Assembly (NCBI GenBank): GCA_017504435.1
Contig: JAFVRD010000043.1
Coordinates: 1-42,642 of the forward strand
DNA length: 42,642 bases
Direction: 5' to 3'
Source: Lentisphaeria bacterium
Lineage (GTDB): Bacteria > Verrucomicrobiota > Lentisphaeria > Victivallales > Victivallaceae
Part shown: one piece after another, positions 1 through 42,642 of the stretch
Layout: each line of letters begins with the position of its first letter
Position numbering within the stretch: position 1 is the first letter of the stretch
Notes under the pieces: generated by a model
The model's input: only the letters and a program-made list of their open reading frames with translations
Told to the model about the DNA's origin: nothing
Database searches by the model: none
Position numbers and translations under genes: made by a program

Positions 1-1
1 C

Positions 2-1099
2 TTTGATAAAATGATCGCCGAACAGAAACCGGATGCCATTCTTGTCGTCAGCATGGACTGCACCCATGTCGAATATATCATCCGCGGTCTGGAAAAAGGT
101 TTGGATGTCATCTGCGAAAAACCGATGACCACCAACACCGCCGATGCCCTCCGGGTCATGGAAGCCGAGAAAAAATCCACCGGTAAAGTCATCTGCACAT
201 TCAACTACCGTTACAAAGCGGTTCACCGCAAACTCCGGGAATTGATCCTGGACGGCAAAATCGGCAGAGTCACCCATGTTGATCTCAACTGGTATATCGA
301 CATCAAACACGGTTCAAGCTATTTCAACCGCTGGAACCGGATGCGCGAAAACTCCGGCAGTCTCTCCATCCACAAATCCAGCCACCACTTTGACCTGGTG
401 AACTGGTGGATCGACGGTGTTCCGGAACAGGTCCATGCTTTCGGTGCGCTGAATCACTACGGTCCGAATGGTCCTTTCAATCCGTCCAAAAAAGACGGCC
501 GCAGCTGTACGGACTGCCCGGAATATATGAAGTGCGCTTATAAAGCCCGCTGGGCGACCCGCAACTCCACTTTGTTTGTACCGGATGACCACATCAACTC
601 TTTTGAAAGCAAAGTCAAACAGTATTCTGAATACAATCCGAATATGTGTATTTTTGACTCTGCGATCAATATTCAGGACACTTTTGTGGTCAATGTCAAA
701 TACAAAAACGGTGCTTTGCTGAACTATTCCGCCAACTTCTCCACCCCGTATGAAGGCTACCGTCTGGCGATCAACGGTACTCACGGCCGTCTGGAAACTC
801 TGGAATTCAACAACCGCGGTGTGAATGCCATGCCCGATCCCAACGGCGGGGATCAGTACATCGACTACTATCCGATCTTTGCCGGACGTGAACGCATCAA
901 CGTGATTTCCGGTGCGGGCGGTCACGGCGGCGGCGACCCGCTGATCCTCGAAGATATTTTCCTCGGCGAAGATCCGGCCCGTAAATATGATATCCTCGCC
1001 AAATCCGTTGACGGTCTGCGGGCGATCGCAGTCGGTGATGCGGTATTCAACTCCATTAAAGACGGTGAAGTAAAAGATCTTACCGATTTTATGGTATGA
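2..1099 (+). CDS. Gfo/Idh/MocA family oxidoreductase, 5'-truncated by window edge
   Basis: Probable NAD(P)-dependent sugar or polyol dehydrogenase-like protein. The reading frame is open back to base 2, and the visible part lacks the N-terminal GxGxxG Rossmann motif of the family, so roughly 60-70 residues lie outside the window. An internal ATG at 11 is not the real start. Seen: the family hallmark CEKPM about 38 residues after that ATG, followed by the C-terminal alpha/beta substrate domain (SIHKSSHHFDLVNWW resembles the catalytic His helix). A small Cys cluster (CTDCPEYMKC) sits mid-protein and recurs in some family members. No signal peptide can be judged. It is followed after 30 bp by a DUF4434-like gene on the same strand, so both probably belong to one carbohydrate-use operon. 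The substrate cannot be read from sequence. Confidence 0.88.
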   Translation, partial: FDKMIAEQKPDAILVVSMDCTHVEYIIRGLEKGLDVICEKPMTTNTADALRVMEAEKKSTGKVICTFNYRYKAVHRKLRELILDGKIGRVTHVDLNWYIDIKHGSSYFNRWNRMRENSGSLSIHKSSHHFDLVNWWIDGVPEQVHAFGALNHYGPNGPFNPSKKDGRSCTDCPEYMKCAYKARWATRNSTLFVPDDHINSFESKVKQYSEYNPNMCIFDSAINIQDTFVVNVKYKNGALLNYSANFSTPYEGYRLAINGTHGRLETLEFNNRGVNAMPDPNGGDQYIDYYPIFAGRERINVISGAGGHGGGDPLILEDIFLGEDPARKYDILAKSVDGLRAIAVGDAVFNSIKDGEVKDLTDFMV

Positions 1100-1129
1100 T
1101 TTCTTACAGGATTTTAAGGGATTTGAAAA

Positions 1130-2101
1130 ATGATGCGCTTGACAGGAACTTTTCTGGATGAAATCAGTTTTGACATTCCCCATCACAACTGGGGAATGAA
1201 AGAATGGGACAGAGATTTTCAGGCGATGAAGGCCATGGGCATAAAGCGGGTCATCATGATCCGCTGCGCTCACAAAAATTTCATGACCTATGATTCCAAA
1301 GTCGTCCGCCGCCACAGTCCTTATATAATGCATACTCCTGCCATTGATCTGGTGGATATGTTTTTGACGCTGGCGGAAAAATATGATATGGAATATTATT
1401 TCGGCACCTGGCACTACTATCCGGACAGCTGCCGCAACTGGCGCGATCCGGAAATATTCAAGAAAGAAGGCGATATCAATCTTGAAATCATTTCTGAAGT
1501 GCAGGAGCGTTACGGACACCGTAAAGCGTTTCACGGCTGGTATCTCACCCACGAAGTCTGCAACAATAATCCCGGTACGATCGAGCTGTTCATCCGGCAG
1601 GGCGAACATGCCAAAAAGATCTCCGGCGGCAAGCCGACTCTGATCTCTCCCTATTTTGCGGGAGTCAAAGCCAACGGCGGTGCCAAACTCAACGGTTGGC
1701 GGGCGTTGACCGTGGAAGAACATACTGCGGATTGGGAACAGATATTCCGTCAGTTGCAGGGATATTTGGATTATGTGGCGTTTCAGGATGGTCATGTGCG
1801 TTATCAGGAGCTTGCCGCTTATCATAAAGCGACCCGGCTGCTGGCGGATAAATACGGGGTCACGACCTGGACGAATATTGAAAGTTTTGACCGGGATATG
1901 CCGATCACTTTCCTGCCCATAAAATGGGAGAAATTCCTCTGGAAATTGGAATCTGCCGAGGCAGCCGGCATACAGGACGGTATTACATTTGAATTTTCTC
2001 ACTTCATGAGTCCGAACAGTATGTATAAATCCGCCCACGGTCTCTATGACCGGTATTGTGAACACTTCGGGATCCCGGCACGTTCCAAAGATTTCCATTG
2101 A
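1130..2101 (+). CDS. DUF4434-like TIM-barrel protein
   Basis: A 323-residue protein with no signal peptide, so probably cytoplasmic. The N-terminus (LTGTFLDEISFDIPHHNWG, then EWDRDFQAMKAMGIKRVIMIR) matches the start of DUF4434 proteins, which are glycoside-hydrolase-like TIM barrels. Acidic and aromatic residues that could form a sugar site include HGWYLTHEVC near the middle and GITFEFSHFMSPNS near the C-terminus. The start follows an AAGGGA at 1116-1121; the next codon is also ATG, so the start could be 3 bases later. The stop TGA shares its A with the ATG of the following peptidase gene, so the two are translationally coupled. The family assignment comes from recognised motifs; no enzymatic activity is asserted. 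Confidence 0.75.
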   Translation: MMRLTGTFLDEISFDIPHHNWGMKEWDRDFQAMKAMGIKRVIMIRCAHKNFMTYDSKVVRRHSPYIMHTPAIDLVDMFLTLAEKYDMEYYFGTWHYYPDSCRNWRDPEIFKKEGDINLEIISEVQERYGHRKAFHGWYLTHEVCNNNPGTIELFIRQGEHAKKISGGKPTLISPYFAGVKANGGAKLNGWRALTVEEHTADWEQIFRQLQGYLDYVAFQDGHVRYQELAAYHKATRLLADKYGVTTWTNIESFDRDMPITFLPIKWEKFLWKLESAEAAGIQDGITFEFSHFMSPNSMYKSAHGLYDRYCEHFGIPARSKDFH

Positions 2102-2877
2102 TGAGATGTTTTCTATTCTGGACATTGACCGTATTGACTGCGGTCAATGTTTGTGCAAAAACACCTGATGCTGATGAACTGCACCGCCGGGTCAAACGTT
2201 CCGGCGGTGAAGTTATCATCCAGCGCATACCGTCGGTGTCGGCGAAACGCAATTATTGTGTTCCGGCATCGGTGGATATGGTACTGCGTTATTATGATAC
2301 CAGAGTCGGTCAGCGCACTTTGGGCAAACTTTTTGACTCATCAAAAAAGAACGGTACCTACTCCCGCAACATTGTCAAAGAGTTCGGCAAAGGTGAATTA
2401 AGCGGATTCCGCTGCGAAATCGTTTACGGGATGCTGCAGCAGGAGCTTGAGCGGCTCATCGAATTGTATACCAATTCTCCGGAGCTGAAAAGGTCGGTTC
2501 GTAAAAAATTCAAAAAGCAGCTGAGCAAAAGCGATACTTTTTTTGACCCGATGGATCCGGGGATCGTCCGTAAATTCACTCCGCAGGCGCGAAAGGAACT
2601 GCTCGCCGTATTCCCCAAAATATTGAAAACTTTTATTGACCGGGGCTGTCCGCTGCTCTGGTGTGTGATCATGAATTTTGATCCCCATGACCGTACTGAT
2701 GGCGGTCACATGCGGGTTATTGCCGGATATGAGGAGAAAGACGGCAAAATTACCCGGATAATCTATCTCGATCCGTGGAGCAATAAGCGCAAATTCAAAG
2801 AGATGAAATACATGGATGCCGTGACCGAAACGACGTTGATTCTGGCGGTGATCCCGGATAGTATTGCCAATCAATAG
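2101..2877 (+). CDS. Secreted C39-like cysteine peptidase domain protein
   Basis: About 258 residues. The N-terminal stretch RCFLFWTLTVLTAVNVCAK is a plausible Sec signal peptide, so the protein is predicted to be exported. A papain-like C39_2 pattern is visible: NYCVPASVDMVLRYY holds the candidate catalytic Cys, and GGHMRVIAGYEE followed by YLDPWSN holds the candidate His and Asp. In this family such proteins can be peptidases or inactive relatives; the triad here looks complete. A TTG three bases upstream is in frame, but the ATG overlapping the preceding stop by one base is preferred. There is no strong Shine-Dalgarno sequence, which suggests coupling to the upstream DUF4434-like gene. The target protein is unknown. 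Confidence 0.7.
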   Translation: MRCFLFWTLTVLTAVNVCAKTPDADELHRRVKRSGGEVIIQRIPSVSAKRNYCVPASVDMVLRYYDTRVGQRTLGKLFDSSKKNGTYSRNIVKEFGKGELSGFRCEIVYGMLQQELERLIELYTNSPELKRSVRKKFKKQLSKSDTFFDPMDPGIVRKFTPQARKELLAVFPKILKTFIDRGCPLLWCVIMNFDPHDRTDGGHMRVIAGYEEKDGKITRIIYLDPWSNKRKFKEMKYMDAVTETTLILAVIPDSIANQ

Positions 2878-2919
2878 CAATCAATTCCGCTTTATAATCA
2901 GATTTTCTGAAAACAGCTA

Positions 2920-2948
2920 TTGACATTTGTGGTGCAGTTGAGGATATT
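2920..2948 (+). promoter_or_regulatory. Predicted sigma70-type promoter for the 3002 gene
   Basis: TTGACA at 2920-2925 and GATATT at 2943-2948 are separated by exactly 17 bases. The -35 is a perfect consensus and the -10 differs at one or two positions. It lies about 50 bp before the start codon of the large secreted hydrolase and directly abuts the 21-bp tandem repeat, which would therefore begin at the -10 and cover the transcription start. Confidence 0.6.
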
Positions 2949-2988
2949 AGTGATGTTCCATTAAAGTTTAGTGATGTCCCATTAAAGT
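2947..2988 (+). repeat. Two tandem 21-bp direct repeats, probable operator
   Basis: Copy 1 at 2947-2967 and copy 2 at 2968-2988 are identical except for one T/C difference (core GTGATGTYCCATTAAAGT). The 21-bp period is two helical turns, so a regulator bound to both copies would face the same side of DNA. The repeat sits between the -10 element and the Shine-Dalgarno sequence (AAGGAG near 2989), a position suited to repression. No function was measured; the operator role is inference. Confidence 0.7.
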
Positions 2989-3001
2989 AAGGAGAGAGAC
3001 T

Positions 3002-5905
3002 GTGAAACGTAAAATTTTGTCAGCAGCGATGTTGTGTGCCGTTGTGCTTTGCGGGGCAGTGCCTTTTGAACGCAGTACCGAACCGGCGCCGGATCTGAAA
3101 CCCAAACGGGCGAAATTGGCTCCGTCCGTACTGATGTACCCGGAAGTGCAGTATAAATACGGATTGTTTCAGAATTTTCTGCACGGTTACATTGACCGGC
3201 CGCTTTTTTTTGACCGTGCCACCCGTTACACCGGTAATTTTGAGTATATGACCGAGGAATCTATTGTCCGTGATGCTCAGATCATGAAAACTTACGGATT
3301 CAATGGCGGCGGCAACCTCTCCAATGCGATTTACGGCAGTTATGTCAAGGCCGGGGATTTCATGCTCAAAAATCTTGATAAAGTGCCCGGTTATTTGCAT
3401 TTTCCGCAATTCGCTTTCGGTGAATCCGGTAAATACAATATCAACCAGGAGCGTTCCGCCAGGGTTTTGCGTTATGCGTTGAGCCACAAAGAATTTATGC
3501 CGACGATCAATGGCAAGATCCCGCTGTCGGTATACAACGCCAGTTATATTGAATTGTCCGGCATGCAGAAATTTCTGAATGCTTTGCGTAAAGAATTCGG
3601 CGATACTTTCAGCGTAGTTTGCGACCTCCGGCCGAGTCATCTGTGGGTCAGCGAATACAAAAAAAACGGCAACCTCAGTCCCGGTACCGTTGAAGAAATA
3701 AGAAAACGCCTGGAGGCACAGATCAAAGTCTATGACGGTTTCCAGCTGCATACCTGTCACGATGTTCTGGATAAAGAGTATCTGCAGACTCCGCACTTTG
3801 AAATTTTTGACCGCTATATCGAACCGATGGTCATGGAGATCATGGGCAGACCTGAAAACAAGGAAAAACTGCTGGTCGGCTTTGTGCAGCACGGCTACAT
3901 CAACCACATGAGCGGGGTGAACCGCGGTGAATACGGTACTTACCGGATGCGCGGCATGCTCAACCGTCTTGCCCGTGCCAACTGCGATATGATCTTTTTC
4001 TTTGAGTGGAACGAATTCAATGAAAACACCTGCTGGCAGCCGACCCTTTACAATTCATTGGTCTTGCAGCGGCTGGTCAGATATTATTCCAATGTCATGC
4101 GCGGAGAATCCCCGCGTCCCAATCCCAATGATGATCTCAATGTGCCGCCTTTTGCGTTGAGTTACCGGGAAACACTCAAGCTCGGAGAAGTCCTGCGGTT
4201 TGAATTGCTCAATATCCCTGATACATTGAAAAGCAGCAAATATGATGTGAAACTGGAATTGCTGGACAAAGACGGTAAATCTCTGCATGTGTTCCCCGTG
4301 GAAACATTTGACCGCGGCAGAATGGATGTGGTGAATTATGCTGTTCCCACTGAAGCTCTGGCAAAACATGTGGTGATCCATCCGCGTCTGACAGTCACCG
4401 GTGCGGACGGCAGAGAATTGAAGTACGACGGTTTCCAGTACATCCGGCTGCTGCCGACATTCTGTTACAATTATAAAGATGTCCGGCACAGTTTGCGGGA
4501 CATTCTGAAACCTGCCAAAGTTGAATTTACTGCCCAGGCTCTGGGCAATGGTCAGTACCGACTGAAAGGCATGATCAAAACCGGCGGCGAGAAACTTTCC
4601 AGCTTTGAAGTGACCGATTTCGGCAGAGAGGTTTTTGCTGTCGATCACTCCAATGAATTTGACCGCAGCAAATATGAGATCATTGTCGGAGATATCAATA
4701 CCCGTGCCAGCGGTGCCCGTCCGGTATATATAGAGGTTTCCGGTACTGATGACTGGGATATCCGGGAATGGGGCTTCCCCAATGTTACGCTCAGGTCTCC
4801 CAAACGGGAAGGTAAAACGGTTGATTCCCAATGGCCGATCTGGGCTGCAAACAGCCGTTTCATTATGAAAATAGCCAAAGCAGATGCCGCTAAAACCGTT
4901 ATCCGCTTCAATGTGGATGATGAGACCAAAGAGTTCGCGGTGGCGGATATCATGAAATACAAAACGGTTTCACACGCATATCCCAAATGCCGTCTGGATT
5001 GGGTGCATTATCAGCGTTTGCCGGACATCGCTCCGCGCATCAATGCTGAAAGTGCCGCATTTGATACCGTGGTCACTTCCGACCGCCAATATCCGGTTTA
5101 TCAGGTGCGGGCGGTTACCACCTGCGGACGTATTTACCGTTCTGATGCGGTTATTCCGCGGGCGATCCCGGCTGAAACTGAGAAATTGAATGTAGTCAGC
5201 TCCACCACCGGAGAAGTGGTCACCCTGGATGCGTACAGTGCCCTGATCCCCAAAATGGATTGGCAGGTCGATCCGGCAGCCGGAGATATGCTGCTCAACA
5301 GCTTTGATTCTTATTTCCGGTGTGATCTGGGCGGCGGATATACTTATAATGACGCATTTCACGGCAATATCAAGCCTGCCGCCGGCAGCCGTCATGCTCC
5401 GAAATTCATTCAGGATGAAAAGGGCAGATATATGCTGGATTTCGACGGAAAAACCTACTTGCATTTTCCGGTGGAAGTTTTTCCGCGCGGCAGTTTCACG
5501 CTTAAATTCTCGGTCAGACCTGAACCGGATAATGATACCAAAAACTATGTATTGTTCCGGCACTACGGCGGTATTCTCGGTTCGGTGACGGTTTATTCCA
5601 AATTTGACCGGATCTGTTTTGCTTTCGGCGACCGTCAGTTGAATACCCACCATATTTCCACTGCGGTGGATATTCCGGCGGGCAAATGGTCGGATGTGGA
5701 AATCGCTTACGACTTCAAGAATGTGACCATCAAAGTTGACGGCAAGGGCAAATCCTATCCGCTTCCCAAAGCGCAGGCACTTTACTTCCGGCCGGGAATT
5801 TTCGGCGGGCATACCAAAGTTGAATTCGGTTTGCCGTCCGGTTCAAAAATGTTCAAGGGCAAATTGCGGAGCATTTCCATATATCACAATGCCGTTGAAA
5901 AATAA
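3002..5905 (+). CDS. Large secreted glycoside-hydrolase-like protein with C-terminal LamG-like domain
   Basis: A 967-residue protein starting at GTG, with AAGGAG 7-12 bases upstream. The N-terminus (MKRKILSAAMLCAVVLCGAVP) is a signal peptide. Residues about 40-380 look like a TIM-barrel hydrolase: GFNGGGNLSNA early, then FFFEWNEFNENTCWQPT near residue 330, which carries candidate catalytic acids and resembles GH71/GH99-type proteins. The middle (about 390-760) looks like beta-sandwich modules. The last 160 residues (MLDFDGKTYLHFPVE through FKGKLRSISIYHNA) are a LamG/concanavalin-like sugar-binding fold. The exact GH family is not certain. It stands alone after a promoter and a tandem repeat, and the C39-like gene ends 124 bp upstream, so it is probably a separately regulated transcription unit. 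Confidence 0.72.
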   Translation: MKRKILSAAMLCAVVLCGAVPFERSTEPAPDLKPKRAKLAPSVLMYPEVQYKYGLFQNFLHGYIDRPLFFDRATRYTGNFEYMTEESIVRDAQIMKTYGFNGGGNLSNAIYGSYVKAGDFMLKNLDKVPGYLHFPQFAFGESGKYNINQERSARVLRYALSHKEFMPTINGKIPLSVYNASYIELSGMQKFLNALRKEFGDTFSVVCDLRPSHLWVSEYKKNGNLSPGTVEEIRKRLEAQIKVYDGFQLHTCHDVLDKEYLQTPHFEIFDRYIEPMVMEIMGRPENKEKLLVGFVQHGYINHMSGVNRGEYGTYRMRGMLNRLARANCDMIFFFEWNEFNENTCWQPTLYNSLVLQRLVRYYSNVMRGESPRPNPNDDLNVPPFALSYRETLKLGEVLRFELLNIPDTLKSSKYDVKLELLDKDGKSLHVFPVETFDRGRMDVVNYAVPTEALAKHVVIHPRLTVTGADGRELKYDGFQYIRLLPTFCYNYKDVRHSLRDILKPAKVEFTAQALGNGQYRLKGMIKTGGEKLSSFEVTDFGREVFAVDHSNEFDRSKYEIIVGDINTRASGARPVYIEVSGTDDWDIREWGFPNVTLRSPKREGKTVDSQWPIWAANSRFIMKIAKADAAKTVIRFNVDDETKEFAVADIMKYKTVSHAYPKCRLDWVHYQRLPDIAPRINAESAAFDTVVTSDRQYPVYQVRAVTTCGRIYRSDAVIPRAIPAETEKLNVVSSTTGEVVTLDAYSALIPKMDWQVDPAAGDMLLNSFDSYFRCDLGGGYTYNDAFHGNIKPAAGSRHAPKFIQDEKGRYMLDFDGKTYLHFPVEVFPRGSFTLKFSVRPEPDNDTKNYVLFRHYGGILGSVTVYSKFDRICFAFGDRQLNTHHISTAVDIPAGKWSDVEIAYDFKNVTIKVDGKGKSYPLPKAQALYFRPGIFGGHTKVEFGLPSGSKMFKGKLRSISIYHNAVEK

Positions 5906-5910
5906 AAAAG

Positions 5911-5940
5911 ATCTGCCTCCGGCGGCTTCGCCGGACGCGG
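5911..5940. repeat. REP-like 30-bp element with hairpin (copy 1)
   Basis: These 30 bases are identical to the reverse complement of 41271-41300. Inside lies a perfect hairpin, TCCGGCG (5918-5924), loop GCTT, CGCCGGA (5929-5935). It starts 5 bases after the hydrolase stop codon. The position and the second copy suggest a repetitive extragenic palindrome that may also act as an mRNA 3' end structure. Confidence 0.7.
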
Positions 5941-5961
5941 CCCGAAAAAGATGGCGAAAAG

Positions 5962-6009
5962 AAAAATGCAAATATTTTAAAAAAAATCATAAACAGCACT
6001 TGCATTTTT
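5962..6009. repeat. Perfect 10-bp inverted repeat upstream of tRNA-Asp
   Basis: AAAAATGCAA at 5962-5971 is the reverse complement of TTGCATTTTT at 6000-6009, with a 28-base A/T-rich spacer. It ends in a T tract, so it may end transcription of the hydrolase gene, but the long spacer makes that weak. Two TTGACA hexamers (6037-6042, 6068-6073) lie between it and the tRNA without convincing -10 partners. Confidence 0.4.
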
Positions 6010-6094
6010 CGGATAAAGGTGTATTTTATGTAACTGTTGACAGAGTTCAACAAATAATAAAGTGGCGTTGACAGCCCCATTTAAGCAAAAATGC

Positions 6095-6171
6095 GGGGGA
6101 GTAGCTCAACTGGTTAGAGTGCCACCCTGTCACGGTGGATGTTGCGGGTTCGAGTCCCGTCTCTCTCGCCA
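6095..6171 (+). tRNA. tRNA-Asp (anticodon GTC)
   Basis: A full cloverleaf can be drawn. The acceptor strand GGGGGAG (6095-6101) pairs with CTCTCTC (6161-6167) using two G-U pairs. T8 and A9 are at 6102-6103. The anticodon arm is CCACC-CTGTCAC-GGTGG, giving anticodon GTC (Asp). The T arm is GCGGG-TTCGAGT-CCCGT. Discriminator G is followed by an encoded CCA. A terminator hairpin lies 10 bases downstream. Confidence 0.96.
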
Positions 6172-6181
6172 TCTTTTTTAC

Positions 6182-6215
6182 GACGGTATCGGTTTCCGGT
6201 ACCGTCAATTTTTTT
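6182..6215 (+). terminator. Rho-independent terminator of tRNA-Asp
   Basis: GACGGTATCGG (6182-6192), loop TTT, CCGGTACCGTC (6196-6206), then AATTTTTTT. The 11-bp stem has one G-U pair. A classic intrinsic terminator right after the tRNA. Confidence 0.9.
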
Positions 6216-6304
6216 GTCCGGAAACCGGAAGCGGCGATGATAGCTTCCGGTGGCTGTGTTCCGGGAAAGATCAAAAATAATTTCCGATTTTTTTATTAAA
6301 GAGC

Positions 6305-6332
6305 TTTTATTTTGTGAAAAGCGTATTATATT
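6305..6332 (+). promoter_or_regulatory. Weak promoter candidate before the structured leader
   Basis: TTTTAT at 6305-6310 and TATATT at 6327-6332 with a 16-base spacer. The -10 is good and the -35 poor. It would start a transcript near 6339, just before the folded region at 6378-6494. Confidence 0.3.
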
Positions 6333-6377
6333 TATCATCAGCAGCAATTTTTTGCTTTTACAGATATGATTTTGACG

Positions 6378-6602
6378 TGCCGGGGGTTCCGGCAACGGAA
6401 ATCCGGTTTTCTGAGCGCACTGTTCCGCGCCTTGAACATACGCCCGGCGCAGTGATTTTTGAACCGAAAATCCGGTATTTTTCAGGAATACCGGGGCATA
6501 TCGGTGCGAATTTACCGCATGTTTGGGAAAGTGGTTGAGCTTTTCAAAAGCATCCGGTCATCAGGATTACGGGTTTCTCCATTTGAAATCACCGGAGAAA
6601 AC
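6378..6602 (+). ncRNA. Structured leader or small-RNA candidate upstream of the cyclo-ligase gene
   Basis: About 390 bp between the tRNA terminator and 6607 carries no convincing gene but several helices. (i) TGCCGG 6378-6383 with CCGGCA 6389-6394. (ii) A rod: CGGTT 6404-6408 with AACCG 6462-6466, CACT 6418-6421 with AGTG 6451-6454, GCGCC 6427-6431 with GGCGC 6446-6450. (iii) CCGGTATT 6472-6479 with AATACCGG 6487-6494, loop of 7. (iv) TTTCTCC 6574-6580 with GGAGAAA 6594-6600, which would hide the Shine-Dalgarno sequence of the cyclo-ligase gene. In many proteobacteria 6S RNA lies directly upstream of this same gene, so 6S RNA is one hypothesis; its conserved central bubble was not recognised. 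A cis-acting leader is equally possible. Confidence 0.35.
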
Positions 6603-6606
6603 AGTG

Positions 6607-7200
6607 ATGGCATCGCTCGCAGATGTGGAAACACAAAAGCGTTTGATCCGGCAGGAGTTCGTTTCCCGCCGGAAAGCGTTGGACGCAGAGTTGCGGCGGG
6701 AGTATGATGCCGCAATATGTGCGAATATACGTAACTTGCCGATATTTCAGGCAAGCGGGTATGTGGCGGCTTTTATCCGTCACGGTGCCGAAGTTGACCT
6801 TTCTCCGCTCTTCAAAGGCAAGCGGCTTTTACTGCCGCGTTTCGATGCGCGCAAAGGCGTGTATGAAATGGTTGTCATCGAAGATCTTGAGCTTGATTTG
6901 CTGCCGGGTAAATACAATATCCCGGAGCCGTTGCCTTCCCTGCCGGCGGCTGATCCGGATTTTGTAGCTTCCCAAGTGCTGTTTCTGGTTCCGGCGGTCG
7001 CTTGTGACCGTGCCGGACACCGTTTGGGACGCGGCGGCGGATATTATGACCGTTTGCTTGCCGGAGTGAAAACTCCTCCGGTGGCTGTCATCTACTCCTG
7101 CCAACTCTCAGACACAGTGCTGCCCGGCACGGAATACGACATCCCGATGGGAGTGATCGTTACCGAAAGGGAAGTCATAAATATACAAAAAGGGGAATAG
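6607..7200 (+). CDS. 5-formyltetrahydrofolate cyclo-ligase
   Basis: A cytoplasmic enzyme that converts 5-formyl-THF to 5,10-methenyl-THF using ATP. Seen: the N-terminal helix QKRLIRQEFVSRRKAL, the central RLLLPRF strand and the family signature HRLGRGGGYYDR near the C-terminus, followed by the usual IPMGVIVTE ending. The 197-residue length from ATG 6607 fits the family (about 180-200). An in-frame ATG at 6523 would add 28 unconserved residues; GGAG at 6594-6597 favours 6607. That Shine-Dalgarno lies in a predicted hairpin, so translation may be controlled. It opens a run of closely spaced genes on the same strand; rny follows after 11 bp. Confidence 0.92.
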   Translation: MASLADVETQKRLIRQEFVSRRKALDAELRREYDAAICANIRNLPIFQASGYVAAFIRHGAEVDLSPLFKGKRLLLPRFDARKGVYEMVVIEDLELDLLPGKYNIPEPLPSLPAADPDFVASQVLFLVPAVACDRAGHRLGRGGGYYDRLLAGVKTPPVAVIYSCQLSDTVLPGTEYDIPMGVIVTEREVINIQKGE

Positions 7201-7211
7201 GAGTTGGTAAG

Positions 7212-8765
7212 ATGAATTTGATTGTGATTGTTGCGATTGCAGTAGCTGCTTCGGTCGCGGCAACGTTGGTGCTGGTGCTGTCGTTTCAGCGTCTCCGCCA
7301 TGATGCCGCCCGCAGCAGTGCCGAAAAAATCCGCCGTGATGCGGAAAAAGAAGCTGAACATTTGCTGCGTGATGCCCGGGTTTCCGCCAAAGGGGAAACC
7401 ATTAAAATGCGCGAAGAATGCGATGCTGAACTCAAAGAACGCCGCCGGGAACAGGCCAATGTGGAACGCCGTCTGGCGCAACGCGAAGAAATGCTTGACC
7501 GCCGCGCTGATTCCATGGATGCCAAGCTGAAAAATATTGAGAAACAGGAAGCCGATATCGCCCAGCTGCGCGAAAGAGTCTCCGCCAAAGAGCAGGAATT
7601 GAGCAAAAGCATTTCCCGGCAGATCGATGAATTGGAGCGTATCAGCGGTTATTCCCGTGATGAAGCCCGGGAAGTCCTGCTGGAAAAGTTGAAAAATGAG
7701 GTCAAAAATGAGTCCGGTCTGTTGGTCAGAGAGGTTCTGGAAGAGGCCCGGGAACGCAGTGAAAAAGAGGCGCGCCGCATCCTGACTTATGCAATGCAGC
7801 GTTATGCGTCAGATTGTACTTATGAGCGTACCACGACCACGATCCCGCTGCCCAATGATGAGATGAAAGGCCGCATTATCGGACGCGAAGGCCGCAATAT
7901 CCGTGCCATTGAAAGTGCCACCGGAGTGAATATTCTGATCGATGATACCCCGGAAGCGGTGGTCATAAGCTGTTTTGACCCGGTGCGTAAAGAGGTTGCC
8001 CGCAGATTGATGGAAAAACTCATCGGCGACGGACGCATCCATCCGACCCGCATTGAGGAACTGGTCAAAAAGATCAGCAAAGAGCAGGAAGAAGAGTTGT
8101 TCCAGATCGGTGAAGCGGCAGTTCTGGAAACCGGTATCCCCGGAGTTTCTCCTCAGATCATGAAACTTTTGGGACGGCTCAAATACCGTTACAGTTTCTC
8201 GCAGAATGTGTTGCAGCATTCGCTGGAAGCCGCGTACTTCATGGGAATAATCGCTGCCGAATTGGGATTGGATGAGAAAAAAGCCAAACGGATCGGTCTT
8301 TTCCATGACCTCGGCAAAGCCATTGATCACGAGGTCGAAGGTCCCCATGCCCAGATCGGTGCCGATGTGCTGCGCAAATATAATGAAGCCAAAGATGTTA
8401 TTCATGCTGTTGCCGCCCACCACGGTGAGATCGAAGCGGAATCCCTTTATGATATTCTGATCAACATTTGCGATACCCTCAGTGCTTCCCGTCCCGGTGC
8501 ACGCAGTGAGACCACTGAACTTTACCTGAAACGGCTGGAACAGCTGGAATCCATTGCTCATGAATTCCAGGGCGTGGAAAGCTGTTTCGCGCTGCAGGCC
8601 GGACGCGAGATCCGGGTGGTTGTAACTCCGGAGAAGATCAGCGAAGGTGAAGCGCAGATGCTTGCCAAAGATATTTGCGGCAGAATTGAAAAAGAGATGA
8701 CCTATCCCGGTCAGATCAAAGTTACGATCATCCGCGAAACCCGTTCCGTCGAATACGCCAAGTAA
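7212..8765 (+). CDS. rny: Ribonuclease Y
   Basis: A membrane-anchored endoribonuclease that starts mRNA decay. The 517 residues show the full RNase Y architecture: an N-terminal membrane helix (about 2-24, LIVIVAIAVAASVAATLVLV), a long charged coiled coil (about 35-170), a KH RNA-binding domain with GRIIGREGRNIRAIE (about 219-233), and an HD domain with HSLEAAYF and the metal-binding GLFHDLGKAIDHE (about 357-369). The C-terminal region ends with VKVTIIRETR-like sequence (here IKVTIIRETRSVEYAK), typical of the family. All key residues appear intact. It sits 11 bp after the cyclo-ligase gene and 24 bp before alr, so it is probably cotranscribed. Confidence 0.96.
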   Translation: MNLIVIVAIAVAASVAATLVLVLSFQRLRHDAARSSAEKIRRDAEKEAEHLLRDARVSAKGETIKMREECDAELKERRREQANVERRLAQREEMLDRRADSMDAKLKNIEKQEADIAQLRERVSAKEQELSKSISRQIDELERISGYSRDEAREVLLEKLKNEVKNESGLLVREVLEEARERSEKEARRILTYAMQRYASDCTYERTTTTIPLPNDEMKGRIIGREGRNIRAIESATGVNILIDDTPEAVVISCFDPVRKEVARRLMEKLIGDGRIHPTRIEELVKKISKEQEEELFQIGEAAVLETGIPGVSPQIMKLLGRLKYRYSFSQNVLQHSLEAAYFMGIIAAELGLDEKKAKRIGLFHDLGKAIDHEVEGPHAQIGADVLRKYNEAKDVIHAVAAHHGEIEAESLYDILINICDTLSASRPGARSETTELYLKRLEQLESIAHEFQGVESCFALQAGREIRVVVTPEKISEGEAQMLAKDICGRIEKEMTYPGQIKVTIIRETRSVEYAK

Positions 8766-8789
8766 CATTGAGTTCGGAGATGCGCGGAA

Positions 8790-9884
8790 ATGTCACGGGT
8801 CGTATACCGTATTGATTTAAGACAGCTTCAGGAAAATTTCGCTGTTCTGAAACGTTTGGCGGGGAATTGCCGGCTCATGCCGGTGTTGAAAGCCGATGCT
8901 TACGGGATGGGGGCTTTGCGTATCGGTGCCGCATTGAAATCTGCCGGTGCGGTGCGTTTCGGAGCCGCTACGCTGGATGAAGCTCTTGAATTACAGAAAC
9001 TCGAATTGCCGGTGCAGATATTGGGATTGCTCCCGGAGTGGGAGATCGCCGAAACCGTCAATGCCGGGATCGTTGCACCGGTGGCAAACATGCGTACTGC
9101 TGAACTGCTTTCCAGAGAGGCGTGCCGTCAGCAAAAAGAAGTGAGGATCGCAGTCAAGCTTGACACCGGTATGGGCAGAGCCGGATTCATGTCGGATAAA
9201 GCTCCGGAAAATATTGAAAAAATCGTCAAACTGCCCGGATTGGTGCCGGATTCGCTGTTTGCCCATTTTTCCACGGCGGCACAGCCGGATGTGTTCTTTG
9301 CCAGAATGCAGATGGAGCGTTATATCCAGGTGTATGAACAACTGACCCGGGCGGGCATACTCTTCCCCAACCGGCATCATGCCGCCGGGGATGCGATCTG
9401 CAAACTGCCGCGTTCGGTGCAGGAGCCTTTCAATATGGCGCGCCCGGGCGGTACGATGTACGGAGAAGATTTTTCAGGATTGTGTTCCCAGATCGTGGAA
9501 TTGAAAACCGTGATCGGAGATATCCGGGAACTGCCTGCCGGAACATCTGTAAACTATTTCCGGACATATATTGCGCCCCGTCCGGTGCGGGTCGCGGTAT
9601 TGCTGGCCGGATATGCCGATGGTATTCCGCTGGCATTGAGCAACTGCGGCAATGTAATTATTGCCGGTAAAAAATGTCCGGTACTGGGACGGGTGACCAT
9701 GGATTATACGGTAGTCGATGTTTCAGAGGTTCCGGAGGCGGTGCCGGGAATGGAGGCTGTTTTGCTGGGTAAACGTCAGGATCAGTGCATAACCGTTGCC
9801 CAGTGGGGCAAATTGAAAAATACTCATGGTCATGATATCTGGTGTGCCATCGGAAGCCGTTCCCGGCGCGAATATGCGGATTGA
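8790..9884 (+). CDS. alr: Alanine racemase
   Basis: PLP enzyme converting L-alanine to D-alanine for peptidoglycan. Seen: the PLP-lysine motif PVLKADAYGMG (Lys near residue 34), KLDTGMGRAGF in the barrel, FNMARPGGTMYG, and in the C-terminal beta domain the catalytic Tyr motif LLAGYADGIPLAL, then VLGRVTMDYTVVDVS. The 364-residue length is normal. The glycine-rich phosphate loop and both catalytic residues are present. A GGA-rich region precedes ATG 8790. It lies between rny and an aldehyde dehydrogenase with 24-bp and 3-bp gaps, so it is part of the long housekeeping run. Confidence 0.95.
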   Translation: MSRVVYRIDLRQLQENFAVLKRLAGNCRLMPVLKADAYGMGALRIGAALKSAGAVRFGAATLDEALELQKLELPVQILGLLPEWEIAETVNAGIVAPVANMRTAELLSREACRQQKEVRIAVKLDTGMGRAGFMSDKAPENIEKIVKLPGLVPDSLFAHFSTAAQPDVFFARMQMERYIQVYEQLTRAGILFPNRHHAAGDAICKLPRSVQEPFNMARPGGTMYGEDFSGLCSQIVELKTVIGDIRELPAGTSVNYFRTYIAPRPVRVAVLLAGYADGIPLALSNCGNVIIAGKKCPVLGRVTMDYTVVDVSEVPEAVPGMEAVLLGKRQDQCITVAQWGKLKNTHGHDIWCAIGSRSRREYAD

Positions 9885-9887
9885 GCC

Positions 9888-11267
9888 ATGGACAGGAAAT
9901 TCCAACAGCATATTCTGGCGGATTATTCTGCCGGCAGAAAAGTTGAACCGGTGACGCTCAAAGTACGCCGGGCGAAATTAAAAGCATTTGCCAAATTGCT
10001 GGCCGGATCCAAAACCGAATTCTATGCCGCTTTGAGTGCGGATTTGAATCGTGATTTTGCGGAAACCTTGCTGGCAGAATTGATCCCGTTGCTAAATATC
10101 ATCAGATATATGGTGCGTAAACTGCCGCGGCTGCTGGCAGACCGGGCTTTGCCGGATTCATGGGCAACATTTCCGTCCCGGGGACGTTTGGTCAAAGAGC
10201 CTTACGGCAGAGTATTGGTCATATCCACCTGGAATTATCCGGTACTGCTGGCATTGGAACCGGCATTGGGAGCGTATGCCGCCGGAAACCGGGTGATATT
10301 GAAACTTTCACCCCGTTCTCCGCACAGCAATAATTTCATAAGAAATTTATTGGAAAAGATTTTTTCATCCGGAGAGATCATGCTGGTCGATCCGGAAGCC
10401 GGATTACCGGAATTGCTTCAATACCGTTATGATTATATTTTCTGTACCGGCAGCCGTAAAACCGGTCAGAAAGTGCTGCGTGCCGCAGCGGAGAATTGTA
10501 CTCCGGCAACGTTGGAACTGGGCGGCAAAAATCCCTGTATCGTGGCAGATGATGCTGATTTGGCGGTTGCGGCGAAACGGATCGTCTGGGGTAAATTTTT
10601 CAATGCCGGTCAATCCTGTGCCGCACCGGATTACCTGCTGGTACACCGGGATGTCAAAGCGGAACTGATGAATCTGATCTGCAAAAATATCCGTAAAATG
10701 TATGGAGAACATCCGTTGGACAAACGGACATTTCCTGCCATGCCGGATCGGGAAGCCTATGAGCGTATCTGCCGGATGGCGGCTGAAGGCCGATTGGTTT
10801 TCGGCGGCGACCGTGATCCGGAGAAACTGGCTTTTGAACCGACTGTAATTGACCGGATCGAAGCTGATTCTCCGCTGCTTACGGAAGAAATATTCGGTCC
10901 ATTGCTGCCGGTACTGGATTTCAGCAATGATACTGAATTGTTCCGGAAACTGCAGCTTATTGAACATCCGCTGGCACTGTATTGTTTCGGCGGCAGCCGT
11001 AAATTGCGCCGTAATTTGCGTGATTTCATTCCTTGCGGTGCATTGGTATTCAATGATGTACTGGTGCATTTTTCCAACATGCACATTCCGTTCGGCGGCG
11101 TGGGGTACAGCGGCAGCGGGGCTTACCACGGTGCGCGAACTGTAACCACGTTTGTTCATGAAAAACCGGTGTTGTCGCGCTGGAATTTTCCGGATTGTTT
11201 TTTACGTTATCCGCCTTATGGCAAATTTTTCCGTAAAATCGTGGAATTTTTGACTCATGTCCGGTAA
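9888..11267 (+). CDS. Aldehyde dehydrogenase, ALDH3-like
   Basis: An NAD(P)-dependent enzyme oxidising aldehydes to acids. Seen in order: GRVLVISTWNYPVLLALEPA (cofactor domain), FCTGSRKTGQKVL, LELGGKNPCIV with the general-base Glu, and NAGQSCAAPDYLLV with the catalytic Cys. EEIFGPLLPVL and PFGGVGYSGSGAYHG follow. The ending RYPPYGKFFRKIVEFL resembles ALDH3/fatty-aldehyde dehydrogenases, which often end in a membrane-associating tail. The 459-residue length fits ALDH3 rather than the roughly 490-residue ALDH1/2 group. The physiological aldehyde cannot be told. The end overlaps the start of miaA by 11 bases, so translation is probably coupled. Confidence 0.9.
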   Translation: MDRKFQQHILADYSAGRKVEPVTLKVRRAKLKAFAKLLAGSKTEFYAALSADLNRDFAETLLAELIPLLNIIRYMVRKLPRLLADRALPDSWATFPSRGRLVKEPYGRVLVISTWNYPVLLALEPALGAYAAGNRVILKLSPRSPHSNNFIRNLLEKIFSSGEIMLVDPEAGLPELLQYRYDYIFCTGSRKTGQKVLRAAAENCTPATLELGGKNPCIVADDADLAVAAKRIVWGKFFNAGQSCAAPDYLLVHRDVKAELMNLICKNIRKMYGEHPLDKRTFPAMPDREAYERICRMAAEGRLVFGGDRDPEKLAFEPTVIDRIEADSPLLTEEIFGPLLPVLDFSNDTELFRKLQLIEHPLALYCFGGSRKLRRNLRDFIPCGALVFNDVLVHFSNMHIPFGGVGYSGSGAYHGARTVTTFVHEKPVLSRWNFPDCFLRYPPYGKFFRKIVEFLTHVR

Positions 11268-12135
11268 ATTGACTGTTATCATGGGGCCGACCGCGTCCGG
11301 CAAAAGTGCATTGGCACTCCGGTATGCCGCTGAAAATAATGCCGAGATAATTTCAGCGGATTCCATGCAGCTGTACCGGGATCTGCCGATCGGTACTGCC
11401 CAGCCGACTCCGGAGGAGCTGCGGCAGATACCGCATCATCTGACCGGAATATATCCGTTGGAGGAACGTTCAGAAGTATTCAAATATTGCGAGCTTGCCC
11501 AAAATGCTTTACAGGATATATGGAGCCGTGGCAAAAATGCGGTTTTGTGCGGTGGTACCGGAATGTATCTGAAAGCATTTCTGTATGGCATTGATGATAT
11601 GCCTGCCGACCGGCAGCTGCGTTTGAAACTTGACGAATTGTATGATTCTGATGCCGGAGAAGTAGAACTGCATGCGCGGATGAAAGAACTTGATCCTGGT
11701 GCGTATGAAAAGTGGAAGTTGTGCCGCCGCCGTTTGATCCGGGCGTTGGAAGTTTTTTTGATTTCAGGGAAAAGCATTCTGGAATTGCAGAGCCGCCGGG
11801 CACCGCAGCTGCGTTATCCGGCAGAGGTGTGGAAACTTGATCCGGAACCGGAAATTCTCAAAAAACGGATCGCCGCCCGGGCTGAAAAGATGCTGGCATC
11901 CGGCTGGATCGAGGAGGCGGAAACCGCAATTGCCGCCGGCTTGTTCACCTCGCCGACCGCCCATCAGGCATTGGGGTACCGGCAGATCGGGGAATATTTG
12001 CAGGGCAGCTTTTCTTATGATGAATTGCTGAAAAAAATTTGTACCGCGACCTGGCAGTATGCCCGGCGGCAGCGGACATGGTTCCGGCATCAGCATCCGG
12101 AAGCGGAAATTGTTTCAGGAGAAAAAAGGTTATGA
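11257..12135 (+). CDS. miaA: tRNA dimethylallyltransferase
   Basis: Transfers a dimethylallyl group to A37 of tRNAs reading UNN codons. Seen: the P-loop GPTASGKSALALRYA at residues about 9-23, SADSMQLYRDLPIGTAQPT (substrate-binding Asp), HHLTGIYPLEERSEV, VLCGGTGMYLKAFLYG, and RRRLIRALEVFLISGK. The 292-residue length is usual. The start overlaps the ALDH gene by 11 bases and the stop overlaps the next gene as ATGA. The embedding in a dense operon with RNase Y fits an RNA-metabolism theme, though neighbours are mixed. Confidence 0.96.
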   Translation: MSGKLTVIMGPTASGKSALALRYAAENNAEIISADSMQLYRDLPIGTAQPTPEELRQIPHHLTGIYPLEERSEVFKYCELAQNALQDIWSRGKNAVLCGGTGMYLKAFLYGIDDMPADRQLRLKLDELYDSDAGEVELHARMKELDPGAYEKWKLCRRRLIRALEVFLISGKSILELQSRRAPQLRYPAEVWKLDPEPEILKKRIAARAEKMLASGWIEEAETAIAAGLFTSPTAHQALGYRQIGEYLQGSFSYDELLKKICTATWQYARRQRTWFRHQHPEAEIVSGEKRL

Positions 12136-12551
12136 ACATTCAAAAACTTGAATTGCGTATTGATTGGAAAGATCAGGATTTGCTGGGTCATGTGAATAAT
12201 CTGGCGGTGATCGGTTATTTTCAATCGGCGCGGATAGCGATCTGTGAAAGCATCGGATTTGCTCCGGTTGTCGGAATGCATTATGGGCCGATCGAGGCGG
12301 CAACCGAGGTGCAGTTTCGCAAACAGCTTCATTACCCGGGAAACATCACGGTATTGACAGGGGTGGAAAAGATCGGTAATACCAGTTTTATTCTCAATCA
12401 CCGGATCGTGGACAGTTCCGGTGAAGTTGCAGCTTATGGCAAAGAGGTGATCGTCTGTTTTGATTTTCATAAACAGTGCAAAATTCCGGTGCCGGAGAGT
12501 GTTCGCCAACAATTATATAAATATTTGCTGTCAGAAGATTGCAAAAATTAA
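12132..12551 (+). CDS. Acyl-CoA thioesterase, 4HBT/hotdog fold
   Basis: A 139-residue single hotdog-domain protein that probably hydrolyses an acyl-CoA. The motif LRIDWKDQDLLGHVNNLAVIGYFQSAR holds the usual D-x-x-GHVNN pattern of YbgC/FadM-like thioesterases, with the Asp as candidate catalytic residue. The rest (EVQFRKQLHYPGNITVLTGVEKIG, then a hydrophobic strand and VIVCFDFHKQCKIPVP) fits the fold. The ATG overlaps the miaA stop by four bases (ATGA). A longer in-frame start at 12039 would lie inside miaA and is rejected. The substrate is unknown. Confidence 0.85.
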   Translation: MNIQKLELRIDWKDQDLLGHVNNLAVIGYFQSARIAICESIGFAPVVGMHYGPIEAATEVQFRKQLHYPGNITVLTGVEKIGNTSFILNHRIVDSSGEVAAYGKEVIVCFDFHKQCKIPVPESVRQQLYKYLLSEDCKN

Positions 12552-12611
12552 TAAATGATATTACATTTATCAGAAGTTAGTTTGTCCTGTTGATATGGAG
12601 GCATCTGAAAA

Positions 12612-14075
12612 ATGAATTTGTCAATGGCTGGAGCTGTTCTCACGGCATTGTGGCTGCTCGCAGCCATATTGATCCCGGATCGTATCCCTATGGAAAAATG
12701 GCGGATACCTGAAAGTATGCGTTGGGCGGTGGTTGGTTTGGCAGTCGTATTTGCGCCGGCAGTATGGATGTTTATTTGGATTTCAGGCGGCTGTACTGTT
12801 TTGATAAACTATAAATCCATGCTTGAAGAACGGAAAAGATTGAAGCGTTTGAATGAGTTGAAATTCGAGAATTCACGGGGGTTATTTGACGTTGACAGCA
12901 ACAATGATACCGATTCGATCCTCAAAATCAAAGAGATTTTGATCACCGCCATTGAACGTAACGGCAGTGATATATTCATTGATCCTCTGCCGGATGGCGG
13001 TTCAACCGTCCGGATACGTGCCAACGGTTCGCTCTTTCAAATCGACGAGTTACCGTCTGATCTGGCAAAAAGCGTGACCAGTGCCATTAAAGTTGTTGCT
13101 CACATGGATATTTCCGAACACCGTCAGGGACAGGACGGTGCGTTTTCAATCAATTTTGAGGGACGGGCGATAAGTTTCCGTGTCGCCAGTGTGGGGGCAT
13201 ACTCCGGTGAAAAACTTTCCTTGCGTATTCTCGGTTCGGCATCAGGGGTGCGTAATCTCAATGATTTGGGGCTGGATGCCGGTGAATTGGGATTGCTGAA
13301 AAAAGCTGTCGGCTTGCCATCTGGACTGGTGTTGATGTGCGGTCCGACCGGCAGCGGTAAAACTTCAACTCTTTATGCGATGTTGCAAAACGTTGATTTT
13401 TCGCTGAAAAATGTGATTTCTATTGAAGATCCTATTGAAAATATCATTCCCAATGTCAGTCAGATCGAAGTAAATAACAAAGCAGGTGTAACGTTTGCTT
13501 CAGTATTGCGGAATTCTCTGCGTCAAAACCCGGATATCCTCTGCGTAGGTGAGATACGGGATGCTGAGACTGCCGGGATCGCCGTGCAGGCGGCTCAGAC
13601 CGGACACCTGATCATTGCCACGGTTCACAGTAATGACAATCTGGGGACGATTGACCGCTTGCAGAATTTGGGCGTACCGTTGCGTACTGTTGCCGCAACA
13701 CTGCATATAATCGTTTCCCAGCGCCTGGTAAGAACCTTGTGTCCGCATTGCAAAGTTCCGGCTCAATTGCCTCCGGAATATGTTGAATATTTCAACAGTG
13801 TAGGTTTGCCTTTGAATAATATATTTGTTTCCCAAGGGTGTCCGGAGTGTAATAATACCGGATATATCGGCAGAAAGGCGGTCTTTGATATTCTGGTGCT
13901 GGATGCGGAAATGCGGGAAATGCTGGAAGATGAACATACTACCATGGCATCGGTTCAGGCATTTCTTGAAGAACGTTTTGGGACCAATGTACTTGCTTAC
14001 AAAGCTCTTGAATTGGTCTCCAGAGGAATTACTTCGTTGGATGAAGCCAATCGGGTAACCTTTGATTTGGGGTGA
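12612..14075 (+). CDS. GspE/PilB-type secretion ATPase with N-terminal membrane segments
   Basis: A 487-residue type II secretion / type IV pilus assembly ATPase. Seen: Walker A GPTGSGKT at residues 244-251, Asp box ISIEDPIE, Walker B ILCVGEIRDAETA, His box GHLIIATVHSND, and a zinc tetracysteine pair (CPHC near 377, CPEC near 413). The N2-like domain (SDIFIDPLPDGGSTVRIRANG) is present. The usual cytoplasmic N1 domain is absent. Instead the first 60 residues hold two hydrophobic segments (about 4-22 and 38-60), so this ATPase is predicted to be anchored in the membrane. GGAGG near 12597 precedes the start. A CvpA-like membrane gene follows after 3 bases. It may power the pseudopilin system suggested by the prepilin gene at the window end; that link is inference. 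Confidence 0.88.
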   Translation: MNLSMAGAVLTALWLLAAILIPDRIPMEKWRIPESMRWAVVGLAVVFAPAVWMFIWISGGCTVLINYKSMLEERKRLKRLNELKFENSRGLFDVDSNNDTDSILKIKEILITAIERNGSDIFIDPLPDGGSTVRIRANGSLFQIDELPSDLAKSVTSAIKVVAHMDISEHRQGQDGAFSINFEGRAISFRVASVGAYSGEKLSLRILGSASGVRNLNDLGLDAGELGLLKKAVGLPSGLVLMCGPTGSGKTSTLYAMLQNVDFSLKNVISIEDPIENIIPNVSQIEVNNKAGVTFASVLRNSLRQNPDILCVGEIRDAETAGIAVQAAQTGHLIIATVHSNDNLGTIDRLQNLGVPLRTVAATLHIIVSQRLVRTLCPHCKVPAQLPPEYVEYFNSVGLPLNNIFVSQGCPECNNTGYIGRKAVFDILVLDAEMREMLEDEHTTMASVQAFLEERFGTNVLAYKALELVSRGITSLDEANRVTFDLG

Positions 14076-14078
14076 AAA

Positions 14079-14729
14079 ATGATCATTGATATTGCAGTTT
14101 GGATTGTTATATTGGTTGCAGCCGCCATTGGATGGCAAAAGGGGATGTTTGCCGGCGGTAAAACATTATTCAATTGTTTTGTGGTCACTTATCTGGCGAT
14201 ATATATCGCGCCTTTGGTAAATTCTGAAGTGGCAAGTTTTATTCCCAAAAAACAGCATGGATTTCTGGCATTAGGCACACTGTTGATATTGTTGGCAATA
14301 TTGACAGTGGGAATTATCACGATCTGGAACAAGCTCAGTCAGAAATATGTTTTTCTGGAATATTCCCGGGTTATGGAAAGTATGCCGAATTTGAACCGTA
14401 TCATCGGGATATTATTCGGTGGTGCCGCCGGATATATTATTGCGGGGACAGCATTGTTGACAGTTTCATTGCTGCCGTTTGATGATTTGCTGATCGTGGA
14501 TAAAAAAGAGGTACTCCGCAAAGCTGACAGCATGGTGATCGCCAATGCGCCTTACCGGTTATGCAATCATGCTGAAAAGCCGGTCGAAAATGTGGAAACG
14601 GTTGAATTGACCGAAGCAACTCCAGAATCGATCAATGAGAAGATTGAATTTGCCGTCTTTGAAATGGCCGAGGTCGATGATAAAGTATTGCCTCCGGTAA
14701 CTGATAAACCTGTTTTGATCCGGAAATAA
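14079..14729 (+). CDS. CvpA-family membrane protein
   Basis: A 216-residue inner-membrane protein. Four hydrophobic segments lie at about 3-18, 31-46, 62-84 and 109-132. The opening IDIAVWIVILVAAAIGWQKGMFAGG matches the CvpA/colicin V production family pattern (D-x-hydrophobic helix, then G-x-x-KG). The C-terminal 80 residues are hydrophilic and acidic (EKPVENVETVELTEATPES) and probably face the cytoplasm or periplasm. The family's role is unclear; some members affect envelope homeostasis or secretion. The gene is squeezed between the GspE-like ATPase (3-base gap) and a cell-wall amidase (5-base gap), which suggests an envelope role. Confidence 0.75.
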   Translation: MIIDIAVWIVILVAAAIGWQKGMFAGGKTLFNCFVVTYLAIYIAPLVNSEVASFIPKKQHGFLALGTLLILLAILTVGIITIWNKLSQKYVFLEYSRVMESMPNLNRIIGILFGGAAGYIIAGTALLTVSLLPFDDLLIVDKKEVLRKADSMVIANAPYRLCNHAEKPVENVETVELTEATPESINEKIEFAVFEMAEVDDKVLPPVTDKPVLIRK

Positions 14730-14734
14730 TCAGC

Positions 14735-15640
14735 ATGTCCCGGGCAAAGAACGGATTGTTGACTTATGCGGGGTGCATACTGTTCATGGTGTGCGGCGCA
14801 CTCATATTTCTGACCGGATGTACCTCGGAACGGAATATTTCAGAAAATCTGCAAATACTGCAATTGCAGGCAAGTGAAAATTTGCCGCAAAAATTGATCC
14901 TGACGGCTCCGGAACATCGGGTAGTGCTCTTTCATAACAGTACTGCGGCAGTGGTCGACGGTGTACCGGTTTTGCTGCATGATCCGGCAATGCGTTCTGC
15001 TGACGGCCGCTGGGATCTGGCGGAAAATTCTGTGCGCGGTATTTTGCAGCCGGTACTCGCGCATGCACCTTTTCCCATCCGGAGAATAGTGGTCGATCCC
15101 GGACACGGCGGACATGATAACGGTGCGGCAGCGGTCAACGGCAGGAAGGAAAAAGAGCTGAATTTGGAACTGGCAAAAAAGATTGCCGCTTCACTGCGTC
15201 AATGCGGTTTTTCAGTTTATATGACCCGAAACAGTGACAAATACCTGACCTTGGATGCCCGTACTGCATGCGCAAAAAAGTTGAATGCCGATCTGTTTAT
15301 TTCCGTCCATCACAATGCTTCGGCGGTCAACCCCGATGCCGCAGGGATGGAAACGTTTGCTTTGCTGGTCAAAGATCCCGCTGAATTGTCCCGGACATTG
15401 CCCTCGCTCAGGTTGGCATATCTGGTCCAAAAAGAACAATTCGGAGTGAACCACTCTTTCGGACGCGGTGTGAAAACCGCCCGGTTCAAAGTGCTGCGAA
15501 CTGCTCCATGCCCGGCAATATTGATCGAAGCTGGCTTTTTGACCAATGCAAAAGATGCCTTCCGGTGCAGTGATGCCCGGCATCAACAGAAACTTGCTGA
15601 TGCCGTCGCCCGGGCAGTAAGGGGATTCAACGCGCGTTGA
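14735..15640 (+). CDS. N-acetylmuramoyl-L-alanine amidase, lipoprotein
   Basis: A zinc amidase that cuts the MurNAc-L-Ala bond in peptidoglycan. The N-terminus (LFMVCGALIFLTGC) ends in a lipobox LTGC, so it is a predicted lipoprotein acting in the periplasm. The Amidase_3 domain spans about 110-300. Candidate zinc ligands are His in VVDPGHGGHDNGA, Glu in KEKELNLELAKK and His in LFISVHHNAS; the catalytic Glu is in AILIEAGFLTN. All are intact. The length, about 301 residues, leaves a roughly 80-residue N-terminal domain of unknown type. It is the last gene of the long run and ends before a strong terminator shared with trpS. Confidence 0.92.
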   Translation: MSRAKNGLLTYAGCILFMVCGALIFLTGCTSERNISENLQILQLQASENLPQKLILTAPEHRVVLFHNSTAAVVDGVPVLLHDPAMRSADGRWDLAENSVRGILQPVLAHAPFPIRRIVVDPGHGGHDNGAAAVNGRKEKELNLELAKKIAASLRQCGFSVYMTRNSDKYLTLDARTACAKKLNADLFISVHHNASAVNPDAAGMETFALLVKDPAELSRTLPSLRLAYLVQKEQFGVNHSFGRGVKTARFKVLRTAPCPAILIEAGFLTNAKDAFRCSDARHQQKLADAVARAVRGFNAR

Positions 15641-15671
15641 ATAATACGCCGTCCCACTGCCTTTGTGAAAG

Positions 15672-15710
15672 ATATTATGAGAGACCTTTAGTGTCTCTCA
15701 TAATATTTTT
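15672..15710. terminator. Hairpin terminator between convergent amidase and trpS genes
   Basis: ATATTATGAGAGAC (15672-15685), loop CTTTAGT, GTCTCTCATAATAT (15693-15706), followed by TTTT. A 14-bp perfect stem. It serves the plus-strand operon best; the minus strand has a shorter T tract but the same stem. Confidence 0.9.
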
Positions 15711-16671
15711 ATATCAATCCAACCGCTTTGCGGACTTTATCAAGAGTTTTGGCAGCCTCTTCCCGGGCGCGCTCTCCATTTTTGCGGAGGAGTTCGTTGA
15801 CGAAATCCATGTTGTTTTCCAATTCGGCACGGCGGGCGCGCATGGGTTCAAAATGGGCCCAGATCTTCTCAAAAAGAGCTTGTTTGGCGTGACCGTAACC
15901 GTAATTTCCGGCGCGGTAACGGGCTTTCATTTCCTCTAATTCCGCTTCCGTGGCAAAAAGTTTATAGAGAGCCACGACATTGCAGTGGTCAGGATCTTTG
16001 GGATCTTCCAGAGCTTTGCAGTCAGTGACAATATTCATAACCGTTTTACGCAAGGCTTTTTCTTTGCCGAAAATCGGAATGGTATTATTGTAACTTTTGG
16101 ACATTTTCTGTCCGTCAATACCCGGTACGATCGCAACGGTTTGAGGGATGTATCCATCCGGAATGGTAAAGATATCACCGTATTCATTGTTGAATTTTAT
16201 TGCCAGATCGCGGGTTATTTCCAGATGTTGTTTCTGATCTTTGCCGACCGGTACAAGATTGGCATTGTAAAGGAGAATATCTGCCGCCATGAGTACCGGA
16301 TAGGAAAAGAGTCCGTTATTGGGCATGAAACCTTTGGCGGTTTTGTCTTTGTAACTGTGGGCGCGTTCCAGGAAACCAACCGGAGTCACAGTATTGAGTA
16401 TCCACATCAATTCGCATACTTCCGGTACTGCGGATTGACGGAAAAATACAGTTTTATCCACATCCACTCCGCAGGCGAGGAAATCCAGTGTCAGGTTGAC
16501 AACGCGTTCCCGGAGCTGTTCTGGTTCCGGATTGGTGGTCAATGCGTGGTAGTCGGCAATAAACAGAAAACTTTCGCCCTTTTCCTGCAGATTGCATACC
16601 TGACGCATGGCACCGAAATAATTGCCCAAGTGGGGGGTCCCGGATGGCTGAATACCGGTCAAAATTCTCAT
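15709..16671 (-). CDS. trpS: Tryptophanyl-tRNA synthetase
   Basis: Charges tRNA-Trp. The 320 residues show the class I signatures: PSGTPHLGNYFGA (HIGH-like) near residues 9-21 and GQKMSKSYNNTIP (KMSKS) near 190. YPVLMAADILLY and VPVGKDQKQHLEITRDLA are typical TrpRS motifs. The length is standard for the short bacterial type. It is the third gene of a minus-strand run lpxK-galK-trpS, starting 44 bp after galK. The stop TAA lies in the T tract of the shared terminator. Confidence 0.97.
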   Translation of the reverse strand: MRILTGIQPSGTPHLGNYFGAMRQVCNLQEKGESFLFIADYHALTTNPEPEQLRERVVNLTLDFLACGVDVDKTVFFRQSAVPEVCELMWILNTVTPVGFLERAHSYKDKTAKGFMPNNGLFSYPVLMAADILLYNANLVPVGKDQKQHLEITRDLAIKFNNEYGDIFTIPDGYIPQTVAIVPGIDGQKMSKSYNNTIPIFGKEKALRKTVMNIVTDCKALEDPKDPDHCNVVALYKLFATEAELEEMKARYRAGNYGYGHAKQALFEKIWAHFEPMRARRAELENNMDFVNELLRKNGERAREEAAKTLDKVRKAVGLI

Positions 16672-16715
16672 TTGTACATTCCTTATATCTCTAAATTCAA
16701 AAAATTCTCATACGT

Positions 16716-17876
16716 TTACAGCCGGTATCCGGCGGCACCGTCACCCAGCGCGCAGATGAAACTGTCCGCTTTGATGCCGGTTTGCCGTTGATATTCCCGG
16801 CAGACCGTTTGGGCATATTCTGCGGCTTTTGCGGCGCGCACAAGGTGAATAGTTATTCCTCCGAATCCGCCGCCGGAAAGTCTGGCCCCCAGACATCCGG
16901 GAGTGTTTTTGGCAATGGAAATAAGCGTATCCAGTTCCGGAGAGCTGTTTTCAAAATTCAACCGGCTGGATTCATGTGATTCAAACAGCAGTCTGCCGAA
17001 ACTGCGGATATCGCCCTCAGTGAGCAATCTGCCGGCAGTATGCACCCGGGAACACTCGCAAACCACATGCTGGGCGCGGCGGAATTCCCTCCAATTCAAA
17101 TTGGCACGGGCGGCAGAGAGCTGTTCCGGTGAAACATCCCGCAGCGTGGATACTCCGGGAAAGATATTGGCAAGCTTGCCGGCGGCATTTTCGCAATCTT
17201 CCCGGCGGAGATTGTAGTCAGAATCGACCAGAGTATGTTTTTTCATTGAATTGATGACCACAAATGCGTATCCGGGAGGCAATTCAAATGAATTGACCAC
17301 TTCCGCACTGCGGAAATCACTCATGATGATCGAATTTTTTGCTCCGAAAAGCGAGCTGAATTGATCCAGCAGACCGCTTTTCAGCCCGAGGTAGTTGTTT
17401 TCCACACTCTGTCCGGCGCGGGCAAGTGCCGCCGGGTCATTTTCCAGTCCAAGTCCGAAAGCGATGCTGAAAGCCAAGCCGCAGGAAACCTCCAGTGCCG
17501 CTGAACTTGACATGCCCGCTGACAGCGGCACATGACTTTCCAGCGCGGCGCAGAATGCCTGCCGGGGCATACCGTACTTCTGCAATTCCCGGAGCATACC
17601 GATGATATATTTGCTGCCGTTGCGCGGCGGCGGGCCATCCAATGCCGACAGCTCAAAATTCATTTCACTGCCGCTGCGGAAATCCATGACCGTACAGGTC
17701 GTCCCGGTTACCGGGGCAATGGCAAAATTTGCCGTCTGTTCCACAGCACAGGAGAGTACAAAGCCCTCATTGTAATCGGTGTGGTTGCCCAGCACCTCCA
17801 ACCGTCCGGGAGCTTGTGCCGCCGCAACGGGCATAAAGCCGAACCGGTCGGAAAATTTATTGATCAAATTCTCCAT
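16716..17876 (-). CDS. galK: Galactokinase (GHMP family)
   Basis: Phosphorylates galactose at C1 with ATP. Seen: the substrate motif APGRLEVLGNHTDYNEG (residues about 23-39), the GHMP ATP loop VPLSAGMSSSAALEVS, SGLLDQFSSLFG with the catalytic Asp, and a late GARLSGGGFGGITI motif. The first motif reads GNH where most galactokinases have GEH, a variant that may mark a related sugar kinase. ATG 17876 is preferred over an ATG 45 bases upstream because AAGGA lies 7 bases before it. The 386-residue length is normal. The gene starts 10 bp after the lpxK stop, so it is in the same operon. Confidence 0.88.
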   Translation of the reverse strand: MENLINKFSDRFGFMPVAAAQAPGRLEVLGNHTDYNEGFVLSCAVEQTANFAIAPVTGTTCTVMDFRSGSEMNFELSALDGPPPRNGSKYIIGMLRELQKYGMPRQAFCAALESHVPLSAGMSSSAALEVSCGLAFSIAFGLGLENDPAALARAGQSVENNYLGLKSGLLDQFSSLFGAKNSIIMSDFRSAEVVNSFELPPGYAFVVINSMKKHTLVDSDYNLRREDCENAAGKLANIFPGVSTLRDVSPEQLSAARANLNWREFRRAQHVVCECSRVHTAGRLLTEGDIRSFGRLLFESHESSRLNFENSSPELDTLISIAKNTPGCLGARLSGGGFGGITIHLVRAAKAAEYAQTVCREYQRQTGIKADSFICALGDGAAGYRL

Positions 17877-17886
17877 TATCAAATCC

Positions 17887-19059
17887 TTACATAAAGCAAA
17901 TCCTGGAAATACACTGGTCAAAACTTTCTTTGCCGCTTAAAATATCGATTTCGATCCGCAGGTAGTAGATCGGCACATCGCAACGGTTCATTTTGGGAAT
18001 ACGCACCGCATCTTTTTCTGTCGTTACGATCATTTCCGCACCTGCTGATTTTGCCTGATTCACAAAATCAATGATCTCCTGTTCGGTATAGCGGTGATGA
18101 TCAGCGAAGCGGTCGGTATAGACCAGTTCCGCGCCGAAATCTTTGAGAAAACGCTCAAAACTGTCCGGTCTGGCGATTGCCGACAGGGCTGCGACTTTGG
18201 CTTGATACAGTTTTTCCAACGGCAGCTGTTCTCCGGTAAGAAATTTCACGAGGTGCTGGGGTTTGTGACAACATTCGATGATTTCCGCCCGGCGGGTGTG
18301 CTTGTGGATAAAGCGTTTCAGATGATTGATACGGTGGCTGCCGTCGGATTTGGTCAAAAAGATGTAATCCGCCCGGCGGATATTTTTGATAGGTTCCCGC
18401 AGAATACCTCTGGGCAGCACATGACCGTTACCGAAAGGATCTGTCGCATCGACCAGCACGATATTGATGTGCGGTTTCATCATCAGATACTGGAAGCCGT
18501 CATCGAGAATGATCACATCGCTCTGGAAATGATCAATGGCATAAATGCCGGATTTTACCCGGTCTTTGTCCACCACGACCGCCACATTGCGCAAATTACT
18601 CGCCAGCATGTATGGTTCATCTCCGGCATATTCAGAGTTGAGCAGCAGATTTTTGCCATCAGAGACCACTTTGGGCGGCGGTTCGATCTTGCCGTGCCGG
18701 AAGGCGTGAAGCACTTTGTCTTTGAATGAACGTTTTTTGCTGCGGTAGCCGCGGCTGAGAATGGCAACTTTGCGTCCCATGCCGGAAAGGGTCCGGGCAA
18801 AAACCTCCACCACCGGAGTTTTTCCGGTGCCGCCGCAGCTCAAATTGCCGATACTGACGACCAGACAGCCCAGCGCATGATTGCGGATGACCCGTTTGTC
18901 ATACATCCACAGCCGGAATTGGACAGCCATGCGGTAAAATCTTGATGAGATAAAGAGCAGATTTATCAATGCACGATCGAGCCATTTCCGGCGGCGGCCG
19001 GAGATGACTTCCAAAAAATACTGTTCAAGATTTTCAGTGTCAAATTTAAATTTATGCAT
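17887..19059 (-). CDS. lpxK: Tetraacyldisaccharide 4'-kinase
   Basis: Inner-membrane kinase of lipid A synthesis; it phosphorylates the 4' position of the tetraacyldisaccharide. Seen: [20 protein letters not shown] (P-loop), [36 protein letters not shown] and [11 protein letters not shown]. The C-terminal region [11 protein letters not shown] is also characteristic. The protein carries an N-terminal extension ([20 protein letters not shown]) common in the family. ATG 19059 has GGAG 8 bases upstream; an ATG at 19101 is inside the predicted promoter and is rejected. The gene shows that the organism makes LPS. Confidence 0.94.
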
Positions 19060-19079
19060 CGTTGATACTCCAAACAAAT

Positions 19080-19108
19080 AATATAGTGCATAATTACACA
19101 AGGTGCAA
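19080..19108 (-). promoter_or_regulatory. Predicted promoter of the lpxK-galK-trpS operon
   Basis: On the minus strand TTGCAC (19103-19108) and TATATT (19080-19085) are separated by exactly 17 bases, and the lpxK start is 20 bases beyond the -10. Confidence 0.6.
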
Positions 19109-19111
19109 CCC

Positions 19112-19139
19112 TTGAAAAAAATTTTTAAGGTGCTAAATT
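19112..19139 (+). promoter_or_regulatory. Predicted promoter of the mutM operon
   Basis: TTGAAA (19112-19117) and TAAATT (19134-19139) with a 16-base spacer, divergent from the lpxK promoter. The two -35 regions lie 3 bases apart, so one regulator could affect both. Confidence 0.45.
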
Positions 19140-19199
19140 ACCAGAGAAACGTATTTCGGGAGCATTTTTAAAAATTTAGTCAGGAGCAGAGACGATACT

Positions 19200-20021
19200 A
19201 TGCCGGAACTGCCGGAAGCAGAAACTATCGGCAGAGCTTTGGAAAAAGTTCTGTGCGGCAGAAAAATATGTGCCGTCGAGGTGTTCACTCCTGCCATGCG
19301 GAGTGCTTTGACCCCGCTTGAACATGCCGGTTTGCCCGGACGCAGGATCGTGTCGGTGCGCCGCCGGGGACGGTATCTGACTGCGGCATTGGATGATAAC
19401 CGGGGATTGCTGATGCATTTCGGGATGTCCGGAGTGGTGCGGGTGGAAAGCGGTGATGTGCCCAGACGCAAACATGAACATGTATTTATTCATTTGGATG
19501 ACGGTAATATTTTCCGTTTTGAGTGTACCCGCAGATTCAGTTTGCTGGAGGTGCATGAATTGACCGCAACCGGATTTCCTGCGGTATTGGATCAGCTGGG
19601 CGTGGAGCCTTTAAGCGGGGATTTTACAGGAGAATACCTTGCCAATGCTTTCTCCCGCCGGAAAATTCCGGTAAAGGTCGCTTTGATGGATAATGCCATT
19701 GTTTGCGGGATCGGCAATATTTATGCTACTGAAGCTCTCTTTGTCGCCGGGATCGACCCCCGGCGTGCTGCCGGAGAGGTGAGTGCTGCAGAGTGCCGTC
19801 GGATCGTTGCTGAAGCGGTACGGATATTGCAGGAGGCTATTATCTGCGGAGGAACTACGATCTCGGACTTCAAGAGCGTGGACGGCAGCGAAGGGAAATT
19901 TGTACAGAAATTGCAGATATACGGTAAACGCGGTGAAGTTTGTCCGAGATGCGGGGAGATCATCGACAGTTGTCAGCTCGGCGGCAGGACCAGTGCTTTT
20001 TGTCCGGGGTGTCAGAAATGA
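19200..20021 (+). CDS. mutM: Formamidopyrimidine-DNA glycosylase
   Basis: Removes oxidised purines (8-oxoG, Fapy) and cuts the abasic site. The 273 residues begin with PELPEAE, which fixes the start and supplies the catalytic Pro and Glu. Also seen: RRRGRYLTAAL with the conserved Lys region, LLMHFGMSGVVRV, ALMDNAIVCGIGNIYATEAL (helix-two-turn-helix), and a C-terminal zinc finger with CPRC and CPGC near residues 247 and 268. The gene opens a six-gene operon that ends with the AddB-AddA fusion, so DNA repair functions stand at both ends. The stop overlaps the next gene as ATGA. Confidence 0.93.
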   Translation: MPELPEAETIGRALEKVLCGRKICAVEVFTPAMRSALTPLEHAGLPGRRIVSVRRRGRYLTAALDDNRGLLMHFGMSGVVRVESGDVPRRKHEHVFIHLDDGNIFRFECTRRFSLLEVHELTATGFPAVLDQLGVEPLSGDFTGEYLANAFSRRKIPVKVALMDNAIVCGIGNIYATEALFVAGIDPRRAAGEVSAAECRRIVAEAVRILQEAIICGGTTISDFKSVDGSEGKFVQKLQIYGKRGEVCPRCGEIIDSCQLGGRTSAFCPGCQK

Positions 20022-20482
20022 AATTCAGACCGGAAATTTATGGCATGATCGCTGTGACCGGGCTTTTGACAGGGTGTATGTCATATCCGCCGGCAGAAAA
20101 GGCCGTGACACTGCAGCAGTTTGATTCTGCCAGTGAAGCTGCCGGACAGAAACGTGCCGCAGCTTTTGCCAACGGTTTTGCCCAGGCATTGAAAAACGGC
20201 GATTTTTCTTTGTGGCAGACGCAGATGCCGGAGCATGTCAAAAGCCGGGTCAATGCCGGGATTTTCGCCCGGATGCGCGAAGAATTGACCGGGATGTTCG
20301 GCGAATTTGAGTCCGGCAGATATCTGGGCAGTTTGCAGAACCGGGATTTGCGGGATCATTTGTGGGTGTTGCGGTTCAAGAAGGATGGGAATGTCCGGGA
20401 AATAATATATCTGGTGCGGATATTCCGCAATGAAAAAGGTCTTCCGGAAATAAGCGGTTTCGGAGTCAAGAGGTCATTATGA
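20018..20482 (+). CDS. Small lipoprotein of unknown function
   Basis: A 154-residue predicted lipoprotein: MKFRPEIYGMIAVTGLLTGC ends in a lipobox with Cys at residue 20. The mature part (FANGFAQALKNGDFSLWQTQMPE, then VSRVNAG-like helices and LWVLRFKKDGNVREIIYLVRIF) has the helix-then-beta pattern of NTF2/DUF3887-like domains, but this is not certain. An upstream ATG at 19940 is rejected because it lies in mutM. The ATGA overlaps at both ends show translational coupling to mutM and the LexA-like gene. No catalytic motif is seen. Confidence 0.7.
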   Translation: MKFRPEIYGMIAVTGLLTGCMSYPPAEKAVTLQQFDSASEAAGQKRAAAFANGFAQALKNGDFSLWQTQMPEHVKSRVNAGIFARMREELTGMFGEFESGRYLGSLQNRDLRDHLWVLRFKKDGNVREIIYLVRIFRNEKGLPEISGFGVKRSL

Positions 20483-21171
20483 GTGTTACAGAAAAACAGC
20501 GAGGATTGTACAGCGCGATCAAAGAAAAAATTTCCCGTACAGTCAGATTTCCATTGCGGTTGACTGACACGGCACAGCGGTTGGGGATACCGTTGCGGGA
20601 ATTGTATGACACTCTGTGGCAGATGTACCGGAAAAAACTTCTTGACCGGGAAATCGACATCCGGGTGCAGCTGCAGCCGATACTTGATAAAAAGTATGTC
20701 AATGCCGCTCATCTGGTCAGCGCACCGCTGCTCACCCCGGAAGAGGTGTTGCGCGGTGAATATATCCCCGGTGACGGACAACGGCATTTTGCCACGCTGG
20801 CTCTGCCCCGGGAATTTGCCGGAGAGACCGGACGGTACTGCAGTTTTCAAGTTTCCGATAACGTTATGGAAAAAAGACGGATATACAAAGGGGACATTGC
20901 GATATGCAGTATCGGACAGATGCCCCGTCACGGGGCACCGGTATTGTGTGTGATGCCGGGAGGCGAGGTGTGCATCCGGAGTTTTTACACGACCAATACG
21001 CCGTTTTTTGAATTATCCACTCCGGATCATGAAGAAGCTGTGATGCTCAGCTATTACAGCGATTGGCACCGGGTCGTCGGGGTGGTGATTTCGGTACAGA
21101 AGTTCATTCTTGCCTGGGAAGGGGCATCGATGAAACATATTTCAGAACCATTGGAGGATAACGGATGGTGA
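20479..21171 (+). CDS. LexA-like protein with a degenerate S24 peptidase site
   Basis: A 230-residue protein. Residues about 5-60 look like a winged helix-turn-helix (LTDTAQRLGIPLRELYDTL). Residues about 110-210 fit the LexA/S24 beta domain: VSDNVMEKRRIYKGDIAICSIG aligns with the GDSM...GD element, and VCIRSFY with the catalytic Lys element, ending WHRVVGVVISVQKF. The nucleophile position reads Val129 (DNVM for GDSM) and the Lys position reads Arg167. The protein should therefore fold as LexA but not self-cleave. It overlaps its neighbours by 4 and 7 bases. Role: possibly a non-inducible repressor or a repurposed scaffold; unknown. Confidence 0.65.
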   Translation: MSVTEKQRGLYSAIKEKISRTVRFPLRLTDTAQRLGIPLRELYDTLWQMYRKKLLDREIDIRVQLQPILDKKYVNAAHLVSAPLLTPEEVLRGEYIPGDGQRHFATLALPREFAGETGRYCSFQVSDNVMEKRRIYKGDIAICSIGQMPRHGAPVLCVMPGGEVCIRSFYTTNTPFFELSTPDHEEAVMLSYYSDWHRVVGVVISVQKFILAWEGASMKHISEPLEDNGW

Positions 21172-22340
21172 AATTTACCGCATCAGAGAGAGATTCGCTT
21201 ATCCGGCGTGCCGCAGATATACCGGAATTGCTGAAAAAAAATCTTTACAGTTACGCCCCGGATCGTCCGCCGGTTTTGCTGGCGGGGGCTGATTATTACG
21301 GAATATGGGTGGAACATAATCAGGATGCTTACTTTCTGGCAGATATGTTTCCGGAAGCAGCCTGGGAATCCCAGAAAATATTTATGGATAATCAGCGTGC
21401 CGATGGATTGATACCTGCCGCAGTGCGCTTTGAACCGCGCGTAGTGCGTTACGCTCAGCTGCAGACGGTGTGGCCGTTTGCCCGGTGCGCTCTGGCTGTT
21501 GCCGATAAATGTCACCGGCCGGAAGAGGATTATGCGCGCATCTACCGCTGTGCATGTGACTATGACGGGTTTCTGCTGAAGTACCGGAACCGTTCCGGAA
21601 GCGGCATGGTGGAGATGTTTTGCGAATATGATACCGGTCATGACCGTTCACCCCGGGTGAAAGATGGCGGCATTCCGCATGCCTGTCCGGATGGAGATGC
21701 TGCTAATATGCCTGAATTACCCTGCATGCCCTTGATCGCTGCCGACCTTTCTGCCATGCGGTTCGGAGCTTTGGAAGCGATGGCTGAACTGGCGGAACGT
21801 CTGGGCAAATCGCCGGAAGCGGCGATACATAAAGAACAGGCACTGGAATTGAAATCCCGGATGATGGAGAAACTTTTTGATGCCGGAGATGAATTTTTCT
21901 ATGACCTTGCTCCGCAGGGATTGCGAAAATACCGTACGGAACACATTACCAGAATATTTCTCAATAAAGTGGTGGATCAGGAGCTTTTTGACCGTATTTA
22001 CAACCGGTATCTGGCTCCAGGGAAAGAATTTTTTACCTCATTCCCTTATCCGGCGGTCTCCCCGGAAGATCCCTCTTTCTGTAAAGAACTGCCGATGAAT
22101 TGCTGGGGTTCAAATACCCAGATGCTGACTCTGATCCGGGCATTGATCTGGATGCCTGAATATGGAAAAAACGCCGATTTGCAGGAAATTCTGGGCAGAT
22201 TTCTGCGGGCATATTGTGATTACAGCAATGATTTTACCCAGGAGATCAATCCATTCACCGGAGCTCCGGTATCAGAAAGTGCGAATTATTCGCCGTCATT
22301 GCTTTTGTTCAAAACGGCATGTGAAATATTGAAAGGGTGA
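21165..22340 (+). CDS. GH63/MGH1-like (alpha/alpha) glycosidase
   Basis: A 391-residue protein without a signal peptide. The motifs SQKIFMDNQRADGLIPAAV, QLQTVWPFARCAL, FCEYDTGHDRSPR, NCWGSNTQMLTLIRAL and FTQEINPFTGAPV match the six-hairpin MGH1/GH63-like glycosidase domain, where the DxGxD-like region and the late Glu act as candidate catalytic acids. A cytoplasmic trehalase or glycan-trimming role is possible; the substrate is not readable. It starts 7 bases inside the LexA-like gene. A carbohydrate enzyme inside a DNA repair operon is unexpected. Confidence 0.75.
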   Translation: MVKFTASERDSLIRRAADIPELLKKNLYSYAPDRPPVLLAGADYYGIWVEHNQDAYFLADMFPEAAWESQKIFMDNQRADGLIPAAVRFEPRVVRYAQLQTVWPFARCALAVADKCHRPEEDYARIYRCACDYDGFLLKYRNRSGSGMVEMFCEYDTGHDRSPRVKDGGIPHACPDGDAANMPELPCMPLIAADLSAMRFGALEAMAELAERLGKSPEAAIHKEQALELKSRMMEKLFDAGDEFFYDLAPQGLRKYRTEHITRIFLNKVVDQELFDRIYNRYLAPGKEFFTSFPYPAVSPEDPSFCKELPMNCWGSNTQMLTLIRALIWMPEYGKNADLQEILGRFLRAYCDYSNDFTQEINPFTGAPVSESANYSPSLLLFKTACEILKG

Positions 22341-22342
22341 GT

Positions 22343-23185
22343 ATGGCACTGGAATTGAATCAGCGGACTGTTTTCAGGCGAACCGGAGAATTTGCCCTGC
22401 TTTATGATCCTGACCGCAAATATACCGTGTCGTTGAATAAGACCGGAATTATGATTTATGAATTGCTCCGGAAATTTGATGATTTGGAAACGGTTTTGAC
22501 CGAATTTGCCGGAGATGACCGGGACAAACGCGGGGATGTGGAAAACTTTTTGCGAATGCTGACCAATGCCGGTTATCTTGCCGGATACGATACACCCGCT
22601 GAAATAAAACCGGCAGTCGCACAATCCGTTTTGCCGGATGAACACAAATATTGTATCGGCAACAGTATGTCCGGCACCTTTGAAACCGGCGACCGTCTGG
22701 AAGTATGCAATTGTCCACCTGCCAGATTGCAGCGCGGAGATGTGATAAGTTTTTTAAGCAGAAACGGTATTTATGTCGGACACCGGATCGTCGGAGGCAG
22801 AACCGGACGCTGGATAACCATGGGGGATAATAATGACAGATTTGATCGTCATCCGGTGACATTGGAACAGAACCCACGGCTTATAACCGGGAGAGTCCAT
22901 TTCGGCAGATATTATCCTGTCGCCGGTGGTAAAGCCGGGATGCGGCATTTTTATTTTGTCCGCTTCAAACGCCGCTGCCGCCGGATAGGCATTGCCATTG
23001 TCAAAACTCCCGTGCTGTTGTTGCAGAAGTGTTGTTTCTGGAGAAAAACTCCCGACCGGCAGACTGATTTCGGCAAACTGATCCAGTATTCATACCGCGG
23101 CAAAGTCATCGGTTGGAAAATCAACGGCAGGATCGTTTACGCCCGGCATATTTTACGTTTTTCCTACCGTTTGCCATCGTTGTAA
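22343..23185 (+). CDS. PqqD-like domain fused to an S26-type signal peptidase-like domain
   Basis: About 280 residues. Residues 1-85 resemble PqqD/RiPP-recognition domains (ALLYDPDRKYTVSLNKTGIMIYELL, then VENFLRMLTNAGYL). Residues about 100-190 resemble S24/S26 peptidases: GNSMSGTFETGDRLEV with Ser108, RGDVISF, YVGHRIVGG with His137 and MGDNNDRFD with Asp152. This Ser-His-Asp set is that of the ER/SipW type, where His replaces the usual Lys. A C-terminal region with Arg-rich and hydrophobic stretches (FKRRCRRIGIAIVKTPVLLLQ) may touch the membrane. ATG 22343 is chosen because GAAAGG lies 6 bases before it. A GTG 6 bases upstream would overlap the previous stop. The fusion hints at leader-peptide recognition plus cleavage. 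Confidence 0.7.
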   Translation: MALELNQRTVFRRTGEFALLYDPDRKYTVSLNKTGIMIYELLRKFDDLETVLTEFAGDDRDKRGDVENFLRMLTNAGYLAGYDTPAEIKPAVAQSVLPDEHKYCIGNSMSGTFETGDRLEVCNCPPARLQRGDVISFLSRNGIYVGHRIVGGRTGRWITMGDNNDRFDRHPVTLEQNPRLITGRVHFGRYYPVAGGKAGMRHFYFVRFKRRCRRIGIAIVKTPVLLLQKCCFWRKTPDRQTDFGKLIQYSYRGKVIGWKINGRIVYARHILRFSYRLPSL

Positions 23186-23207
23186 AAAAAATCTGGAAAC
23201 GTAAGAT

Positions 23208-26200
23208 ATGGCAAAACGTTTTTTTATGGGCAGCGATAAATTTCTGCCGGAATTGATCGCTGAAAATATACTTGCCGGATATCAAAGCGGTACGGCACCG
23301 GATCTCGGTAATATCCTGTTGACTCTGCCCGGAAAACTTGCCCGGCAGAAAGTTACCGCGCAACTGGCAGTAAAAGCTGAGCACGGGGTACTGCTGCCGC
23401 AAATACTCACTCCGTCACAGCTTTTGCGTTACAATACGGAACAATCAGGTCTGCCGCCGCCCATGGCAGATGAATTATTATGGATGCAGACCGTAAAAGA
23501 GGCAGTGCGGACACCGGAAAAATTTGATCTGCTTTTTTCTGAAGTATCTCCTCCCGGAGATCATTTGGCTGCCGGACGTAAATTTCAGGCGTTGCGTAAT
23601 GAAACTTCCCGCGGCGGTATTTCTCTGGCTCAGCTTGCTCCTTTTGCCGGGGAAAGAGGCAGTCAGCTTGCCGAACTGGAAAAAATATATCTGCGGCAGC
23701 TGGAAAAGGCGGGGTATTCCGATCCGCTGGCTCTGGATCTTCTTGCTGCCGGAGATATTACGGCATTTGTTCCGGGCATGAAAATCATCATTGCCGGTAT
23801 TCCCGATATGCCCAATATGCTCCGGAAAAAACTGGAGAATATCGACCGGCTGTTCCCGGATATGATCGAAATCTGGATCCATGCTCCGGAGACGCAGCAA
23901 CATGAATTCGATCAATGGGGTGTGCCGATCGCCGATATATGGCTCAATAAACCGCTGCTGCTGCCGGAAAACAGCTGGCATTTGGTTCTCAATCCGGCGC
24001 AAGCGGCATATTTTTCAGCACATCTGGCAGTGAAACACGGCAGCTTTATGCCCGAAAAATGTGCTGTAGTACTCAGTGATCCGGAGATGACCGGAGTGTT
24101 CCGGACGGAATTCGGCAAATTCACCGATCCGCAGGGTAATCCATTGGAAGTTTTTGATCCCTCCGGAGTTCCGATGCGTAAGCTCCGGCTGTGGCAGTTG
24201 GGACATAAGTTGTGTGCATTGCTGAAAAATGATGGGGATTTTACCTGTGCAGTTGAATTGCTCCGTTCTCACGATTACATGCTGCATTTGGGGACGGCGG
24301 CGGAAATATTACCGGCATTGGATGAGTTTACAGCCCGGAGTGTTCCTGATGATTTGGCGCAGGCGGTGATCCTCGCGGAAAATGAAAATTTAAACCGTTG
24401 CGGCAGCGGAATAGTGAAAGCTGCATTGAAAGAACTCTGTAATTGGCAGAAACTGCTCAATGCGTTGAGTGTTCCGGAATTTCTGCGGGAATTTTTCCGT
24501 ACCGTTTATCCGGAAACGTTGGCTATCGACAATGAATCAGTTGAGCAGGTTCCGTTTGCCGCAGAGTGTGCTGTTTTCCGGAAACAGCTGGAGGAGTTTG
24601 AGTCCATCCCGGGAAGTGTGACCGGATTGGGCAGCAAACTGCAATTGCTGGAAATATTTTTCAATCGCTGCGGCAATGCTTCAGTTGCCGCCGTTCCCGG
24701 GAATAATGCTTACGATCTGGAAGGGTGTCTGGAGATGCCGTTTCTGGATGCTGAACAGATCATTTTCTGCGGACTGAATGATAAATTTTTCCCGGATCGT
24801 ATTGATACGACTCCGTTTCTTACTGATTCCATCCGCCGGAAAGCCGGATTGCGGAGCAACCGTGAAACCGGGGCGCGGGCGCGTTGTCATTTGCAAAGTG
24901 TGCTGGAATGCCGGAAGTCCGGGAATGTGGATTTCCTGATCTTGCGCCGGGATGAAACCGGGGACGTACTGCGTCCGTCAACTTTACTTTTTGCCGGAGA
25001 TGCTTTGCCGGAACATGAGTTGATGACCCGTTGTGATCTGCTTTTCAAAGACCCGGACATATTGCCCGAAGTGGCCGGAATATACGGGAAAAAACAATTC
25101 CGTCTCCTGCCGGAATTGGATTGTCTGCGGGAAAAAGATTCCGGTTTGCCGCGGTTATCGCCCACATTTCTGGATGATTATCTGACTTCTCCATATCTTT
25201 TTTACCTGCGGAGAGTCCGGCAGGCAGAAGTTGTTGAATATTTACGTGAAGAACCGGATGCCCGGCTGTCGGGTATTTTACTGCACCGGGCGGTGGAGCT
25301 GCTCGGAACGGCGCATTTTACTTCTGCGTCGGCTTTGGAAAAGGCTTTGGAGCGCAATTTTGACCGGGCACTGGCAGAACGTTTCGGTGAACCGCCGCAT
25401 CCGGTTCTGATCGGGCTGCTGGCTGATAATCTGCGGCAGCGTTTGAAGCCGGCAGCTGAATTGTTGTTCCGGGAACAGTGCCGTGGATTTCAGCCGCTGG
25501 CGCATGAATATAAATTGGAAAATGTGGAACTTGCCGGAGCATTATTTTCCGGAAAAATAGACCTCATTGAATATAATCCCGGCTTGAACATCCTGCGTAT
25601 CGTGGATATGAAAACCGGCAAATACGAGCCGGTGGCAGATGCACATTGCAAAAAATCCGGAGCAAAAATCGAATTTCACAAATTACAGCTGCCGCTTTAT
25701 GTTCTGCTGTTGAAAAGCGATCCCGGATTTCGGGAAAAATTTCCGGAGACTGCCAATGCCGGTTTTGAATGTGCTTATCTGAATTTACCGCAGAGTGTTA
25801 CTGACAGTTGTCTGGAAGTCTGGAATACGGAAGATTTTGAAGCTGTCCTGCCTGCGGCATTGGAAAAAACCGCTCAGATCATTGCCGGAATTTTGAATTT
25901 CCCGGAACATATATTGTCTGAAAATCCCGATAAATTCCGGAAAAACCGCAAATGCAAAGATTGGCATTTCCTGTTCCCCGGCGGGATGCGTAACGGAATT
26001 GCCGGTGTGAAATGGGATGAGCCGGAACCTCCATCTGCCGGAAGTGATTCTGCGGAGGGCAGGAAAAAAAAGTCGGTCGAAGCGGAAATCGTCACCCCGG
26101 AAACACTGGTCATCCCTGCCGCTCCGGAAAAAATATGCCGCTGTTGTGATTGTCCGGAATCCCGGCGGCAGAACTGCAGTTGTTTTCACGGGATGTCCGG

Positions 26201-29200
26201 AGATTGCAAATCTTTCAACGGATTCAAGTGTTTCAATGTCATTACCGCCTCTGCCGGTACCGGCAAGACCACCCGATTGGCAATGCGTTTTATCCAATTG
26301 CTTGCTTACGGTGCCGATCCGGCTCAAATCATGGCGGTGACATTTACCAAAGATGCCGCCGGAGAGATTTTTGACAGCATTATCAAATGGCTGCTGACAT
26401 TTGCCGGGGGAGCGTGTGATATGAATTGCCGCCAGCTTGACCGGCACGCGGTGCTGGAGATATTGCGGAAGCTGCTCAACAGTGAAAAAGAGCTGCAAAT
26501 CGGTACGATCGACAGCTTTTTTATGAAACTGGTCACGATTTATGCACCGGAATTAGGTATCTGGGGAGATATTTCGGTAACTGACCAGAAAGATTTGCGC
26601 CGGATCCGGCGCACGATCCGGGAATGGATCCGGGAGGTTTCCGGTTCCGGACAGCTCGATACGCTGCGGGAAATGCTCAAAAGTGCCAATGTCAATGAGA
26701 ACCGGGGCTTCGCCGGGAGTCTGTTGGAGATATTGAAAGATGTTTATCCATTCTACTTGACCAAAGTGCGTCGGAGCCGGAATAATATCATGCCGCAATT
26801 GGAATATTTCCCGTGGTCCCCTGATGTCGGAGAGCTGCTCGCTCCGGAAACACTGGAAAATATTTCTGATGCATTACGGGAGTTTGCCGGACAGCTCCGG
26901 GCGGAGGCTGATTTCGCCAAAACTGCTGTGGCAAAAAGTATGCGTCTGTGCGCCTCAAAAATGGAAACATTGGCAGATTTTCTGCCGGTTTCGCTGGCAG
27001 AATACGGTAAACTTGATGATGTGGTAAATGACTTTTTTGCGAATATCCTGGAGCGCAACGGTGAAAATTGGAGTTATTCGGAAGGTGAATTGTTTTATAC
27101 GCAGAAATTGACCTTCCCCCCGCTGTGTTCCGATTTGATCCGCAAGGCTTTCCGGCATATCCGGACCCGGGAGTTCGGTTTTGCCCGGCGCAAGACCCGG
27201 GCGGTTTTCGGTATGATGGAGGCGTTTGACAAAGTCTACAACAGTTTGGTGCGCAGTGCCGGTAATCTGACATTTACCGATCTGCCTTATCTGCTTTGTC
27301 ATTTTGACCCGGCGACCAGTGAAGCTATTCTCGGTCAGAGCGACCGGAGCATGGAAGCCAGACTTGATAACGAAATAAACCATTACATGTTCGATGAATT
27401 TCAGGATACCAGCGATATCCAGTATCAGGCTTTTGACGGTCTGATAAAAGAACTTGTCTCCGGTGAATCGGATCGGTTCAGATCGTTTTTCTGCGTGGGA
27501 GATATCAAACAATCCATTTATCAGTGGCGCGACGGGGATCCGGCACTCTTTGCTTACCTGCTGAATATCCTCGCTCCGGCAGCTGAAAAAAGAGGATATG
27601 ATCCCCGGGAATCGCTGACGCTATCTTTCCGGACATGTCAAAGTATTCTCAATACCGTCAACCGGATATTTGCTCCCGGTTACAGCGGGGAGCTGCCGTT
27701 TTTTGCTGATGCGGTGAAAAAAATGCAGTTTGAACCTCATTCTGCCGCCAGAAATATGGAGGGGTTTGCCGCATTGATAGAGTATGCCAAAGAGCCCGGA
27801 CGCGATACGGTGTTTGTATCCGGCAAAGCCAAAGTGATCTTTGATATCATCCGGGAGATCAACCCTCTGAAAAAACATCTTACGGTCGGTGTTCTGGTCC
27901 AGAAAAATGATACCGTTGAAGCATTTGCTGAAGAACTGCGTACATTGGCAAGAGATGCCGGATATGAATTGCCGGTTTCAGCCGACGGGGTGGTGACGAT
28001 CAGCGACAGCATGGCATTTAATGTGTTCCGCTTTATGCTGATACTTGCCGGACATCCGCAGGACACGCTGGCAAAAGAATTTCTCAATACCGTCACTTTT
28101 GATCTGCCGGGAACTGCGCCGCAGGCGTTGGGGATGGACGAGATCGCCAAAAAAATGGGATTTCCCAAAGAAGTTGCGCTGGATGAGTCCGTACGTCAGG
28201 AGATATTCCACAGCGGTATCGCCGGAGTTGCAAAACGGTTTATTGACGGATTCGGCGCGGAAATGACCCCATACGACCGCAAACGTATGGAATCAGCATG
28301 GCATGCTGCCGGCAAATTTTCCGGTACACCTGAGGAATTCATAGAGAATATTGACATTCTCAGCAGCAAAGAAGCGGCTTTGGACAATACAATTCAAATC
28401 ATGACATTTCACCGTTCCAAAGGGTTGGGATTCGATATCGTATTCCTGCCGGATACGGCAACTCCTGCCGGACGCGGCGGCAGTACGCTACTGCCGGAGG
28501 TCATGAGCATGGATATGGATATGAATAACGGAGTGTTGCCGGAACCGGAGTGGATAAGTTACCTGCCCAGAACCGGTATCACCGGTGAAGTGCCGGTATT
28601 CGCGGATAATGAACGGATGAAAAAAGCTGCCAAGGCATTTGAAAGGTGCTGCGCATTGTATGTTGCATTGACCCGGGTCAAGCGGGCGTTGTATGTAATA
28701 ATTTCACCCGGCAGCGGTTCTACCGGAATGGCCCTGGATCAGATCATGCTGGAAAGACTCCGGGGATTCGGACCTCAGGCGGCAGACCGCGAATGGTTTT
28801 CCGGAGTTCAGGAACGCACCGGTCTCGGTGATCGGCTGACATTGCATTACTCCTGCGGCAGAGAATCATGGCACGGACTGATCCCGGAGTACCGGGATGA
28901 TGTCCGGGAGATACCGGATATCCCGCGGGAGATCGCCGGCGGTGCCGGAAATGAAAAAATAATTCACGCATCCGAAGAAAAATCTTCCGTAATCAGCCCG
29001 GAACGCCGTTTCTCAACTGCCGGGGGAATGACGGTGGGCACCGGTATCCATGAGCTTATGGAGAAAATCATCCGCATTGAAGCATCAAGTTGGGATGCGG
29101 GGGAATTCTGCCGGAAAAATTTGCCGGATTCTCCTTATGCTCCGGTGATCCGCAATATTTTTTGTACCGCATTGGCTCCGGATTCAGAAATTTTCACCAT

Positions 29201-29510
29201 GCTCTGCAATGTCGATCCGGAGTGCGAAGTGTGGAACGAACGCCGTTTCATGGTCAATGTTTCCGGTTTGGGGATGGTTTCCGGAGCATTTGACCGGGTG
29301 GTCATCCGCCGCGATAACGGCGTACCGGCCGCAGCAGAAATATTTGATTGGAAAAGTGATGATCTGGCATCTCCGGAGCAGTTTCTCTGTTACGGGGAAC
29401 AGTTGCGGATCTACCGTCGCGCTCTGGCGCAGCTGCTGAATTTGCCGGAAAATTCGATCCGGGCAAATATATGTGCATTAAAGCTGAAAAAAATAATATT
29501 TGTGGCATAA
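23208..29510 (+). CDS. Single-chain AddB-AddA-like helicase/nuclease (2100 residues)
   Basis: Repair of double-strand breaks by end resection. The N-terminal half (1-1000) is AddB-like: it has no Walker A, but shows IIFCGLNDKFFPD...LTDSIRRKAGL and a PD-(D/E)XK nuclease (LHRAVELL, GKIDLIEY, IVDMKTGK with D800 and K802). The C-terminal half is AddA/UvrD-like: Walker A ASAGTGKT (1014-1021), VTFTKDAAGEI, DEFQDTS (from 1396), GDIKQSIYQWR, LSFRT, MTFHRSKGLGFD, YVALTRVKRALYV, and a second nuclease EIFDWKSD (D2047, K2049). The two halves are normally separate proteins. The motif before the first nuclease reads TSPYLFYL where AddB usually has CPF, so the Fe-S cluster is probably lost. A Cys-rich linker (near 975-1000) joins the halves. 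It starts 22 bp after the PqqD/S26 gene. Confidence 0.92.
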   Translation: MAKRFFMGSDKFLPELIAENILAGYQSGTAPDLGNILLTLPGKLARQKVTAQLAVKAEHGVLLPQILTPSQLLRYNTEQSGLPPPMADELLWMQTVKEAVRTPEKFDLLFSEVSPPGDHLAAGRKFQALRNETSRGGISLAQLAPFAGERGSQLAELEKIYLRQLEKAGYSDPLALDLLAAGDITAFVPGMKIIIAGIPDMPNMLRKKLENIDRLFPDMIEIWIHAPETQQHEFDQWGVPIADIWLNKPLLLPENSWHLVLNPAQAAYFSAHLAVKHGSFMPEKCAVVLSDPEMTGVFRTEFGKFTDPQGNPLEVFDPSGVPMRKLRLWQLGHKLCALLKNDGDFTCAVELLRSHDYMLHLGTAAEILPALDEFTARSVPDDLAQAVILAENENLNRCGSGIVKAALKELCNWQKLLNALSVPEFLREFFRTVYPETLAIDNESVEQVPFAAECAVFRKQLEEFESIPGSVTGLGSKLQLLEIFFNRCGNASVAAVPGNNAYDLEGCLEMPFLDAEQIIFCGLNDKFFPDRIDTTPFLTDSIRRKAGLRSNRETGARARCHLQSVLECRKSGNVDFLILRRDETGDVLRPSTLLFAGDALPEHELMTRCDLLFKDPDILPEVAGIYGKKQFRLLPELDCLREKDSGLPRLSPTFLDDYLTSPYLFYLRRVRQAEVVEYLREEPDARLSGILLHRAVELLGTAHFTSASALEKALERNFDRALAERFGEPPHPVLIGLLADNLRQRLKPAAELLFREQCRGFQPLAHEYKLENVELAGALFSGKIDLIEYNPGLNILRIVDMKTGKYEPVADAHCKKSGAKIEFHKLQLPLYVLLLKSDPGFREKFPETANAGFECAYLNLPQSVTDSCLEVWNTEDFEAVLPAALEKTAQIIAGILNFPEHILSENPDKFRKNRKCKDWHFLFPGGMRNGIAGVKWDEPEPPSAGSDSAEGRKKKSVEAEIVTPETLVIPAAPEKICRCCDCPESRRQNCSCFHGMSGDCKSFNGFKCFNVITASAGTGKTTRLAMRFIQLLAYGADPAQIMAVTFTKDAAGEIFDSIIKWLLTFAGGACDMNCRQLDRHAVLEILRKLLNSEKELQIGTIDSFFMKLVTIYAPELGIWGDISVTDQKDLRRIRRTIREWIREVSGSGQLDTLREMLKSANVNENRGFAGSLLEILKDVYPFYLTKVRRSRNNIMPQLEYFPWSPDVGELLAPETLENISDALREFAGQLRAEADFAKTAVAKSMRLCASKMETLADFLPVSLAEYGKLDDVVNDFFANILERNGENWSYSEGELFYTQKLTFPPLCSDLIRKAFRHIRTREFGFARRKTRAVFGMMEAFDKVYNSLVRSAGNLTFTDLPYLLCHFDPATSEAILGQSDRSMEARLDNEINHYMFDEFQDTSDIQYQAFDGLIKELVSGESDRFRSFFCVGDIKQSIYQWRDGDPALFAYLLNILAPAAEKRGYDPRESLTLSFRTCQSILNTVNRIFAPGYSGELPFFADAVKKMQFEPHSAARNMEGFAALIEYAKEPGRDTVFVSGKAKVIFDIIREINPLKKHLTVGVLVQKNDTVEAFAEELRTLARDAGYELPVSADGVVTISDSMAFNVFRFMLILAGHPQDTLAKEFLNTVTFDLPGTAPQALGMDEIAKKMGFPKEVALDESVRQEIFHSGIAGVAKRFIDGFGAEMTPYDRKRMESAWHAAGKFSGTPEEFIENIDILSSKEAALDNTIQIMTFHRSKGLGFDIVFLPDTATPAGRGGSTLLPEVMSMDMDMNNGVLPEPEWISYLPRTGITGEVPVFADNERMKKAAKAFERCCALYVALTRVKRALYVIISPGSGSTGMALDQIMLERLRGFGPQAADREWFSGVQERTGLGDRLTLHYSCGRESWHGLIPEYRDDVREIPDIPREIAGGAGNEKIIHASEEKSSVISPERRFSTAGGMTVGTGIHELMEKIIRIEASSWDAGEFCRKNLPDSPYAPVIRNIFCTALAPDSEIFTMLCNVDPECEVWNERRFMVNVSGLGMVSGAFDRVVIRRDNGVPAAAEIFDWKSDDLASPEQFLCYGEQLRIYRRALAQLLNLPENSIRANICALKLKKIIFVA

Positions 29511-29525
29511 TTCGCCGTTGTCAGG

Positions 29526-29554
29526 TTGTTAAAATCTCAAAGTGGATGTAAATT
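29526..29554 (+). promoter_or_regulatory. Predicted promoter of the esterase-GH28-oxidoreductase cluster
   Basis: TTGTTA (29526-29531) and TAAATT (29549-29554) with a 17-base spacer, in the 74-bp gap after the AddB-AddA gene. AAGGAG at 29573-29578 and ATG 29585 follow. Confidence 0.5.
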
Positions 29555-29584
29555 GTAAAAACAGACGTAATAAAGGAGTTTGCT

Positions 29585-30847
29585 ATGGGTGCGAAAAGAA
29601 TTGTCAGTGCAGTTTTGCTGACTGTATTTTTGAGTGTGAATGCAATTACGATCGTACCGGAAAACGGACAGCATTTCCGCAAAGCCGGTGAACCGGTCAA
29701 GTTTTTTATTCAATTGGATGAAAACCGTGCCAATGTCCGGTTCCCGGTGTTGGTTTACGGCAGAGCAGATATCCGCAAAGTCCATTATCTGACCAGCGAT
29801 GCTTCCGGCAAAGCGGAATTGACCGTGACCGCCGGAAAACCGGGCTTTATCTATGCCCGGGTGGAGGACAACAAAAATAAAGCCGCCGCCGGTGTCGCCA
29901 TTGAACCGGAAAAAATCACTCCGTCCCGTCCGGTTCCGGAGGATTTTGATGCCTACTGGGAGAATATCAAAAAGCAGATCGATGCCATGCCTATGGATCC
30001 GGAGATCACCGAACTGCCCGGAAAACACCGCGATTTCAGGGTTTACAAAGTCCGGATCAATCTGGGTGATAAAGCAGCAAAAGATGCTTACGGCGTTGTT
30101 GCGATCCCCAAAAAAGCCGCCGCCAAAGGCAAACTTCCTGCCCGGCTGATGGTCAAAGCTGCCGGCAGTGACAAAATTTATATCAACTACCGTTACGAGA
30201 GCATCACGATGACACTCAATCCGTTTTCAGTGGATAATCAGGGCAAAGACGGTGATTATATCAAACGCGGGCACCTGAAAAATTATCACCGGGAAAATTC
30301 CCGCTGTCTTGACCGGGATACCGTCTTTTTCAACGGTATGTTTCAGCGGGTCTACCGCGCACTCCAATATCTCAAATCTCTGCCGGAATGGGACGGCAGG
30401 ACACTGATCATTTCCGGTATCAGTCAGGGCGGAGGGCAGGCTCTTGCCGGGGCGGGATTGGACAATGATGTGACACTGTGTGTGGCACATGTGCCGGCGT
30501 TATGCAGTCATGCCGGACGTGCGGACGGATTTGAATCCGGCTGGCCGTTCTTTTTTCAGTTGAAACTTTACAAGGAGAATACCGAAAAAGTGTTGAAAGC
30601 CACTGCGTATGTCGATGCGGTGAATTTCGCCTCCCGGATCAGTAAAAATACGGAAGTATATATTTCCACCGGTTTTATTGACCGGGCATGTCCGTCTGCA
30701 ACCGTTTATGCTGCATACAATGTCATTCCCTCGGCAAATAAACGGATCGTCAACAATGTTCTTGCTATGCACCGGGTGCCGAAAGAGACCCGGGATGAGG
30801 CAGAAAAGATAATCAAACAGCATATTGAAAAAATGCGTTCAAAATAA
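29585..30847 (+). CDS. Secreted acetyl-xylan-esterase-like protein (AXE1/CE7-type)
   Basis: A 420-residue predicted serine esterase. MGAKRIVSAVLLTVFLSVNA is a signal peptide. An N-terminal immunoglobulin-like part (30-110) precedes the alpha/beta-hydrolase. Seen: RPVPEDFDAYWENIKKQI (typical AXE1 opening), the nucleophile elbow ISGISQGGGQALAGAG, and later VYISTGFIDRACPSATVYAAYNVI, which carries the candidate Asp, with a His in LAMHRVPKE. Substrate class (acetylated xylan, pectin or cephalosporin-like esters) cannot be separated by sequence. Followed after 20 bp by a GH28-like gene, suggesting deacetylation of pectic or xylan chains. Confidence 0.85.
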   Translation: MGAKRIVSAVLLTVFLSVNAITIVPENGQHFRKAGEPVKFFIQLDENRANVRFPVLVYGRADIRKVHYLTSDASGKAELTVTAGKPGFIYARVEDNKNKAAAGVAIEPEKITPSRPVPEDFDAYWENIKKQIDAMPMDPEITELPGKHRDFRVYKVRINLGDKAAKDAYGVVAIPKKAAAKGKLPARLMVKAAGSDKIYINYRYESITMTLNPFSVDNQGKDGDYIKRGHLKNYHRENSRCLDRDTVFFNGMFQRVYRALQYLKSLPEWDGRTLIISGISQGGGQALAGAGLDNDVTLCVAHVPALCSHAGRADGFESGWPFFFQLKLYKENTEKVLKATAYVDAVNFASRISKNTEVYISTGFIDRACPSATVYAAYNVIPSANKRIVNNVLAMHRVPKETRDEAEKIIKQHIEKMRSK

Positions 30848-30867
30848 TCAAGGAGATCGGAATTATT

Positions 30868-32178
30868 ATGTTTACCACTGCTGAATTCAATATTCCCAAT
30901 GATGGAAAAACATTGGTCACTTCCCAACTGCAGGCACTTATTGACCGCTGCGGCGAAAACGGCGGCGGTACGGTGGTCATCACTCCGGGCAGTTATCTTA
31001 CCGGAGGATTGGAGTTGGTCGATAATCTGCAATTGATCATTTCTCCCGGAGCTGTTTTGCTGGGTTCTCATGACCTGAAAGATTACAAACTGCACAGCAC
31101 TGTGGAGGATTATCCTTTTGATGAGGGTCAGGACGGAGTCCGGGCGATCCTCTTTGCCCGTAACAAAACCAATATTTCCGTTGAGGGTACCGGGATCATC
31201 CGGGGCGGCGGCAAACATTTTGAAAATTGCGGTACCCGCCGCGCCCGTCCCCGCAATATACTGTTCGCCGGATGCCGCAAAGTTACGGTGAAAAATATCC
31301 GGCTGGAGGAATCCGGTTTCTGGAACCAGCACTATCTTCAGTGTACCGATGTCGTTATCGACAGCGTACAGGTACACAGTCTTTACGGTATAAACAATGA
31401 CGGTATCGACATTGATTCATGTGACCGGGTGGTAGTCCGGGGATGCCGCATTGATTCCCAGGATGATGCCATCTGTCTGAAAAGCAGCACCCTGGTCCCC
31501 TGCCAGAATGTTCTGGTCACGGACTGCATTACCACCACTCATGCCAATCACTTCAAGATCGGGACAGAAACTCATGGCGGATTCAACAATGTTCATGCTT
31601 GTAATTTGATCATGCTGACCAGCGAACTCAAAGAGGTCATGCACGTCGGCGGCGGCGATCCCCGCGGAGCTGCCGGAATTGCTCTGGGGTCAGTCGATGG
31701 AGCATATATCCGCAATGTGGTGGTGGAAAATGTGTTTATGGATGGCGTCCGGGTGCCTTTCTATCTCCGTCACGGGGATATACACCGGGTCTATCCGGGG
31801 CTGGATGCCACCGCGCCCCGGCAGTTTGACGGTATCACCATCCGCAATGTCAAAGCGAAAAATGCGTCCGATCAGGGATGTTACTTCATCGGATTGCCGG
31901 AAATGCCCATCAAAAATGTGGTATTGGAAAATTCTGAATTCAGTTTTGAAAACTGCACCGATGAATCCCGTTTGAATATTCAGGTACCTGATGATCGTAA
32001 AATCCATACCACGATGGAGGCATTCGGCAAATTCCCGTGTTACGGTCTTTATGCCCGTTACATTGACGGCTTGACTGTCAATAATGTCAAATTCCATGCT
32101 CAGGGACCCGATCCCCGTCCGGCGGTTCAGTATCAGAAATGCCGCAAAGTAACTCTTAACGCTGTAATAGATGAGTAA
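30868..32178 (+). CDS. GH28-like (polygalacturonase fold) hydrolase
   Basis: A 436-residue right-handed beta-helix protein. The GH28 motifs are NNDGIDIDSCD (NTD equivalent), DSQDDAICLKS (DD pair) and THANHFKIGTE (His/Lys region). The many parallel repeats (VTVKNIRLEES, VVIDSVQVHS, VVVRGCRIDS) are typical coils. No signal peptide is visible, in contrast with the secreted esterase upstream, so it may act on imported oligosaccharides; alternatively a lipid or export signal is unrecognised. AAGGAG precedes ATG 30868 by 12 bases. The 3' end overlaps the next gene by 8 bases. Confidence 0.85.
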   Translation: MFTTAEFNIPNDGKTLVTSQLQALIDRCGENGGGTVVITPGSYLTGGLELVDNLQLIISPGAVLLGSHDLKDYKLHSTVEDYPFDEGQDGVRAILFARNKTNISVEGTGIIRGGGKHFENCGTRRARPRNILFAGCRKVTVKNIRLEESGFWNQHYLQCTDVVIDSVQVHSLYGINNDGIDIDSCDRVVVRGCRIDSQDDAICLKSSTLVPCQNVLVTDCITTTHANHFKIGTETHGGFNNVHACNLIMLTSELKEVMHVGGGDPRGAAGIALGSVDGAYIRNVVVENVFMDGVRVPFYLRHGDIHRVYPGLDATAPRQFDGITIRNVKAKNASDQGCYFIGLPEMPIKNVVLENSEFSFENCTDESRLNIQVPDDRKIHTTMEAFGKFPCYGLYARYIDGLTVNNVKFHAQGPDPRPAVQYQKCRKVTLNAVIDE

Positions 32179-33880
32179 TGCAATGAAAACTATCCGTCAT
32201 AAAGTCGAATTTTGTGTTGTTGGCGGCGGTCTTGCCGGTATGTGTGCCGCAATTTCTGCTGCCCGTCATGGTGTTCGGACTTTGCTTATGCATGAACGTC
32301 CGGTTCTGGGCGGGAATGCCTCCAGCGAGATCCGCATGTTTGTTTGCGGTTCTTATCACCGCCGGGAAACCGGACTTATTGAAGAGATCCGGCTGGATAA
32401 CTGCCGGATCAATCCCCGGCGCAGTTATCCCATGTGGGACAGTGTGCTGTATGAAAAGGTGAAATTTCAGGAAAATCTGACAGTATTGCTCAATTGTTCC
32501 TGTCTGGATGCCGAAATGGACGGCAATACGGTCAAAAGTGTCAAAGGATGGCAGTTGACTACCCAGCAATTCCATGAAGTTGAAGCTGACTGTTTTGCGG
32601 ATTGTTCCGGAGACAGTATTTTGGCTGAACTTACCGGTGCTGAATTCCGGGTGGGCAGAGAAGCGGCAAGTGAATTTGATGAATCTCTTGCCGTCAAAAC
32701 CGCTGACCGTAAAACCATGGGTATGAGCTGTCTGATGCAGGCACACGAAACAGATTCTCCCAAACCTTATACTCCGCCGTCATGGGCGAAAAAACTTACT
32801 GAAGCGGATTTGGCAGGACGATATCATGACCTTTCGCCGTATCAGAATTTCTGGTATCTTGAACTCGGCGGCGACCGGGATTCCATCGCCGATACCGAAA
32901 CTTTGCGTGATGAATTGATCGCCATTGCTTACGGCATGTGGGATCATATCAAAAACGGCGGCGAACACGGCGCGGAAAATTGGGAATTGGATTGGGTTGG
33001 CTTCCTGCCCGGAAAACGTGAAAGCCGCCGCTATGTCGGCGATTACATTCTCCGGCAGAATGATTTGCTTTTTCCGCAGGATTTTCCGGATACCGTGGCT
33101 TTCGGCGGCTGGCCGGTGGATGACCACCATCCCGGCGGTTTGAAACATCATGGTGAGCCCAATCAGGTGTTGGAACCGGAACAGGCGTACAAGATTCCCG
33201 CCCGGTCACTTTATTCCAAAAACATCACCAATTTGCTTTTTGCCGGACGCAATATCAGTGCGTCCCATATCGCATTGAGTTCCACCCGGGTCATGGCTAC
33301 TTGTGCATTGTGCGGTCAGGCGGCGGGAACGATCGCTGCTAAGGCGGTTAAGTGCGGCACAACTCCCCGGCAGGCTGTGGCGGAACATATTGCTGATATC
33401 CAGCAGACTCTGCTGGATGATGATTGCTTTTTGCCCGGTGTGAAACGGCAGATCTCCGCATTGTCACAAAATGCGGAATTGACTGTTTCACGCGGCGACG
33501 GTGAAGCTCTGCGCAACGGCGTTGACGGAGCTGTTGACGGTGAAAACAATTGCTGGCGCGGCAAAGCCGGAGACTATGCCGAATATATTTTGACCGAACC
33601 GCAGGATATCTCCGGGATCAGGATCGTATTTGACAGTGACCGGGAGCGTTTGGATTCGTTGAATACTTTGGGATTGTATTATCGGGATCGGGAGGATTTT
33701 ACTTTGCCGCCGACACTGGTGCGGGCGTTCCACATTGAGGCTGACGGCAAAGAAATATACCGTACAGCAGATAATCATCAACGGTTGGTGCGTATACCGT
33801 ATAAAGGTCGCGTCCAGCAGGTTAAAATGGTGCTGGATGACGAAACCGAACATAACGTATTCGCATTTGAGATCGTGTAA
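32171..33880 (+). CDS. FAD-dependent oxidoreductase with C-terminal beta-sandwich
   Basis: A 569-residue flavoprotein. The N-terminal FAD motif CVVGGGLAGMCAAISAARHG (GxGxxG-like) follows, then RPVLGGNASSEIR and FADCSGDSILAELTGAEFRVGREA. NLLFAGRNISASHIALSSTRVM, close to residue 360, is typical of the FAD-dependent oxidoreductase/pfam12831 group near sugar-degradation genes. The last 140 residues (AVDGENNCWRGKAGDYAEYILTEPQDISGIRIVFDS) resemble an F5/8 type-C-like sugar-binding domain. No signal peptide. ATG 32171 is annotated; ATG 32183 is possible and would start at MKTIRHKVEF. It is the last gene before the phage-derived island. Confidence 0.82.
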   Translation: MSNAMKTIRHKVEFCVVGGGLAGMCAAISAARHGVRTLLMHERPVLGGNASSEIRMFVCGSYHRRETGLIEEIRLDNCRINPRRSYPMWDSVLYEKVKFQENLTVLLNCSCLDAEMDGNTVKSVKGWQLTTQQFHEVEADCFADCSGDSILAELTGAEFRVGREAASEFDESLAVKTADRKTMGMSCLMQAHETDSPKPYTPPSWAKKLTEADLAGRYHDLSPYQNFWYLELGGDRDSIADTETLRDELIAIAYGMWDHIKNGGEHGAENWELDWVGFLPGKRESRRYVGDYILRQNDLLFPQDFPDTVAFGGWPVDDHHPGGLKHHGEPNQVLEPEQAYKIPARSLYSKNITNLLFAGRNISASHIALSSTRVMATCALCGQAAGTIAAKAVKCGTTPRQAVAEHIADIQQTLLDDDCFLPGVKRQISALSQNAELTVSRGDGEALRNGVDGAVDGENNCWRGKAGDYAEYILTEPQDISGIRIVFDSDRERLDSLNTLGLYYRDREDFTLPPTLVRAFHIEADGKEIYRTADNHQRLVRIPYKGRVQQVKMVLDDETEHNVFAFEIV

Positions 33881-33902
33881 AACGACTCTGGGAAGATAAG
33901 GG

Positions 33903-33976
33903 TTCAGGAGCAGGGAAAAACTTCTTTTAATGTAAAAACCGTAACGCAGTTTGGCGATACTTTCTCTGCTCCTGAA
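33903..33976. repeat. 16-bp inverted repeat at the left border of the phage island
   Basis: 33903-33918 and 33961-33976 are reverse complements except for one G-T pair (core TTCAGGAGCAG / CTGCTCCTGAA), with a 42-base loop. It lies between the oxidoreductase stop and the TerL stop, two convergent genes. No T tract follows, so a terminator is possible but atypical. It may be a border or a folded RNA 3' end. Confidence 0.6.
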
Positions 33977-34000
33977 TATATTTCCTGTCGGAAACAGAAC

Positions 34001-35260
34001 TTATGCAAAAAAGAACTTTCTGGCAGTACTGCTGCCGTCAGAGAGTTCAGTCAATGCCCACACCAATGCGTCCATGCGGTCGGGGGATTTACCGGAATTT
34101 ACCGGAGAATAACTGCACATTTCCTCCTCCAATTCCGGAAAATTTCCGGCGTGATGGACAATGCCTTTTTCATAAAGAGCCGCTATCGGTTCGGCGCGGA
34201 CAAGTTTGCCTCTGGAGGCACGTACCGCTTTGAAAGCAAGATCCCGGTCTGTTCCATTCAGCAGTGCCGCCACCAATTCCCCGCCGTTATTGACCTCTGC
34301 CACGACCCGGTCGGCGGCGAATTGATGATAGAGTTTGCTCACCTCTGCCGCCCATTGGGCAGGAGAACCTCTCATGCTCCGGTCGGCAAGGATATAATAT
34401 TCACCGTCGGTTCCCCGGGCGGCGGCGACAATACCGGTCAGATCACTGCCGCTGTTCCCGGTCACGGCGGGATCGACTCCGATGACGATGCGGAGCAATT
34501 GAGGCAATGCTGTGACCCGGTATGGTGAGATCATATCCATTTTCCAGAGGGAATTTTCATTTTCATCGAGCCATTGCCCTTCCAGAAAGCGTGCCCGCTG
34601 GCGGCGCGGCAGGCTCCGGAGGGTATTTTCGATATAGTCATCCGGCAAATTTTCCCGGTTTGCCGCCGGATTGATCAGCATGGCGGCATAATCATCCGGA
34701 TTTACCAGCGCGGTTCTGTCGATGGGATTGAGTTTTTCCATGAATACCCGGTATGTCCAATGTCTGCGTCCGGGGGGATTGCAATCGTAAAATGCTTTAT
34801 TGACCAATGTCGGCACATTCTGAGCCAAACGGGTCAATGCCGTCTGCACCCCGGAATACTCCAATTCAGAACACTCATTGAAATAAACAGTAGCGAATTC
34901 TTTACCCAGAATTTTATCAGCACGGTCAGCTTCATCCAAGCCGATAAGCCAGATCTCGGAATTATTGGCAAACCGGAAAACCCCTTCGGTGCGGTTGAAA
35001 TTCCAACGTGCCTTGTTGAATCTGCGCTGTAAAACTTTAGGCATGGTGTCATTGCCGATCGAGTTGCGGCAGCTCCGGCAGTGCCGTCTGATTACCGCAT
35101 GACGGCTGCCCGGAGCGCGCAAAGCCCGTGCCGCCAGCGCACAGCACAAAACAAAACTTTTACCGGAACGGGAGCCGCCGAAAAGCATGATGTGATGTGC
35201 CGGTGACGCCAGCAGTTTTAACGCATCCTGCTGGGCGGCGGTATAGGCAAAACGGGTCAT
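34001..35260 (-). CDS. Phage terminase large subunit
   Basis: A 419-residue packaging motor. The ATPase domain has Walker A GGSRSGKS (28-35), Walker B ATVYFNE (123-129) and the coupling motif YDCNPPGRRHWTY (158-170). The nuclease domain has GVDPAVTGNSGSD (D263, D273), VVAEVNNGG (E322) and SPDRMDALVWAL (D394, D397). All catalytic residues are present, so the enzyme looks intact. It is the last gene of the minus-strand operon, an unusual place: terminase large genes normally precede the portal. The start overlaps the previous gene by ATGA. Confidence 0.93.
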   Translation of the reverse strand: MTRFAYTAAQQDALKLLASPAHHIMLFGGSRSGKSFVLCCALAARALRAPGSRHAVIRRHCRSCRNSIGNDTMPKVLQRRFNKARWNFNRTEGVFRFANNSEIWLIGLDEADRADKILGKEFATVYFNECSELEYSGVQTALTRLAQNVPTLVNKAFYDCNPPGRRHWTYRVFMEKLNPIDRTALVNPDDYAAMLINPAANRENLPDDYIENTLRSLPRRQRARFLEGQWLDENENSLWKMDMISPYRVTALPQLLRIVIGVDPAVTGNSGSDLTGIVAAARGTDGEYYILADRSMRGSPAQWAAEVSKLYHQFAADRVVAEVNNGGELVAALLNGTDRDLAFKAVRASRGKLVRAEPIAALYEKGIVHHAGNFPELEEEMCSYSPVNSGKSPDRMDALVWALTELSDGSSTARKFFFA

Positions 35261-35754
35261 TTTTTCACCTTTTCGGCAGCCCGCCGGCGCAGAAAATTCT
35301 GTCTGGCATCAGAAAGTTTGTAGAGCGTATTGCGGAACAGGGCAGATAATTCCGGATGTGCGCCGATGATCTTCATCATTTTGCGGTGCATCGCCTGCCG
35401 CGAACAGCCGCGCAGACGGCTCAAATAAGGAATGGTGCAATGAACCCCCGGTTCCTGAGGTTTTATCACTTCAGCGATAATGGCAAGCGTATAGGTGTCA
35501 AGATCCAGCAGATAGCGGAAAAAACTGCTCAACGCGGAAATGATTTCTGACGTTTCGCTTTCAGAGCAGTTTTCTTCACCGGGGATATGGTCATTGTCCG
35601 CAAAATCCATAAAATCCTGTACCGCTTCAAAACTTACCAGATGTTCCCGGCGGTCGGAGGGTTCTCCGGTGCGCTGACAATAACGGCAGGAAAGTACATA
35701 ATCACAACTTTTACAGGCCGGACTGCCTTGTGTGAAGTTTCCAAAACATTCCAT
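35257..35754 (-). CDS. Small Cys-rich DNA-binding-like phage protein
   Basis: A 165-residue protein. The N-terminus has two CxxC-type pairs (CKSCDYVLSCRYC), possibly binding zinc. Near residues 105-130, TIPYLSRLRGCSRQAMHRKMMKIIG looks like a helix-turn-helix. The last residues are basic (FLRRRAAEKVKK). It overlaps TerL by four bases, so it may act with TerL in DNA recognition or be a regulator. No family is recognised with confidence. Confidence 0.55.
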   Translation of the reverse strand: MECFGNFTQGSPACKSCDYVLSCRYCQRTGEPSDRREHLVSFEAVQDFMDFADNDHIPGEENCSESETSEIISALSSFFRYLLDLDTYTLAIIAEVIKPQEPGVHCTIPYLSRLRGCSRQAMHRKMMKIIGAHPELSALFRNTLYKLSDARQNFLRRRAAEKVKK

Positions 35755-35777
35755 GATATAATTGATTCCTTTGCAGT

Positions 35778-36257
35778 TTAACCGCGCGACAAAGTCAGTG
35801 TCGGAAGGATTTGCGGTTGAAGATTGTTGCTATTGCTGTTGTTGTTACTGCCATTATTGCCGCTATTGCCGTTGTCATCATTATCCGGTTGAGTACCGTC
35901 GGTATCAGATGACATGTTTTCCAGCAGCGGCTTAAGCAGTGCCGCGGCACGGATGCACAGCGGAGTCAGCCGTTCACGGTAAACGCGTTGATTTCCGGCA
36001 GAATTTTCCCGGGCAATTATATCTGCTGCCCCGGTCAAAACTGTCGGATTGAGCAGTAAATATACACTTTGTTCGGCAATGGCGGCGGTGACAGTTTCCA
36101 GAATAGAATTCTGAATTTCTGCATAATTCAGTGCCGCCATCACATCTCTTTGAGCGACCGCCATTGCGCCTTTGCGGTCGGATTCATTAAAACTGAAATA
36201 TGCTTCTTTCAGTGGATGAATGTTGAAAAAATTGTCGATGTCATTTATAGTGGTCAT
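35778..36257 (-). CDS. Possible head-tail connector-like phage protein
   Basis: A 159-residue protein. The N-terminus is helical (FFNIHPLKEAYFSFNESDRKG, then AVAQRDVMAALNYAEI) and resembles small gp6-like adaptor proteins in layout, but not decisively. The C-terminus holds an Asn/Gly/Ser-rich linker (about 120-145, DNDDNGNSGNNG and after). GGAG lies 9 bases before ATG. It follows the major capsid gene and a hairpin. Position suggests a head-completion function; the evidence is only positional and compositional. Confidence 0.4.
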   Translation of the reverse strand: MTTINDIDNFFNIHPLKEAYFSFNESDRKGAMAVAQRDVMAALNYAEIQNSILETVTAAIAEQSVYLLLNPTVLTGAADIIARENSAGNQRVYRERLTPLCIRAAALLKPLLENMSSDTDGTQPDNDDNGNSGNNGSNNNSNSNNLQPQILPTLTLSRG

Positions 36258-36285
36258 AACGGAAAACTCCGGTTCAAAAGGGATA

Positions 36286-36319
36286 TTCCGGGTTCTGCCG
36301 TTGAAAACAGAACCCGGAA
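36286..36319. terminator. 12-bp hairpin after the major capsid gene
   Basis: TTCCGGGTTCTG (36286-36297), 10-base loop, CAGAACCCGGAA (36308-36319): a perfect 12-bp stem between the capsid gene stop (36337, minus strand) and the next start (36257). No long T tract follows on the minus strand, so it may be a partial terminator or an RNA-stabilising structure that raises capsid mRNA relative to downstream genes. Confidence 0.6.
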
Positions 36320-36336
36320 AGTGAATTCATTAAACG

Positions 36337-37491
36337 TCAGCCGCGCAACGCTTTGATCGCTGCATCACTGCCCAGCAGATTGCTGATCCGGCAGACCCGC
36401 TGTTTGATATTTTTGAATTCAAACGTCAATTCACCGATCGCCACCCGGCGGATACCGTCGAAACCTTTGGGAGTCGCATCGGTATCGGTGATCGCGCGTC
36501 CGGCGAGATTGGCAAGTGCAAAACAGGCGGGATCAAGCACCCATGCATCGGTGTCCGGTACATCCGGATCGGCAAGGATGGTCATGCCGCGGCCGTTGAT
36601 CTCATTGACGATAACTGCCACATAAGCCCCTCTGCGGTCATCGGAACGCAAAATCTGCATGCGGTCACGGAATTCATTGGAAATGACCCGTGCCTGACCG
36701 GGAGAGCAGAGGATCTGCATGGGATCTCCGCCTTCACCAAGCAGTGCCTGGGCGGCATCATTGATGATGAACGAGTCCAGATTTTTTCCGGCAGCATCGA
36801 TTGCCGGTACTCCGGCGGCAGTGCCGAAATAATAGAGACCGCCGGCTTCACCGCGGATCCCGGCAGCGGCTTCCACCCGGCGCCCGAAAAGAGCCACCCG
36901 GTTGAGGTCGCGGGCAAGATCCGCCAGTGCAAAGGCAGTTTGGCGGTTGAGCTGGTCATCCGCATTGCCGTAAAGACTTACCGCCAGCGCACTGCCGGAA
37001 AGCACGATCTCTTTGCGGAAGATCTGAGTGGCGTTCCACTGGGTGCTGCCGAGAGAATAGTTCTCCTCTCCGTCGCCGTTGCCGCTGCCTTCAGACATGG
37101 GAGTTGATACGATGATGAAATTGCCACCTCCGGCAGGAAGTGAATTCACATCAGCAAAACCGGACCCGTTTGCAGCGGCAAGGATCACCGTGGCAGAAGT
37201 GTCGTTGACGGCGGTGACTTTGAAAAGTCCCGGATCATTTTTCAATGCGATCAATGTGCCCACCCGCAGTTTTGCGGCATCTCCGGCTGAAAGAGTCAGT
37301 ACACCATTGGCAATCGCCGAAGCAGTGATACTGCGGCCGGTGAGCAGATCTTCCCAATATTCGTGTTTGCGGGAAGTTGCATCCGGTGCGGCGCGGAAAT
37401 TGGAAATGAAACGGGGTTCATCTTTGATCACCGTGGACATGACTCCGGCGAGATCGCGTTTACGGTCAGCAAAAGTATAACTGTAAAGCAT
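36337..37491 (-). CDS. Major capsid protein, SU10/DUF5309-like
   Basis: A 384-residue HK97-fold capsid candidate. The start RKRDLAGVMSTVIKDEPRFISNF followed by TSRKHEYWEDLLTGRSITA matches the opening of SU10/DUF5309 capsid proteins. The mid-region STQWNATQIFRKEIVLSGSA, then YGNADDQLNRQTAFALADLARD, is the family core. ATG 37491 has an AAAGG-type Shine-Dalgarno sequence; the frame is open further upstream, but those residues (many Cys and Arg) are not capsid-like. The order portal, scaffold, capsid fits tailed-phage modules. No prohead protease is seen, and none is obviously fused here. Confidence 0.85.
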   Translation of the reverse strand: MLYSYTFADRKRDLAGVMSTVIKDEPRFISNFRAAPDATSRKHEYWEDLLTGRSITASAIANGVLTLSAGDAAKLRVGTLIALKNDPGLFKVTAVNDTSATVILAAANGSGFADVNSLPAGGGNFIIVSTPMSEGSGNGDGEENYSLGSTQWNATQIFRKEIVLSGSALAVSLYGNADDQLNRQTAFALADLARDLNRVALFGRRVEAAAGIRGEAGGLYYFGTAAGVPAIDAAGKNLDSFIINDAAQALLGEGGDPMQILCSPGQARVISNEFRDRMQILRSDDRRGAYVAVIVNEINGRGMTILADPDVPDTDAWVLDPACFALANLAGRAITDTDATPKGFDGIRRVAIGELTFEFKNIKQRVCRISNLLGSDAAIKALRG

Positions 37492-37541
37492 GAAATTTTC
37501 CTTTTCTGGTTTAATTGTTCTGGTTAAAGGGATAATTATTT

Positions 37542-38000
37542 TCAAAGTGCATCCGGCGCATCGCTGATACTGGCAGCGATAGAACCGATCCGGTCGCACG
37601 GATGGGTTTCCCTGCCGGCGGCACCGGGCAGGGAGACAGGGACACTTCCGGCAGAGCTGCCGGGAACGATATGCGCGGTGAAACATCCGGGGGAACTTTG
37701 AGCAAGTTCGGCGGCAAATTTGCGCATTGCCTCATCGTCGCCGGTATCGACATTGCTCCGGCGGGCGCAGAATTCCAGATAATCGGGGTCGGTACAGTGG
37801 AGTTCGCGGCACAACTCTTTCATTCTGCGTTCATGCCGGAGCTGATCCAATTCCCGGCGCAGAGTGTCGCACTCGTGCTGCAAACTATCCACGGCATCCC
37901 CGGAGATCCGGGAGAAGTCGAAGTTTTCCAGTTCTGCTTTTTCCAAGGCGTTGAGTTCTTCGTTATTGAGCAGTTTCTGTATGGTATTTTTCAGATTCAT
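37542..38000 (-). CDS. Phage scaffold-like protein
   Basis: A 152-residue protein. The first 75 residues are strongly helical and charged (NEELNALEKAELENFDFSRI, then DSLQHECDTLRRELDQLRHE), predicted coiled coil. DPDYLEFCARRSNVDTGDDEAMRKF follows, then a Gly/Pro/Ser-rich tail. This resembles small scaffold (GP20-like) proteins and lies between portal and capsid, where scaffold genes occur. ATG 38000 follows GAGG; an upstream in-frame ATG at 38048 is in the portal gene and is rejected. It overlaps the portal 3' end by 38 bases. Confidence 0.6.
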   Translation of the reverse strand: MNLKNTIQKLLNNEELNALEKAELENFDFSRISGDAVDSLQHECDTLRRELDQLRHERRMKELCRELHCTDPDYLEFCARRSNVDTGDDEAMRKFAAELAQSSPGCFTAHIVPGSSAGSVPVSLPGAAGRETHPCDRIGSIAASISDAPDAL

Positions 38001-39378
38001 TATTTTTATCCTCTTTGATTTCGTTGATGATCCGGTTTTTTTCCTCATTGCCGACTCCGCCGAGATTGGCGAGCAATTCCACGGCGGTTTTGCCGATGGC
38101 GCGATGGTAGGCTTTTCCGGCGGGGATCTCTGACAACTGCAGTAATCCGGCGATACCGGATGCCAGATCGGTTACCGCGAATTTACGGTTGTAATGGATC
38201 TCCGGCATGGGCATATCCAGGTCGTAACGCTGCATCAAGTGCCATGCATCCAATTCGCTTTGTTCAAGCAATTCAGCGCGTTCAGCCAGAAATTGGCTGA
38301 TATTCTGGAAGTCCCATGCTTTGGATTCGGCACTTTGCCCGTAATTGCGGCTGTTTTGTACAGCCAGACCGACGATATCATATAATTCCTGTTTGAGATA
38401 GCGGTTTTCATCCCGGATCGCGGAAGTTGTCACTCCCGAAGGGCTGATGTAACGGCTGATACCTTTTTCATCGACTGATTCGACAATGGCGGCACTGCGG
38501 GCGACGGTTGCGGAAAAATTTTCTGCAGCTCCGGCAGCATCGGATATTTTCTGGGCACTGCGGGCAAATGAATCAGATACCACCAGCATGCCGAACATCT
38601 GTTTAACGGTATTCATCTGGGCTTCGGATTCATTATTGAGGATCGCCTCGCTGATCCGGACGACATCTTCAAACCAGTGATTTGCCGCCAAACCGAAACC
38701 ATCCGGTTCGACTACCGGGATAAGCGGTACACATCCGGTAGGGTTGACTCCGCCGGCGATCTCTTTGACGGTACCTGAAACATTTTCATACAGAGACCAG
38801 CTTTCCCGGCGGTAAAGCCGTCTTCTTCTGACCCGTACCGGCGGCGAGAATGGATCATCGGCATGGTAATCCTCCTCCAGCGTCAGAGCCCAGAGCAGTT
38901 TACCGTCATTGCCGTATGCCCAATCGACTACTTTCAGCGGGGATAACGCCCGGACATAGGGGCGCAGCCGGAGCCGCCGGGCTTCAGCGCGGCTGGGAGT
39001 GCCGGTGAAACAGGGCATATCCACTACCAGCCATGCTCTGCCGTAGACATTGAGCAGTGTGGACAATTGCCTCATCACGTCATTGGTGCTCAGCCCGGTA
39101 CGGCTCCAATCCTCCACCAATTCTGTGCCGGCGTTGTAGCGCACCGGTTCAACGCTCAGAGCATACTGGGTGATCCGTCTGGCGATGGCACGGGGATAAT
39201 TGAAGTAGTACGCACGGCGGCGGCGTTCAGCAAATTCCAGATCGATTTCAGAAACGTGGCGGATCAATGCCTGTTCAATGTATTCCCTGCCGCCGGAATA
39301 AGCATCGGAAGAACGTTTCCAGCGGCGTTCATTGGCGGCATATTCCGGATGCCGGCGGTGAAAAATAAAGTTGTTCAT
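37963..39378 (-). CDS. Phage portal protein, DUF4055-like
   Basis: About 471 residues. The opening FIFHRRHPEYAANERRWKRS, then GREYIEQALI and RRRRAYYFNYPRAIARRITQYAL, follows the DUF4055 portal-like pattern (HPEY, W, D, G, later a phase with a F/Y-rich repeat). A long central helix AESKAWDFQNISQFLAER is portal-like. The start is taken as the second ATG (39378), as GGAG overlapping the first ATG (39390) is well spaced for it. The portal would join the capsid vertex to the packaging motor. It overlaps the scaffold gene. Confidence 0.75.
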   Translation of the reverse strand: MNNFIFHRRHPEYAANERRWKRSSDAYSGGREYIEQALIRHVSEIDLEFAERRRRAYYFNYPRAIARRITQYALSVEPVRYNAGTELVEDWSRTGLSTNDVMRQLSTLLNVYGRAWLVVDMPCFTGTPSRAEARRLRLRPYVRALSPLKVVDWAYGNDGKLLWALTLEEDYHADDPFSPPVRVRRRRLYRRESWSLYENVSGTVKEIAGGVNPTGCVPLIPVVEPDGFGLAANHWFEDVVRISEAILNNESEAQMNTVKQMFGMLVVSDSFARSAQKISDAAGAAENFSATVARSAAIVESVDEKGISRYISPSGVTTSAIRDENRYLKQELYDIVGLAVQNSRNYGQSAESKAWDFQNISQFLAERAELLEQSELDAWHLMQRYDLDMPMPEIHYNRKFAVTDLASGIAGLLQLSEIPAGKAYHRAIGKTAVELLANLGGVGNEEKNRIINEIKEDKNNESEKYHTETAQ

Positions 39379-39432
39379 AAGTTTCTCCATAAATGCAGTA
39401 TACTTGATGTCTTTGAAAACATAATTTACGGT

Positions 39433-39666
39433 TTACAGAGCCATTTCTTCCTCTGAAAACTCGATCGGGGAATCCTCTGCCGGGGCATTACGGTTGCGTT
39501 TCCAGCGGTCGGGACGGCGGTTTTCCAGCCAGTACATGGCGGCGCGGATATCCGGAGGAACAGATTTGCCTGAAGCATCCTCGTAGCCGGTAGCTCTCTG
39601 GAGCAGGGCATTTTCGACCAGATCATCCAATGCGTCGCCGGAAGGTTTTTTCTTTTTTGGTGCCAA
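39433..39666 (-). CDS. Short TerS-like protein with TTG start
   Basis: A 77-residue protein starting at TTG 39666; AAGGAG lies 7 bases before it. The sequence ENALLQRATGYEDASGKSV followed by PPDIRAAMYWLENRRPDRWK matches the C-terminal half of small terminase subunits (GYE...PPD..A..WL.NRRP..W). The N-terminal DNA-binding HTH of normal TerS is missing; instead the start is Lys-rich (APKKKKPSG). It may be a trimmed TerS, with the Cys-rich protein beside TerL supplying DNA binding. It precedes the portal gene. Confidence 0.6.
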   Translation of the reverse strand: MAPKKKKPSGDALDDLVENALLQRATGYEDASGKSVPPDIRAAMYWLENRRPDRWKRNRNAPAEDSPIEFSEEEMAL

Positions 39667-39805
39667 TTTGAGTTCTCCTTTCCGGTTTCCGAGTTTGCGG
39701 CATTTGGTAAACCATTTGTATTACACTTTGCAGCAAAACCAGTCCTTTCCAGGAGTAAATTCTGCCTGAAGCAGAAGTTACCGGGTCACTTACGGTAAAT
39801 TTCAT
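39623..39805 (-). CDS. Possible 60-residue leader protein of the structural operon
   Basis: A short frame beginning MKFTVSDPVTSASGRIYSWKG, with GGGAAG 5-6 bases before ATG 39805 and about 35 bases after the predicted promoter. It runs 44 bases into the TerS-like gene. The C-terminus is very basic (TKKEKTFRRRIG) but overlaps the next Shine-Dalgarno. It may be a real small protein or simply an open frame; no homology is recognised. Confidence 0.35.
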   Translation of the reverse strand: MKFTVSDPVTSASGRIYSWKGLVLLQSVIQMVYQMPQTRKPERRTQIGTKKEKTFRRRIG

Positions 39806-39846
39806 CTTTCTTCCCTTTTGATTTTTTAGAAGTTGACTGGAGGCAG

Positions 39847-39875
39847 AATATTTTTTGTTGATTGCATCCGTGCAA
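39847..39875 (-). promoter_or_regulatory. Predicted promoter of the phage structural operon
   Basis: On the minus strand TTGCAC (39870-39875) and AATATT (39847-39852) with a 17-base spacer. The -35 lies inside operator O1 (39861-39876), so repressor binding would block it. Confidence 0.5.
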
Positions 39876-39876
39876 T
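39861..39876. promoter_or_regulatory. Operator O1
   Basis: A perfect palindrome of form ATTGCANNNNTGCAAT. It overlaps the -35 of the structural promoter. Confidence 0.65.
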
Positions 39877-39902
39877 TATCGGAGACAAAAAAATTCAGCC
39901 CG

Positions 39903-39922
39903 ATTTTTATCGCGACAAAAAT
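39903..39922. promoter_or_regulatory. 20-bp imperfect dyad between operators
   Basis: ATTTTTATCGCGACAAAAAT is a palindrome with one mismatched pair, centred between O1 and O2. It differs from the ATTGCA operators, so a second factor may bind. Confidence 0.35.
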
Positions 39923-39929
39923 CAATATA

Positions 39930-39945
39930 ATTGCACGCATGCAAT
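39930..39945. promoter_or_regulatory. Operator O2
   Basis: A perfect ATTGCANNNNTGCAAT palindrome, 69 bp centre to centre from O1 and 54 bp from O3, between the divergent promoters. Confidence 0.65.
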
Positions 39946-39983
39946 TTTTCAACCCCGAAAATAAAAAAATTTTCAAAAAATTG

Positions 39984-39999
39984 CTTGCATGCACGCAAT
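39984..39999. promoter_or_regulatory. Operator O3
   Basis: Matches ATTGCANNNNTGCAAT at all but two positions (C at position 1, C at position 11). It overlaps the -35 of the repressor promoter, suggesting autoregulation. Confidence 0.5.
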
Positions 40000-40013
40000 T
40001 CACGTATTATATT
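39985..40013 (+). promoter_or_regulatory. Predicted promoter of the S24 repressor
   Basis: TTGCAT (39985-39990) and TATATT (40008-40013) with a 17-base spacer. The -35 falls in operator O3. GGGAGG (40040-40045) and ATG 40052 follow. Confidence 0.6.
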
Positions 40014-40051
40014 AATCTCTGTTCTGAAAAAAATTAACCGGGAGGCTGATA

Positions 40052-40957
40052 ATGAGGATAGATGAAAATATATTGCATGCGTTGAGAATGGCAGTTGCGG
40101 AATCCGGCGGGGCGAAAGAGTTTGCCGCCCGGTGCGGAGTAAGTGCCTCGAATATATCCCGTTATTTGAGTGGCAAAGTACGTTCCATTACCGATGACTG
40201 CTGGGAGAAGCTTGCCGGTGAATTGTCGGTACATCAGCCGCATTCGGCTCCGGGAACGATCACCAACACCCCGGAATTACGGGAATATTTGCGGGAAAAT
40301 ATGTCGAAATGCGGCATGGAGAGTTACGATCAGCTCCGGCGGGCGGCCGGTTACGATTCGCCGCAGACGATCCGTCGATTGTTTGACGGAGAGCTGAATT
40401 GGTTTCCGGATCTGCTTTCTGCGGTGTTTGATGCCCTGGGCTGTGACCGGGACGGTGCGCCGTTGAGTGCCGCCGAGAAAGAATTGCTTGCTCCCGGCGG
40501 TATGTACCGGGACGGAGCGATGCTGGTGCGCCCGGTGCCGGTGGTGGACTGGGCTAACGCCGCCAGCCATCTGGAAAGCATGGAGTCCGAGGGAGTGCTG
40601 TTGAAAAACTGGGATGTGGAAAATACCGAAACCGTGCCGGTACCGGTGGGTTCCCGCCGTGACACCAGTGCGTTCCGGGTGCATGGGATATCTATGGAGC
40701 CGAAAATAGTGGATGATGATATTGTGCTGGTGGAACCGGCGGCATCACTGGATGATATTCCGGACAACAAGATCGTGGTGGTACGCTTCAGCGACCGTTC
40801 CGGCCAGAGCGAAAAGGTGGTCTGCAAACGTTTCCGGCGGCAGAACAGCACCTCGCTGCTGTTGACCAGTGACAATCCTGAAGGCAAAATAATCCCGCTT
40901 GAGCCTGCGGAAATCGCCTGGATCGGGATCGTGGTCAAAAAGATCAGCGAAATGTGA
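40052..40957 (+). CDS. S24-family phage repressor (CI/LexA-like)
   Basis: A 301-residue repressor. The N-terminus GGAKEFAARCGVSASNISRYLSGK is a helix-turn-helix. A second HTH-like stretch (SYDQLRRAAGYDSPQTIRRL) follows. The C-terminal S24 domain has FRVHGISMEPKIVDDDIVLV with the catalytic Ser and KVVCKRFRR with the catalytic Lys. The cleavage region VPVVDWANAASH has Ala-Ala where Ala-Gly is usual, so self-cleavage might be slow or altered. GGGAGG 7 bases before ATG. Divergent from the structural operon, with operators between: a standard lysogeny-switch arrangement. Confidence 0.85.
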   Translation: MRIDENILHALRMAVAESGGAKEFAARCGVSASNISRYLSGKVRSITDDCWEKLAGELSVHQPHSAPGTITNTPELREYLRENMSKCGMESYDQLRRAAGYDSPQTIRRLFDGELNWFPDLLSAVFDALGCDRDGAPLSAAEKELLAPGGMYRDGAMLVRPVPVVDWANAASHLESMESEGVLLKNWDVENTETVPVPVGSRRDTSAFRVHGISMEPKIVDDDIVLVEPAASLDDIPDNKIVVVRFSDRSGQSEKVVCKRFRRQNSTSLLLTSDNPEGKIIPLEPAEIAWIGIVVKKISEM

Positions 40958-41025
40958 AAAAAACTGAAATAGCAGTGATAAAATAATAAAATCTGCCCTC
41001 TGCTGTTGCCCTGCGGGCCATGGCT

Positions 41026-41088
41026 GGACAAGCGGGGAGCTGCCTTGTCCCGGCGCAGTTTTGGCGGAGCCGCCGGAGGCAGATTATT
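41026..41088. repeat. Hairpin pair and partial REP-like element (copy 3)
   Basis: GGACAAG (41026-41032) pairs with CTTGTCC (41044-41050). CCGGCG (41050-41055) pairs with CGCCGG (41071-41076). 41063-41088 is a partial inverted copy of the REP-like element (AATAATCTGCCTCCGGCGGC on the minus strand), differing in one base in the loop region. Confidence 0.55.
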
Positions 41089-41153
41089 TGGCTGTGTACT
41101 GAACGCTGCCTGATTTTTCTGCAACGGAATGATACTGCCTCCAACTTCAATCT

Positions 41154-41293
41154 GTCACGCAAATAAATTGCGTGACTTCGTTTCCGGCAGGATGTGTCGG
41201 CTTTGCCGACATTACTGCCTGCGGCAGATATTTCGCCGCTTACGGCGGCGACAAGCGTTCCGCCGCTTGACCGCGTCCGGCGAAGCCGCCGGA
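41154..41293. repeat. Array of six successive unlike hairpins
   Basis: A: GTCACGCAA/TTGCGTGAC (41154-41176). B: TGTCGGC-TTT-GCCGACA (41195-41211). C: CTGCC-TGC-GGCAG (41215-41227). D: TCGCCGC/GCGGCGA (41233-41251). E: CAAGCG/CGCTTG (41252-41269). F: TCCGGCG-AAGC-CGCCGGA (41276-41293). Stems differ in sequence, so this is not a simple tandem repeat. Together with 40958-41153 it fills the gap of 374 bp between the repressor and the AraC gene; no gene is seen there. It may be a mosaic of extragenic palindromes or a bidirectional transcription barrier between convergent genes. Confidence 0.6.
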
Positions 41294-41300
41294 GGCAGAT
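41271..41300. repeat. REP-like 30-bp element (copy 2, inverted)
   Basis: Reverse complement identical to 5911-5940. It includes hairpin F. It is followed by an A/T-rich segment, as are copies 1 and 3. Confidence 0.7.
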
Positions 41301-41331
41301 TATTTTTATTTTTTTACTGCACAGTCAAAAT

Positions 41332-42240
41332 TCAGCAGTCCAGAACCGGAATGGGCATATTGCGGTAGGCGCGCGGTGAAATATGAAAATTTTTGTTGAA
41401 TGCCCGGGAAAAATAATTACTGTCTTCAAAACCGCATGCGATCGCCACTTCCATGATCGGCATATCGGTGGTGGCAAGCAGTTTGGCGGCATGATTCAAC
41501 CGTAAATTGAGCAAATAGCGCATGGGCGGGACTCCGGTGGCGCGGATGAACGCCCGGTTGAAAGTACTTCTGGACATGGGTACAAGTTTGAGCAATTCCG
41601 AATAATTTATTTCACGGTGAAACTCCCGGTTCATGAATGCGACCAGATTACCTAACTGATTGCTGGCATCGTGCCGTGAATTGTTCACCGGTTCGGAATA
41701 GACCACTGCCAGATTGCCCAACAGGGTCATGAACAATCCCATCATCCGGAAATTTACTCCCGGCCGCTGGTGCAGACATTCGCCCTGCATCATATTGAGC
41801 AGCGGTAAAAGGCTCGTCAGGAGGCTTTCGCCCAGTTGAAAGATCGGAAAGGTCTGCTGAGCAGCAAAATATTCGTTATTGATACCTATCAACAGGTGAT
41901 ATCCGGGGAGCAAAGGCAGGTCGATTTTCGGCAGCGGCAGTTTTTCATAATCAAACATGATATTGGCGATTTTCAAATCCTGAAAATTTTCATAACGGTG
42001 ACTGGCTTCCCGGGGGATCACAAAAACATCACATTTTTTGATACAGCACCGGAATTCATTGCAGACGAGAGTGCCGGAACCATCCAGCACAATAACCAGT
42101 TCGGTGAAATCATGAATGTGATCTTTAATATGAAAACAGGAGTCCTGTATTTTTATAAACAGGGGCAATTTTAAGTTCTGTTTGCCCGACTGCATACTGT
42201 TTTGTAAATAGAAGTCAAGTTTCTTTTTACATATTTCCAT
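41332..42240 (-). CDS. AraC-family transcriptional regulator
   Basis: A 302-residue regulator. The N-terminal cupin-like part (HIHDFTELVIVLDGSGTLVCNEF, then CDVFVIPREASHRYEN) would bind a ligand, probably a sugar. The C-terminal double HTH spans about 205-300: INYSELLKLVPMSRSTFNRAF, then LRLNHAAKLLATTDMPIMEVAIACGFEDSNYFSRAFNKNF. GGAGG lies 8 bases before ATG. It is divergent from the prepilin-like gene, with dyads between, so it probably controls that gene and itself. Confidence 0.92.
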   Translation of the reverse strand: MEICKKKLDFYLQNSMQSGKQNLKLPLFIKIQDSCFHIKDHIHDFTELVIVLDGSGTLVCNEFRCCIKKCDVFVIPREASHRYENFQDLKIANIMFDYEKLPLPKIDLPLLPGYHLLIGINNEYFAAQQTFPIFQLGESLLTSLLPLLNMMQGECLHQRPGVNFRMMGLFMTLLGNLAVVYSEPVNNSRHDASNQLGNLVAFMNREFHREINYSELLKLVPMSRSTFNRAFIRATGVPPMRYLLNLRLNHAAKLLATTDMPIMEVAIACGFEDSNYFSRAFNKNFHISPRAYRNMPIPVLDC

Positions 42241-42292
42241 TGCGGTTCATCCTCCGTTCATGATACTAAAGTTAGCCCAGAAGAGTAAAAAA

Positions 42293-42326
42293 GCAAATAT
42301 TTTTTCAAAAAATTTTATATATTTGC
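42293..42326. promoter_or_regulatory. 8-bp inverted repeat upstream of AraC and the prepilin gene
   Basis: GCAAATAT (42293-42300) and ATATTTGC (42319-42326) are perfect reverse complements, 26 bp apart. A second dyad TTGACttttttGTCAA lies at 42344-42359. Both are in the 201-bp divergent gap and may be regulator sites. Confidence 0.4.
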
Positions 42327-42365
42327 GTCTTAAGTGCTTTTTTTTGACTTTTTTGTCAAGCTGTA

Positions 42366-42394
42366 TTGTAAATATCGGCAGTATTGTGTATCTT
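42366..42394 (+). promoter_or_regulatory. Weak promoter candidate for the prepilin-like gene
   Basis: TTGTAA (42366-42371) and TATCTT (42389-42394) with a 17-base spacer. Both hexamers match consensus at four of six positions. Confidence 0.3.
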
Positions 42395-42441
42395 ATGAAA
42401 ATGAGTGTCTTCTTTTTTACAACTTGATGCGGGATGGTATT

Positions 42442-42642
42442 ATGAAATCGAAAAAGTTTTTCCTGTTATTTGATCACGCATTCACGCTGATCGAACTGCT
42501 CGTGAGCAAAACTTGTCAAATATGTGTTTCGTTGTTGTTTCACCTGAAAACTTTGTCGATTTTTGCGACAAACTGGAGCAAAAGTACCTCGCTTTTCTTG
42601 AAAAGGAGAGAGGGTTTGGGAGAGGGGAAAAACCTCTTTTCC
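42442..42642 (+). CDS. Prepilin-type protein with interrupted signal helix, 3'-truncated by window end
   Basis: Open from ATG 42442 to the window end (67 codons). MKSKKFFLLFDHAFTLIELLV is a class III (prepilin) signal with the FTLIELL motif. In normal pseudopilins a run of about 16 hydrophobic residues follows at once. Here it is replaced by SKTCQICVSLLFHLKTLSIF and then polar, basic residues (ATNWSKSTSLFLKRREGLGE). The DNA of this segment holds hairpins (TTTGTCG 42552-42558 with CGACAAA 42566-42572). The frame stays open, so the segment looks like an in-frame insertion. GGGAT near 42431 may serve as the ribosome site. Confidence 0.7.
   Translation, partial: MKSKKFFLLFDHAFTLIELLVSKTCQICVSLLFHLKTLSIFATNWSKSTSLFLKRREGLGEGKNLFS

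Follow-up and report, generated by a model that had tools for sequence, protein, structure and literature searches.

An RRE domain fused to an S26 signal-peptidase-like domain in Lentisphaeria: a probable single-chain leader peptidase for dispersed, adhesin-linked peptides

The fusion gene and its locus

The window, by which we mean the whole 42,642-nucleotide stretch of Lentisphaeria DNA analysed here, encodes a 280-residue protein in which an N-terminal PqqD/RRE domain is joined through a linker modelled at low confidence to a signal-peptidase-like core, followed by a C-terminal extension. The gene and its parts are arranged as follows:

22343..23185, + strand: RRE-S26 fusion gene, 280 residues plus stop
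22343..22591, + strand: PqqD/RRE domain, residues 1-83 (Pfam match over 20-79), from profile and structure model
22598..22642, + strand: interdomain linker, residues 86-100, pLDDT below 50, from the structure model
22652..22918, + strand: S26 (signal-peptidase-like) catalytic core, residues 104-192, from profiles and structure model
22919..23182, + strand: C-terminal extension, residues 193-280, a helix (196-230) plus beta strands, from model and alignment

Translation probably starts at the ATG at 22343, although the list of open reading frames also has an in-frame GTG at 22337; the upstream gene, a glycoside hydrolase, ends with a stop 2 nt before this start codon. The C-terminal extension is also present in stand-alone S26 relatives. 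All structural readings rest on an AlphaFold model computed from a 25-row alignment of relatives (mean pLDDT 87.4); a model from two sequences was poor and was not used. A PDB sequence search with the fusion alone returned only ribosomal-protein and other chance-like matches. The first-pass annotation of this DNA had proposed a PqqD-like domain fused to a signal-peptidase-like domain, and this architecture is confirmed by a Pfam PqqD match over the cut-off, by signal peptidase profiles and by a model with two folds. The annotation had suggested a structural comparison as a check, and the two halves of the model match lasso RREs and signal peptidases; it had also named failure of the N-terminal domain to match PqqD by profile as grounds for rejection, and the domain does match.

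Two neighbouring genes of the window are worth recording in their own right. An S24/LexA-like protein (20479-21171; Pfam E 5e-5) is kept in the sister species; the positions that we take to be those of its expected Ser and Lys appear to hold Val and Arg, so it is probably not self-cleaving. A 2100-residue protein (23208-29510) unites a PDDEXK-nuclease half and a UvrD-helicase half in a single polypeptide, resembling AddB joined to AddA, and the sister species has the same single gene (2115 residues).

The RRE domain

Residues 20-79 of the fusion match Pfam PqqD with an E-value of 4e-5; the score of 24.3 bits lies above the cut-off of 23.4. The N-terminal half of the model superposes on the leader-bound lasso RRE TbiB1 (5v1v) over 84 residues (Z 13.3, rmsd 1.7), and a profile of the fusion family finds the TbiB1 sequence with an E-value of 2.8e-9. 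Three residues align with leader contacts of LppB, the RRE of the LPP RiPPs:

22436..22438, + strand: Asn32, aligns with LppB N33 (RRE alignment)
22535..22537, + strand: Asp65, aligns with LppB D70; Glu in the fusion of the second species (RRE alignment)
22547..22549, + strand: Phe69, aligns with LppB F74; invariant in all 17 RREs aligned (RRE alignment)

According to the LPP paper (PMC13381572), N33, D70 and F74 together hold the YxxP motif of the leader: N33 fixes the kink at leader Pro-13, D70 hydrogen-bonds leader Tyr-16, and F74 sits in the leader cleft. The domain meets the criteria for an RRE by its Pfam PqqD match and its RRE fold; leader binding is inferred, the contact residues N32, D65 and F69 being kept.

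The S26 peptidase domain

The C-terminal half is related to the signal peptidases of the SEC11/SipW type. Residues 104-175 match NCBIfam TIGR02228 (archaeal-type signal peptidase I; E 2.3e-10) and residues 100-175 match SipW NF046067 (E 2.4e-6), both below the curated cut-offs. The fusion family profile finds the human SEC11C sequence with an E-value of 4.1e-11, and the Ser, the His, the GDNN motif and the following Asp all line up. On the C-terminal half of the model, E. coli signal peptidase (3s04) aligns over 95 residues with Z 7.5 and rmsd 2.8, and human SEC11C (7p2q) over 88 residues with Z 6.5 and rmsd 2.4; a Z below 8 is weak by itself, and the likeness to SEC11C is also supported by the sequence profile. 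The predicted active site comprises four residues:

22664..22666, + strand: Ser108, predicted nucleophile in GNSM (conservation)
22781..22783, + strand: His147, predicted general base in GHRI (conservation)
22826..22828, + strand: Asp162, of the GDNN motif (conservation, SEC11 alignment)
22844..22846, + strand: Asp168, aligned with an Asp of the SEC11 VDD motif (conservation, SEC11 alignment)

From the role of the aligned VDD Asp in SEC11 we assume that Asp168 is the likely third catalytic residue, the acid. Ser108 had been placed correctly before, together with His137 and Asp152, but residue 137 is Phe and residue 152 is Gly; the true positions, His147 and Asp162, lie ten further on. All four residues are kept in each of the 31 homologues read, of which 29 were parsed by script and two (G010 and L062) were read from alignments. 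The set consists of 30 listed places with loci plus G052, from another family; six of the 36 listed places were left unread. Lack of the Ser/His pair in homologues, which would have overturned the earlier reading, was therefore not encountered in any homologue read. At family level, the S26 profile has matches in 28 of 78 genomes at E<=1e-8.

The fusion shares with SEC11 and SipW (S26B type) the SM, HR and GDNN...D boxes and the fold, but differs in carrying an N-terminal RRE and a C-terminal extension and in having no clear membrane helix. The N-terminal transmembrane anchor of the S26B type was not found: the 19-residue mean hydropathy peaks in the C-terminal part, at residue 215, with a value of 1.47; in the fusion of the second species the corresponding maximum is only 1.04.

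Distribution and co-inheritance of the pathway genes

Among 60 relatives, the full-length fusion occurs, besides its own genome (G000), only in a second species, G010, at 49% identity; both belong to a genus set of 34 genomes. The gene is not a chimera of one assembly, because the second species has it at the same locus, beside the same fpg, lipoprotein, S24-like and addAB genes; the glycoside hydrolase of the window was not found at that locus. Elsewhere, S26 is in most cases encoded on its own, by about 190-200 codons, and in L022 it is fused to an NTP-transferase. A PqqD gene accompanies 20 of 28 other S26 stretches (L022 included) and, by hand count, lies directly before S26 on the same strand in 12; the two are thus often adjacent separate genes in relatives, and the fusion joins neighbours. 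Genes for ScmC-like kinases, radical SAM proteins, MsbA-/HlyB-like ABC proteins and NTP-transferases recur near S26 in relatives. A literature search revealed no published RRE-S26 fusion among the matches listed, and the LPP paper was the only publication found on HprK with a RiPP precursor or on a fused RRE with a signal peptidase.

Five families were profiled across the 34 genomes: PqqD, ScmC-like kinase, S26, NTP_transf_5 and ScmE-like radical SAM. PqqD is present in 10, and the ScmC-like kinase in the same 10, with one marginal match in G027 (E 0.009). S26 occurs in nine of these 10; NTP_transf_5 exceeds its cut-off in eight, with a weak match below it in G011. The ScmE-like radical SAM protein, always below the model cut-off, is found in seven genomes, namely those with S26 and without the fusion; it is absent from G000 at E<=1e-25, and both fusion genomes and G033 are without it. 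Fisher tests, from which the marginal G027 and G011 matches were left out, gave 8e-9 to 2.5e-6 for pairs among PqqD, kinase, S26 and NTP_transf_5 (not corrected for kinship) and 8e-9 to 1.4e-4 for all pairs in the same 34 genomes (again ignoring relatedness). The RRE, HprK-like kinase, S26 and NTP-transferase are co-inherited in this genus, though scattered. At the edges of this pattern, S26 was not found in G033 (a 76% complete genome), which has candidate peptides; the fused RRE of G010 is not among the PqqD matches at E<=0.001, and a further match in that genome lies on C24 (E 6e-6).

The scatter is plain in G000, where the fusion, second RRE, kinase, NTP-transferase and peptides lie on separate contigs or far apart and not in one cluster. 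The fusion is on C41; C53 carries a stand-alone RRE, preceded by argF and an MntP-like gene; the kinase is on C37 (E 2.9e-15 to ScmC, below the model cut-off); the NTP-transferase, over its cut-off, is on C10 in a polysaccharide-type neighbourhood; and an HlyB-like ABC protein with HlyD is on C40.

Three observations concern the surroundings of these genes. The order argF, MntP-like gene, pqqD recurs for the stand-alone RRE in three species without radical SAM (L025 9690-9941, L076 3182-3430, L078 10243-10491). In the sister species, a polysaccharide-type cluster opens with a UpxY/NusG-type antiterminator gene and, directly behind it, the NTP-transferase gene (L095 4325-6044). A TibC-like O-heptosyltransferase of autotransporter type adjoins type I secretion and RRE/S26 genes (L016 13940-15430), which suggests glycosylated secreted adhesins.

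Candidate precursor peptides

That no radical SAM enzyme or precursor is found nearby, as first reported, holds for the window: motif scans for a precursor gave only chance-like ORFs there. Candidates beside the second RRE, kinase or NTP-transferase of G000 were also rejected, because the small conserved frames among the matches listed all overlap known genes; this comparison of conserved ORFs was made between the two fusion genomes and was complete for three of five region pairs. A search for short ORFs in related clusters, another of the suggested checks, did yield small ORFs with a YxxPx[L/V/I] N-terminus in relatives. A leader profile built from nine of them has six matches in G000 (E 0.0016 to 0.037) and a single poor one on the contig of the window (E 3, within a different gene). 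When ten complete peptides are made into a profile, it finds seven in G000, 16 in G010 and two in G033 (E 1e-21 to 7e-7), weak matches in G023 (E 0.019) and G026 (E 0.09), and none in the 24 genomes of the genus that lack an RRE. The seven peptides of G000 are 37-41 residues long with a YxxPxL leader. The undetected small peptide once entertained as a substrate thus looks right, but the peptides are on other contigs and not nearby.

A mixed leader profile gives 40 matches at E<=0.01, in eight of the 10 RRE genomes and in none of the other 24 (p 2.5e-6); the two RRE genomes without a peptide match are G007 and G018. Since the peptide profiles were trained on G000, G010, G023, G026, G033 and other genera, and these genomes are also counted, only the finds in G006, G009 and G030 (E 3e-5 to 0.008) are independent.

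Most of these peptides are encoded just behind long adhesin-like genes. In G000 each of the seven has another frame ending 14-59 nt before its start, and in six cases this frame ends in ...KFATLA or ...KFAKLA. Nine of the 16 in G010 start 11-14 nt after such an adhesin-like frame; five are too near a contig end to judge, one is cut by a contig end, and the peptide on C5 lacks an adhesin-like frame immediately upstream and is followed by a DUF6786 protein. The two of G033 lie 26 nt behind a 2672-residue frame and 273 nt behind a 1269-residue frame, and those of G006, G009 and G026 lie 8 to 33 nt behind adhesin-like frame ends; no such frame was seen before the peptides of G023 and G030. The term 'adhesin-like' rests on three frames, in L152, L158 and L022, and on common C-terminal endings, most frames being cut by contig ends. 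The 1269-residue frame of L158 matches Beta_helix and Chlamydia PMP repeats, the 2385-residue frame of L022 matches RTX repeats, and the 968-residue frame of L152 has no Pfam or NCBIfam match.

Leader register and core residues

The leader register was counted in 22 distinct peptides from G000, G010 and G033, with the leader Tyr/Phe as position 0 and the cut-off copy G010:C15 left out. Phe is found at Y+13 in 21 peptides and Ser or Thr at Y+18 in 20, and a small residue occupies Y+15 (position -1) in 18 and is absent in four. This register equals that of LPP: Y-16, P-13, F-3, cut, S/T+3. The LPP precursor consensus is YxxPxVLxHQxIxFETxxS, with F-3, T-1 and S+3 in the same positions, and both cleavage after T-1 and a kinase phosphate on S3 were measured (PMC13381572). 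In the peptides found here, Y, P, L/V, F-3 and S/T+3 are kept in most; H, Q, I and E are not.

The cores follow the presence of radical SAM genes. Every one of the 15 peptides that were read in five genomes with radical SAM has Cys in its core: those of G006 and G026 carry three to four, those of G009 three and two, and those of G023 and G030 one. In the three RRE genomes without radical SAM, only one of 22 distinct peptides has a core Cys. In G026, behind the end of an adhesin-like gene, three precursors in tandem (L161, contig C19, 287-983), whose cores are of the GSCY[IV]DC type with three Cys, look like radical SAM substrates.

Relation to known systems

The closest precedent is LPP. In that 2026 paper on Bacillota, the RRE LppB and the SipW-like LppS, which are separate proteins, are both needed for leader cleavage, and signal-peptidase-like enzymes are said not to have been described before in RiPP pathways (PMC13381572). 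Common to both systems are a SipW-like Ser/His/Asp leader peptidase tied to an RRE, a YxxP leader, an HprK-like kinase, an NTP-transferase, and F-3 and S+3 in the same register. They differ in that LPP has RRE and peptidase as separate genes of one cluster in Bacillota, whereas the Lentisphaeria protein is one chain, its partners and many precursors are scattered, and the precursors stand behind adhesin-like genes. By this analogy the fusion would work like LPP; it is not filed as an LPP member, because the genes are unclustered and part of the leader consensus is unmet.

An RRE and a leader peptidase in one polypeptide are also known from the fused lasso B protein, which joins the RRE to the B2 peptidase (PMC7470986); B2 is a cysteine peptidase (PMC13381572), whereas the peptidase here is of the S26 type. 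Finally, the SynChlorMet models of NCBIfam (ScmC, ScmD, ScmE) score best for the relatives' PqqD, HprK-like and radical SAM/SPASM proteins, but all matches fall below the curated cut-offs, and radical SAM is absent from both fusion genomes.

Proposed function

We consider it probable that the fusion is a RiPP leader peptidase in a single chain and serves dispersed peptides linked to adhesins, with no cleavage or binding data at hand. The first-pass proposal that the protein binds a leader and cuts it is supported by the LppB and LppS precedent (PMC13381572); binding and cleavage themselves are inferred. The fusion would probably be cytosolic, and its RRE domain would bind small precursor peptides by their YxxPx[L/V] leader, the likely substrates in G000 being the seven peptides just 3' of long adhesin-like genes, an identity that is likewise an inference. 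The tethered S26 domain would then use its Ser/His/Asp centre to cut after the leader, a task that in LPP falls to two separate proteins, LppB and LppS. The cut is predicted two residues past the conserved Phe (F-3, usually with a small residue at -1), before G-x-S/T. Modification of the core, at Ser/Thr+3 by analogy, would probably fall to the stand-alone RRE, HprK-like kinase and NTP-transferase; this modification, the order of the steps and any export are inferred. Several facts count against this reading: next to the fusion there is no precursor, kinase or exporter, all partners being unlinked; G000 has a stand-alone RRE besides the fused one; and, as noted above, G033 has peptides but no S26 that was found, G007 and G018 lack a peptide match, few of the peptide finds are independent of the training set, the PqqD matches do not include the fused RRE of G010, and four of the 22 peptides have no small residue at -1.

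The enzyme could instead act on another target, be it the adhesin-like proteins themselves, the upstream lipoprotein (already raised as a candidate in the first-pass annotation) or an unseen peptide. The fusion gene does follow the lipoprotein gene in a conserved neighbourhood, and in relatives S26 genes have type I secretion genes beside them; however, no motif resembling YxxPx[L/V] occurs in the lipoprotein, and the small peptides carry the LPP leader register and track the RRE genes across genomes, which leaves this alternative unlikely. The peptides themselves might be adhesin accessory peptides and not RiPP precursors, with the RRE/kinase set serving another purpose. Most upstream frames are indeed adhesin-like and no function of the peptides is established, but the YxxP leader, the LPP register and the Cys cores that track radical SAM make us doubt this strongly.

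It is improbable that the fusion is a mere remnant, no longer acting since the lineage lost a radical SAM pathway: both fusion species are without the ScmE-type radical SAM protein and the genes are scattered, yet Ser108, His147, Asp162 and Asp168 are intact in both at 49% identity, and the kinase, the NTP-transferase, the second RRE and the 7 and 16 peptides have been retained. Least credible is a LexA/S24-like regulator whose RRE senses a peptide and whose S26-like domain cleaves itself. Its support is that LexA, too, can be aligned with the S26 core (Z about 6.8); S24 enzymes use Lys, however, whereas the fusion has a His-type pattern with GDNN that matches SEC11 by sequence, and for its winged-helix domain the best structural matches are lasso RREs bound to a leader.

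Beyond the single-chain leader peptidase itself, a broader reading, which we hold at even odds, is that of a RiPP class with precursors dispersed over the genome, away from their enzymes and mostly just behind long adhesin-like genes (7 in G000, 16 in the sister species), so that surface fibres would be co-expressed with their own small modified peptides. Maturation would occur in trans by a single-copy RRE, HprK-like kinase, NTP-transferase and RRE-S26 fusion, and sister species would add radical SAM enzymes and Cys cores (e.g. GGSCYIDCxxDDICP).

Implications

With both functions in one chain there is no need to reconstitute two proteins, and the fusion would be a natural tool for studying how an RRE presents the cut site. 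Scattered, adhesin-linked precursors would escape cluster-based genome mining, and they would tie RiPP maturation to cell-surface proteins in Lentisphaeria.

Follow-up and report, generated by a model that had tools for sequence, protein, structure and literature searches.

The genome analysed here very probably encodes a natural single-chain AddAB, AddBA, which would resect double-strand breaks with its two halves docked as in the heterodimer, and which would have been fused once in a Lentisphaeria clade. The gene, addBA, occupies positions 23208..29510 (stop included) on the forward strand of the window, i.e. the whole 42,642-nucleotide stretch of DNA that was analysed. Its open reading frame starts with ATG and runs for 2100 codons without any internal stop, and the predicted 2100-residue product is a genuine fusion with AddB and AddA covalently joined. 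The initial annotation had placed AddB and AddA in one protein of this size, which is borne out by the intact frame and by its repetition in nine further genomes. The genome that carries addBA comprises 2.26 Mb and is 95% complete, and those of its relatives that have names are Lentisphaeria/Victivallaceae assemblies from metagenomes, with sheep colon or horse faeces as the source of several.

AddBA represents a known enzyme in a new architecture and not a new kind of system. Two separate polypeptides are the usual architecture of AddAB and no mechanistic requirement, and AddBA is classed as a fused AddAB variant. It shares with the Bacillus subtilis enzyme (PDB 3u4q, 3u44, 4ceh, 4cei and 4cej) the folds, the combination of one motor with two nucleases, and the Glu/Arg pair of the latch, but it consists of one polypeptide with a linker of approximately 40 residues, whereas B. 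subtilis AddAB consists of two polypeptides. No description of a fused AddAB, or of linked RecBCD subunits, was found in the openly licensed papers searched, and an earlier report elsewhere is possible.

The AddB and AddA halves

Domain searches with the fused protein identified the Pfam families PDDEXK_1 at residues 649-894 (4.8e-26), UvrD-helicase at residues 1010-1448 (5.1e-35) and UvrD_C at residues 1709-1833. Among the NCBIfam models, addB_alphas (TIGR02786) matched residues 650-806 in the first half, and AddA/RecB-like helicase models matched across the second half. The best models, TIGR02786 for the AddB half and TIGR02784 and PRK13909 (RecB-like/AddA helicases) for the AddA half, describe separate proteins, and all scores were well below the cut-offs. 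The equivalog cut-offs, which are set for particular clades, were 486.5 bits for addB_alphas (AddB half, 32 bits) and 860.75 bits for addA_alphas (AddA half, 168 bits).

The AddB half (approximately residues 1-933, 23208..26006; this and all features below are on the forward strand) was assigned an inactive UvrD-like helicase fold and a C-terminal PD-(D/E)XK nuclease on the basis of the AF2 model, matches to AddB chains and TIGR02786. The AddA half (approximately residues 1007-2100, 26226..29507), delimited from Pfam, a PDB profile match and the predicted model, was assigned as an SF1A helicase with a C-terminal RecB-family nuclease. When PDB sequences were searched by profile, AddA was the best match for the AddA half (1.2e-60). 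The corresponding search with the AddB half recovered no AddB, and structure comparison was therefore used.

The two halves were folded as separate models and the fit to AddAB was judged half by half, the AddB-half model (pLDDT 86.9) giving Z 19.7 and rmsd 6.3 over 844 aligned residues with AddB from the B. subtilis enzyme, AdnA and RecC ranking lower, and the AddA-half model (pLDDT 81) giving Z 24.1 and rmsd 14.2 over 806 aligned residues, nearly the full length, with AddA. The five top Foldseek matches of the AddB half were all AddB chains, and the structural matches of the AddA half were UvrD, AddA and RecB. The high rmsd of the AddA-half model probably results from domain shifts.

The earlier statement that all helicase motifs are present holds for the AddA half, in which motifs I, Ia, II (DEFQD), III, IV, V and VI are found at 26247..28694 and the set is complete from motif I (ASAGTGKT, residues 1014-1021) through motif VI (residues 1817-1829). 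It does not hold for the AddB half, since a motif scan of residues 1-930 found no Walker A motif, as is expected for an inactive helicase fold of the AddB type. AdnAB, built from two related chains with a nuclease in each, is similar in that arrangement, but its first half has a Walker A motif as well. Both of the claimed nuclease DxK pairs were located. In the AddB half the active site comprises G689..H693, D785, D800-M-K802-T and Q827..Y831 (25272..25700), and in the AddA half, where the nuclease signature is H1948/D2029/D2047-W-K2049, it comprises G1944..H1948, D2029, D2047-W-K2049-S and Q2065..Y2069 (29037..29420), all by motif alignment. The catalytic residues are invariant across an alignment of seven fused homologues.

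Unlike B. subtilis AddAB, AddBA lacks the four iron-sulphur cysteines of AddB: the first Cys is replaced by Ser, and the end of the AddB half contains no CxxCx(n)C pattern. The four-Cys iron-sulphur staple is found in AddB of the B. subtilis type and is a subtype feature. Alphaproteobacterial AddB is likewise not known to have these cysteines, so the staple would define a subtype and not the family.

The residues of the latch, on the other hand, are retained. In B. subtilis AddB the salt bridge of the latch is formed by E129 and R629 (PMC4824097). Their equivalents in AddBA are E132 (region 23586..23612) and R543, located in the latch segment FLTDSIRR (24816..24839), as assigned by sequence alignment. 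The E132 position is Glu in 14/14 aligned Lentisphaeria sequences, and the R543 position is Arg in every aligned sequence except one. This retention suggests that Chi response and coordination are possibly unaltered by the fusion, and it points weakly to Chi gating as in ordinary AddAB rather than to a changed one. That the join alters Chi recognition or coordination, as first suggested, is plausible.

In the mechanism that we propose, the AddA half would be the sole ATP-driven motor, of the 3'-5' SF1A type, and its C-terminal nuclease would cut one strand. The AddB half would act as an inactive helicase-like scanner equipped with the latch, and its nuclease would cut the other strand.

The join between the halves

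The halves are connected by a variable, charged/polar/Pro-rich linker (approximately residues 934-977, 26007..26138; from the alignment), which has the end of AddB (GI.W) on one side and a Cys-rich knuckle on the other. Among the fused proteins the linker is 38-48 residues long, is poorly conserved and contains 64-79% charged, polar, Pro or Gly residues, a character that would be expected of a flexible tether. The halves would dock as in the AddAB heterodimer with this tether of about 40 residues holding both, and as parts of one chain they would be present at a fixed 1:1 ratio and be more easily assembled.

The knuckle, CxCP(x6)CxC...C..FNGF (residues 978-1006, 26139..26225; from the alignment), forms the N-terminus of the AddA half, and in the more complete form R.C.CP(x6)C.C...C..FNGF it immediately precedes AddA motif I. 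It is an extra element compared with B. subtilis AddAB. A Pfam search with the knuckle gave no meaningful match, and it is a possible zinc or iron-sulphur site. Within the genus the knuckle occurs whether the genes are fused or split, the split loci L013, L014, L015 and L036 included, and is therefore older than the fusion; it is missing from all other members of the order and family that were examined. The linker and the knuckle could together make up a new element between the halves, regulatory or metal-binding in nature, by which nuclease coordination or the Chi response is tuned, so that the join itself would be functional, but we regard this as rather unlikely.

Two further observations concern whether AddBA acts as one chain. 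In the fused genes of genomes G010 and G020, no in-frame ATG, GTG or TTG occurs in the stretch that starts 110 codons ahead of Walker A and extends past it, and a complete AddA can therefore not begin there by ordinary internal initiation. The chain might also be cleaved after translation, in the exposed linker, the working enzyme then being an ordinary AddAB heterodimer. A variable linker of this length and composition would be accessible to proteases, but it contains no conserved cleavage motif, and the join is kept in all fused species although one stop and one start would separate the genes, as illustrated by the split relative G016, where a single in-frame TGA separates addB from addA. 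We consider cleavage improbable and favour the uncleaved single chain.

Genomic setting and role

The gene for formamidopyrimidine-DNA glycosylase (mutM) is located at 19200-20021, approximately 3 kb upstream of addBA. A prophage-like segment at 34001-40957 encodes a terminase large subunit, an SU10-type major capsid protein, a portal protein and a CI-like S24 repressor.

One AddA-class gene, addBA, was found in the genome carrying the window, and no match to RecC was found in this genome. Among the 34 genomes of the genus, genes of this AddAB-type family occur in 14 and RecC in 17, and none has both (hypergeometric 4.9e-7, shared ancestry ignored). Neither was found in three incomplete genomes, one of which has a distant AddA-like gene. 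At locus L060 (G007:C283) a distant AddA-like gene of high GC content has a separate 973-aa frame upstream; the genome has 6% contamination, and the contig is possibly a contaminant.

RecBCD, which alternates with the AddAB-type genes in the genus, has the same function, and the folds of RecB and RecC are related to those of AddBA. Unlike AddBA, RecBCD has three subunits with two motors and one nuclease, and its RecC, encoded next to RecB, is without an active nuclease, whereas the AddB half of AddBA retains the nuclease residues. The either-or pattern in the genus is in line with the reported rarity of genomes having both AddAB and RecBCD (PMC6452273) and points to AddBA as probably the housekeeping break-resection enzyme. 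It would resect double-strand breaks for RecA-dependent repair and would also degrade foreign linear DNA.

Since terminase, portal and capsid genes of a phage lie approximately 4.5-10 kb downstream of addBA, the fusion might instead be a helicase-nuclease of a defence system or mobile element. This is very improbable in view of the status of addBA as the only AddA-class gene found in a genome without a RecC match, the mutual exclusion of AddAB-type genes and RecBCD across the genus, and the mutM/lpxK synteny beside addBA, which is preserved in G010, the nearest fused relative.

Relatives and origin of the fusion

Nine further genomes from the genus carry the same uninterrupted frame, which there encodes 2083-2118 aa with no stops and 38-52% identity. 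The genomes with the fused frame stem from several projects and, as the contig names (NODE and k141) indicate, from several assemblers. Every genome concerned is a metagenome assembly, but with nine independently assembled genomes sharing the frame and a matching linker position, an artefact of assembly or sequencing that joined two adjacent genes, which the initial annotation had named as a possible refutation, can practically be dismissed. One genome, G012, contains two fused copies, one of which matches that of G020 in score and length; with 5% contamination in G012, one of its copies may be foreign.

Separate addB and addA genes in close relatives, also named at the outset as evidence that would speak against the fusion, were found side by side in four genomes of the same genus (G006, G040, G002 and G016). 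The two frames overlap in G006 and G040, in different reading frames, and in G002 they are 5 bases apart, again in a different frame. Gene order, Cys knuckle and catalytic residues in these four are as in AddBA, but the genes are two. In trees of ten fused sequences, the window's own included, the fused sequences form one clade with a bootstrap of 100, nested among the split relatives, and the concatenated, AddA-only and AddB-only trees agree. The four split genomes fall outside the fused clade and therefore serve to date the fusion and do not speak against it.

With the fused proteins in one clade within split relatives, the fusion most likely arose by a single event, in a single clade of gut Lentisphaeria that are uncultured, and as judged from the predicted proteins it is kept intact in about ten species. 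An adjacent addB-addA operon would have lost its gene boundary and gained the linker, and the joined gene would have been kept since.

No further AddB-AddA frame was found among 137 genomes of the order or among the matches listed from 388 genomes of the phylum, and none was found in samples of Planctomycetota (149), Bacteroidota (118) and Bacillota (119). Three candidates were rejected. The AddA frames of G207 (1812 aa) and G309 (1766 aa) owe their length to an extension upstream through GC-rich DNA, and AddB lies in a different frame there; the "2225" frame of G039 consists of two genes with stops between them.

A natural single-chain AddAB would mean that the heterodimer tolerates a covalent link from AddB to AddA, and that one lineage has long kept it. 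For structural and single-molecule studies, AddBA would offer an enzyme whose 1:1 ratio is obligate from the outset, and with pairs of fused and split enzymes inside one genus the effect of the join could be tested directly. Because close relatives in the genus have either AddAB-type enzymes or RecBCD, the two can also be compared in a natural setting.
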